In this document: in pieces, positions 1 to 42,504 of the stretch
Position numbering within the stretch: position 1 is the stretch's first letter
Layout: every line of letters begins with the position of its first letter
NCBI GenBank assembly: GCA_020718845.1
Contig: DYRG01000023.1
Location: forward strand, 1 to 42,504
Length of the DNA: 42,504 bases
Reading direction: 5' to 3'
Source: Thiomargarita sp.
GTDB lineage: Bacteria > Pseudomonadota > Gammaproteobacteria > Beggiatoales > Beggiatoaceae
The notes under the pieces: model-generated
The model's input: the letters and a program-made list of their open reading frames with translations, nothing else
What the model was told of the DNA's origin: nothing
Database searches by the model: none
Made by a program: the position numbers and the translations under genes

Positions 1-619
1 CACAATCAATATGTTCTGGAAGGATATTTTTACTTAAAATCAACATATTACCTTTATTTTGTTTAATGGCTTTGCTTCCAAAAGGTTCAGCCACAATAAA
101 CGCATCGATAAAACCTAATTCCATTGCTTGTTGCATATTGGGTGGTGCAATCGATTTTAAAGTGACATCTTTTAATGATAAATGTCCTCTTTTCAAATAA
201 CTATTTAATAGAGCAACGTGGGTTGATTTATTTCCAGGTATTCCAATTCTTTTTTCTTTCAAATCAGTAACATCTTTAATGTCACCTGATTTAGTTATTG
301 TAATCGACGAACCATCTCGATGTGCAAGCAAAATGGTTTTAATATTTTCTCCATTATGAAACAAATCCATCGCCAAAGGTGCTAAAATAAAAGCTGCATC
401 GATTTTATTTGCTTTTAATGCACCAGTTAATTCAGACCATTTCTTAAATAAACGCGGTTTTACTTCTAATTGTTGATATTGTTTGTTATCTAAGGCGTGA
501 GAAACTGGGAAAATTAAATGATCCATAATTGGCATATAACCCACACGCAATATTTCTTTTGCGAAAGTTGCATTTGAAATGAGCAAACCAAGGCAAAGTA
601 TTACTCTCGTCAAGAGCAT
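1..619 (-). CDS. ABC transporter substrate-binding protein, NrtA/SsuA/TauA-like (3' end outside window)
   Basis: Reading the minus strand from the ATG at 619 gives an open frame of about 206 codons that runs off the window edge. The protein starts with a hydrophobic signal peptide (MLLTRVILCLGLLISNATFA, cleaved after residue 20) followed by LRVGYMPIMDHL. This opening, and later IDAAFILAPLAMD, KRIGIPGNKSTH and IDAFIVAEPFGSKA, are typical of the periplasmic binding proteins that feed nitrate, sulfonate, taurine or pyrimidine-precursor ABC importers (NMT1/SsuA superfamily). The ligand cannot be deduced from the sequence. The gene is divergent from pilT, with about 186 bp between the two starts. 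An AGGGA lies 11 bases upstream of the ATG, somewhat distant for a ribosome site. The permease and ATPase genes would lie beyond coordinate 1 if they are linked. Confidence 0.8.
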   Translation of the reverse strand, partial: MLLTRVILCLGLLISNATFAKEILRVGYMPIMDHLIFPVSHALDNKQYQQLEVKPRLFKKWSELTGALKANKIDAAFILAPLAMDLFHNGENIKTILLAHRDGSSITITKSGDIKDVTDLKEKRIGIPGNKSTHVALLNSYLKRGHLSLKDVTLKSIAPPNMQQAMELGFIDAFIVAEPFGSKAIKQNKGNMLILSKNILPEHIDC

Positions 620-805
620 AGCAACTGTTGTCCCTAAATTTTTATGTTATAAGTTTATAGGAGATCGAGTATATAATTTATTGCATCGTAAAGCAAAATA
701 CTCCCGCAAACGCTGTGAGAGTGCGGCGATACAGCAATTTGAGCGAATTTATGCTATCTTAACTAGGTACATTTTAACGGTCATGTCACGTTTAAAGGGG
801 ATGAG

Positions 806-1843
806 ATGGATATTGGTGAATTATTAGCGTTTGGTGTCAAAAATGGCTCTTCTGATTTGCACTTATCGGCGGGTGTTCAGCCGATGATTCGATGTAGTGG
901 TGAGATGCGCAAAATTAACTTGCCGTCATTAAGCCATTCCGAAGTGCGCGACATGATGTACGACATTATGAACGACCGCCAGCGCAAAGAATATGAAAAA
1001 TATATGGAATGCGATTTTTCTTTTGAAATTCCTGGGCTTGCGCGATTTCGAGTCAATGCGTTTGTGCAAAATCGCGGCGCGGCGGCAGTTTTTCGAACTA
1101 TTCCGTCGACAATTTTAAGCCTCGAACAACTCAATGCCCCTGAATTATTTAAAGAAATCGCCATGACACCGCGTGGAATTTGTTTGGTGACGGGCGGAAC
1201 AGGCTCTGGAAAATCAACCACTTTAGCGGCAATGATCGACTATCGAAACACCAACGACGCAGGTCACGTTTTAACTATCGAAGACCCCATCGAATTCGTG
1301 CATCAATGCAAAAAAGGCATGATCACCCAGCGCGAAGTCCACCGCGATACCCTTGGATTTAGCGAGGCTTTGCGCTCGGCTTTGCGTCAAGACCCTGACG
1401 TAATTTTGGTCGGCGAAATGCGCGATTTAGAAACCATTCGCTTGGCATTATCCGCCGCTGAAACGGGTCATGTCGTGTTTGGAACGCTTCACACCAGTTC
1501 CGCCGCCAAAACCATGGATCGGATCGTCGACGCATTTCCCGCCGCCGAAAAAGATATGATCCGTGCGATGCTTTCTGAATCGCTGAAATACATTATTGCG
1601 CAAAGTTTGCTCAAAAAAATTGGCGGTGGACGGGTCGCCGCGCACGAAATTTTAGTCGGAACTCCCGCGATTAGAAACTTAATTCGTGAAAACAAAATTG
1701 CTCAAATGTATTCCGCCATTCAAACGGGTCAAAAATTCGGAATGCAAACCCTCGACCAATGTTTAGCGCGCCACGTTGCAAACAAAGTTATCACCAAAGA
1801 AGCCGCCCGCGAAAAAGCCGCCAACAAAGATAACTTCTTGTAA
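806..1843 (+). CDS. pilT: Type IV pilus retraction ATPase PilT
   Basis: Hexameric cytoplasmic ATPase that powers pilus retraction (twitching, DNA uptake). The 345-residue product is full length for PilT. It has the N-terminal PAS-like domain (about 1-100), Walker A GGTGSGKST (130-138), the Asp box TIEDPIE (157-163), Walker B with DVILVGEMRD (198-207), the His box TGHVVFGTLHT (220-230) and the C-terminal AIRNLIRE motif (289-296) that is diagnostic of PilT rather than PilU. AAAGGGG sits 5 bases before the ATG. It is the first gene of a tandem of three retraction-type ATPases and a coiled-coil protein. It is visibly richer in G and C than the two paralogues behind it, so the three are not a recent duplication. 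Confidence 0.95.
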   Translation: MDIGELLAFGVKNGSSDLHLSAGVQPMIRCSGEMRKINLPSLSHSEVRDMMYDIMNDRQRKEYEKYMECDFSFEIPGLARFRVNAFVQNRGAAAVFRTIPSTILSLEQLNAPELFKEIAMTPRGICLVTGGTGSGKSTTLAAMIDYRNTNDAGHVLTIEDPIEFVHQCKKGMITQREVHRDTLGFSEALRSALRQDPDVILVGEMRDLETIRLALSAAETGHVVFGTLHTSSAAKTMDRIVDAFPAAEKDMIRAMLSESLKYIIAQSLLKKIGGGRVAAHEILVGTPAIRNLIRENKIAQMYSAIQTGQKFGMQTLDQCLARHVANKVITKEAAREKAANKDNFL

Positions 1844-1866
1844 AACTTAAGTGAGGAAATAAAAAG

Positions 1867-3033
1867 ATGGAAAAGGATCAAGCAAGTAAATTAATTCGAG
1901 AGTTGCTCACTTTAATGGTGAAAAAAGGTGGAGCAGATTTATTTATCACAGCAGGGTTTCCACCTGCGATGAAACTTAAAGGAAAAATGACTCCTTTAAT
2001 GAAACAGCCGCTTTCTGCGGAGGATTCAAAAGCTCTAACTCAAGCCATTATGAATGACAAACAACTCAAAGAATACGAGCAAACCAAAGAATGTAATTTC
2101 GCCATTAATCCACCAGGTATTGGACGCTTTCGTTGCAACGCATTTGTACAACAGGGTTGTCAAGGATTAGTTGCGCGGGTAATTACGGCTGAAATTCCTA
2201 ATTTTGATAAACTCGGTTTGCCGCCCGTTCTAAAAGACGTAATTATGAGCAAAAATGGCTTGATTTTAATGGTCGGAGGAACGGGTTCTGGAAAATCAAC
2301 AACAATGGCAGCATTGATCGATCATAGAAATGCCAATAGTTATGGTCATATCATTACCTTAGAAGACCCTATTGAATATGTTCACCCGCATAAGAACTGC
2401 GTTATTATGCAAAGAGAAATTGGGGTAGATAGCCATAGCTGGGAACACGCAATGCACGCGACTTTACGGCAAGCACCCGACGTAATTCTAGTGGGAGAAA
2501 TTCGGAGCAAAGAAACGATGGAATTCGGATTAGAACTTGCTCAAACGGGTCACTTAGCAATGGCAACTTTACACGCCAATAGTGCAAACCAAGCATTGGA
2601 TCGGGTGTTAGGTTTTTTTCCTATCGAAAAACAAAAGAAACTCCTCGCCGATTTATCATTAAATTTACGTTCAATTATTTCTCAACGGTTGGTAAGAACT
2701 ATCGACGGGGGACGTTGTGCCGCCATTGAAATTTTAATTAATTCGCCCTTAATTGCAGAATTAATTATAAATGGAGATGTGGGTGGAATTAAACCGATTA
2801 TGGCAAAATCGCGTGAAGCAGGTATGCAAACCTTTGATCAAAATTTATTTGATTTGTACGAGGAAGGAAAACTGGATTTAGAAGGCGCATTAGGTTATGC
2901 AGATTCTGCTAATGAATTGCGTTTAACCATCAAATTAAAAGGTAAAGAATCAAGAGGTCGTGATCCTTTATCTGGTTTAGATCATCTTTCTTTCACAAAA
3001 ACAGAGGAAGAAGGTGAAAAAGGAAAGCATTAG
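1867..3033 (+). CDS. pilU: PilU-type retraction ATPase, first paralogue
   Basis: PilT-dependent accessory retraction ATPase of the type IV pilus machine. The product of 388 residues carries Walker A GGTGSGKST (137-145), the Asp box TLEDPIEYVHPH (164-175), Walker B DVILVGEIRS (205-214) and the His box TGHLAMATLHA (228-238). It ends with a 30-residue charged tail, as PilU proteins do, instead of the PilT AIRNLIRE helix. The opening LLTLMVKKGGADLFITAG matches the PilU N-terminus. It starts 23 bases after pilT, with GAGGA upstream of the ATG, and is followed after 3 bases by a second PilU-like gene. Two PilU-like genes side by side is unusual, so which of the pair is the orthologue of the Pseudomonas PilU is left open. 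Confidence 0.88.
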   Translation: MEKDQASKLIRELLTLMVKKGGADLFITAGFPPAMKLKGKMTPLMKQPLSAEDSKALTQAIMNDKQLKEYEQTKECNFAINPPGIGRFRCNAFVQQGCQGLVARVITAEIPNFDKLGLPPVLKDVIMSKNGLILMVGGTGSGKSTTMAALIDHRNANSYGHIITLEDPIEYVHPHKNCVIMQREIGVDSHSWEHAMHATLRQAPDVILVGEIRSKETMEFGLELAQTGHLAMATLHANSANQALDRVLGFFPIEKQKKLLADLSLNLRSIISQRLVRTIDGGRCAAIEILINSPLIAELIINGDVGGIKPIMAKSREAGMQTFDQNLFDLYEEGKLDLEGALGYADSANELRLTIKLKGKESRGRDPLSGLDHLSFTKTEEEGEKGKH

Positions 3034-3036
3034 AAA

Positions 3037-4095
3037 ATGGATATTAAGCCCTATTTGAAATTCATGGTAGAAAAGGACGGTTCTGATTTATTTATTACCG
3101 TTGGATTACCCGTCATGGCAAAAATGCAAGGCAAAGCAAAAGCGATTGGAAAAGCGATTTTAACACCCGAATTAACCAAAGCCGCTGCATTTGGAATTAT
3201 GACCGAAGCACAAATCGAAGAATTTGAAGCAAAAAAAGATTTGGATTTTGCAATTGCATTAGATAATCCACCCGCCCGTTTTCGGGTGAATGCTTTATAT
3301 CAAAAGGGTAATGCAGCATTAGTAATGCGCTTAATTCCTTCTAAAATTCCTAATGCCATAGATATGGGTTTGCCTGAAATTTTGCTCGAAGTTATTATGA
3401 GCAAACGCGGTTTGTTATTAATGGTTGGTGGTACAGGTTCGGGTAAATCAACGACCTTAGCTGCTATGTTAGATCATCGTAATCGTAATTCAACGGGACA
3501 CATTTTAACAATTGAAGACCCGATTGAATTTTATCATCCACATCAAGGCTGTATCGTTACACAAAGAGAAGTCGGCACGGATACAAAAACCTACGCAGCT
3601 GCCTTAAAAGCCTCCTTACGCGAAGCCCCCGATGTAATCTTAGTCGGAGAAATCCGCGATAGAGAAACGATGGAAGCAGGTTTAGAATTAGCAAATACCG
3701 GACATTTGGCGATTGCAACTATGCACGCAAATAATGCTAATCAAGCCATCGATCGGGTGGTTAATATGTTTCCTAATGCCATGCATAAGAAACTCTTTAT
3801 GGATATGGCGATGAGTGTTAAAGCAATTTTGTCGCAACGTCTAATCCCCGATGTGAGAGGAAAACGCTGCGCAGCCATTGAAGTAATGATTAATACGCCT
3901 CACATTGCTGGCTTAATGATGAAAGGACAACTAGAAGACATCAAAGATGCAATGGAAAGTAGTGGAACAAAAGGAATGAAAGCATTTGATCAAGCCTTAT
4001 TTGATTTATATAAAGAAGGTAAGATTACCTTAGAAGAAGCCTTAAACAACGCTGATTCTCGCACTAATTTAGAAGCTAAAATTAACTTTGGATAA
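3037..4095 (+). CDS. PilU-type retraction ATPase, second paralogue
   Basis: A second PilU-like ATPase of 352 residues, separated from the previous gene by only 3 bases, so almost certainly co-translated; the purine-rich AAGGAAAG within the previous gene's end can serve as ribosome site. Motifs are complete: Walker A GGTGSGKST (131-139), Asp box TIEDPIEFYHPH (158-169), Walker B DVILVGEIRD (199-208) and His box TGHLAIATMHA (221-231). The region after the His box (AIDRVVNMFPNAMHKKLFMDMAMSV) is PilU-like. It lacks the long charged tail of its neighbour. All catalytic residues are present, so it should be an active ATPase; it may form homo- or hetero-hexamers with PilU, which the sequence cannot decide. 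Confidence 0.85.
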   Translation: MDIKPYLKFMVEKDGSDLFITVGLPVMAKMQGKAKAIGKAILTPELTKAAAFGIMTEAQIEEFEAKKDLDFAIALDNPPARFRVNALYQKGNAALVMRLIPSKIPNAIDMGLPEILLEVIMSKRGLLLMVGGTGSGKSTTLAAMLDHRNRNSTGHILTIEDPIEFYHPHQGCIVTQREVGTDTKTYAAALKASLREAPDVILVGEIRDRETMEAGLELANTGHLAIATMHANNANQAIDRVVNMFPNAMHKKLFMDMAMSVKAILSQRLIPDVRGKRCAAIEVMINTPHIAGLMMKGQLEDIKDAMESSGTKGMKAFDQALFDLYKEGKITLEEALNNADSRTNLEAKINFG

Positions 4096-4102
4096 AAACA
4101 CC

Positions 4103-5053
4103 ATGTCTCAACTCAAAATTGCTTCATTAACTGAAAGACTTAGAGATTTAAATCTCCCCGATGATGTTTTAAAAACGGGCTTGGATATGTTTGAATCTTT
4201 TTGGGCAATCGCAGAACAACATATTAAGGTTGAAATAGAGAAATCAAAAACGCACTATTATAAGAAAGAAAGTGAATTACTTCAGAAACAACAGCGCGCC
4301 GTTGATATTATCGAGCAACTCAATAAAGAACTCGCCGCCATAAATCAAAAGCATGACTTATTACATCGTGAAAATGAAACGCTGCATACCGAAGTTGATC
4401 GTAAAATTGGAGAATTGGCGGGTTATCAAACGCATATTGCGCGTTTAGAAGAAAAGGATTTTGCTCGATTACATGAAGTTAAACATTTAATGGAAGAAAC
4501 GGGAAAATATAAGGAAAATCAAGAGATTACACAAAAAAGACTCGATGAAACTAATCGTCAAGCACAAGCTGATTTCAAAAACTATAACGAAGTACGAGAG
4601 GATTTGAAAACCCAAACTCGACTTAAAGAAAATGCTCAAGAACAACTGAAACGTTTAACAGAGGAAAATATTGTATTACAAGAGCGTTTTAAAGTTGAAT
4701 ATGGTAAAGCAATTGCCGCACAAGCTGCATTGGAAGAAATTAAACTCTCCATCAAAAGGTATGAAACAGCTATTCAAGAATTAAAACAAGAACTTGAATC
4801 TCAACGGGATAATTCGAATGCGGAACAAAAGGTTCGTTTGGAATTAGAACGTAAAATAGCGGTTTTAGAAACTCAATTGAGCAACCAAGAAACGATTAGC
4901 AAAGAAACCATTCTAAAATTAGAACAAGAACTTAATTTACAGAAATCCGAAGTGATGAATTTGCGAACGCGCTTGATTAAATCTGAAGGGGCTTTAGAAC
5001 GTGAGAAAAAAGCCGTTGAACGATTAGAAACTAAATTAACTTCCTCAAGATAA
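4103..5053 (+). CDS. Coiled-coil protein of unknown function, pil operon
   Basis: I do not recognise a named family. The open frame extends upstream to a TTG at 4088 inside the preceding gene, but the ATG at 4103, 7 bases after the pilU-like stop, is the more natural start and gives 316 residues (MSQLKIASLTERL). The first 45 or so residues form a short globular region. From about residue 50 to the end the sequence is a continuous, highly charged heptad-repeat helix rich in Glu, Lys, Gln, Leu and Arg, with no signal peptide and no membrane segment, so a long cytoplasmic rod is expected. Position directly behind three pilus retraction ATPases suggests a scaffold or polar-localisation partner; that is inference from context only. 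Its stop codon abuts the stop of the convergent Fur-family gene with no spacer. Confidence 0.75.
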   Translation: MSQLKIASLTERLRDLNLPDDVLKTGLDMFESFWAIAEQHIKVEIEKSKTHYYKKESELLQKQQRAVDIIEQLNKELAAINQKHDLLHRENETLHTEVDRKIGELAGYQTHIARLEEKDFARLHEVKHLMEETGKYKENQEITQKRLDETNRQAQADFKNYNEVREDLKTQTRLKENAQEQLKRLTEENIVLQERFKVEYGKAIAAQAALEEIKLSIKRYETAIQELKQELESQRDNSNAEQKVRLELERKIAVLETQLSNQETISKETILKLEQELNLQKSEVMNLRTRLIKSEGALEREKKAVERLETKLTSSR

Positions 5054-5482
5054 TTAATGTGTCGTTGCATGATTGCGTAGTCGAACAATTACTTCTACGC
5101 TTTCAACATAAGTGCCATTTGGTAAATAAGGCATTGCATTCAAAGGAACATCATCCGCAATAATATCGGTTAATTCGCCAGTATCTACGTTATAGAAATG
5201 ATGATGAAAAGTTGTATTTGAATCATAAACAACTTTCTCCGCATCGACCAATAATTCTCTCACCAATCCTTTTCGAACAAATAACCCCAAAGTATTATAA
5301 ATCGTTGCTTTAGAAACTTTTGTTTTAGAGTGATTAACTTTGTTTAAAATTTCTTCCGCCGAAATGTGTTGCGCATAACTTAACAACGCGGTTGCAATTT
5401 CAATGCGCTGAGTGGTAGGTGAGATTTCATGTTGTAGAAGTAAATCAATGACTTCTGCGCGGCTACGTTCAAACCATTGCAT
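5054..5482 (-). CDS. Fur-family transcriptional regulator, Irr-like
   Basis: A 142-residue member of the Fur superfamily. The N-terminal winged helix includes SPTTQRIEIATAL (21-33) and the recognition helix region SKATIYNTLGLF (57-68); the dimerisation half has VVYDSNTTFHHHFYNVDTGE (84-103) and ends VEVIVRLR. The HHH cluster (93-95) and the closing motif resemble Irr, the iron/heme-responsive branch. The two CxxC pairs that bind structural zinc in Fur, Zur and PerR are absent; there is no cysteine at all. It starts 4 bases after the rsmD stop, with GAGGG inside the rsmD end, so the two are probably co-transcribed. It could regulate iron or peroxide genes such as the Fur-box-controlled peroxidase at 38808-39956, but no link is proven. 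Confidence 0.85.
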   Translation of the reverse strand: MQWFERSRAEVIDLLLQHEISPTTQRIEIATALLSYAQHISAEEILNKVNHSKTKVSKATIYNTLGLFVRKGLVRELLVDAEKVVYDSNTTFHHHFYNVDTGELTDIIADDVPLNAMPYLPNGTYVESVEVIVRLRNHATTH

Positions 5483-5486
5483 GGTT

Positions 5487-6047
5487 TTATCCCTCTGAAT
5501 TAAAAAACAAAAAACTTTGCGTTTGGCGACTTTGTTGTTGGCGTAACAACTCCCAATGATTGGGGATATTAAACAAGCCGTTTTTCTCTATTTCAACATA
5601 AATCAATGCTCGAGGTGCTAACCACCCTTTTTGTAATAAATCAATGGTTGGATTTAAAAGATTTTTATGAAAAGGCGGGTCTAAAAAAATTAAATCAAAA
5701 GGCGTGGGCGTTTGATTGAGAAAAGATAACGCATTTTGATGAATAATCTTAATGGGGGCGTTAGGAAAAGATTGCAATTGTTGTTGCAAATGTTGGACAA
5801 TTAAATAATTTTCTTCAATTAAAACAGAGTGTTGCGCGCCTCTGGAAATCGTTTCGAAACCCAACGCGCCGCTGCCTGCGAATAAATCCAAACAAGTCGC
5901 GCCATCGATGTACGGCATTAGCCAATTGAAAAGGGTTTCTCGCAAACGGTCGGGGGTGGGACGCAGACCGACAACGTCTGGAACGACTAATTTGCGTCCG
6001 CGCCACAGCCCGCCAATAATGCGGATTTTGCCCTCACCCGATTTCAA
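5487..6047 (-). CDS. rsmD: 16S rRNA (guanine966-N2)-methyltransferase RsmD
   Basis: Methylates G966 of 16S rRNA using S-adenosylmethionine. The 186 residues match the usual RsmD length. The sequence opens with the family signature IRIIGGLWRGRKL (8-20), followed by RPTPDRLRETLFNWL (29-43), SAM-binding motif LDLFAGSGALGFE (53-65) and catalytic DPPF (123-126). The start is a TTG at 6047: no ATG or GTG is available before the RNA-recognition signature, and AGGG lies 7 bases upstream of the TTG. It starts 8 bases after the stop of the small gene at 6056-6250 and runs nearly into the Fur-family gene, so the three probably form one transcript. Confidence 0.94.
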   Translation of the reverse strand: MKSGEGKIRIIGGLWRGRKLVVPDVVGLRPTPDRLRETLFNWLMPYIDGATCLDLFAGSGALGFETISRGAQHSVLIEENYLIVQHLQQQLQSFPNAPIKIIHQNALSFLNQTPTPFDLIFLDPPFHKNLLNPTIDLLQKGWLAPRALIYVEIEKNGLFNIPNHWELLRQQQSRQTQSFLFFNSEG

Positions 6048-6055
6048 GTTAAACC

Positions 6056-6250
6056 CTACACATCATCAGGAAAATCGGCTTCGCCCGCCAGAATTTCATC
6101 TAAACCGACGGCGACTAAATCGGTTAAAAGCGCGTCACGACCTTTAATTTCTTCGGTGTTGACGCTTTCATAATCTGCGCCGCGTTGTTGAATAAGTTTT
6201 TCCACGCGGGCGGCAATCTCGTCAGGTATTTGAAATTGCAACGTTTTCAT
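6056..6250 (-). CDS. Small acidic protein, possible ribbon-helix-helix type
   Basis: A 64-residue protein of no family I can name. GAGG stands 8 bases before the ATG, and the frame ends 8 bases before rsmD, so this is very likely a real gene. The N-terminus MKTLQFQIPDEIAARVEKLIQQRG reads as a beta strand followed by an amphipathic helix, as in ribbon-helix-helix antitoxins and regulators; the rest (residues 36-64) is acidic and rich in Leu, Ala, Asp and Glu. No partner toxin gene is adjacent: the next gene is rsmD. It may be an orphan antitoxin-like protein or a small regulator. The resemblance is by pattern only. Confidence 0.65.
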   Translation of the reverse strand: MKTLQFQIPDEIAARVEKLIQQRGADYESVNTEEIKGRDALLTDLVAVGLDEILAGEADFPDDV

Positions 6251-6567
6251 TGATTGTTCCTCTGGTTTTTAGCTGAAAGACTTACGTTAAATTAGTTTAT
6301 CATATTCATTTTAGGAATTTGGAGAAATGCGCGGGCTGATTGACACGCATTGCCGTTTTGATGATTCAAATTTGATTTTAACTCATTGATTAAACATAAT
6401 AAAATGATATTTATATATAAATTATCCACGCAATTGATGTTATTTTTTGGGAACGCATTAAAAAAATTTACAATCAATTCAAAAAGTTATATGCAATGTA
6501 ATAAAACTGATTTAATAAAAAAGACCTTCTAAGTTTTAAAACCTAGAAAGTCTTTTTAAGATACAAA
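6251..6567. other. Intergenic stretch between amtB and the small gene
   Basis: This 317-base, very AT-rich stretch holds the amtB terminator hairpin at its right end (6518-6557) and must contain the promoter of the 6250-to-5054 transcript; a TATGAT lies near 6300 on the minus strand without a convincing -35 partner. A 61-codon open frame on the minus strand (6292-6477) has no ribosome site or protein-like pattern and is not called. Confidence 0.5.
6518..6557 (-). terminator. Hairpin terminator of amtB
   Basis: A 40-base imperfect palindrome, two 20-base arms with two mismatches, starts 10 bases after the amtB stop. Each arm ends in a run of five A or T, so it can work as an intrinsic terminator in both directions. 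Its core closely matches the hairpin at 41218-41247 (24 of 28 positions), including the position of one mismatch. Confidence 0.75.
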
Positions 6568-7866
6568 TTACAAATAATCGTAACCACGTTCTTCGTGTTG
6601 GGTGATGTCGAGACCTTGCATTTCTTCTTCTTGAGAAACGCGCAATCCAACAAACATTTCAACCACTTTCAAAATTCCCCACGTTAAAATCGCTGTATAA
6701 ACAATCGTTGCAATCACGCCAATCATTTGAACGGTCATTTGTGCGCTCATGCTAGAAATGTCTTTTGCGAAACCCGATCCACTAAAAATACCTAATTCTG
6801 GCGACGCAAAAATTCCCGCTAATAACGTTCCTAAAATTCCTCCCACCCCATGCACGGGAAAAACGTCTAATGAATCGTCAATTTTGAGTTTGCGTTTGAT
6901 TAAATTAGTCGCATAGAAACACACCAATCCCGCCATTAAACCAATCACAAATCCGCCCGCAGGTCCAACATAACCCGACGCGCCCGTCACTGTTCCTAAA
7001 CCCGCGACCATTCCCGTCACAATGCCTAACACGCTGGGTTTGCCGTATTTGATCCATTCTAAGCTCATCCACACTAAAGCTGCGGTCGCTGCTGAAATGT
7101 GCGTCACTAAAATCGCCATCCCCGCATCGCCGTTTGCCGCCAACGCGCTGCCGCCGTTAAATCCGTACCAACCCACCCACAACATCCCTGCGCCTGTGAC
7201 GGTCATGGTCATGTTGTGGGGCATCAAAGCGGTGTCAGCAAAGCCGCGCCGTTTGCCCATCACCAACGCCGCCACTAAAGCCGCCACGCCCGCCGTAATG
7301 TGAACGACCGTGCCACCTGCAAAATCGAGTAAGCCCATGTTTTGTAACCATCCGCCGCCCCATACCCAATGCGTGATCGGCGTATAAACTAAAACCACCC
7401 ACAACGCACTAAAAATGAGCATTGCGGAGAATTTCATGCGTTCGGCAAAAGCACCCACAATTAACGCAGGCGTGATGATTGCAAAAGTGAGTTGAAACAT
7501 CGCAAACACGGTTTCAGGTATCCCATTGTTTAGACTGGCTTTATTGATGCCATTAAAAAAGAATTTTGAAATGCCACCAATAAAAGAATTGCCTTCACTA
7601 AACGCTAAAGAATACAGTCCAATTAACCACAACACAGAAACAATCGCGGTAATTGCCGAGCATTGCATAAGAACCGAAAGAACATTTTTGGAACGAACTA
7701 AGCCCCCGTAAAATAAGGATAATCCGGGTAATGTCATGAATAAAACCAACGCCGTTGAGGTTAAAACCCATGCGGTATTGGCGGAATTGAGAGGTTCGTC
7801 AGCGGCAAAAGCGAGGCTTGGCAACCACAACAACGCGCTAAAAAAGTGCAACCATTTGAATTTCAT
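6568..7866 (-). CDS. amtB: Ammonium transporter AmtB
   Basis: Trimeric inner-membrane channel for ammonium, 432 residues. An N-terminal signal peptide (residues 1-22, ending SLAFA) precedes about 11 membrane segments, as is usual for proteobacterial Amt proteins. Hallmarks seen are the phenylalanine-gate region around LPGLSLFYGGLVRSKNVLS (46-64), TPITHWVWGGGW with the first pore histidine, and DVFPVHGVGGILGTLLAG with the second. The C-terminal tail (VSQEEEMQGLDITQHEERGYDYL region) is the conserved part that interacts with PII proteins. No glnK/glnB gene is adjacent, unlike the common glnK-amtB operon. A sigma-54-type promoter (7898-7911) and an NtrC-like site (8017-8033) lie upstream, and a terminator follows directly, so it looks monocistronic and nitrogen-regulated. 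Confidence 0.95.
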   Translation of the reverse strand: MKFKWLHFFSALLWLPSLAFAADEPLNSANTAWVLTSTALVLFMTLPGLSLFYGGLVRSKNVLSVLMQCSAITAIVSVLWLIGLYSLAFSEGNSFIGGISKFFFNGINKASLNNGIPETVFAMFQLTFAIITPALIVGAFAERMKFSAMLIFSALWVVLVYTPITHWVWGGGWLQNMGLLDFAGGTVVHITAGVAALVAALVMGKRRGFADTALMPHNMTMTVTGAGMLWVGWYGFNGGSALAANGDAGMAILVTHISAATAALVWMSLEWIKYGKPSVLGIVTGMVAGLGTVTGASGYVGPAGGFVIGLMAGLVCFYATNLIKRKLKIDDSLDVFPVHGVGGILGTLLAGIFASPELGIFSGSGFAKDISSMSAQMTVQMIGVIATIVYTAILTWGILKVVEMFVGLRVSQEEEMQGLDITQHEERGYDYL

Positions 7867-7897
7867 AAAGCATTTCCTTGAGTTTTTGAGAATTAAT

Positions 7898-7911
7898 GCA
7901 CCGTAAAAGCC
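7898..7911 (-). promoter_or_regulatory. Candidate sigma-54 (-24/-12) promoter of amtB
   Basis: On the minus strand GGC (-24 region, GG at 7911-7910) is followed after exactly 10 bases by GC (7899-7898) within GTGCA, the -12 element. Spacing is that required by RpoN. The expected transcription start is near 7886, leaving about 20 bases of leader that contain the AAGGAA ribosome site. The -24 box is only partly canonical (CGGCTT rather than TGGCAC). Confidence 0.45.
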
Positions 7912-8016
7912 GCTTTTTTGGCAATAAATGATCCATTTTAGAAATGTTTTAAAATCAATAAATTACTCTATAAATGCGTACAAAAATGCTTTTTTTTAGG
8001 GCGATCACCTTAATTT

Positions 8017-8033
8017 TGCACTATTTTGGATAG
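8017..8033 (-). promoter_or_regulatory. NtrC-like enhancer site upstream of amtB
   Basis: TGCACTATTTTGGATAG matches the NtrC operator pattern TGCACyA-N3-TGGTGCA at 10 of 14 defined positions, with one arm perfect. Its centre is about 140 bases upstream of the start predicted from the sigma-54 promoter, a normal distance for an NtrC enhancer. It also lies 75 bases before holA, on which it may have no effect. Confidence 0.35.
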
Positions 8034-8107
8034 TTGCTTTTCTACAAAGGCGCTACCAGTGTTATGGTAAAATATCCCAGAAAAACAAAAAAAGGACTTG
8101 TTCTTCA

Positions 8108-9142
8108 ATGAAAATTAAAGCAAATCAACTCGCTGCACATTTAAAAAATTCAAATTTATCAATGGCTTATTTGTTAATTGGTGAAGAACCTTTGCAGCAA
8201 ATGGAATGTGCCGATGTGATTCGTCAAACGGCATTGCAAGCGGGTTTCAACGAACGCGATGTATTAAGCGTCGAAGCGCATTTCAATTGGCAACAATTAA
8301 CGGCGGCGGCGGCGGGTTTATCTTTGTTTGCGACTAAACGATTGATTGAATTGAGATTTGCCGACAAACTCCCCGATAAAACCGCCAGCGAAACTTTAGC
8401 CGCGTATTTTGCCAAACCACCGCAAGATACCATATTTATCATGAGCTTAGATAAATTACCCGCCGCCAATCGCAAAAGCGCGTGGTTCGAAGCCTTTGAT
8501 AAACTTGGCATTGTGGTTGAAATAACCCTTCCAGACGATCAACAATTACCCGCGTGGCTCGCGCAACGATTGGCACAAAACGGCATCAAAGCAACCCCAC
8601 AAGCCATCGCGTTATTAGCCGAACGCACCGAAGGACATTTATTAGCTGCCGCGCAAGAGATTGAAAAACTTAAACTTTTATTTCCAAACACGCCCATCGA
8701 CGAATCGCACATTTTAGAATCCGTTGCCGACAGCGCACGTTTTGCGGTCTTCGATTGGCTCGACACCGTCGTCGCTGGACACGCCGCCAAAGCCGCTCGC
8801 CAATTGCACCATTTACGCGCCGAAGGGTTAGAAGCCGCGATCATGGGAAGCCTTTTAACGAGAAAAATCAGAACCTTATGTCAATTAGCCTACGCAAAAC
8901 AACAAGGTCAGGCATTAGAAAGTTTATTTCCGCGTTTCAAAATTTGGCAACCTGCAAAGAAAAATACGGTTTCAAAAGCGATTTCTCGGCATTCAGTTGC
9001 CAAATGGCAAAATTTAGTGCAACAAACCACCATTTTAGATCGAATGTTGAAAGGTATGGCGATAGGAAATGTATGGGAACAACTACTTTTTTTAACAATG
9101 CAAGTCGCGGGCGTTTCTCTCAAAATAAAAGCGATTTCTTAA
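8108..9142 (+). CDS. holA: DNA polymerase III subunit delta
   Basis: Clamp-loader subunit that opens the beta sliding clamp. At 344 residues it has the normal HolA length. Recognisable features are the opening MKIKANQLAAHL, the AYLLIGEEPLQQMEC segment (20-34) corresponding to the non-functional AAA+ nucleotide region, the beta-clamp contact area SLFATKRLIELRF (72-84), and FIMSLDKLPAANRKSAWF (109-126). The C-terminal helical collar includes GLEAAIMGSLLTRKIRTL. AAAGGAC precedes the ATG. Several GC-rich stretches occur inside the gene. Alternative functions are unlikely. Confidence 0.93.
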   Translation: MKIKANQLAAHLKNSNLSMAYLLIGEEPLQQMECADVIRQTALQAGFNERDVLSVEAHFNWQQLTAAAAGLSLFATKRLIELRFADKLPDKTASETLAAYFAKPPQDTIFIMSLDKLPAANRKSAWFEAFDKLGIVVEITLPDDQQLPAWLAQRLAQNGIKATPQAIALLAERTEGHLLAAAQEIEKLKLLFPNTPIDESHILESVADSARFAVFDWLDTVVAGHAAKAARQLHHLRAEGLEAAIMGSLLTRKIRTLCQLAYAKQQGQALESLFPRFKIWQPAKKNTVSKAISRHSVAKWQNLVQQTTILDRMLKGMAIGNVWEQLLFLTMQVAGVSLKIKAIS

Positions 9143-9216
9143 AATAACACAAAAGCACCACATGATTTGTAAAATTGCCTCTTTTTTAACTTTTTAATAA
9201 AATCAAGGAATTATGT

Positions 9217-11169
9217 ATGTTCACTAAAACAAAACTTTACCTTTGTTTATTAAGTGCTGGTTTGTATCATGCCCCTCTTTTTGCAGAGGAACGTTTGCTA
9301 ATTGATCCGCTTTGGCAACAAATCATTTTAGATTTAAAAACCGATGCGGTTGTGACTGCTGCAAGATATTATGTCGCTTCTTTTAATATTAATAACAAAA
9401 CAAATGCCTACAATGAATTGCTTACACAAACGGGACAGCGTTACAATTTACCGCCGCAAGAAATTGATAATTTCCTCAATTCAACTAAAACTATCCCGTT
9501 AGGAATAGATAGTTGGTCAGCAACCGTTTTTCATATTAGAAAATCATTGCTAGATTGGGTTGATCCTTTGATGAATTTAACGAATGTTGATTTGTCAAAA
9601 GCTACTGATGAAAATTTCATTACTAATAATTTAAAACCCTTTCTTGCAGATCAAACTGCTTTAACTTCTTCTGATTATTATGGTTTCACGCCTACACTGT
9701 GGCAATTAGTTAAATTAAAAAATAACCATAAAGTCAGTTGTGAACAATGGAAGTTCACCAGCACCGAATTAAATCAACATATTGCTCAAACTTTTGCAAA
9801 AGAATTTTCTATCATCTCTCAAATTGCTTATAATGATTTATACGAAGGTACATTGTTAGCCATTGGCGGTAAAATTTTGAATCAAGAAGGTTATCCCGTT
9901 TCTATATTTCCTTATTGGTTAAATTTATTGGTATTTGGTTTAGAAAATTTAGCTATTTTACAAAATGAAGCATTATTAGAACTTCAAACTCAAATTAATG
10001 CTGAAACTAACCAAGCAGTTGCAATTGGAAAGCAAATCCAAGCAATTCCAGCAACGTTACCCACTGATGTTGCAACTTTGCAAACACTTGATGCGAGTGT
10101 AAATAAATACATTGGTGATTTAGAAAATATTGAGGAAACTTGCGCTGGAACAACAGGAAAAACCACGCTTTTAACTACCGCACAACAAAAACAACTTAAA
10201 ATCGAAGCGGCAATTGAAATAGCCACTGAAGCAACCCAAGAAGGTAATGAAGCAACCCAAGAAGGCGTGGCACTTACAAACCAAATTGCTCTTGAGAAAA
10301 GCCAAGTTGATGCGATTGCTGTACGTTTGCAAGGCTATCCTTCTTCTTTACCAACAGATTTAGCGCAATTACAAACATTAAGTACTGATTTAAATACTCT
10401 AATTTCAACGTTGGAAAACTTTGAAGAAACTGTGCCTAATTCAACGGGTAAAGATGCTGTTTTAGCATCCGCGTTACAATTACAAATTAAACTAGATAAT
10501 GCCATTGAAACTGAAAAAGAAAAACTTTCAGAATTGGAAAAACTCAAAGTTAGTTTCCAACAATTAACCACCATTGAATTACAAACTCCATCAGCTTCAT
10601 TTACGGGTGATGATTTTGATTTCGCATTGACCGAAATTAAAAAGCCTAATGTGACCATTAAAGCAATGATCACTTTATTAGATAATTTAGAGAAACTTAA
10701 AAACTCTACCAATACCAATGCAGGGTCAGCAAAAGCTGCGTATGATGATTTGGTCGATACTGTTCAAGGTGAAATTGAATCAATTAATAATTTTACGTTG
10801 CAATTATTTGTCAATCCTCAAACGGTGAATAATCCTTTGTATGGTTATAATGGCGTGAATTTTTATATTACAAATGGGGCGGCAAATGTTTCCAAACAAC
10901 TTATTGCATTGTATAATATTAATCGTCAGCATCCATTAGATATAAGTCCATTAAGTGATCGAATATTTCATGGAGAAATGCCAACGAATATTATGGATGC
11001 TTTGTATATGAAAACACCTAAATTAGTGCGCAGTGATTGGATTGATGTCAATAATTTTAAAGATCAATTCCAAAGTGCATTGCGAGGGGGAGATTTCTCA
11101 ATTGGAGCAACGGGTAAGAATTACACCGCCCTTTCGGATTTGTTAGCAGCAGATTTATTTTTAGATTGA
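9217..11169 (+). CDS. Secreted repeat-containing coiled-coil protein, function unknown
   Basis: A 650-residue protein with a clear signal peptide (1-23, ending APLFA) and no further obvious membrane segment; presumably periplasmic or exported. I recognise no family. Residues about 272-465 contain two diverged copies of a 97-residue unit: LPTDVATLQTL...LENIEE...TTGK aligns with LPTDLAQLQTL...LENFEE...STGK at a constant offset of 97. A weaker third copy (TLLDNLEKLKNSTN, residues 486 onward) follows at an offset of 92. Between copies lies a 21-base tandem DNA repeat encoding EATQEGNEATQEG (about 10228-10268). The repeats are helical and rich in Ala, Gln, Thr and Glu. The C-terminal 130 residues are aromatic-rich and look globular. 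The ATG at 9217 is preferred because AAGGAA lies 6 bases upstream. Confidence 0.8.
   Translation: MFTKTKLYLCLLSAGLYHAPLFAEERLLIDPLWQQIILDLKTDAVVTAARYYVASFNINNKTNAYNELLTQTGQRYNLPPQEIDNFLNSTKTIPLGIDSWSATVFHIRKSLLDWVDPLMNLTNVDLSKATDENFITNNLKPFLADQTALTSSDYYGFTPTLWQLVKLKNNHKVSCEQWKFTSTELNQHIAQTFAKEFSIISQIAYNDLYEGTLLAIGGKILNQEGYPVSIFPYWLNLLVFGLENLAILQNEALLELQTQINAETNQAVAIGKQIQAIPATLPTDVATLQTLDASVNKYIGDLENIEETCAGTTGKTTLLTTAQQKQLKIEAAIEIATEATQEGNEATQEGVALTNQIALEKSQVDAIAVRLQGYPSSLPTDLAQLQTLSTDLNTLISTLENFEETVPNSTGKDAVLASALQLQIKLDNAIETEKEKLSELEKLKVSFQQLTTIELQTPSASFTGDDFDFALTEIKKPNVTIKAMITLLDNLEKLKNSTNTNAGSAKAAYDDLVDTVQGEIESINNFTLQLFVNPQTVNNPLYGYNGVNFYITNGAANVSKQLIALYNINRQHPLDISPLSDRIFHGEMPTNIMDALYMKTPKLVRSDWIDVNNFKDQFQSALRGGDFSIGATGKNYTALSDLLAADLFLD
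10228..10268 (+). repeat. 21-base tandem repeat, two copies
   Basis: GAAGCAACCCAAGAAGG occurs twice with a 21-base period inside the secreted-protein gene, keeping the frame and duplicating a seven-residue unit (EATQEGN/EATQEGV). In-frame repeats like this can change copy number by slippage. Confidence 0.8.
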
Positions 11170-11184
11170 AACGAGGAGCATTAG

Positions 11185-11688
11185 ATGAGTTGTTTTGTAG
11201 CAGTTTTAATGGGATCAGATTCAGATTTTCCATTAATGCAAGGTACGCTTGATACCTTGAAAACATTACAAATCCCATTTGAAGTTAAAATCACTTCTGC
11301 GCATCGCACGCCCGCCACCACCCATGCGTATGTGAAAGACGCGGAACAACGGGGTTGCGCGGTGTTTATTGCGGCAGCTGGAATGGCAGCGCATTTGGCA
11401 GGAACAATCGCGGGTTTGACTTTAAAGCCTGTGATTGGCGTGCCAATTGACGCAGGTCCGTTGCAAGGCATCGATGCGCTGTTATCAACCGTTCAAATGC
11501 CAGCGGGGATTCCTGTGGCGTGTGTGGCGATCGGGAAAGCGGGCGCGAAAAATGCCGCCTATTTGGCAGCGCAAATTTTAGCGACCAGCGATGCCGATTT
11601 AGCAAAACGTTTGCTTGCCGAACGATCCACCCAAAGTGACGCGGTGATCGCCAAAGATCGTGATTTACAAGCAAAATTAAACGCATGA
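11185..11688 (+). CDS. purE: N5-carboxyaminoimidazole ribonucleotide mutase PurE
   Basis: Purine biosynthesis: converts N5-CAIR to CAIR. The 167-residue protein is full length for class I PurE, with MGSDSDFPLM (9-18), ITSAHRTP (36-43), AAAGMAAHLAG, GVPIDAGPLQGIDALLSTVQMP and VACVAIGKAGAKNAA all in order. GAGGAG lies upstream of the ATG. PurK, which makes the substrate and is normally the next gene, is not present; instead the gene overlaps tsaC by 4 bases (ATGA). PurK must therefore be elsewhere if this pathway is used. Confidence 0.95.
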   Translation: MSCFVAVLMGSDSDFPLMQGTLDTLKTLQIPFEVKITSAHRTPATTHAYVKDAEQRGCAVFIAAAGMAAHLAGTIAGLTLKPVIGVPIDAGPLQGIDALLSTVQMPAGIPVACVAIGKAGAKNAAYLAAQILATSDADLAKRLLAERSTQSDAVIAKDRDLQAKLNA

Positions 11689-12239
11689 GCACGTTTAGAA
11701 TCCGTCAAGCTGCACGGATTTTAAAGCACGGTGGGGTCGTTGCGTATCCCACCGAAGCCGTGTGGGGATTAGGCTGTGATCCGCATAATTTTCAAGCAGT
11801 TATGCGGTTATTGCAATTAAAAAAGCGTCCTTGGCACAAAGGCTTAATTTTGATCGCGGCGGATTTTTCACAATTGACAGATTTTGTCGAACCTTTAGAT
11901 AAAAACCTTCAACATCAATTGCTTGAAAATAAAAATAAACCGATTACATGGTTATTGCCTGCTCGTTTGAATACACCGAATTATTTAAAAGGTATTCATT
12001 CGACGTTGGCGGTGCGGGTAACTTTTCATGCGCAAACCATTGATTTATGTAAAGAATTTGGTGATGCAATTGTTTCTACCAGCGCAAACCCTGCTGATTT
12101 TCCTCCCGCGAGAAATGTTTTAACCGTTAGAAAGTATTTTAGAAATAATTTAGATTTCATTTTAAGCGGCGAAACGAGCGGTTTTTCCTCTCCCAGTGAA
12201 ATCCGCGATCCTTTCTCTAATCAAATCATCCGTGCTTAA
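11685..12239 (+). CDS. tsaC: Threonylcarbamoyl-AMP synthase TsaC (YrdC/Sua5 family)
   Basis: Makes threonylcarbamoyl-AMP, the donor for t6A modification of tRNAs that read ANN codons. The 184-residue single-domain form (no Sua5 C-terminal domain) carries the YrdC-fold signatures GGVVAYPTEAVWGLGCDP (16-33), KKRPWHKGLILIAAD (46-60), PITWLLPA (86-93), LAVRVTFH and AIVSTSANPADFPPAR, and ends with the TsaC-type SPSEIRDPFSNQIIRA. It begins within the purE stop (ATGA overlap), which implies translational coupling. Confidence 0.94.
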   Translation: MSTFRIRQAARILKHGGVVAYPTEAVWGLGCDPHNFQAVMRLLQLKKRPWHKGLILIAADFSQLTDFVEPLDKNLQHQLLENKNKPITWLLPARLNTPNYLKGIHSTLAVRVTFHAQTIDLCKEFGDAIVSTSANPADFPPARNVLTVRKYFRNNLDFILSGETSGFSSPSEIRDPFSNQIIRA

Positions 12240-12294
12240 ATTTAACCATAATAATAAAACTATATTAGTGTTTTTTTAGCACGTTAAATTTCAA

Positions 12295-12312
12295 TTGTCA
12301 TGAAATTGTCAT
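12295..12312 (+). promoter_or_regulatory. Pho box upstream of pstS
   Basis: Two identical TTGTCAT heptamers at 12295-12301 and 12306-12312 repeat with an 11-base period (4-base spacer GAAA), the geometry of a PhoB binding unit (TGTCA direct repeats replacing the -35). A weak -10 (GATACT, 12323-12328) follows at the expected distance. The position, 51 bases before pstS, fits phosphate-starvation control. Confidence 0.75.
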
Positions 12313-12362
12313 ATTCTTATTGGATACTTAGCGAAGCAATTTCATTAATGAGGGAGTTTTAA

Positions 12363-13325
12363 ATGAAGAAGTTTTTAGGTGCAATTAGTGTGTTAGCGGC
12401 GAGCATAAATTTTTCTGCGCACGCAGTAGAACTTGATGCAAAATTGCCTGTGTATGAGAAAACAACAGGCGTGTCGGGCAATTTATCTAGCGTTGGTTCG
12501 GATACATTAGCGAATTTAATGACGTTGTGGGCGGAAGAATTCAAACGCAATTATCCGAATGTAAATATCCAAATTCAAGCGGCAGGTTCTTCTACTGCAC
12601 CACCCGCTTTAACTGAAGGAACTAGCAACGTCGGTCCTATGAGCCGTAAAATGAAAGACGGTGAAAAAGAAGCCTTTGAAAAGAAATATGGCTACAAACC
12701 CACTGAAATCAAAGTTGCTATCGATGCATTAGCTGTTTATGTTCACAAAGATAATCCCATTGAAGGTTTAACTATTGAACAAGTCGATGCAATCTTTTCT
12801 TCAACACGCAAATGTGGAGGAAAAGAAGACGTTGTGAAATGGGGACAGTTGGGCTTAACGGGTGATTGGGCTGAAAAAACAGTGCAACTCTATGGTCGTA
12901 ATTCGGTTTCTGGAACTTATGGTTATTTTAAAGAAAATGCTTTATGTAAAGGCGACTTTAAAAACAATGTTAATGAACAACCGGGGTCTGCATCAGTTGT
13001 TCAATCTGTAACGGCTTCAGAAAATGGAATTGGTTATTCTGGATTAGGCTACCGCACTTCTGGTGTAAAAACCGTTCCTTTAGCAAAAAAAGCGGGCGAA
13101 GAATTCGTTGAAGCAAATGAAGAAAATTCACTCTCTGGTAAGTTTCCTTTATCACGTTTTCTTTTATTATATGTGAACAAAGCACCCAACAAACCATTAG
13201 CACCTTTAGAATATGAATTTGTTAAAATGGTTCTTTCTAAAGTAGGTCAAGAAGTGGTTGTAAAAGATGGTTATGTTCCTTTAAATTCAGGATTAGTTGA
13301 AAAAGAACTCGCCAAGTTAAAATAA
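12363..13325 (+). CDS. pstS: Phosphate-binding periplasmic protein, PstS family
   Basis: High-affinity phosphate receptor for the Pst ABC importer. The 320-residue protein has a signal peptide (1-21, ending NFSAHA) and the PstS pattern [20 protein letters not shown] (39-58, phosphate-binding loop), [23 protein letters not shown] and [18 protein letters not shown], where the SVSGTYG loop contacts phosphate in this family. It belongs to the longer PstS-like group whose mature N-terminus has extra residues before the SVGSDT loop. The pstCAB genes do not follow: a terminator lies 16 bases after the stop. GAGGGAG gives the ribosome site. Confidence 0.9.
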
Positions 13326-13341
13326 ATTAGTTTATCAAAAC

Positions 13342-13378
13342 AAAACCTATGAGGTATCAAAGCCTTGTAGGTTTTTTT
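13342..13378. terminator. Bidirectional terminator after pstS
   Basis: AAAACCTATGAGG (13342-13354) and CCTTGTAGGTTTT (13363-13375) pair over 13 positions, two of them G-U, around an 8-base loop and are followed by a T run. The A-run on the left makes it usable also for the minus-strand small ORF at 13383-13448. Confidence 0.75.
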
Positions 13379-13382
13379 ATGC

Positions 13383-13448
13383 TTAAAGCACTAAAGAAAA
13401 AACAAGCAAAATTGAAAGAACTAAAATAATCAATGCACTGGTTTTCAT
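13383..13448 (-). CDS. Putative 21-residue hydrophobic membrane peptide
   Basis: Minus-strand ATG at 13448 is preceded by a perfect AAGGAG at 9-base spacing, and the frame encodes 21 residues: M-K-T-S-A followed by an uninterrupted run of Ile, Leu, Val, Ser and Phe (LIILVLSILLVFSLVL). A bidirectional hairpin terminator follows the stop within a few bases. A strong ribosome site, a membrane-spanning peptide and a terminator packed into 110 bases argue for a real small gene. Such a peptide resembles type I toxin peptides (Ibs, Hok or Fst-like in general character) or small membrane subunits, but no family is recognised. No antisense promoter was identified. Confidence 0.45.
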   Translation of the reverse strand: MKTSALIILVLSILLVFSLVL

Positions 13449-13806
13449 GGTTGACATCTCCTTACTCAAAGTATTTTAAATAAGTTAATATCAACAATAA
13501 TGCCAAATCATAACTGATTAATTTTAAAAGATTTTAACCATCTTTATCATTCCAATCCGTCAAATTTTTGGCAAATCACCTCGCATCGTTAAAAAAATGA
13601 CAGTCACAAATAAATTGAAATAAACTTTTCTTAGTAAATTAGTTAATTTTTAATCATCATAGTTTAAAGACAAAATCTATAGTTTCTTAAACAAAATTAA
13701 ATAACTGGTAAGATTTGATTTTTGTGAACTGCTTTAAAATTTTAATGCAAACGGAATAAAGAAACGTTAAAATAGAACTTTTAAATCCAAATAGGAGAGT
13801 ATTAAG
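13449..13806. other. Long AT-rich intergenic stretch
   Basis: Between the small-peptide gene and the secreted-protein gene at 13807 lie about 358 bases. They must carry the promoters of both. TAAAAT at 13768-13773 is a plausible -10 for the plus-strand gene, lacking a good -35. I found no hairpin, tRNA, repeat or convincing ORF. Confidence 0.4.
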
Positions 13807-14697
13807 ATGTTGAAAGTTATGAGTAAAGTTTGGTTAGTTTGTTGGCTATTGATTGCGCAAACGATTGTTTTTGCTGCGGATCGGGCGATTTTATATCCAC
13901 CCACACCCGAAGGTAAATTACAAGAAATTGCTGCAAATATCCAAAATACTAATACCCCAAAAGTGGCGAGTGAAGCTATTCCGCAACCCATTGATTATTT
14001 TGTAAGAATTGCGCCGCGTCAATATGTTTTATCGGCGGATAATAAATTGCTCCCCAATGCGATTTTGGGAACAAAACCTTATGTATTTATGGCAACTCCA
14101 GAAGGTATATATGGAAAGCAATTGCTCGATATTTATTTGGATATTGGTTATGAAGCAGAAGATATTATTCGTTGGCAACGTGATGTTGAAATGGTTGCAA
14201 TCATTTTCAAATATGCACCACCCATTGCATTATCTAATGTCACAGATGGCAAACTTCCTGATAATTGGCAACAATTTATCTATTCACCAACATGGGATAA
14301 TATTTTTGCGATCTTCCCTAAATTAGCGGCTGATGCTCCCATTCAAGCGGATAAGAAAGGTGAATTTATGCCGACACAATTGTTCTTTAGAAGTGACGCT
14401 GAAAAACAATTAGTCTTAGGATTTCCAGAAGCGGGCAAACAACGTTTGAAAAATGTTGAGTACAACACTTTAAAAACCATTGGTGGATCAGATTGGGTTT
14501 ATCGTGATTTGTTAGAGAAAAAACTAAGCATTTTTGAGCATTTCAGAGGCACTGGAAGAACCTTAAATGAAGTGATTGATCCGCGTGGAGAACACCATTT
14601 GTCGGGTATTTTGGAGTTTGTTGCTCCAAATGCAAACTTAAATACTTTACCTGAAGTTGCAGTCGTTTCTTTAGGTAAATTAGTGATTTCTAACTAA
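13807..14697 (+). CDS. Secreted protein of unknown function
   Basis: A 296-residue protein not assigned to a family. The signal peptide (MLKVMSKVWLVCWLLIAQTI, cleaved after VFA at residue 23) directs it to the periplasm or outside. The mature part is mixed alpha/beta by composition, without cysteines, repeats or membrane segments, and includes a Pro-rich start (ILYPPTPEGKLQE) and a motif KPYVFMATPEGIYGKQLLDIYLD. TAGGAGAG precedes the ATG. It is followed by a hairpin and another secreted unknown, and preceded by pstS, so three exported proteins stand in a row, although each appears to have its own transcription signals. Confidence 0.75.
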   Translation: MLKVMSKVWLVCWLLIAQTIVFAADRAILYPPTPEGKLQEIAANIQNTNTPKVASEAIPQPIDYFVRIAPRQYVLSADNKLLPNAILGTKPYVFMATPEGIYGKQLLDIYLDIGYEAEDIIRWQRDVEMVAIIFKYAPPIALSNVTDGKLPDNWQQFIYSPTWDNIFAIFPKLAADAPIQADKKGEFMPTQLFFRSDAEKQLVLGFPEAGKQRLKNVEYNTLKTIGGSDWVYRDLLEKKLSIFEHFRGTGRTLNEVIDPRGEHHLSGILEFVAPNANLNTLPEVAVVSLGKLVISN

Positions 14698-14711
14698 TTT
14701 TTTTACTCTTG

Positions 14712-14756
14712 ATTCGAATATTTTTAATATTTTAATGATTTTAGAAATATTCGAAT
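14712..14756 (+). terminator. Hairpin after the secreted-protein gene
   Basis: ATTCGAATATTT (14712-14723) and its exact complement AAATATTCGAAT (14745-14756) form a perfect 12-base stem with a 21-base loop starting 15 bases after the stop. A weak T-rich tail follows. A palindromic operator for the next gene is the alternative. Confidence 0.5.
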
Positions 14757-14763
14757 TATTTTC

Positions 14764-14792
14764 TTGCTAAAAATAAATCTTTCTTGTAGACT
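14764..14792 (+). promoter_or_regulatory. Possible promoter of the cysteine-rich protein gene
   Basis: TTGCTA (14764-14769) and TAGACT (14787-14792) are separated by 17 bases; each matches the sigma-70 consensus at 4 of 6 positions. The pair lies about 37 bases before the start at 14829. Confidence 0.3.
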
Positions 14793-14828
14793 GAACCTCC
14801 TTTTTAACTTAATTTTGGAGAAATTTCC

Positions 14829-15290
14829 ATGAAAATTCATTCTATTTGTTTAATATCTGCATTATCATTAGTTGGTGCAAGCGTTCAAGCTGCAGCACCC
14901 GAAGGTTGGGATAAATCATGGTCTGATTGTTCAAAAAAATATGACGACGAAGAACAAAAATGTGGAGATGGTATAAAAAAACTTTTTGGAGCAAAATCAG
15001 ATTCCAAAATTGCTGTAAAGCAACTGGGAACTTGCATGGATAATGCTCAAGAAACCTTCAATAAGTGTATGCATGTAGGGATAGATTCAGTCAAATCAAA
15101 AGATGGTAAGCCACTTAGTGAAGCAGAAAAGAAAAATAGTTTAGCTTTATTGGCTAAAGTTGGTGCTGCACTTAACAAATGTGAAGCAACAACAATGGCT
15201 TGTTGGGACAAAGCTAAAGACGAAAAATCCCATGATGAGTGTTTCAAAGCACTTGACAAATGTACCGACGAAGCTCAAAAAACTAAATAA
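14829..15290 (+). CDS. Small secreted cysteine-rich helical protein
   Basis: A 153-residue exported protein with signal peptide 1-21 (ending ASVQA). The mature part holds eight cysteines in four regular pairs: C34-x10-C45, C69-x10-C80, C118-x6-C125 and C138-x6-C145. The intervening sequence is strongly helical and rich in Lys, Asp, Glu and Ala. This arrangement suggests helical hairpins stapled by disulfides, or possibly metal sites, in the periplasm; it is analogous to but not the same as twin CX9C proteins. I do not know a named family for it. TTGGAG lies upstream of the ATG. It converges on recN with only 6 bases between the stops. Confidence 0.75.
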   Translation: MKIHSICLISALSLVGASVQAAAPEGWDKSWSDCSKKYDDEEQKCGDGIKKLFGAKSDSKIAVKQLGTCMDNAQETFNKCMHVGIDSVKSKDGKPLSEAEKKNSLALLAKVGAALNKCEATTMACWDKAKDEKSHDECFKALDKCTDEAQKTK

Positions 15291-15296
15291 CGTAAT

Positions 15297-16910
15297 TTAG
15301 AGATTCTTTGCTGAATCTTCAAGCATTTCTCTCGCGTGAGCAATGGTTTGTTCCGTGAGAGAAAGTCCTCCCAATAAACGTGCAAGTTCTTTGATACGTT
15401 CTTGTTTTTGAAGATTTTTTACTTGAATATGTGTATGCGATGGATGGGCGTGTTTGCTCACATGAAAATGATGTTTTCCAAACGCCGCAATTTGAGGTAA
15501 ATGCGTAATACATAAAACCTGCCGTTGTAATCCCAACTTTGCAAATAATCTTCCAATTACTTCTGCAATTCCTCCACCAACTCCCACATCTGCTTCATCA
15601 AATATTAATGTACCTATTTGATTGGTTTGAGAAATCACCACTTGCAATGCCAAACTCAAACGCGATAATTCTCCACCTGATGCAACTTTTTGTAATGGTT
15701 TGGGTGGTTGTCCGATGTTGGTACTAATCAAAAACGTAACATTATCAGTGCCTAAGAACGACGGCAACGCGGTTAATTGGGGAGAAACTTCAATAATAAA
15801 ACGCAAATGTGGCATTCCCAATTGTTGCGCATGAAAAGTGACGGCTTCGCTAAGTTCTTCTGCAAGTTGTTGACGTTGAAGGGATAATTGTGCGGCGACC
15901 TCTCGATAATGTTCGACTGCTAATTGTAATTCGGGTTGAATTTCTGAGGCTCTTTTTTCATCTTTTTCAAGGGCTTGCAAACGTTCTTGTAATTGTTTTG
16001 CGTAATTTGGTAATTCAGATAAATGCACTTGATGTTTGCGCGCAAGTCTTTGTAAAACATTGAATTGTTCGTCTAATGCTAATAATCGAGCGGGATCGTG
16101 ATCGAGATGATCCAAATAATGCCGCAATTCGTCCGCCACTTCGCGGGCTTGAATCAACGCGCTGTCGAGCAATTCCACCGATGAATGTAAGCGTTTATCG
16201 TGCGCTTGCACCGCTTGCACTTCTCGCAACGCTCGATGCAAATTCATCACCGCCGCATCATCTTGATCTAAATACAATAATGCTTGCTGAACGTTGTGTT
16301 GAAGTTGCTCGGCGTGCGCTAAACGACGATGTTCGGCTTCAATCGCGGGCAAATTCAATTCTTCGATACCAATCTCTTGTAATTCAATGACTTGATAACG
16401 TAACCATTCGATTTGAGCGGTGCGTTCAGCGCCTTGTCCGCCGAGCCGTTGGAGTTCGTCATGCAGCGTTTTCCACGTTGTCCAAGCGTCCTGAACGCGC
16501 TGTAAAGCGAGATTTGGGGTCAGCCGTTCATCGACCACTTGGCGTTGATAATCGGGGCGCACAAGGTCTTGTTGGGCGTGTTGACCATGAATATGAACAA
16601 GGGTTTCTCCGATAATTGCAAGCTCTTGAATTGTAACGCTTTTTCCATTCACAAACGCTCGAGATCGTCCGTTTTTAGAAATGATCCGTTGAATGTGATC
16701 GTCGCCAAACCACCCGTTGAGTTCGGCTTGTTCTGCGCCTTGGCGAACCACTCCGCTATCTGCGCGTTGTCCGAGCAATAAACCTAACGCATCGATTAAA
16801 ATCGATTTTCCAGCGCCAGTTTCTCCCGTAATTACAGTTAAACCTTGTTTGAAATGTAAGTCGAGTTGTTCTATTAAAATGAAATCGTGGATGCGGAGTT
16901 TTTTAAGCAT
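15297..16910 (-). CDS. recN: DNA repair protein RecN
   Basis: SMC-like ATPase acting in recombinational double-strand break repair. The start is set at the ATG at 16910 (MLKKLRIHDFILIEQLDLHF), giving 537 residues, the normal RecN length; the open frame extends further upstream, but that part lies in the preceding gene and is not RecN-like. Walker A GETGAGKS is at residues 29-36, a coiled-coil arm occupies the middle, and the C-terminal head carries the ABC signature ASGGELSRLSLALQ and Walker B LIFDEADVGVGGGIAEVIG followed by ITHLPQIA. The start codon overlaps the end of the GGDEF-EAL gene by 8 bases (ATGCTTAA), so it should be translated together with the hox operon. No SOS-type operator was seen near it. 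Confidence 0.94.
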   Translation of the reverse strand: MLKKLRIHDFILIEQLDLHFKQGLTVITGETGAGKSILIDALGLLLGQRADSGVVRQGAEQAELNGWFGDDHIQRIISKNGRSRAFVNGKSVTIQELAIIGETLVHIHGQHAQQDLVRPDYQRQVVDERLTPNLALQRVQDAWTTWKTLHDELQRLGGQGAERTAQIEWLRYQVIELQEIGIEELNLPAIEAEHRRLAHAEQLQHNVQQALLYLDQDDAAVMNLHRALREVQAVQAHDKRLHSSVELLDSALIQAREVADELRHYLDHLDHDPARLLALDEQFNVLQRLARKHQVHLSELPNYAKQLQERLQALEKDEKRASEIQPELQLAVEHYREVAAQLSLQRQQLAEELSEAVTFHAQQLGMPHLRFIIEVSPQLTALPSFLGTDNVTFLISTNIGQPPKPLQKVASGGELSRLSLALQVVISQTNQIGTLIFDEADVGVGGGIAEVIGRLFAKLGLQRQVLCITHLPQIAAFGKHHFHVSKHAHPSHTHIQVKNLQKQERIKELARLLGGLSLTEQTIAHAREMLEDSAKNL

Positions 16911-19497
16911 TGGCGGCGGGCTTGAGCATTTCTGCAAAACGGTGAGCAGGTAAAGGGCGGCTATAAAAATAACCTTGCATTTCATCACATTGGCGATGGC
17001 GGAGAAAATCATATTGCTCTCGATTTTCTACCCCTTCCGCAATGGTTTTTAAATTCAAACTTTTTGCCATTGAAATAATCGTACTTGTAATGGCAGCATC
17101 ATCGGGATCAACTAAAATATCTCTCACAAAAGATTGATCAATTTTGATTTTATCGACAGGAAATCGTTTCAAATAACTTAAACTCGAATAACCCGTTCCA
17201 AAATCATCAATCGATAATTGAATCCCCATCTTTTTCAAACTATGTAATGTTAATAAAATACTATCAATATCTTCCATTAATAAACTTTCAGTCACTTCTA
17301 ATCCTAAATAATACGCACTTAATTGATTTTCTTCTAAACATTTGTTCACTCTATCGGGTAAAGTTGGCAAACGAAATTCAGCCGCCGACAAATTAATTGC
17401 AATCGGTACAATGTTTAAACCTTGTTTCTGCCATTCTCGATTTTGCCAACACGCCATTTGTAGAACCCATTGCCCTAATTGAAATATCAAACCACTGTCT
17501 TCTGCAACTGGAATGAAATACGCTGGATTAAGCATTCCTCGCTTGGGATGCAACCAACGTACTAATGCTTCTGCACCCGTTAATCGTTCGGTAATTAAAT
17601 TAACTTGGGGTTGAAAATACAATAACAATTCATTATTTTTTAATGCTTGCCGCAAATCATTTTCTAATGCCAATCTTTCCAATGCGGCTGCTTGCATCGA
17701 CGGCAAATAAACTTGAATACCCGTTCTTTTCTGCATTTTTGCTTGATACATTGCAGTATCGGCTTGACGCAACAAATCACTTTCCTTTATCTCATTTTCT
17801 GGAAATAATGTAATCCCAATACTTACACTAATATAAAACTCATGATTATCAATAATAAAAGGCAGAGAAATATCTGATCTCAAACGTTCTGCAATGAGTT
17901 GTGCGTGAGTAGTTGCAGCATTTTTAGCTTCCGCTAAGTTACTCAAAATAATCACAAATTCATCACCGCTCAAACGCCCCACCATATTATCTTCGTGAAT
18001 GGCTTTTTTTAAACGTTGCGACACTTCAATTAAGAGTTGATCACCCGCAGCATGACCTAAAGAATCATTGATATTTTTAAAACGATCTAAATCTAAAAAT
18101 AACAACGCACCAAATATTATGCTATTATCTTGATGGGTACGATTTAATTCACGTTTTAATTGTTCTAAAATAGCCGTACGATTTGGTAAATCAGTTAAAG
18201 AATCATGATACGCTAAATGATGGATTTTTGCTTCTTGTTTCTTACGCTCTGTCAAATCTAAAAACATTGCTACATAATGTGTAATTTCTCGGTGATTATT
18301 TCTAACAGCAGTAATTGTCAACCATTCAGGGTAGATTTCCCCATTTTTACGTCTATTATAAATTTCACCTTGCCAATGCCCTTTTTCTTTTAAAGATTCC
18401 CACATTTCACGATAGAAACTTGCATCATGCCAATTTGAACGTAAAATACGCGGCGTTTTTTCTACCACTTCCTCTAAACTATAACCCGTAATTTCACTAA
18501 AAGCCCGATTTACTCTTAAAATTTTATTTTGTTTATCAGTAATTAAAATCGCATCAAAAGTTTCAAAGGCAGTTGCTGCTAATATCAAATCTTGTTCAAT
18601 ACGTTTTTGTTCAGAAATATCATGTGCAATTAACAAATAACCAATTAAAACAAAATCCTCATCTCTAATTCCCGCAATTCGCCATTCCACATAACGAATC
18701 AAATTATTTTCTTGCCAACTTGTGATAGTTTTATATTCATTATTTTCTTCAATCATTGGAAAAGCCTGCAAAAATAAATGAGCAGCATTAAATAAATGAC
18801 AATGTGTTTCAATAAAAGACTGTTTTAAGGTTTGTTTTATGGGTTGATTAAAAAGTTGTTCTGCGGCAGAATTATAATAATTAATTTTAAAATTCAAATC
18901 CGTTGCAATAATCGCAAGTTCTTGAGAAGCTCTTAAAATACTATTTAAATAAGCATTCTTTTGATGTAAAGCTCCTTCAACAATTTTCAAATTTGAAATA
19001 TCATGAATAATTGAATATAACAAAATTCCTTCAGGTGTTTCAATAGGTCCAGAATACACTTCTACATCTCGAATTTCTCCAGAAGCCAATCGATGTTTAA
19101 AATTAAAATACAAACGTTCTTCATTTTTAGCTTTGAGCATTTCCTCCTTTACTTGAGAAGATGATGGCGTATTTATATCTGTAATTTTCAATGTTAAAAG
19201 TTTCTCTTTAGAATAACCATAAAACTTTATTGCAGATTGATTCACTTCTATAATACTTCCATTTCTTGGATCAATCACTAATTTAATCGCTTGATTGGTT
19301 TCAAACATTTGATGATAGCGTGCCTCATTAATTTTAAGTTTATATTCAATTTGTTTATGTTTTTCAATGGTTTGTTCGGCAATTAATAATTTTTTTCTTG
19401 AAATACTTTTGTTGCTTAATACATAACAAACTACTAGCACTACACTAAAAAGTAGTAGCCCTTCAAGACTCAATAAAATAGTGCTAGTAGAAAGCAT
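16903..19497 (-). CDS. Membrane-anchored PAS-GGDEF-EAL cyclic di-GMP enzyme
   Basis: An 864-residue signalling protein. Residues 8-28 form one membrane segment, followed by a short coiled coil and three PAS domains (about 60-170, 182-300, 305-420), then GGDEF (about 425-595) and EAL (about 605-855). The GGDEF active-site loop reads SGDEF (510-514), a tolerated variant; the upstream inhibitory RxxD site is replaced by HEDN (501-504), so product inhibition is probably lost. The EAL domain has EALVRW (643-648), DDFGTGYSSLSYLKRFPVDKIKID and EGVE, all expected for an active phosphodiesterase. The start lies 3 bases after the hoxY stop without a ribosome site of its own, and its end overlaps recN. 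Coupling to hydrogenase-type genes suggests redox or hydrogen sensing by a PAS domain, which is inference. Confidence 0.92.
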   Translation of the reverse strand: MLSTSTILLSLEGLLLFSVVLVVCYVLSNKSISRKKLLIAEQTIEKHKQIEYKLKINEARYHQMFETNQAIKLVIDPRNGSIIEVNQSAIKFYGYSKEKLLTLKITDINTPSSSQVKEEMLKAKNEERLYFNFKHRLASGEIRDVEVYSGPIETPEGILLYSIIHDISNLKIVEGALHQKNAYLNSILRASQELAIIATDLNFKINYYNSAAEQLFNQPIKQTLKQSFIETHCHLFNAAHLFLQAFPMIEENNEYKTITSWQENNLIRYVEWRIAGIRDEDFVLIGYLLIAHDISEQKRIEQDLILAATAFETFDAILITDKQNKILRVNRAFSEITGYSLEEVVEKTPRILRSNWHDASFYREMWESLKEKGHWQGEIYNRRKNGEIYPEWLTITAVRNNHREITHYVAMFLDLTERKKQEAKIHHLAYHDSLTDLPNRTAILEQLKRELNRTHQDNSIIFGALLFLDLDRFKNINDSLGHAAGDQLLIEVSQRLKKAIHEDNMVGRLSGDEFVIILSNLAEAKNAATTHAQLIAERLRSDISLPFIIDNHEFYISVSIGITLFPENEIKESDLLRQADTAMYQAKMQKRTGIQVYLPSMQAAALERLALENDLRQALKNNELLLYFQPQVNLITERLTGAEALVRWLHPKRGMLNPAYFIPVAEDSGLIFQLGQWVLQMACWQNREWQKQGLNIVPIAINLSAAEFRLPTLPDRVNKCLEENQLSAYYLGLEVTESLLMEDIDSILLTLHSLKKMGIQLSIDDFGTGYSSLSYLKRFPVDKIKIDQSFVRDILVDPDDAAITSTIISMAKSLNLKTIAEGVENREQYDFLRHRQCDEMQGYFYSRPLPAHRFAEMLKPAANA

Positions 19498-19500
19498 AAT

Positions 19501-20040
19501 CTAATCAAAATGTAATGCTTGATAAGGGAGTTTAATCGCCTCTCCACTTAGCAATTCATTTAAGAATGTCCAAATAGCATCGGCGGACGGCGGACAACCA
19601 GGCAAGAAATAATCAATTGTAACCACTTCATGCAAAGGATGTACTTTATTTAATAACAAAGGAATTTCTGGATCATTAGGGATTTGTGCGTTCTCTAATC
19701 CAATCCCGTTCAAATACGATTCCTCTAAACAATCTTTTAATGAATAATGATTTCTCAATGCGGGAACACCCCCATTAATCGCACACGCTCCCATTGCAAT
19801 CAAAATCGTACAGTTTTCACGAAATTCTTTTAAAACATGGACGTTCTCAGCATTACAAACCCCACCTTCAATAATTCCAATGTCGCATTTTCCTATCTTT
19901 TTAACATCAGTAATTGGGCAACGATCAAATTCAATCAGCTCTGATAAAGGAATGAGTTTCTCATCAATATCTAAAATCGACATATGACAACCAAAACAAC
20001 CCGCTAATGAAGCCGTTGCTACTTTAAGTTTCTTAGTCAT
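19501..20040 (-). CDS. hoxY: NAD-linked [NiFe]-hydrogenase small subunit HoxY
   Basis: Small subunit of bidirectional NAD(P)-reducing hydrogenase (group 3d type), carrying the proximal [4Fe-4S] cluster. The start is taken at the ATG at 20040 (MTKKLKVATASLAGCFGCHM), which overlaps the end of hoxU by 8 bases; it gives 179 residues, the usual length. Ligand motifs are complete: C15-x2-C18, C86 in MGACAINGG and C149 in PGCPPSADAIW. The expected partner hoxH, the nickel-iron catalytic subunit, does not follow: the next gene begins 3 bases later and encodes a c-di-GMP enzyme. HoxY may therefore pair with a HoxH encoded elsewhere or work in another complex. NuoB-like homology alone would not explain the match to all four motifs in this neighbourhood. 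Confidence 0.85.
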   Translation of the reverse strand: MTKKLKVATASLAGCFGCHMSILDIDEKLIPLSELIEFDRCPITDVKKIGKCDIGIIEGGVCNAENVHVLKEFRENCTILIAMGACAINGGVPALRNHYSLKDCLEESYLNGIGLENAQIPNDPEIPLLLNKVHPLHEVVTIDYFLPGCPPSADAIWTFLNELLSGEAIKLPYQALHFD

Positions 20041-20761
20041 GATGTTTTGCTCCTGCGTGAGGTTCTGCAATATCGCCCATTTCATCAATTGGCGCTTGAT
20101 CGTAGAAACGTTCTCCAATCGGATTCATATAACCTTGTTTTCGTTTTATAATTGCACCCACTGGGCATACTTGCACTGCTTTATCATTAACATTCAAATC
20201 GGTATCACCTAACTTTCCAGTTGGAGAATTAATAATCAAATGTGCTTTAATTCCTCGACCACTCATTGCAAAGATGTTCTTTTGATCAATATCACGACTT
20301 GCTCTCACGCACAACTCGCATAAAATGCACCGATTGAAATCAATAATGACATCTGGATGCGTTGGATCTAATTCTCGATAAGGATAAAAATGTTGAAAAC
20401 GTGGTGAGAGCATTTCTGTATAATAAGCAACGGCTTGCAATTGACAATTCCCACTCTTTTCACAACCCGGACAAACGTGATTTCCTTCCACAAATAACAT
20501 TTGTGTTAAACAACGACGGTTCTCTTGTAATTCTGGAGTATTGTTCTCAATTTTTTGACCCGCAGTTGCTTTAGTTGTACAAGAAGACATCATTCGCCCA
20601 TTGACCTTCACCACACACACTCGACAACTACCATGCGGTTCAAACTCTGGATTATGGCACAAATGAGGAATATAAACGCCCGCTTCCATTGCAGCGTCCA
20701 TAATAGTTTGTCCCGTTTTAAAAGGGATCATTTGTTCATCAATTGTAATAATATTTTCCAT
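20033..20761 (-). CDS. hoxU: NAD-linked hydrogenase diaphorase subunit HoxU
   Basis: Electron-transfer subunit related to the N-terminus of NuoG, 242 residues. An N-terminal [2Fe-2S] ferredoxin domain has C35, C46, C49 and C61 (LCHNP, GSCRVCV, SSC). It is followed by the His-Cys motif around GNHVCPGCEKSGNC (93-106) for a [4Fe-4S] cluster, and by C145-x2-C148-x2-C151 with a later VCPVGAI for one more [4Fe-4S] cluster. GAGGAA stands before the ATG. It starts 9 bases after hoxF and overlaps hoxY by 8, so hoxFUY are one translational unit. Confidence 0.9.
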   Translation of the reverse strand: MENIITIDEQMIPFKTGQTIMDAAMEAGVYIPHLCHNPEFEPHGSCRVCVVKVNGRMMSSCTTKATAGQKIENNTPELQENRRCLTQMLFVEGNHVCPGCEKSGNCQLQAVAYYTEMLSPRFQHFYPYRELDPTHPDVIIDFNRCILCELCVRASRDIDQKNIFAMSGRGIKAHLIINSPTGKLGDTDLNVNDKAVQVCPVGAIIKRKQGYMNPIGERFYDQAPIDEMGDIAEPHAGAKHHD

Positions 20762-20770
20762 AAAAATTCC

Positions 20771-22552
20771 TCAAGCTGACAAATGCGCTGCTGCGTCTTG
20801 ACGATGGGTTATTTGACGTGCATCTTCTAATGCCGCATCTAAATCAAAAGTGGGATGCAAACTTTCACTATTATGCAAACGTTCTTTATAGATTTGTGGG
20901 AATTTTTTCAATGTATCAGAAATGTGATTAGTTGCCGTCATTCCTAACCCACAATGTGCGGCATTTCTAATCAAAATACTCAAATCTTGCATTTCTTTAA
21001 GATCAACATTTGAACCTCGACCTTTTCTTACTTTGTTCACTAAGTTTTTAATGATCGATGTTCCCACTCGACAAGGCGTACAGAAACCACAACTTTCATG
21101 CACAAAGAAGTTTGCAAAATTTTGAATGACTTCTAATAAATCTTTGTCCTTATTAAAAATCATAATTGAACCCGTCGTGCTCACATCTTCAAAGGCAATT
21201 TTTCGATCAAAATCTTCAGGCGATAAACTATTTCCCGCAGGTCCTGAATTTTGAACCATTTGAATATTTGAAATATCTGCCCCGCAACTTTCTAAAACCT
21301 CACGCACAGAAACCCCATATTGAAATTCATAAATGCCAGGTTTCTTACAATCACCACTAATGCTTAAAAGTTTTGTGCCGTGCGATTGTTCTGTACCTAA
21401 TTTTGCGAAAGTTTCTCCACCCATTTGCAATGCTTTCACCGCTAAACAAAAGGTTTCAACATTATTCACTACTGTAGGCTTTTTGTTATAACCTTGATGC
21501 ACAGGATAAGGTAGTCGCCGACGAGGAACTCCACGATTACCATGTAATGATTCAATTAACGCAGTTTCTGCACCACAAATGTATGCACCCGCACCCATAA
21601 AAATCTTAATCTCAAAATCAAAATTAGAATCACCTAAAATGGCTGTTCCTAAGAGATTTTGATCACGACGTTTTTCGAGTATTTTCTCTAAAGAATCCAA
21701 TAAATAACGATATTCACCGCGTAGATATAAAAAGCCCTGTTTTGCTCCAATTATTTTTGCACAAATTGTCATACCTTCAAATACTAAATCCGCGTAACTT
21801 TGAAATAAAATTCGATCTTTAAAAGTACCCGGTTCACCTTCATCAGCATCACACACGACAAAACGTTCGTCGGCGGGTGTTTGACGGCAGAAATCCCATT
21901 TGCTATCCAGAGGAAAACCCGCACCCCCACAGCCTCGAATCCCCGCAACCTTTAAAATTTCCATAATTTGATCGGCGGTGTTATTTTTCATTTTATCCAA
22001 TACCGATCCAGCAATAAAATCAGTACTTAATAATTGATCTTTGCGCTGAATGTTATCTTTAACTTCAAACCATTGCGCATTCCATTGAGAAACGGGGATT
22101 TTTTTCTCGATTAAATCCACCATTTCAGAAATACGTTGTTCATCGAGATTTGTAATAGTTAAACCATTCACTAAAACAGAAATTCCTTGATCACTCATTC
22201 CAATGCAAGAAGTATTATCGATACAAACCCGATTATCTGCGCGAACTTTACCTAATTCTACGCCTAATTTGCTCATGAGTTGTTTCATGAGTTGCTCTTT
22301 ACCTTGCAACTGTTCAATGATATTATTACTAAATAAAATATGATAATCTCTCGGCGTGGTATTTAATAAGCTGTAGAAATCTACTACGCCTTGTACTTTT
22401 GTTAGAGGAATATTTAACTTTTCAGCAAAGAAACTCATGACTTGTGGAGAAATATAATTTTCTTTCTCTTGCACAAGCCGCAACATTTGTAATAAATAAT
22501 GCGGATGGTGTTGTTCTTTGGCTAAAATTGCTTGTAATTCAATTACATCCAT
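20771..22552 (-). CDS. hoxF: NAD-linked hydrogenase diaphorase subunit HoxF (NuoE-NuoF fusion)
   Basis: FMN- and NAD-binding subunit. The ATG at 22552 is preferred because AAAGGA precedes it at suitable spacing; the frame extends 28 codons further without family resemblance. The 593 residues comprise a NuoE-like domain (1-150) and a NuoF-like domain. In the latter are RGCGGAGFP (glycine-rich NADH loop), CDADEGEPGTFKDR, GAGAYICGAETALIESLHG (FMN), and the [4Fe-4S] ligands SCGFCTPCR plus HCGLG. The NuoE-like part has lost three of the four canonical [2Fe-2S] cysteines: the C-x4-C pair is L73/I78 (HILFSNNI) and the second pair is C116/S120. It is the promoter-proximal gene of hoxFUY-GGDEF/EAL-recN. 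A free-standing diaphorase is possible because hoxH is absent here. Confidence 0.9.
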   Translation of the reverse strand: MDVIELQAILAKEQHHPHYLLQMLRLVQEKENYISPQVMSFFAEKLNIPLTKVQGVVDFYSLLNTTPRDYHILFSNNIIEQLQGKEQLMKQLMSKLGVELGKVRADNRVCIDNTSCIGMSDQGISVLVNGLTITNLDEQRISEMVDLIEKKIPVSQWNAQWFEVKDNIQRKDQLLSTDFIAGSVLDKMKNNTADQIMEILKVAGIRGCGGAGFPLDSKWDFCRQTPADERFVVCDADEGEPGTFKDRILFQSYADLVFEGMTICAKIIGAKQGFLYLRGEYRYLLDSLEKILEKRRDQNLLGTAILGDSNFDFEIKIFMGAGAYICGAETALIESLHGNRGVPRRRLPYPVHQGYNKKPTVVNNVETFCLAVKALQMGGETFAKLGTEQSHGTKLLSISGDCKKPGIYEFQYGVSVREVLESCGADISNIQMVQNSGPAGNSLSPEDFDRKIAFEDVSTTGSIMIFNKDKDLLEVIQNFANFFVHESCGFCTPCRVGTSIIKNLVNKVRKGRGSNVDLKEMQDLSILIRNAAHCGLGMTATNHISDTLKKFPQIYKERLHNSESLHPTFDLDAALEDARQITHRQDAAAHLSA

Positions 22553-22746
22553 AATGGTATCCTTTTTTGATTTGGCGGCTAAAATCATACTCGATGCAGA
22601 TGACAACTTGTATTTCAATATGCTTTGCAAGGACATAGGTGAGATATTTTGTTATTTTACCTGATGTTTAGGCTTAAATAAAAAAGAACGCCATTTTTTA
22701 GCATTTTTTTGGCATAATCCTAAAACTTTCCAACGGATTTTTTCGC

Positions 22747-23826
22747 ATGACTTTGCATTTTCAAGGCAATTCTTTCGCTCACGACGCGGATATTCCCATC
22801 GGCATCGTGCTAACCAATCTGGGCACGCCCGATGCGCCAACTGCCCGTGCTTTACGGCGTTATTTGGGCGAATTTCTGAGCGATCCGCGTGTCGTAGAAA
22901 TGCCGCGTTGGTTGTGGAAAATTATTTTGCACGGAATCATTTTGCGGTTTCGTCCGCCCAAAGCTGCGCATAATTATCAACAAATTTGGACACTTAGCGG
23001 ATCGCCGCTTTTAAATATCGCGCAACAACAACGCGACGCTATCGAAACTTATTTAAATCAGCACTTTCCCGTCAAAATTGAGTTAGGGATGCGATATGGG
23101 ACACCTTCGATAGCGCAAGCCCTTGAAAATCTTAAAAAAGCGGGTTGTGAAAAAGTCCTCATTTTGCCGCTTTATCCACAATATGCGTCGGCGACTGTCG
23201 GTTCGACATTTGACGCGGTGAGCAAAACATTGCAAAAATGGCGGTGGATTCCTCAATTGCGTTTTATTTCAAATTATCACGATTGGGATTTGTATATTAC
23301 AGCATTAGTTGAAAGTGTTAAAGAAAACTGGCAAACAAATGGCAAAACTCAGAAACTCCTTTTCTCATTTCATGGGATTCCTAAACGAACCTTTTTAGCG
23401 GGCGATCCGTATTTCTGTCATTGTCAAAAAACTGCACGTTTAGTGGCTGAACAACTGGGTTTGAAAAAAGAAGAATATTTGGTTACTTTTCAATCGCGTT
23501 TTGGGCGTGAAGAATGGTTACAACCTTATACCGATAAAATTTTAGAACAACTTCCCAAAGACGGCATTTCTAGCGTGAGCATTATTTGCCCGGGGTTTTC
23601 GGCAGATTGTTTAGAAACCTTAGAAGAAATTGATCAACAAAACCGCCAACTCTTTTTAAATCATGGTGGAAAAACTTTTCATTACATTCTAGCTTTAAAT
23701 GATCAAAAAAATCATATTCACGCGCTTTCTCAATTGATTTTACATCATTTGCAAGGTTGGGAACATACTTCTAATTCACAACAACGCCAACAATTATTTT
23801 CAGAAATGGAGAATAATCTAAAATGA
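22747..23826 (+). CDS. hemH: Ferrochelatase
   Basis: Inserts ferrous iron into protoporphyrin IX in the last step of heme synthesis. The 359-residue protein has the family landmarks GIVLTNLGTPDAPTARALRRYL (19-40), SGSPL, MRYGTPSI, VLILPLYPQYASATVGSTFD, the catalytic histidine in LLFSFHGIPKRT and the acidic ETLEEI near the metal site, with PGFSADCLET. It begins 194 bases from the divergent hoxF, with AACGGA upstream, and ends in a 4-base ATGA overlap with the MscK-like gene. The first third is richer in GC than the rest. Heme supply fits the two heme proteins later in the window, but they are not linked transcriptionally. Confidence 0.95.
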   Translation: MTLHFQGNSFAHDADIPIGIVLTNLGTPDAPTARALRRYLGEFLSDPRVVEMPRWLWKIILHGIILRFRPPKAAHNYQQIWTLSGSPLLNIAQQQRDAIETYLNQHFPVKIELGMRYGTPSIAQALENLKKAGCEKVLILPLYPQYASATVGSTFDAVSKTLQKWRWIPQLRFISNYHDWDLYITALVESVKENWQTNGKTQKLLFSFHGIPKRTFLAGDPYFCHCQKTARLVAEQLGLKKEEYLVTFQSRFGREEWLQPYTDKILEQLPKDGISSVSIICPGFSADCLETLEEIDQQNRQLFLNHGGKTFHYILALNDQKNHIHALSQLILHHLQGWEHTSNSQQRQQLFSEMENNLK

Positions 23827-26792
23827 AATATTGGTTTTTTTTAATTTTAGTTTTTAATATTCATGGAATATTTGCAGCAGATTTACCTCAAAAAGAAAGT
23901 GAAACACTTGAGGAAAAACAACAACATTGGCAGCAACAATTAGCGGGTTTTGAAAAACAAGGCAAAATTCCAGATAACGAATTGGAACAAGCAAGCAGTA
24001 ATGTTGATGATTATCAACTAAAAATCAAAAGATTTGTTTTAGATAAAGAACACGCGCATCAAGAAATGGAAGAAAGTAAAAAAGCCTTAACAGCTTTAAA
24101 AGAAAGTTTAGAGGAACTCAAAAAGCAATCCACTGATAAATCAGAAGATAATACTGCGGGAGTTGAAACCTTGCAAAATCAAATTAAACTTCAAGAAGAA
24201 CGATTTGATCGTGCAGAAAAATCTATTCCTGAAACAGAAAAAAACTTAAAAGAAATTACGGAGGAATTAAAAGTTGCTAAATTATGGCAAAAACAACTAA
24301 CTGAATTAAATCAAAAATTACAAAATCAAGATTTAGAAACTCGTAATAAAAATCTTGAGAAAGAATACACTGAATCAATTCAATTACTTCGTGCAAAATT
24401 AAGCAATCATTCCTCCAATAATATGATTGAAAAGAATTTTCTTGAAACTCAATTAATGAATTTTCAAGAACAAATTCAATTAAATAAACGTCAATTAGCA
24501 CTTTCAAAAATAACCAATCAATTACAAAGCATTAATACGCAGCTTTCTAAAGATGTTTCTCAAGTGTCTTTAGAACATTGGCAAGATATTATAAAAAATT
24601 TAGAAGAACATCAGCAAAAATTAAAAGCATTACAAAATATTTTACAAGAAAGATTAAATGTATTAATGCAAAATAGCAAATTAGCTGAAAATAGATTAGT
24701 AGGCTTCAATTTGTTTGGAAAAAATCAACAAATGGCAACCGAAGAAAAGAAACTTTTAGATGTTTTAATTACCAGTATTGATAATCAAAGCAAAACTGTT
24801 ATTGAATTAAGCAAATCGGTTGAAAATTATCATATAACAATTTCTAATATAATTAAAAATTTAATAAGTGAACGTCTATTTAAACAACGTCAATTGCCAG
24901 ATAATTTAAAAGGCTGGAAAAATCTATTAGATGAAGCGTTAGATGCGCCTGAAATTTTATGGAAACAAATTCAAAAAGCATTCTCAGATGGTTTATATGA
25001 TTTAAAACGTATGAGTGGAGGAAATTGGTTAATTTTTTCTATCTTTTCTCTCGTTATTTTATTGGTATTAAATTGGTTACAAAAATACATTCAAATCAAA
25101 ATTTTGAAATTATCTCATATTGAAACTGAAGAAAGAAGTTTCTTAGAAAATAATTTATTAGTCATGTTTAGATTGTTAAAAGGTAATTTAACGGGTTTGG
25201 CATTAAGTTGCATTTTAGTTGCTTTAATTTTTATTGCAAATTTTAATACATCAACCATTTTACTTGTTTTAAGTTTAACCATTATTTGGTTAGGAATTAA
25301 AATCCCCATTGATTTAGCTTGGGAATTATTAGTTTCTCATTGCATAAAAGAAGAATTTCGTGATGAACATTTATATCAACAGTTGCGTTGGATGTTTTTA
25401 TTAATTGGGATTTTTAGCAGCATTACAATTTTAATTCATATTTTAGAATTATCTCCTTTAATAAAAGAAATCAGTGATAGTATTTATATGGTGTTTCTAA
25501 TGATTACGGTTTTTCCATTATTACGGATTAGAAATATCTTTATTCGTGTAATGGGAGAAAAACAAGTTCGTCGCTATTGGATTCTTATTTTTAGTTTAAG
25601 CACGTTGCTATTCCCTCTGAGTGTGTTAGCAATGGGTATTTTGGGTGTAATTGGTTATGTTAATTTAGCGTGGAAAGTTGCTCATATTTTAACGTGGTTT
25701 GTGTTTGTTTTGACGGTTTGGTTAATCTTTAGAGGTTATGTTGGAGATATATTTGAATATTTTAAAGAACAAGCAAGAAATATGGGAGGAAATTATAATT
25801 TATTATGGGAACAAGATATTTTTCCTATTCTTTATCGAATAACGTTAGTTTCTTTGTTTTTTGTAATGTTATGGATATTACTCGAAGGTTTAAATATTGA
25901 TTGGATAGTTCTTTACAATTTCTTAAATTATCCAGTATTTGTTTTTGAAGATAGTACCATTAAAGTTGGCGGGATTATTTTCTCATTAATGGCGATTATA
26001 ACAGTGATTTGGTTAAGTAAATGGATGCGTCGTATTACTTATCGTTGGATTTACGTTAATATTGCTGATGTTGGTGTTAGAAATAGCTTATCCGCCTTTA
26101 CTCAATATACGATTGTTTTAATTGGATTTTTCATCGCATTACAATTAATAGGATTGAAATTAACAACCTTAACTGTTTTTGCTGGAGCATTAGGGGTTGG
26201 ATTAGGATTTGGATTACAAAATATTGCGAGCAATTTCATTAGTGGTTTGTTATTATTGGCAGAGCGTCCTTTAAAGGCTGGAGATATTGTTTCTATTGGT
26301 AATTATGAAGGTGAAGTTAAAAACATTGGAATTCGCTCTTTAATGATTACAACACCTGATAATAAAAATGTCATTATTCCTAATTCAGAATTGATTTCCC
26401 ATCCTTTTACAAACGCAACAAAAAATGATAACAAAATTCGATTTGTATTAGATATAGGAACATCTTATGAAAATAATCCATTAAAAGTCAGCGAAATTTT
26501 ATTAGAAACCTTATCAAAAATACCTAGTGTTTTAACTTCGCCACCGCCTAATGTTTTTCTTTCTAATTTTGGGGATTCAGCGGTAACTTTTAGATTACAA
26601 TATTATGTTGACTTTAAACATGGCAATAGTAACATCACTAAATCAGAAATATTATTTGCTGTGTGGGAAGCATTTCAAGCAAATAATATTTCAATGCCGT
26701 ATCCACAACGAGATATTCATATTCGCTCAATTCCTCCCGAATTTAAGAAGAAATTAGAAGATATTTGTCATGAACTTTCAAATCCAATGTAG
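23823..26792 (+). CDS. MscS-family mechanosensitive channel, MscK/MscM-like
   Basis: A 989-residue inner-membrane channel relieving osmotic pressure. A signal peptide (1-18) leads into a periplasmic coiled-coil domain (about 20-340, rich in Glu, Gln, Lys and Leu), as in MscK (KefA) and YbdG/YjeP-type large MscS proteins. About ten membrane helices span residues 400-810. The pore-lining helix contains GALGVGLGFGLQNIASNFISG (about 788-808), followed by the conserved beta domain ERPLKAGDIVSIGNYEGEV and IIPNSELISHPFTN. Start overlaps hemH by 4 bases; argJ starts 9 bases later. It is extremely AT-rich. No potassium-binding or RCK domain is visible. Confidence 0.92.
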   Translation: MKYWFFLILVFNIHGIFAADLPQKESETLEEKQQHWQQQLAGFEKQGKIPDNELEQASSNVDDYQLKIKRFVLDKEHAHQEMEESKKALTALKESLEELKKQSTDKSEDNTAGVETLQNQIKLQEERFDRAEKSIPETEKNLKEITEELKVAKLWQKQLTELNQKLQNQDLETRNKNLEKEYTESIQLLRAKLSNHSSNNMIEKNFLETQLMNFQEQIQLNKRQLALSKITNQLQSINTQLSKDVSQVSLEHWQDIIKNLEEHQQKLKALQNILQERLNVLMQNSKLAENRLVGFNLFGKNQQMATEEKKLLDVLITSIDNQSKTVIELSKSVENYHITISNIIKNLISERLFKQRQLPDNLKGWKNLLDEALDAPEILWKQIQKAFSDGLYDLKRMSGGNWLIFSIFSLVILLVLNWLQKYIQIKILKLSHIETEERSFLENNLLVMFRLLKGNLTGLALSCILVALIFIANFNTSTILLVLSLTIIWLGIKIPIDLAWELLVSHCIKEEFRDEHLYQQLRWMFLLIGIFSSITILIHILELSPLIKEISDSIYMVFLMITVFPLLRIRNIFIRVMGEKQVRRYWILIFSLSTLLFPLSVLAMGILGVIGYVNLAWKVAHILTWFVFVLTVWLIFRGYVGDIFEYFKEQARNMGGNYNLLWEQDIFPILYRITLVSLFFVMLWILLEGLNIDWIVLYNFLNYPVFVFEDSTIKVGGIIFSLMAIITVIWLSKWMRRITYRWIYVNIADVGVRNSLSAFTQYTIVLIGFFIALQLIGLKLTTLTVFAGALGVGLGFGLQNIASNFISGLLLLAERPLKAGDIVSIGNYEGEVKNIGIRSLMITTPDNKNVIIPNSELISHPFTNATKNDNKIRFVLDIGTSYENNPLKVSEILLETLSKIPSVLTSPPPNVFLSNFGDSAVTFRLQYYVDFKHGNSNITKSEILFAVWEAFQANNISMPYPQRDIHIRSIPPEFKKKLEDICHELSNPM

Positions 26793-26801
26793 AGAACTTT
26801 T

Positions 26802-28007
26802 ATGCCTGTTAATATGCCCGAACTAACTAAATTAAAACCCGTTTCTGGAGTGCGTTTAAATAGCATTTGTGCGGGGATTAAACGCACTGACCGAGATGAT
26901 GTAACTTTATTTGAATTTATTGAAGGAACAACTTGTGCGGCGGTGTTCACAAAAAATGCGTTTTGTGCTGCACCCGTAGAAATCGCAAAACAGCATTTGA
27001 CAGAAATCATGCCACGTTTCTGGTTAATTAATGCAGGGAATGCAAATGCGGGAACTGGAGAAAATGGATTACTCAATGCAAAACGGAGTTGTTCTTCGGT
27101 TTCTATTTTAGGAAAATGCGAGGAAAATCAAGTGCTTCCATTCTCAACAGGCGTTATTGGTCAACCATTACCTGTTGAGAAAATTGAAAGCATATTGCCT
27201 GATCTATTACATGGTTTAAAAGAGAACAATTGGTTAAAAGCCGCTCGTGCAATTATGACCACAGATACTGTTCCAAAAGGGATTTCTGTAGAAATCATCA
27301 TAAATGAGCAAAAAATAACTATTACAGGTATTTCAAAAGGGGCGGGAATGATTCGCCCAGATATGGCAACCATGTTAGCTTTTATTGCAACTGATGCAAA
27401 AATTGGGAGCAACTTATTGCAAAATTGTTTAAATAAAGCGGTAGAAAAAAGTTTTAATCGAATTACCATTGATGGTGATACTTCTACTAATGATGCGTGT
27501 GTTTTAGCAGCGACTGGAAAAAGCGTTGAATTTAATCAAGAAAATATTGCAACTTTTCAAATAGCATTAGAGCAAGTTTGTATTCATTTGGCGCAAAGCA
27601 TTGTGAGAGATGGTGAAGGAGCAACTAAATTTATCACCGTTGAAGTTTTACAAGGAAAAACTGAACAAGAATGCTTAAATGTAGCTTATACAATTGCGCA
27701 TTCGCCATTAGTGAAAACAGCCTTTTTTGCAAGCGATGCAAATTGGGGAAGAATTTTAGCCGCAGTGGGTAGAGCTGGCGTGAGCAATTTAGATTTGAAT
27801 GCGGTAGAAATTTATTTAGGCGATGTTTGTATTGTGAGAAATGGTGGATGTGATTTAGATTACACAGAGGAACAAGGACAGAAAGTAATGTCACAACCTG
27901 AAATTTTAGTACAAATTTGTTTGCATCGTGGAAATGCACAAACCCAAGTGTGGACTTGTGATTTTTCTTATGATTATGTGAAAATAAATGCAGAATACCG
28001 CACTTAA
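26802..28007 (+). CDS. argJ: Glutamate N-acetyltransferase / amino-acid acetyltransferase ArgJ
   Basis: Arginine biosynthesis: transfers acetyl from N-acetylornithine to glutamate. The 401-residue precursor self-cleaves before Thr190 in the KGAGMIRPDMATMLAF motif (179-194), the nucleophile of the beta chain. Oxyanion-hole residues appear in PFSTGVIGQPLP (113-124), and TIDGDTSTNDACVL is intact. The C-terminal SYDYVKINAEYRT is the family ending (expected terminal Asn/Thr region). It lies in a run of four closely spaced genes between the MscK-like channel and the hydrogenase maturation protease, with gaps of 9 and 18 bases. Ribosome site is weak (AGAGAA). Confidence 0.94.
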   Translation: MPVNMPELTKLKPVSGVRLNSICAGIKRTDRDDVTLFEFIEGTTCAAVFTKNAFCAAPVEIAKQHLTEIMPRFWLINAGNANAGTGENGLLNAKRSCSSVSILGKCEENQVLPFSTGVIGQPLPVEKIESILPDLLHGLKENNWLKAARAIMTTDTVPKGISVEIIINEQKITITGISKGAGMIRPDMATMLAFIATDAKIGSNLLQNCLNKAVEKSFNRITIDGDTSTNDACVLAATGKSVEFNQENIATFQIALEQVCIHLAQSIVRDGEGATKFITVEVLQGKTEQECLNVAYTIAHSPLVKTAFFASDANWGRILAAVGRAGVSNLDLNAVEIYLGDVCIVRNGGCDLDYTEEQGQKVMSQPEILVQICLHRGNAQTQVWTCDFSYDYVKINAEYRT

Positions 28008-28025
28008 CAACCTTGAGAAACATAC

Positions 28026-28511
28026 ATGAAAATTTTAGTGCTAGGAATTGGTAATTTAATATTACAAGATGAAGGGCTTGGAATTCAAGCAATTCAACAA
28101 TTACAAGCGCAATTTGAAATCCCGCCAGAAATAGAAATATTAGATGGAGGAACGTCAGGAATGGAGCTTTTAACGCCAATTTCTGATGCAGAGCAAATCA
28201 TTATTTTAGATGCGGTAAAAACTGGTAAGCCAGCGGGAACAATTGTTCGATTGGATAATGAGGAAATTCCTACCTTTTTTAGAACAAAAGTTTCTCCGCA
28301 TCAAATTGGTTTAGCGGATGTATTGGCGGCGGCGACTTTAACTGATTCAATGCCGCGTAATTTGGTGTTGTTTGGTGTTGAACCTTTAGAAATCGATTTG
28401 GGAATGGAACTATCTGTGCCAGTGGCTGAACAAATGCCGCGTTTAATTCAAATGATTGTGGATGAATTAAACGTCATGGGTGTAATATTAAAACTTAGAG
28501 GAAAAATGTAG
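28026..28511 (+). CDS. Hydrogenase maturation protease (HyaD/HupD family)
   Basis: Endopeptidase that removes the C-terminal tail of a [NiFe]-hydrogenase large subunit after nickel insertion. The 161 residues include GIGNLILQDEGLGIQAI (7-23) with the nickel-sensing Glu16, LDAV with Asp62 and SPHQIGLADVL with His92, matching the E/D/H triad of HybD. The motif DEGLG and the overall length are those of proteases serving membrane-bound group 1 enzymes rather than the HoxW type. No hydrogenase large subunit is present in this window, although hoxFUY lie 5.5 kb away on the other strand. It begins 18 bases after argJ. Confidence 0.9.
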   Translation: MKILVLGIGNLILQDEGLGIQAIQQLQAQFEIPPEIEILDGGTSGMELLTPISDAEQIIILDAVKTGKPAGTIVRLDNEEIPTFFRTKVSPHQIGLADVLAAATLTDSMPRNLVLFGVEPLEIDLGMELSVPVAEQMPRLIQMIVDELNVMGVILKLRGKM

Positions 28512-28559
28512 AGATATTATCTCAGAATACTTTCACTATTCTCAATAGGAAGATTACCA

Positions 28560-29585
28560 ATGAAATTTTTGAAGAAAATCGCAGTAAATAAAGTTAGCTT
28601 AGAAGCCTCAACTGCGTGTCAACTACGTTGCCCCGTTTGCCCGACCAGTCAAGGTAAAACATCAAAGAATATATGTGGTACAGGTTTTCTCCGTTTAGAA
28701 AACTTCAAAAGGTTTCTCAATCTGAATAAATCGATAAAAGAAATCGAGCTAGCAAATTGGGGTGAAGTATTCCTTAATCCACATTTGTCAAAAATTTTCG
28801 AATATGCCTATCAACAGAACGTGAGCATGACGATTACTACGGGAGCAAATTTGAATCATGTAACAGAAGAATGTTTGGAAGCATTAGTTAAATATAGGGT
28901 TAAAGAACTAGTGGTAGCTTTAGATGGTGCTAGCAATGAAACATACAGTATCTATAGGATTGGTGGCAACTTTGACAAAGTTATAGAAAATGTAAAAGCT
29001 ATAAATCAACTGAAACAGAAATACAATAGCAAAAGTCCAAAGTTGATATGGCAATATGTTGTTTTTGGGCATAATGAAAACGATATTATTAATGCTAAAC
29101 AACTTGCAAAGAATTTAAATATGGAATTTAGAGCTAAATTAAATGTTGTGCCTAATTATTCGCCAATACATAATACTGAAAAAGTATTAAAGGACGCGAA
29201 TATTAATTCAGTTAAAACAGAGGATGATTGGGGTATAGTAATGTGTAATCAATTGTGGGAATCACCTCAAATCAACTGGGATGGCAATATTCTAGGTTGT
29301 TGTCATAACAACTGGGCAACGTTTGGTGGTAATGTATTTGAGAAAAATTTGGATGAATGTCTTAACAGTGAACCAATGATATATGCGCGTGAAATGCTAA
29401 TGGGTCACGTTCCCGCACGAGAGGATATTCCATGCACTACTTGTGAATTTTTTGAAATAAGATTAAGAAACAAAAAGTGGCTCAATATGTACACAATTAA
29501 ACGTTCACGCATAGCAGAAAAATACCCATTTATTAGAAATTTGTTCCAAATTTTTAAACGCTTGGTTTTATTTAAACGTTATTAG
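28560..29585 (+). CDS. Radical SAM protein with SPASM domain
   Basis: A 341-residue radical S-adenosylmethionine enzyme. The N-terminal CxxxCxxC motif (C20, C24, C27 in ACQLRCPVCP) binds the catalytic [4Fe-4S] cluster, and LANWGEVFLNP and VVALDGAS follow the radical SAM barrel order. The C-terminal SPASM region has C229, C247, C248, C292 and C295 (MCNQL, GNILGCCHNNW, PCTTCEFF) for auxiliary clusters. The SPASM architecture occurs in peptide-modifying enzymes and in enzymes of surface polysaccharide or tungsten/hydrogenase-type loci, so the substrate is unknown; no precursor peptide gene was found next to it. AGGA precedes the ATG. Its end overlaps the convergent SLOG-SLATT gene by 14 bases. 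ATA and AGG codons are more frequent than in argJ, hinting at transfer. Confidence 0.85.
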   Translation: MKFLKKIAVNKVSLEASTACQLRCPVCPTSQGKTSKNICGTGFLRLENFKRFLNLNKSIKEIELANWGEVFLNPHLSKIFEYAYQQNVSMTITTGANLNHVTEECLEALVKYRVKELVVALDGASNETYSIYRIGGNFDKVIENVKAINQLKQKYNSKSPKLIWQYVVFGHNENDIINAKQLAKNLNMEFRAKLNVVPNYSPIHNTEKVLKDANINSVKTEDDWGIVMCNQLWESPQINWDGNILGCCHNNWATFGGNVFEKNLDECLNSEPMIYAREMLMGHVPAREDIPCTTCEFFEIRLRNKKWLNMYTIKRSRIAEKYPFIRNLFQIFKRLVLFKRY

Positions 29586-31521
29586 TTTTATCTGGTTTTT
29601 CTTCTATATTAGAAACATTATTTTTGAGTATTTTTTGCTGCTTTTCTTTTAAAGAAGAAAGAACATTTTGCATTTCTTGCATCCAATCGCTAAATTCACT
29701 ATTTAAAATCTGTTCAGTGCGCATAACCAAACTATCAATATTTGTTTGATCTTCTTGCGCAAAAGCGGGCAATGCAATCCACCATGTTTTCACATTATTC
29801 AATTCGAATGCTGCGCGATTGTATTTAATTAATGTTTTCTCAGTTTGTTGATATTCTAAATATGTTCCAAATGCGGCAACTAAAGAACTTGTTAATGCAA
29901 TCCAGATTTCCATTCCAAAAGCCGCTAATAACGTTCCAATTCCACCGACAATATAAATAGCCCATTGTAATTGCTTGAATTTTTTTTCTAGTTGTGACGT
30001 TTTTTTCACATAATAATTATATTGATCTTCTAAACGATAGCTCAAATATTGCTCAGGTGATAAACGACTAATACCATCATCATTACTTGCAATACAATTT
30101 AGAGGTGGAAGTGTGTTTTTATAAGATTGCAAAGCCGATGTATTAATATCAGTTTGTAACAATGAACTATTAATATCTTTTAATCTTTCTGCTAAACGTT
30201 CTTCTCGCGTGGGTTGTCCTTTTTCATTAGAGAAATAATGATCTGCACGCGCTCGATATTTGAAAATTTCACGCATCACAGATTGTGCACTTCCTCTCAA
30301 TAATAACCATTTTGCTCCCGTATTAAAACGATTTGCTGCCGCTAATAATGCCGTAATCATAATTGGTATAAAAATAATAAAACTACGTAATATTTCACTC
30401 ATAGTATGAAAAAAACTTTCTCCCCAAATAAACCAATGCTTTAATGTTAATTTAAAAGTTGCTTTCACTCCATTTTTTGGTTTATTTGTAGAAATGGTAT
30501 TTCCTATAATTAGTTTTTCTTCTGTATGTGTAGTTAAGGATTTCTCTTGCTTACCATATTCTTCAATTTCTTGTTTATAAATATTTGCCCGATCTAAATG
30601 ATGATCTAAGGAATTTTGTAATAAAGCCAACCCTGTTCCTATCACGCTGAGAAATAAAATGGCTAATTGAAGATGTCGGAAGTTCTTTTGGTGACGGCTT
30701 GCATTTTCATCATAAACTACAAAACGTTCCCATGCTTGTCTTAAAGTAGTATCACCGCGCAATAAACGTCTAATAAGTCTTTGTAGTTCAAGGATTTTTT
30801 TATCTAAAGTTCCCTCATTTTCAAATAAATAAAGTTTCCCATCTGCAATAATTTCTGCGTGCATGGGATTACTAATAAATTCGGGAGGATTTTGTTTCAA
30901 AGTTACTAACTCATTTGCTAAATAACCTGTTTGATTGAGAATAATGATTGGAAAACCTTGCCGCACACTATGTAAAACTTGCTCACAAGCAATATCATCA
31001 CCACCCACTAAAATAGTTAAAATAGGTAATTGATTTGAAAAATAATCAACAATTTTGTTAAAAATATCTTTATAATTCAATGTTTTATTATCAACAAAGA
31101 TAAAATGACTATGATTTGGTTCGAGTTTCTCTTTTTGATCCGCAAAAGCCGCATCACACACACCAATCAAAGGGGATTTATAGCGCCGATCTGCAACTCC
31201 TTTTCCTATTAACGCATTGATTTCATTAGAGATTCCGTTGTCAAGTAATGCCGCACCCAAATCCGCCGCCACTGCCGCGATGCTTCGACTAAACAATTGC
31301 GCCATTCGCCCATTCGTTTCTCCCTCCAAACATTGCGAACCCGCTAGATTAATCAATGCGTTAGAGGAAAAAAGATTCAAATTTTCAAATACCTGAGAAA
31401 TATCTTGCATTTCCTCTGTAATTTGCACCGTTTGCGCTTTACGATGATTTGAAAAGAAAATCGTTTGAATTGGTAAAGCTGGAGAAACCGTATTTGAATT
31501 GTTTGGAATAGGCACAATCAT
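29572..31521 (-). CDS. SLOG (LSDAT/TRPM-like) and tandem SLATT membrane effector protein
   Basis: A 649-residue membrane protein. Residues 55-235 form a Rossmann-like SLOG domain of the LSDAT (TRPM-associated) type: LAGSQCLEGETNG (59-71), ALIGKGVADRRYKSPLIGV, HFIFVDN and TILVGGDDIACEQVL (169-183). After it come two 2TM modules resembling SLATT_3 and SLATT_1 (DUF4231): the first spans WERFVVYDENAS with helices 283-303 and 379-397, the second LSYRLEDQYNYY with helices 519-556. In published comparative genomics SLOG domains are predicted nucleotide-ligand sensors and SLATT domains predicted pore-forming effectors of bacterial conflict systems. It is third in a row with a CHASE2-cyclase and galU, 18 bases behind galU, but has no good ribosome site. 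Neighbours otherwise are not defence genes. Confidence 0.8.
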   Translation of the reverse strand: MIVPIPNNSNTVSPALPIQTIFFSNHRKAQTVQITEEMQDISQVFENLNLFSSNALINLAGSQCLEGETNGRMAQLFSRSIAAVAADLGAALLDNGISNEINALIGKGVADRRYKSPLIGVCDAAFADQKEKLEPNHSHFIFVDNKTLNYKDIFNKIVDYFSNQLPILTILVGGDDIACEQVLHSVRQGFPIIILNQTGYLANELVTLKQNPPEFISNPMHAEIIADGKLYLFENEGTLDKKILELQRLIRRLLRGDTTLRQAWERFVVYDENASRHQKNFRHLQLAILFLSVIGTGLALLQNSLDHHLDRANIYKQEIEEYGKQEKSLTTHTEEKLIIGNTISTNKPKNGVKATFKLTLKHWFIWGESFFHTMSEILRSFIIFIPIMITALLAAANRFNTGAKWLLLRGSAQSVMREIFKYRARADHYFSNEKGQPTREERLAERLKDINSSLLQTDINTSALQSYKNTLPPLNCIASNDDGISRLSPEQYLSYRLEDQYNYYVKKTSQLEKKFKQLQWAIYIVGGIGTLLAAFGMEIWIALTSSLVAAFGTYLEYQQTEKTLIKYNRAAFELNNVKTWWIALPAFAQEDQTNIDSLVMRTEQILNSEFSDWMQEMQNVLSSLKEKQQKILKNNVSNIEEKPDKTNNV

Positions 31522-31539
31522 GGCTTTAAGTTTCTATAT

Positions 31540-32412
31540 TTAAAGAGTGGTATGTTTTAAGAAATCCCGAAAGGAAGTTGCAACCTCTGGGTGTTTCAAT
31601 GCGTAATCAACCGTTGCTTGCAAATAACCTAATTTGCTCCCGCAATCATAACGCCGTCCTTGAAATTCGTATGCTAAAACTCGACGATCTTTCAATAAAG
31701 CTGCAATGGCATCCGTTAATTGAATTTCTCCCCCAGCACCGCGAGGAATTTTCTCTAAATGCTCAAAAATTTCTGCACTTAACAAATAACGTCCGACCAC
31801 TGCTAAATTAGAAGGTGCAACTTCGGGTTTTGGTTTCTCAACAATGCTTTTAACGTCAAATACTCGATCATATAAATTGCTCGGTTCGACAATCCCGTAT
31901 TTATAAGATTCTTCTTGAGGAATTCTTTCGACCCCAATAATGCTACTTTGCTCACGCAAAAACAATTTCACCATTTGAGATAAACAAGGTACATTTTCTC
32001 CATCAATCAAATCATCCGCTAAAATCACTGCAAAAGGTTCATCACCAATCACTGGCTTTGCACATAAAACCGCATGACCTAATCCTAATGCTTCGGGTTG
32101 ACGAATATAAATACAAGAAATCTCTGGTGGCACAATCGAATGTACCATTTTTAAAAGCTCTTGTTTGCCACGTTGCTCTAATTCATGCTCTAATTCTGCA
32201 TTACGATCAAAATGGTCTTCAATGGCACGTTTGCTACTGCTTGTGACAAATACCATTTGGCGAATCCCCGCAGCAATAGCTTCTTCTACACCATATTGAA
32301 TTAAAGGCTTATCAACAATCGGGAGCATTTCTTTAGGGCTTGCTTTAGTGGCTGGCAAAAAGCGTGTTCCTAAACCAGCAACCGGAAAAACTGCTTTGCG
32401 AATTTGTTTCAT
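31540..32412 (-). CDS. galU: UTP-glucose-1-phosphate uridylyltransferase GalU
   Basis: Makes UDP-glucose for polysaccharides and lipopolysaccharide. The frame can be extended to a TTG at 32418, but the ATG at 32412 is preceded by AAGGG and gives the normal start [32 protein letters not shown] (nucleotide-binding signature within residues 8-32). Later landmarks are [17 protein letters not shown] (metal-binding Asp), VEKP (active-site Lys) and the closing [15 protein letters not shown]. The 290 residues equal the standard length. It starts 12 bases after the cyclase stop and is followed after 18 bases by the SLOG-SLATT gene. Confidence 0.95.
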
Positions 32413-32424
32413 TTTCAAATACCC

Positions 32425-34665
32425 TTATTTTGTTGTGAAAGTCGTAACACCATCCCAGTTCTTTTCAGGTGGATGCTCACGAAAATAATTAATGCGTTCT
32501 AAATATATCTTGTAAATCAATCGCATAGGCGCTTTATTGTGTAAGTTTTGTAAAATAGTTTCTGCCTCATTCCAACATTGCTGGCGATAGAGTTGTAATG
32601 CTTGATGATATTGTTCAAGTTCTTGACGAGTTGCACTATCTTGAACAGCATATTCTCCTAAGGGTTCAAAGATTGCAACGGGGCGATCTTTTCCTTTGAC
32701 TTTTACCCGATCTAATTCACGAAATACATGATCAGAAACTTCCAATTTAACGGCTTCACTAACAATAATTGAAACTCCATATTGTTTAGTTAAACCTTCT
32801 AATCTTGAACCCAAATTCACGGCATCACCTAGAACTGTATAAGCCATACGAAATTCTGATCCCATATTTCCTACGTTCATTACGCCTGTATTTAAACCTA
32901 CACCAACATGAATTTCGGGCCATCCTTTTGATTTAAAAATGGGTTGTAATTCATCAAGTTTCTTAATCATATCTAATGCTGCAAGCAATGCGTTTCTCGC
33001 GTGTTGAGGATCGGCTAAGGGTGCTCCCCAGAAAGCCATAATTGCATCGCCCATGTATTTGTCAATTGTTCCACGATGATGATGAATCAAATAGGTCATC
33101 GGGGTAAGAAAAGTATTCATTAATTGAGAAAGTTCTTTTGGATTTAAACCCTCAGAAATGGACGTAAATCCTCTCACATCAGAAAATAACACCGTCATTT
33201 CTCGACTATCCCCTTCTAAAGAGAAAGTTGCACTCGGATTTTTACTCATTTCATCAACTAATTGCGAAGGAACATATTGACCAAACAAACCCGTTAATTG
33301 GCGTTTGTGGCGATTTTCTAAGAAATACCCTAAACCCATATTAAATAGAAATAACGTCCAAATCATTACCAACGTCGACGCGAGAGGAATTACTAATTGT
33401 AATTCTGTCCAAAACCACAAATTAACCCAAATAATTCCACCACTCATTACAATTGCAATAATAATTGACCATAAAGGATTAATCCAAAATATTAGAAAAA
33501 TCATGATAACAATGCTAACCATCATTAAAAGAACTTCCGCACCTTGTACAAATGCTGGACTGGCTAATAAACGATTATCCAACAAACCACTTAACATATT
33601 AGCGTGGATTTCAACTCCAGGATAAACTTCATCTACTGGTGTGGCTCGTAAATCAAATAAACCTTGTGCCGTTGTTCCCATAATCACGATTGCATTTTGT
33701 AATTTATCTAAAGGCACTTTTTGTTCTAAAATATCAATTGCGGAGAAATATTCAAAACTTCCTCGTTTTCCTCGATAAGGAATTAAGGTTTCTAATTGTT
33801 CATTAACTGGAATAAAATGTTCACCTAGTTTTAATGCTTCAATCGCTTGATAATTACCTTTTCTCACAATAATGGGTTCAATAATTGGTTCATTTAATGC
33901 AACTCTTGCCATTGCTAATGCAATAGATTCATATAATTGGTTGTTATACGCATATAACATTGGTATTCGACGAATAATACTATCATTATCAGGAAGTTGA
34001 CTAAAGTGTCCACCCCCAACGGCAAGTTGATTAAAAAGTGCTAAATTACTTGCAAAACCTTGCGCTGGAATTGGCGTTGTAATATTTTCTAAATCACTAA
34101 GTTTTAAGATAGGGGTTGGTAATTCACCACTTGAGGAACAATTACCTTGTTGGCATTCTTTATTACTAATCATGGCGAAACCCAACACGACACGACGATC
34201 TTTAATGCTATTTGCAAACTGTTGATCGTAATTTAATTCAGCGCGTAATTGGGAAAGTTTCTCTAAAAAAGCGGGTTGATCTTTGAGTTTATTTTGAGCA
34301 AGTTCTTCTAAGACGTTCAAACCCGAACTTTGATCGGCTTCGGGAAACACAATATCAAATCCCAATAAATTAATTTTGTAATGATTAAATAGTTGATCGA
34401 GAATATCCGCTAAAATGCTGCGTTTCCAAGGCCAACGTCCTAACATTTTCAAACTCTTTTCATCAATATCAACAATTACAATTCGAGGATCAGAGGTATT
34501 TGGCAATGAAAGATTTAAACGCGTGTCATACGCTCGTCGCTCCAAATAATCCAATAATTCCCAATGACGAATTCCTAATGCGTGGGTTAAAAAAACCAAG
34601 ACAATTAAAATACTTACGACAAATCGTAGCCCATGTTGTTTGCAAAAAATCCAAATTCGCAGCAT
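32425..34665 (-). CDS. CHASE2-domain class III adenylate cyclase
   Basis: A 746-residue membrane receptor cyclase. One N-terminal helix (about 14-32) precedes an extracytoplasmic CHASE2 sensor (about 35-355; IVIVDIDEKSLKMLGRWPW at 62-80 and GFDIVFPE are family signatures), then three or so membrane helices (about 365-440) and a cytoplasmic class III cyclase domain (about 480-670). Catalytic features are present: metal aspartates in TVLFSDVRGFTS (about 490-501) and KYMGDAIMAFWGAP, the adenine-selecting lysine in the same motif, Thr in AYTVLGDAVNLGSRLE where class IIIb enzymes have Thr, and the transition-state Asn and Arg. An active adenylate cyclase is expected. GAGGA lies 7 bases before the ATG. 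It is the first gene of a compact row with galU and the SLOG-SLATT gene. Confidence 0.92.
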   Translation of the reverse strand: MLRIWIFCKQHGLRFVVSILIVLVFLTHALGIRHWELLDYLERRAYDTRLNLSLPNTSDPRIVIVDIDEKSLKMLGRWPWKRSILADILDQLFNHYKINLLGFDIVFPEADQSSGLNVLEELAQNKLKDQPAFLEKLSQLRAELNYDQQFANSIKDRRVVLGFAMISNKECQQGNCSSSGELPTPILKLSDLENITTPIPAQGFASNLALFNQLAVGGGHFSQLPDNDSIIRRIPMLYAYNNQLYESIALAMARVALNEPIIEPIIVRKGNYQAIEALKLGEHFIPVNEQLETLIPYRGKRGSFEYFSAIDILEQKVPLDKLQNAIVIMGTTAQGLFDLRATPVDEVYPGVEIHANMLSGLLDNRLLASPAFVQGAEVLLMMVSIVIMIFLIFWINPLWSIIIAIVMSGGIIWVNLWFWTELQLVIPLASTLVMIWTLFLFNMGLGYFLENRHKRQLTGLFGQYVPSQLVDEMSKNPSATFSLEGDSREMTVLFSDVRGFTSISEGLNPKELSQLMNTFLTPMTYLIHHHRGTIDKYMGDAIMAFWGAPLADPQHARNALLAALDMIKKLDELQPIFKSKGWPEIHVGVGLNTGVMNVGNMGSEFRMAYTVLGDAVNLGSRLEGLTKQYGVSIIVSEAVKLEVSDHVFRELDRVKVKGKDRPVAIFEPLGEYAVQDSATRQELEQYHQALQLYRQQCWNEAETILQNLHNKAPMRLIYKIYLERINYFREHPPEKNWDGVTTFTTK

Positions 34666-34770
34666 TTGTGTGTCCTCAAATTTAAGTTCTATATTTTAGC
34701 ATTATAGTTTGGTTAGTCTAAGAAAAATCGCTTATACTTAGATCAATATATTCGCTAAAATATTAAAAAT

Positions 34771-35494
34771 ATGGTGATTTTGTTCACAGATTTTGGAATC
34801 GGAAGCCCTTATCAAGCGCAGCTAAAAGCCCAACTTTGGGAACACAAGGCAACACTGCCGATCATTGATTTACATGGAGATTTGGCGGCGTTTCAACGTG
34901 CAATTTGCGGCGTATTTGCTGGCGGCTTATTTAGAGAAATTCCCTATTCAAAGTGTATTTCTGTGCGTGGTTGATCCCGAAGTGGGCGGTGCGCGTCGAC
35001 CGATTGCTGTGAAATGTCAACAACGTTGGTTTGTCGGACCTGACAATGGTTTATTTCAAATATTAGCGCAACATTATGAAAATATTGAGATTTTTGAAAT
35101 CATATGGCGACCTCAATATTTGTCAAAGAGCTTTCACGGACGAGATTTATTTGCACCGATTGCTGCTCAATTAAGTAATCAAAACAAAACTGGATTACAA
35201 CCCATTTCAAATTTAAGTTCAAATTTAAATAAATGGTCAAATGATTTGAGGAAAATCATTTATATTGATCATTATGGAAACCTTTTTTCAGGGATTAGAG
35301 CAAAAACGCTTTCACAAACTGCCAACATAAAGATGGATGAGCGTACTTTTTCTTATGCAGAAACCTTTTGTGATGTTTCAAAAGGACAAGGGTTTTGGTA
35401 TGAAAATAGTATTGGTTTAGTAGAATTGGCAATTAATCAAGGAAACGCCGCACTTTCTTATCAAATATCGGTAGGAAAAAGCCTTTCCTTTTAG
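34771..35494 (+). pseudogene. SAM hydroxide adenosyltransferase family protein, interrupted by a +1 frameshift
   Basis: The family (DUF62, chlorinase/fluorinase fold) hydrolyses S-adenosylmethionine to adenosine and methionine. Frame 1 from 34771 encodes the standard start VILFTDFGIGSPYQAQLKAQ and IIDLHGDLAAF; the continuation FAAYLLAAYLEKFP, VFLCVVDPEVGGARRP, FVGPDNGLFQIL, FHGRDLFAPIAA and IYIDHYGNLFSGI is in the +1 frame and ends at 35494. The switch must occur at TTT-C-AAC (34891-34897), where skipping C34894 restores a contiguous protein of about 240 residues. Both halves are well conserved and no other lesion is seen. Explanations are a sequencing error, a recent inactivating insertion, or +1 recoding at the UUU-C slip site. 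Confidence 0.8.
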
Positions 35495-35518
35495 TCGTTT
35501 TATGTTTCAGGGGGAAAC

Positions 35519-36325
35519 ATGGCAGTAGAGTTTTTTAATGATGGTCAACACAAATGTATTGGCTTTTATGATTTGGTTTCTGGTGATGGTATTCAAGCAA
35601 ATCAATTTCTCGTGGTAAATGGAGGACATTCTGCGTTAATTGATCCGGGTGGAGATTTGATTTATCGTGATTTGTTCATGGAATCTTATCGTTATTTGTT
35701 CACCAAAAGCCTTGAATATGTTATCGGTTCTCACCAAGACCCTGATATTATTTCTTCATTAAATCAGTGGATGTTGGGTTCAAGTTGTAAAGTTATTGTT
35801 CCAAAATTATGGGAGCGTTTCATTCCACATTTTGCGCCGAAATTAGATTTCAAAAATCGTTTAATTGGCATTCCAGATGAAGGTATGAATATTCAGTTGG
35901 GCGATGCCGTTTTACAAGCCTTACCAGCGCATTTTTTGCATTCTGAAGGTAACTTTCATTTCTATGATCCAGTTGCTAAAATTTTGTTTAGTGGTGATTT
36001 AGGAACGTCATTAGTTAATAGTGATTTCTCACGTCCAGTTGATAATTTTGAAGCGCATATTCCTCACATGGAGAAATTCCACCAACGTTATATGAGTGGA
36101 AATAAAGTTTGTCGTTTGTGGGCAAATATGGCGCGCAAATTAGATTTAGAATGGGTTATTCCTCAACATGGTCGCCCTTTTAAAGGAAAACCAGTCATTA
36201 CAAAACTTATTGATTGGGTTGAGAAGTTGCAATGCGGAGTGGATTTGATGACGCAAGATAATTATCAAATTCCTTGCAGTACAACTGGCGAGAAAATCAA
36301 TCACGCCGCAGCGCGTCGTCGTTAA
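35519..36325 (+). CDS. Metallo-beta-lactamase-fold diiron protein, ODP-like oxygen sensor/reductase
   Basis: A 268-residue protein of the flavodiiron-type metallo-beta-lactamase branch but without the flavodoxin half. Metal-binding residues are placed as in that branch: GSHQDPDI (70-77; H72, D74, D76), PAHFLHSEGNFHFYD with H138 and H141, FSGDLGTS with D160 and PQHGRPF with H217. Stand-alone diiron domains of this type (ODP) bind oxygen and have been linked to chemotaxis signalling, so an oxygen or nitric oxide sensing role is plausible here. AGGGGGA gives a strong ribosome site. It starts 24 bases after the frameshifted SAM hydrolase. No chemotaxis genes lie nearby. Confidence 0.82.
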   Translation: MAVEFFNDGQHKCIGFYDLVSGDGIQANQFLVVNGGHSALIDPGGDLIYRDLFMESYRYLFTKSLEYVIGSHQDPDIISSLNQWMLGSSCKVIVPKLWERFIPHFAPKLDFKNRLIGIPDEGMNIQLGDAVLQALPAHFLHSEGNFHFYDPVAKILFSGDLGTSLVNSDFSRPVDNFEAHIPHMEKFHQRYMSGNKVCRLWANMARKLDLEWVIPQHGRPFKGKPVITKLIDWVEKLQCGVDLMTQDNYQIPCSTTGEKINHAAARRR

Positions 36326-36332
36326 TATTGTT

Positions 36333-36884
36333 ATGAACTGGGTTTTTAATAACTCACACCACAAGAGAATCTTGATGTATTTCTGGGTTCTCTTTTTATA
36401 TTTATCCACTATAATCAATACATTAGCGAATGATAAAACTAAAATAATTATTAATATTTCAAAGCAACAACTTTATCTTTATGAAGGAGAAACATTGCTT
36501 AAAACTTTTCCAATTTCAACAGGAAAATTTGGCGCAGGAAACAATCCTCGAACGGGAAGAACTCCCATAGGAAAACATATTATTTTTGACAAACTTGGCA
36601 AAGATGCACCAAAGGGAATAATTTTCAATGAACACGGGCGTTCAAATAGAATTAAAAAAAATTTAAGAAATGGTGCATTAATGACTTCTCGAATTTTAAA
36701 ATTACGCGGCATTACAAAAGATAACAAAACAACCGAGAAACGTGGGATTTATATTCATGGAACTTCCGCAGAACATCGTTTAGGAAAAGCGGTTTCAAAT
36801 GGTTGCATTCGCATGAAGAACGATCATGTCATTTATCTTTTTGATAAAGTTAAAATAGGTACATCTGTAGAAATCAAACGTTAA
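36333..36884 (+). CDS. L,D-transpeptidase (YkuD domain), exported
   Basis: Peptidoglycan or lipoprotein cross-linking enzyme. The YkuD domain spans about residues 37-182, with the catalytic motif IHGTSAEHRLGKAVSNGCIRM (141-161; His142 and Cys158). An N-terminal hydrophobic segment is a signal peptide ending at about residue 33 (NTLAN). The called ATG (36333) lacks a clear ribosome site; the internal ATG at 36375, behind AAGAGA, would start with MYFWVLFLYLSTIINTLA and is a good alternative giving 169 residues. The gene starts 7 bases after the ODP-like gene. Substrate could be peptidoglycan or a Braun-type lipoprotein. Confidence 0.88.
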   Translation: MNWVFNNSHHKRILMYFWVLFLYLSTIINTLANDKTKIIINISKQQLYLYEGETLLKTFPISTGKFGAGNNPRTGRTPIGKHIIFDKLGKDAPKGIIFNEHGRSNRIKKNLRNGALMTSRILKLRGITKDNKTTEKRGIYIHGTSAEHRLGKAVSNGCIRMKNDHVIYLFDKVKIGTSVEIKR

Positions 36885-36901
36885 AATGTACCTATCAAAG
36901 A

Positions 36902-37090
36902 TTATTTCCTCAACATAGAAAGAATAACTTTCTCTTTTTCTAAAAAAGGTCTTATTTGTAGTGGTACATAATTTAGTAAGTTTATCTTTATTTCTAATTC
37001 CCTTAAACCTTTTTCTAACTCATTAGCTGTTTTATTACCAAAATCATTAATGGCTAGTCCCACTTTCGTAATTGATTTTGTTATAAACAT
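36902..37090 (-). CDS. Possible small protein overlapping the NirN-like gene end
   Basis: A 62-codon frame that overlaps the 3' end of the NirN-like gene by 44 bases and fills the gap to the L,D-transpeptidase. Its second half (NELEKGLRELEIKINLLNYVPLQIRPFLEKEKVI) looks protein-like, helical and charged, but no ribosome site supports the ATG at 37090; a GTG at 37063 is an alternative. It may be a small gene coupled to the cytochrome gene, a remnant, or chance. No family is recognised. Confidence 0.3.
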   Translation of the reverse strand: MFITKSITKVGLAINDFGNKTANELEKGLRELEIKINLLNYVPLQIRPFLEKEKVILSMLRK

Positions 37091-38624
37091 TGTATTTGCC
37101 AGAAGGTTTTTTCATGGGAAGACGTTTGATTTCTTCTAAGGTATTTGCATCATAAATAACTAATGCACCGTCCATTTCTGCAATGCTTAATAAAACATAT
37201 TTTCCATATCGATCAAATTCAACGTGCGCAGCGGTTTTTCCAATGCTTGGTTGTAATGTTTTAACGATTTCTAAAGTTTGTTTGTCGATGACGTGAATTT
37301 TGTCTTTATTTTTGCTCAACATTGCATCCACCCATACATAACGACTATTTTGATGACTGCGCATAAAGAAACCAGCACCTGCTGTTTCTATTTTTTTAAA
37401 GACTTTCCAATCCCCCAATGAAATAAAACTTACAATATTTTCCTTTAAATTAGGGGTCGCTAAAATGGTTTTATCTTCAAATGTCCAATTAATACCCGAT
37501 CCTAAATGCGGCATTCCGGGAATTTCTATATCGGCAATTTTACGTCCAACCACTAAATTAACCACTTGTCCTTGATTACCTTCACGAGAAGCACCGATCA
37601 AATGTTGATACGGCGGATCAAAAAAGAAATCATCCAATACCGTTTCTAACTTAATTCTTCTAATCGGAAAATGACGTTTATCGACTAACGAATCCTCTCC
37701 CGATTCAGCTCGATAATCGTGCATTACACCCGTATAAACAGGTAGAGCAGTTGCTTTATCATTATAAGGAATTTCCCACACTTCAGAAATATCTTTAAAA
37801 GCCGCAATAAAACTATTTCTCGGCGGCGCAGTATAAACCGCACTCACTCTCGATGTGTTACCTTTTTCATCTTTTATATCAATGAGTTGTAAAGGCGTTA
37901 AATCTTTAGCATTTAAAAGAACTAAAGTGCGCGGCAAATAGTTTGCAGCAATCACCGTTTTACCATCCGCAGAAACCGCAATATTACGAGTATTTATGCC
38001 CACTCTTATTTCAGCAACATATTTCAAATTGTACAAATCAAATTTGCTCACCCAACCATCTCTGGATGCTAAATAAACAAAGCGTCCATCGGGAGAATAT
38101 TTAGGTCCACCATGTAATGCAAAACGGGTAGGAAAACGAAAGATAGGTTCTAATTTATCACCATCTAAAATCGTTGCATGATGATCACCCATTTCAACCA
38201 CTAAAAACAAATTCAACGGATCAGCATCAAATACGGGTTTGTTTGGTAAAGTTTCTATCGGATTGTGAATAACATGAGAGGCTTTAATTTGAGGAAGTGC
38301 GATTTCTGGAATTTGAGCAGGTGAGGTATAAATAAAATTAAGCACACTTTGCAGTTGTTCAGAAGAAAGTTTCTCATTAAAAGCAGGCATTTGTGTGGCA
38401 ACCCGACCTTGTGCAATAATTTTTTCGGCTTCAGAACGGCGCAAACGCGCGAGATTTTCAGGAAATAGCGCAGGACCCATCCCCCCCAACCGATCAACGC
38501 CGTGACAGCCCCCACAATGCTCGTTATAAAGGGTTTCATTGGCATCTGCAACGCTCGCCATCATCGCCACAAACCCGCTCACAATAATTAATGCCAACGG
38601 AAACAAAAATCTATCGATAAACAT
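37047..38624 (-). CDS. nirN: NirN-like cytochrome c / heme d1 protein
   Basis: A 525-residue periplasmic protein with signal peptide 1-28, a c-type cytochrome domain (CGGCH at 37-41, axial Met79 in TQMPAF) and a C-terminal eight-bladed heme d1-type propeller (about 135-520; heme-proximal FALHGGPKYSPDG with His171). NirN is the dihydro-heme d1 dehydrogenase that finishes heme d1; the related NirS is the nitrite reductase itself. The short N-terminal region, the RLGGMGPALFPENLARLR segment and the GKYNVYNK ending favour NirN, though a NirS-like enzyme is not excluded. No other nir gene is present. GAGG stands 8 bases before the ATG, and a Crp/FNR-type box lies at the expected activating distance. 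Confidence 0.78.
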   Translation of the reverse strand: MFIDRFLFPLALIIVSGFVAMMASVADANETLYNEHCGGCHGVDRLGGMGPALFPENLARLRRSEAEKIIAQGRVATQMPAFNEKLSSEQLQSVLNFIYTSPAQIPEIALPQIKASHVIHNPIETLPNKPVFDADPLNLFLVVEMGDHHATILDGDKLEPIFRFPTRFALHGGPKYSPDGRFVYLASRDGWVSKFDLYNLKYVAEIRVGINTRNIAVSADGKTVIAANYLPRTLVLLNAKDLTPLQLIDIKDEKGNTSRVSAVYTAPPRNSFIAAFKDISEVWEIPYNDKATALPVYTGVMHDYRAESGEDSLVDKRHFPIRRIKLETVLDDFFFDPPYQHLIGASREGNQGQVVNLVVGRKIADIEIPGMPHLGSGINWTFEDKTILATPNLKENIVSFISLGDWKVFKKIETAGAGFFMRSHQNSRYVWVDAMLSKNKDKIHVIDKQTLEIVKTLQPSIGKTAAHVEFDRYGKYVLLSIAEMDGALVIYDANTLEEIKRLPMKKPSGKYNVYNKINYESGTSH

Positions 38625-38659
38625 TTGAATTGCCTCATAATAAAGTTATTTTAATCTTC

Positions 38660-38701
38660 ATTATAAAACTTGCTTCTACAAAATAACTTGATATAGCGCA
38701 A
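38660..38701 (-). promoter_or_regulatory. Crp/FNR-type box and -10 element of the NirN-like gene
   Basis: TTGAT-ATAG-CGCAA (38688-38701) matches the FNR/DNR palindrome TTGAT-N4-ATCAA at 8 of 10 positions. On the minus strand a perfect TATAAT (38665-38660) follows. With the start 6-7 bases after it (about 38653) the box centre falls at -41.5, the class II activator position. This fits control by oxygen or nitrogen oxides. Confidence 0.5.
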
Positions 38702-38807
38702 ATTCGTTTGTTTATGATCAGATATTCAAATCAAGTGGTCGAGCACAATGCAATAAAAACCATTCACTATTTTCTTCTAATGCTCTATAATGCAAATATT
38801 TCTCAGG

Positions 38808-39956
38808 TTAATTATAACCATCGGTGAGCGTGGTCATGAAAATAACTAAGGCGTTCATTTCTTCATCAGTAAGTTTTAAATTACCGAGTTCCTCACGATT
38901 TACATTATCCGCTACCTCTGGTATTCCCCATTTGAGATCAATATCTCGCGTATTATAAAATTCCACGACTTCTCTTAACGTTTTGAAAACCCCATTGTGC
39001 ATATAAGGTGCTGTTAAGGCGATATTTCGTAAAGTCGGGACTTTGAATTTACCATATTCCGCAGAATTATTAACGTGTGTTGTTCCCCCTAATCCTAAAT
39101 CTTTATGATTTCTTCCGTTTTTGTTAAAATGCTCAGGCAAATTTAAGAATTGATTATTCTCATTTCGAGGAACGCCTAAATTATCATAAGTAAAATCAGT
39201 AAATAACGGCGGCACACCATTGGAAGGTTGGCTTGGATGACACGCCGCACAATTACCTTTTTTCTCATCTTCAAAGACTTTTAAACCAAGTAATTCTATT
39301 TCATTTAAAGTTGCTTTGCCTGCCAAATACGCATCATATTTAGACGTGAAAGGGCTAAAAAAAGATGTTTTCTCAAAATCTGCAATCGCATCTGCAATGT
39401 TATCATAAGCCGTTTCTATATTAGAAAAAGCATTAAAACCATAGATTTGTTGAAATAGGGTTGCATAACTTGAATTTGCAACTTTTGAAACCACAGTTGC
39501 TTTATCGGGATTCGCCATTTCTAAAATATTTAGAAACGGTCCTTTGGCTTGTTCTTTCAAAGTGGAAGCACGACCATCGACAAATTGTCCGCCGACAAAA
39601 AGTCCTTCAATTTCATCATAATGGAAATCAGGACTAAATGCTGCATACGCCGCTGTCGGGGTGTTGCGGTCGCCAAAACGGTCGAGGTGAACGCCTTGCG
39701 ACGTGGACATAATTTGATCAGGATCGGAAAATCCAAAATCAGGATCGTGACAAGATGCGCAACTTTGCCCCGCTGGTTCGGATAAATTCGCATCGAAAAA
39801 GAGCTTTTTCCCGACCAATTGTTTAAGAGTAAGCGTAGATTCGTCGACAGTATTTTTTGAAGTGCTCACCGTCGTTGATGAAGATGATGATGTTCCGTCG
39901 CCATTACAAGCACTTAAAAAACAAATACTTAAAACGAGAAAACCCTGTTTTAACAT
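38808..39956 (-). CDS. Diheme cytochrome c peroxidase / MauG-family lipoprotein
   Basis: A 382-residue exported protein with a lipoprotein signal (LSAC at 14-17; Cys17 lipidated) and a Ser-rich linker. Two heme c motifs are CASCH (66-70) and CAACH (236-240), the hallmark of the bacterial CcpA/MauG superfamily. RFGDRNTPTAAYAAFSPDFHYD and VPTLRNIALTAPYMHNGVFKTLREVVEFYN are family signatures around the two hemes. It likely reduces hydrogen peroxide or oxidises an unknown protein in the periplasm. AAGGAA precedes the ATG. A Fur box over its promoter suggests iron-starvation induction. It is separate from the NirN-like gene, with 183 bases between them. Confidence 0.9.
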   Translation of the reverse strand: MLKQGFLVLSICFLSACNGDGTSSSSSTTVSTSKNTVDESTLTLKQLVGKKLFFDANLSEPAGQSCASCHDPDFGFSDPDQIMSTSQGVHLDRFGDRNTPTAAYAAFSPDFHYDEIEGLFVGGQFVDGRASTLKEQAKGPFLNILEMANPDKATVVSKVANSSYATLFQQIYGFNAFSNIETAYDNIADAIADFEKTSFFSPFTSKYDAYLAGKATLNEIELLGLKVFEDEKKGNCAACHPSQPSNGVPPLFTDFTYDNLGVPRNENNQFLNLPEHFNKNGRNHKDLGLGGTTHVNNSAEYGKFKVPTLRNIALTAPYMHNGVFKTLREVVEFYNTRDIDLKWGIPEVADNVNREELGNLKLTDEEMNALVIFMTTLTDGYN

Positions 39957-39978
39957 GGATAGATTCCTTTTTGTAAAT

Positions 39979-40022
39979 GATAATGATTGTTATTTATACA
40001 TTGAATAAAACTAATCTGTCAA
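39979..40022 (-). promoter_or_regulatory. Sigma-70 promoter with overlapping Fur box, diheme peroxidase gene
   Basis: On the minus strand a perfect TTGACA (40022-40017) and TATAAA (39998-39993) are 18 bases apart. The -10 overlaps GATAATGATTGTTATTTAT (39979-39997 on the plus strand), which agrees with the 19-base Fur consensus at 13 positions, the first nine consecutively. Fur bound there would block polymerase. Confidence 0.6.
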
Positions 40023-40100
40023 GGAAAATTTTGACGCGCTTCACAAAAGGCTTTACCATTAAATCATTTATTGTCGATAAATAATCGGAGAATCTAAGTT

Positions 40101-40370
40101 ATGGAAATTATTCACAAAGTTATTTCAGTTCCAGAAGATCACAAAGTGGTTTTAATGTTGCCAAAAAACATTCCGGTGGGCGACGTTGAAGTGGTGGTGA
40201 TTATCAACCCTAAAAAATTAGTGGAAACCCTCACGCACGGCGCGCACAGCACTTCGCACGCGCACTCGTCGAGCAGCAGCACCAGTTTGCGCGACGCGGC
40301 GATTTCTAAATTAGCCAGTCTCTTTGACGAGCAGCAACAAGCTCAACCTCCTCAAGATAAAAATACCTAG
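40101..40370 (+). CDS. Small protein of unknown function upstream of slipin
   Basis: An 89-residue protein. The first half (MEIIHKVISVPEDHKVVLML, then PVGDVEVVVIINPKK) has the strand pattern of small antitoxin-like or DUF proteins whose start reads as two beta strands around a VPxDH element. The second half is an unusual His/Ser linker (HGAHSTSHAHSSSSSTSL, residues 47-64) and a short helix ending in Gln/Pro. The middle of the gene is much richer in GC than its surroundings. A weak GGAG lies upstream, and the stop is 9 bases before the slipin start, so the two probably share a transcript. I recognise no family. Confidence 0.6.
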   Translation: MEIIHKVISVPEDHKVVLMLPKNIPVGDVEVVVIINPKKLVETLTHGAHSTSHAHSSSSSTSLRDAAISKLASLFDEQQQAQPPQDKNT

Positions 40371-40379
40371 AGAAATCAA

Positions 40380-41204
40380 ATGGATATAGGATTGAACTTT
40401 ATGACAACTTGGCAATTAGCGGGCATGATTGGTGTGCCGTTATTTTTGATATTAGCTTTTGCAATCAACGTGTTGCGTGAATACGAGCGCGGCGTAATTT
40501 TCTTTTTAGGACGTTATCAAAAAGTGAAAGGACCAGGTTTAATTCTTGTTATCCCTGTTCTTCAACAAATGGTGAAAGTAGATTTGCGCACGGTTGTAAT
40601 GGATGTTCCTACCCAAGATGTGATTTCACGAGATAACGTTTCTGTTAAAGTAAGTGCGGTGGTTTATTTCAAAGTCATTAGCCCCGAAAAAGCGGTGATT
40701 AAAGTGGAAGATTTTGAGCACGCAACCAGTCAACTTGCTCAAACAACATTACGATCAGTGTTAGGACATCATGAATTAGATGAAATGCTTTCTGAGCGAG
40801 ATAAATTGAATCGAGCAATCCAAGAGATTCTCGACAAACAAGCCGAAGCATGGGGGATTAATGTTTCTAACGTAGAAATTAAACAAATGGATTTGAACGA
40901 TAACATGGTTCGAGCCATTGCAAAACAAGCCGAAGCTGAACGCGAACGTCGAGCAAAAATCATCCATGCAGAAGGTGAGTTGCAATCCTCTCAGAAAATC
41001 CTCGAAGCCGCGAGCATTTTGGCGCAACATCCTCAAGCCATTCAATTGCGTTATTTACAAACGTTAAGCGACATTTCAAGTGAGAAAAGTCATACCGTTA
41101 TTTTTCCTCTTCCAATGGATTTGATTTCTCCCTTACAAGAACTCATCAAATTACAAAACCTCAAAGACAAACGCTCGCTTTCTAATCCTCCCAAAAATGA
41201 TTAA
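40380..41204 (+). CDS. Slipin (SPFH/band 7, stomatin-like protein)
   Basis: A 274-residue membrane-anchored scaffold protein. One membrane hairpin segment (about 12-32) precedes the SPFH domain with the stomatin signature [22 protein letters not shown] (33-54), [16 protein letters not shown] and [18 protein letters not shown]; a helical Glu/Ala/Arg segment ([20 protein letters not shown]) ends the domain. Such proteins form oligomeric membrane domains and are often next to an NfeD-type protease-like gene, which is not present here. It follows the small protein at 40101-40370 by 9 bases. Its stop is followed by a hairpin terminator at 41218. Confidence 0.92.
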
Positions 41205-41217
41205 ACTTCATTAAAAA

Positions 41218-41247
41218 AACCTTCTAAATTTTAAAATCTAGGAGGTT
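41218..41247 (+). terminator. Hairpin terminator after slipin
   Basis: AACCTTCTAAATTTT (41218-41232) pairs with AAAATCTAGGAGGTT (41233-41247), with one G-U pair and one mismatch, and a T-rich tail follows. The core matches the amtB terminator at 6518-6557 (24 of 28 positions). Confidence 0.7.
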
Positions 41248-41362
41248 CTCTATTTTTATTAAAATTGTTGTATATTAATGGAGAAAAATTGATTTTAAAT
41301 AGTATTAATTGTTAAATATTTTCTGAAGATATTTGTAACGAGATTTTTTAAAGGAGCTCATG

Positions 41363-42442
41363 ATGAAAAACATTCCAATTACCCCACCGATTGATTTGCC
41401 AAACTTACCAACTTTTGATGTGCCAATGCCACCACCAATGCCGCAATTTAGTGCAGATCAAAAAGAAAATTACTTCAATAAAATCAAAGCATTATTGAAA
41501 CAAAATAATGCGGTATTGGTTGCACATTATTATACCGATGCGGATTTGCAAGCCTTAGCAGAAAAAACGGGTGGTTGTGTTTCTGATTCATTAGAAATGG
41601 CGCGTTTTGGACGTGATCATTCTGCAACCACTTTGATTGTCGCGGGCGTGCGTTTTATGGGAGAAACTGCCAAGATTTTAAGCCCAGAAAAACGGGTTTT
41701 AATGCCGACTTTAAATGCTGAATGTTCCTTAGATTTAAGTTGCCCTGCTGATTTGTTCACGCAATATTGTGATGCTCACCCCGATCATACCGTTGTTGTA
41801 TATGCAAATACTTCTGCGGCAGTGAAAGCACGGGCGGATTGGGTGGTTACATCAAGCATTGCAGTTGATATAGTGGAACATTTAACTGCACAGGGTAAGA
41901 AAGTGTTATGGGCACCCGATAAATACTTAGGTAATTATGTGGAGAGAGTGACGGGTGCAGAAATGATTTGTTGGCAGGGTTCATGTATTGTGCATGAAGA
42001 GTTCAAAAGTAGTGCAATTGCGGATTTGAAAAAAGAGCATCCAGAGGCTGGAATTTTAGTGCATCCAGAATCACCGCCAGAGGTTATTGCAATGGCAGAT
42101 GTGGTGGGTTCTACGAGTCAATTAATTCAAGCCGCACATGATTTGCCAAATAAAACTTTTATTGTTGCAACAGATCGAGGAATTTTCTATAAAATGCGGC
42201 AATTGTCGCCAGAGAAAACCTTTATTGAAGCACCAAATGGTGGCATTGGAGCAACGTGTCGGAGTTGTGCGCATTGTCCTTGGATGGCGATGAATGCGTT
42301 GGATAATTTATTACAAACTTTAGAAACGGATTCAAATGAAATTCACGTTGATCCAGAAATCGGTAAAAAAGCAATGATTCCTTTACAAAGAATGCTCGAT
42401 TTTGCTCAAGCTCGTCGAACTAAAATAAAAGGAAATGCTTAA
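41363..42442 (+). CDS. nadA: Quinolinate synthase NadA
   Basis: De novo NAD synthesis: condenses iminoaspartate with dihydroxyacetone phosphate. Two adjacent ATG codons exist (41360 and 41363). The AAGGAG at 41351-41356 is 3 bases from the first and 6 from the second, so the second is favoured, giving 359 residues. Three cysteines hold the [4Fe-4S] cluster, found in [21 protein letters not shown] and [13 protein letters not shown]. Substrate-binding segments [23 protein letters not shown] and PDKYLGNYV are intact. A Pro-rich N-terminus (residues 6-26) precedes the domain. It stands alone behind the slipin terminator; nadB and nadC are not in the window. Confidence 0.95.
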
Positions 42443-42504
42443 ATTTTGGGGGTAGTGATCAAATTGGGATGCTGATTAAATCTATAATTTACTGAAAATA
42501 AACA

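Follow-up and report, generated by a model that had tools for sequence, protein, structure and literature searches.

The window analysed here, i.e., the whole stretch of 42,504 nucleotides of the Thiomargarita sp. contig DYRG01000023.1, contains a 481-nt intergenic region in which a 21-codon open reading frame with a perfect Shine-Dalgarno (SD) sequence lies on the minus strand, tail to tail with a gene for a PstS-family phosphate-binding protein and with a terminator hairpin between the two (Table 1). The first-pass annotation of this DNA had proposed just such a frame, and its strand, length, and ribosome-binding site are all borne out by our analysis. The same annotation had spoken of a compact unit; the frame and the SD sequence of this unit stand, and what had been overlooked is a leader hairpin in which the SD sequence is buried. 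On the other side of the intergenic region lies a divergent gene (13807-14697, plus strand) for which neither Pfam (E <= 0.001) nor NCBIfam (E <= 1) gives a match, and 16 pattern matches found for it in the genome_contigs set yielded no relative confirmed by tblastn. Its start and that of the frame at 14829-15290 (plus strand) look exported-like by eye, and both genes lack a Pfam or NCBIfam match. Neither a tRNA nor an Rfam family at gathering score is found in the window as a whole.

Table 1. Features at the peptide locus, in window coordinates.
Feature	Position	Strand	Details
pstS (PstS-family phosphate-binding protein)	12363..13325	+	TIGR02136, 283 bits, cut-off 207; convergent
Terminator hairpin	13342..13375	.	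between convergent pstS (+) and peptide gene (-); strong on +, weaker on -
Peptide ORF	13383..13448	-	21 aa, MKTSALIILVLSILLVFSLVL*; ATG at 13448 end, TAA stop
Shine-Dalgarno AAGGAG	13458..13463	-	perfect; spacer to ATG of 9 nt
Leader hairpin core	13445..13500	-	23 bp, 5 G-U; extended fold 13425-13520
Two weak overlapping promoter-like sites	13521..13574	-	TTGCCA-17-AATGAT 13574-13546; ATGATA-18-TAAAAT 13550-13521

The peptide reads as one hydrophobic helix with a single lysine near its N-terminus, since 16 of its 21 residues are hydrophobic and its hydropathy averages 2.49, with 3.28 for the best 17-residue stretch. The hydrophobic run from A5 to L21 covers 17 residues, is interrupted solely by two serines, and has no cleavage region. 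Helix formation and membrane insertion are predicted from this hydropathy, by which the peptide would have the single hydrophobic membrane helix that is a trait of type I toxins. The stem of the terminator begins 7 nt past the stop codon.

Such a combination of frame and ribosome-binding site is not expected by chance. When the 481-nt intergenic region was shuffled with preserved dinucleotides, 11 of 3000 shuffles yielded an ATG-initiated frame of 15-60 aa that followed a perfect AAGGAG at a distance of 5-11 nt, and none (0/3000) yielded one with a mean hydropathy of at least 1.5. Across the whole genome, AAGGAG followed after 5-11 nt by ATGAAA occurs at 38 sites compared to a single site for the reversed control pattern. 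We inspected 30 of these 38 sites and found that 27 open frames of at least 80 aa, the remainder being the peptide locus and two 14-codon frames. AAGGAG with ATGAAA is therefore a sign of genuine gene starts here, given the ratio of 38 to 1 and the long frames behind 27 of the 29 other inspected sites. A looser scan for intergenic frames of 14-50 aa with an SD sequence of at least 4 bases and a stretch of 15 residues averaging a hydropathy of at least 2 covered 842,504 bases (28% of the genome, window included) and returned five short hydrophobic frames. The peptide ORF comes first among these in SD length (6 versus 4 bases), in hydropathy (3.34 for the best 15 residues, followed by 2.57), and also in leader folding. 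Another short intergenic frame of the same genome, MKRVMNFIILSAVVVFSLTACCC (L139, 10442-10513, minus strand), resembles a tiny lipoprotein.

The RNA upstream of the peptide is predicted to fold into a hairpin whose A-U/G-U-rich stem takes up four of the six SD bases, namely the initial AAG and the final G, and leaves the middle G and A in a two-by-two internal loop. On the minus strand, the 81-nt stretch at 13430-13510 folds with -24.0 kcal/mol (z -5.2, 0 of 200 shuffles as good) versus -7.5 kcal/mol (z +0.2) on the plus strand. We compared this leader to 352 other gene starts in 442.5 kb, defined as the first ATG of frames of at least 100 aa and scored with 60 shuffles each, and its z of -5.9 was the lowest among the 353 starts, followed by the start at locus L140 (-5.3) and a third one at -3.5. 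With 1000 shuffles the two leading values became -5.1 and -4.9, so that our leader is ahead of the L140 start by little and of the remaining starts by much. Two gene starts have a lower raw folding energy than the leader, but their z values are only -0.9 and -1.6. The L140 start itself, near 11506 on the minus strand of that locus (reverse-complement offset 8494), belongs to a 970-aa frame with a leader z of -4.9. Strand-asymmetric folds of this size are rare, not unique, as 10 of 10,415 overlapping intergenic segments (70 kb) at 7 separate places, the leader included, match or exceed its energy difference between strands. All five G-U pairs of the core carry the U on the 5' arm, and the plus strand would consequently have A-C mismatches at these positions. 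This orientation favours the minus strand and suggests a selected RNA structure; taken alone, it would arise by chance one time in 32 and counts as supporting evidence only. A search of both strands of the organism's own genome with the leader model found the peptide locus as sole match and no second copy.

We modelled the transcript in nine versions that combine three assumed starts with three 3' ends. In each of them, four of six SD bases stayed paired from 20 to 60 °C, and the calculated cost of opening the SD sequence fell from 9.7 kcal/mol at 37 °C to 5.8 kcal/mol at 60 °C. The start codon pairs within the core, though this pairing depends on the assumed transcript ends: at 37 °C the unpaired probability over the nine versions is 0.08-0.93 for its A and U and 0.10 to 0.14 for its G, and in six of the nine the first base is unpaired with a probability of at least 0.5 or nearly so (0.18 to 0.83 overall). 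In these models the start codon itself is thus not firmly closed. A sequestered ribosome-binding site, which is common but not universal among type I toxin mRNAs, is hence part of the predicted structure of this message.

The terminator had been described as bidirectional, a claim that holds well for one strand and poorly for the other. On the plus strand it forms a 14-pair stem of -17.1 kcal/mol (z -4.7), and the terminator scan lists this strand only; on the minus strand it reaches -11.1 kcal/mol with a z of -1.9, and 11 of 200 shuffles fold as well. The stronger plus-strand fold indicates a terminator that is adapted to pstS and that the peptide gene can also use, i.e., one that mainly serves the convergent gene. 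Hairpins of the same AACCT...AGGTT form are also present at the loci of some relatives, so the terminator looks ordinary. AAACCT...AGGTTT hairpins recur in several contigs of one related genome (G022, e.g., near position 1500 of locus L032) as either a shared terminator form or a small repeat. Promoter-like sites are about as frequent in the region as in shuffled sequence (4 found versus 3.6 expected). The 3' end of the pstS transcript would overlap the last ~43 nt of the presumed peptide message and pair with it (z -3.7) because it is encoded on the opposite strand. Upstream of pstS, 51-68 bases before the gene, lies a Pho-box-like sequence (12295-12312, plus strand, TTGTCATGAAATTGTCAT) with 2 mismatches to the consensus. 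A scan of the whole window with up to 3 mismatches gave this 1 match compared to an average of 2.7 in shuffles, so only its position speaks for the site. Pho-box control of the peptide was discarded on the same numbers, given that the single match precedes pstS.

Type I toxin genes are paired with antisense RNAs, and the first-pass annotation had suggested a type I toxin or a small membrane regulator. A compact gene for a small membrane peptide is supported by our analysis, but the type I label is putative, as neither a local antisense RNA nor a family match was found. The promoter scan found no plus-strand site between 13250 and the ORF that would read over it, and a relaxed scan run without a control listed six plus-strand sites that are all located at 13451 or beyond and read away from the ORF. 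One of these (13451-13477) has a perfect TTGACA, a 15-base spacer, and TATTTT and lies across the SD sequence on the opposite strand; as a lead only, this TTGACA could drive an RNA that is antisense to the 5' leader and directed away from the ORF. Three stretches of the divergent strand considered as a source of an antisense partner pair with the message no better than shuffles do (duplex z of 0.2, 1.5, and -0.1). The peptide locus has no match in Rfam at gathering score (21 sub-threshold Rfam matches), Pfam, PADLOC, or PHROGs. Membership in the type I toxin-antitoxin systems is therefore putative, while the anatomy as predicted fits their mode of working.

Relatives were sought in 95 genomes of the same family and class, none of which besides the window's own belongs to the same genus; a 21-residue query is a weak test at this distance, and absence from other genera does not refute the gene. 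A DNA search scoring at most 8 candidates per genome returned, besides the locus itself, only matches of up to 49 bases (51 of the 95 genomes at E <= 0.1), and the peptide search gave one other match, in G050 (E 0.97), within a 158-aa open frame. Among 42 family genomes, a search for a ribosome-binding site followed by an MKTSA-like start found 10 sites, one of them the window's own. Of the nine others, eight head frames of at least 97 aa, in some cases extending past the end of the locus, and at least two of these eight look exported; the ninth (L095) is the start of a non-hydrophobic frame of 31 aa. The back-translated pattern matched three stretches in genome_contigs and one in viral_contigs, all opening frames of 86 to 422 aa, and plasmids, phages, PDB, PHROGs, Pfam, and PADLOC gave no match to the peptide. 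The leader model found no relative in the other 41 family genomes, with at most 99 candidates scored in each and under stricter filters that lose weak matches; its weak matches in G028 (E 0.04) and G022 (E 0.06) were dismissed because they are located where long open frames run. A PstS match is present in 52 other genomes, and synteny was sampled for 29 of these as loci with flanks of up to 1.5 kb; none of the six neighbouring genes used as queries had a significant match there. The best peptide likeness among them, a 24-aa ORF at L027 (40% over 20 residues, E 0.6, score 38 versus 89 for the self match), was set aside since it lies upstream of pstS on the same strand and the arrangement thus differs. 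Titles and opening lines of abstracts on toxin-antitoxin systems of Beggiatoa mention nothing that relates to the peptide locus.

Known systems offer partial parallels. In many type I toxin mRNAs the ribosome-binding site is sequestered in a tight structure that requires processing or other elements (PMC4147584), and hairpins sequestering the SD sequence have been reported for the aapA3 mRNA (PMC6733600). The peptide locus shares with tisB/IstR-1, bsrG/SR4, and aapA/IsoA a short one-helix hydrophobic peptide, a short message, and a structured SD region (PMC4147584, PMC6733600), but differs from all three in that neither an antisense RNA nor a sequence relation was found and toxin action is putative. 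Closure of the SD sequence also differs, being predicted here from one local leader hairpin in contrast to the 5'-3' long-distance interaction of full-length aapA3. The convergent pstS transcript would recall the 3' overlap of the BsrG/SR4 type with its ~43 nt; unlike SR4, this convergent RNA is a protein-coding mRNA that ends in the shared terminator, and a regulatory role for it is hypothetical. Closest in size and make-up is Ibs/Sib, with 19 residues for the hydrophobic IbsC compared to 21 here, and IbsC toxicity is kept at 15 residues with at least 10 hydrophobic ones (PMC8309996). The Sib RNA spans the entire ibs frame (PMC4147584), but at the peptide locus we found neither an Rfam match at gathering score nor an antisense promoter, and no further copy of the leader in the genome. 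We consider an Ibs assignment less likely given that the locus is absent from the matches of the Ibs_toxin model (PF13956) up to an E of 10, a threshold at which the sole match listed in the genome lies on contig C85 (11.3 bits versus a cut-off of 27); one of 14 control genomes exceeds this cut-off.

The foremost competing explanation, unlikely in our judgement, is a benign or regulatory small membrane protein, e.g., a partner of a transporter or sensor, that is controlled by the leader hairpin and has no toxic role. Its anatomy would be equal to that of a toxin-like peptide, and small proteins with a single helix often act as subunits or modulators in bacteria. Residues 1-16 also resemble the MetS-like NSS subunit (NCBIfam NF033493; 16.3 bits, E 0.0058), and 0 of 9 composition shuffles match this model, so the likeness is not due to composition alone. 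However, the score is below the cut-off of 25, the peptide has 21 residues compared to the 30 positions of the model, a genome rated 99.97% complete gave 0 SNF matches at E <= 0.01 and thus no NSS transporter, and MKTSALII also heads an exported-looking protein in the family (L103), on which grounds we rejected a MetS subunit. An SD sequence buried this deeply is, moreover, unusual among the 352 gene starts sampled. That the frame is instead a remnant, i.e., a truncated signal peptide left beside the pstS terminator after the loss of an exported protein, is improbable. Many of the 30 inspected AAGGAG-ATGAAA starts do head proteins that read like signal-peptide carriers, and MKTSALII (L103) and MKTSALV (L098) start exported-looking proteins in a relative. 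Yet the run from A5 to L21 does not look like a signal peptide with its processing site, no gene body is present in the 7 nt between stop codon and terminator stem, and a lost gene leaves the strand-specific leader hairpin unexplained.

A minus-strand small RNA or an antisense RNA to pstS with an incidental ORF would account for the strongly structured leader, and transcripts passing the weak minus-strand terminator could run into pstS. We rate this as quite improbable, however, because a perfect SD sequence at good spacing from a 21-codon hydrophobic frame would then be unexpected, as the shuffles (0/3000) indicate. An RNA thermometer that controls a membrane peptide is suggested by the pairing of the SD sequence in a stem rich in A-U and G-U pairs with an internal loop, but the opening with rising temperature that a thermometer would need does not occur in the model, which keeps four of six SD bases closed even at 60 °C; this makes the idea very unlikely. 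An untranscribed stretch with SD sequence, ORF, and inverted repeat by accident would agree with the lack of conservation found among relatives and of a good promoter. It is scarcely credible given the shuffling result, a leader z of -5.2, the lowest z of 353 starts, and the first rank among five ORFs in the genome. Overall, we consider the MetS, Ibs, signal-peptide remnant, and thermometer readings less likely than the one that we prefer.

Our preferred reading, with a probability of roughly 0.45, is a conditionally translated one-helix inner-membrane peptide whose stand-alone gene is silenced after transcription and works like a type I toxin mRNA. Its computed parts are the ORF, the perfect SD sequence, and the strand-specific leader hairpin over four of six SD bases. 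Against it stand the failure to find relatives in 41 other family genomes, an antisense RNA, or promoter sites above shuffle level as well as the weak minus-strand terminator. The minus strand would be transcribed from a promoter near 13520-13575 into a full-length message that would be poorly translated because opening its SD sequence costs ~10 kcal/mol. A trigger such as cleavage of the long stem by RNase III or otherwise, a trans-acting RNA, or an upstream waiting ribosome might then open the SD sequence, upon which the peptide would insert into the inner membrane such that its lysine end faces inward, and large amounts of it could disturb the membrane or slow growth. Toxin-like action of the peptide falls slightly short of an even chance in our estimate. 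A more specific version appears improbable to us: an orphan, lineage-specific toxin-like peptide that is kept in check solely by the hairpin of its own leader, has no cognate antisense RNA, and is opened by stem cleavage, to which the convergent pstS message may add control by phosphate state.

The locus is thus probably a real, translationally locked micropeptide gene that is toxin-like in build and whose function is putative. Peptides of this length are too short for ordinary gene callers, and homology searches find little in them to work with. A leader hairpin that locks the SD sequence on one strand is a second, independent signal by which real micropeptide genes can be picked in genomes without close relatives, and it turns a bare 21-codon frame of Thiomargarita into a testable regulated gene.
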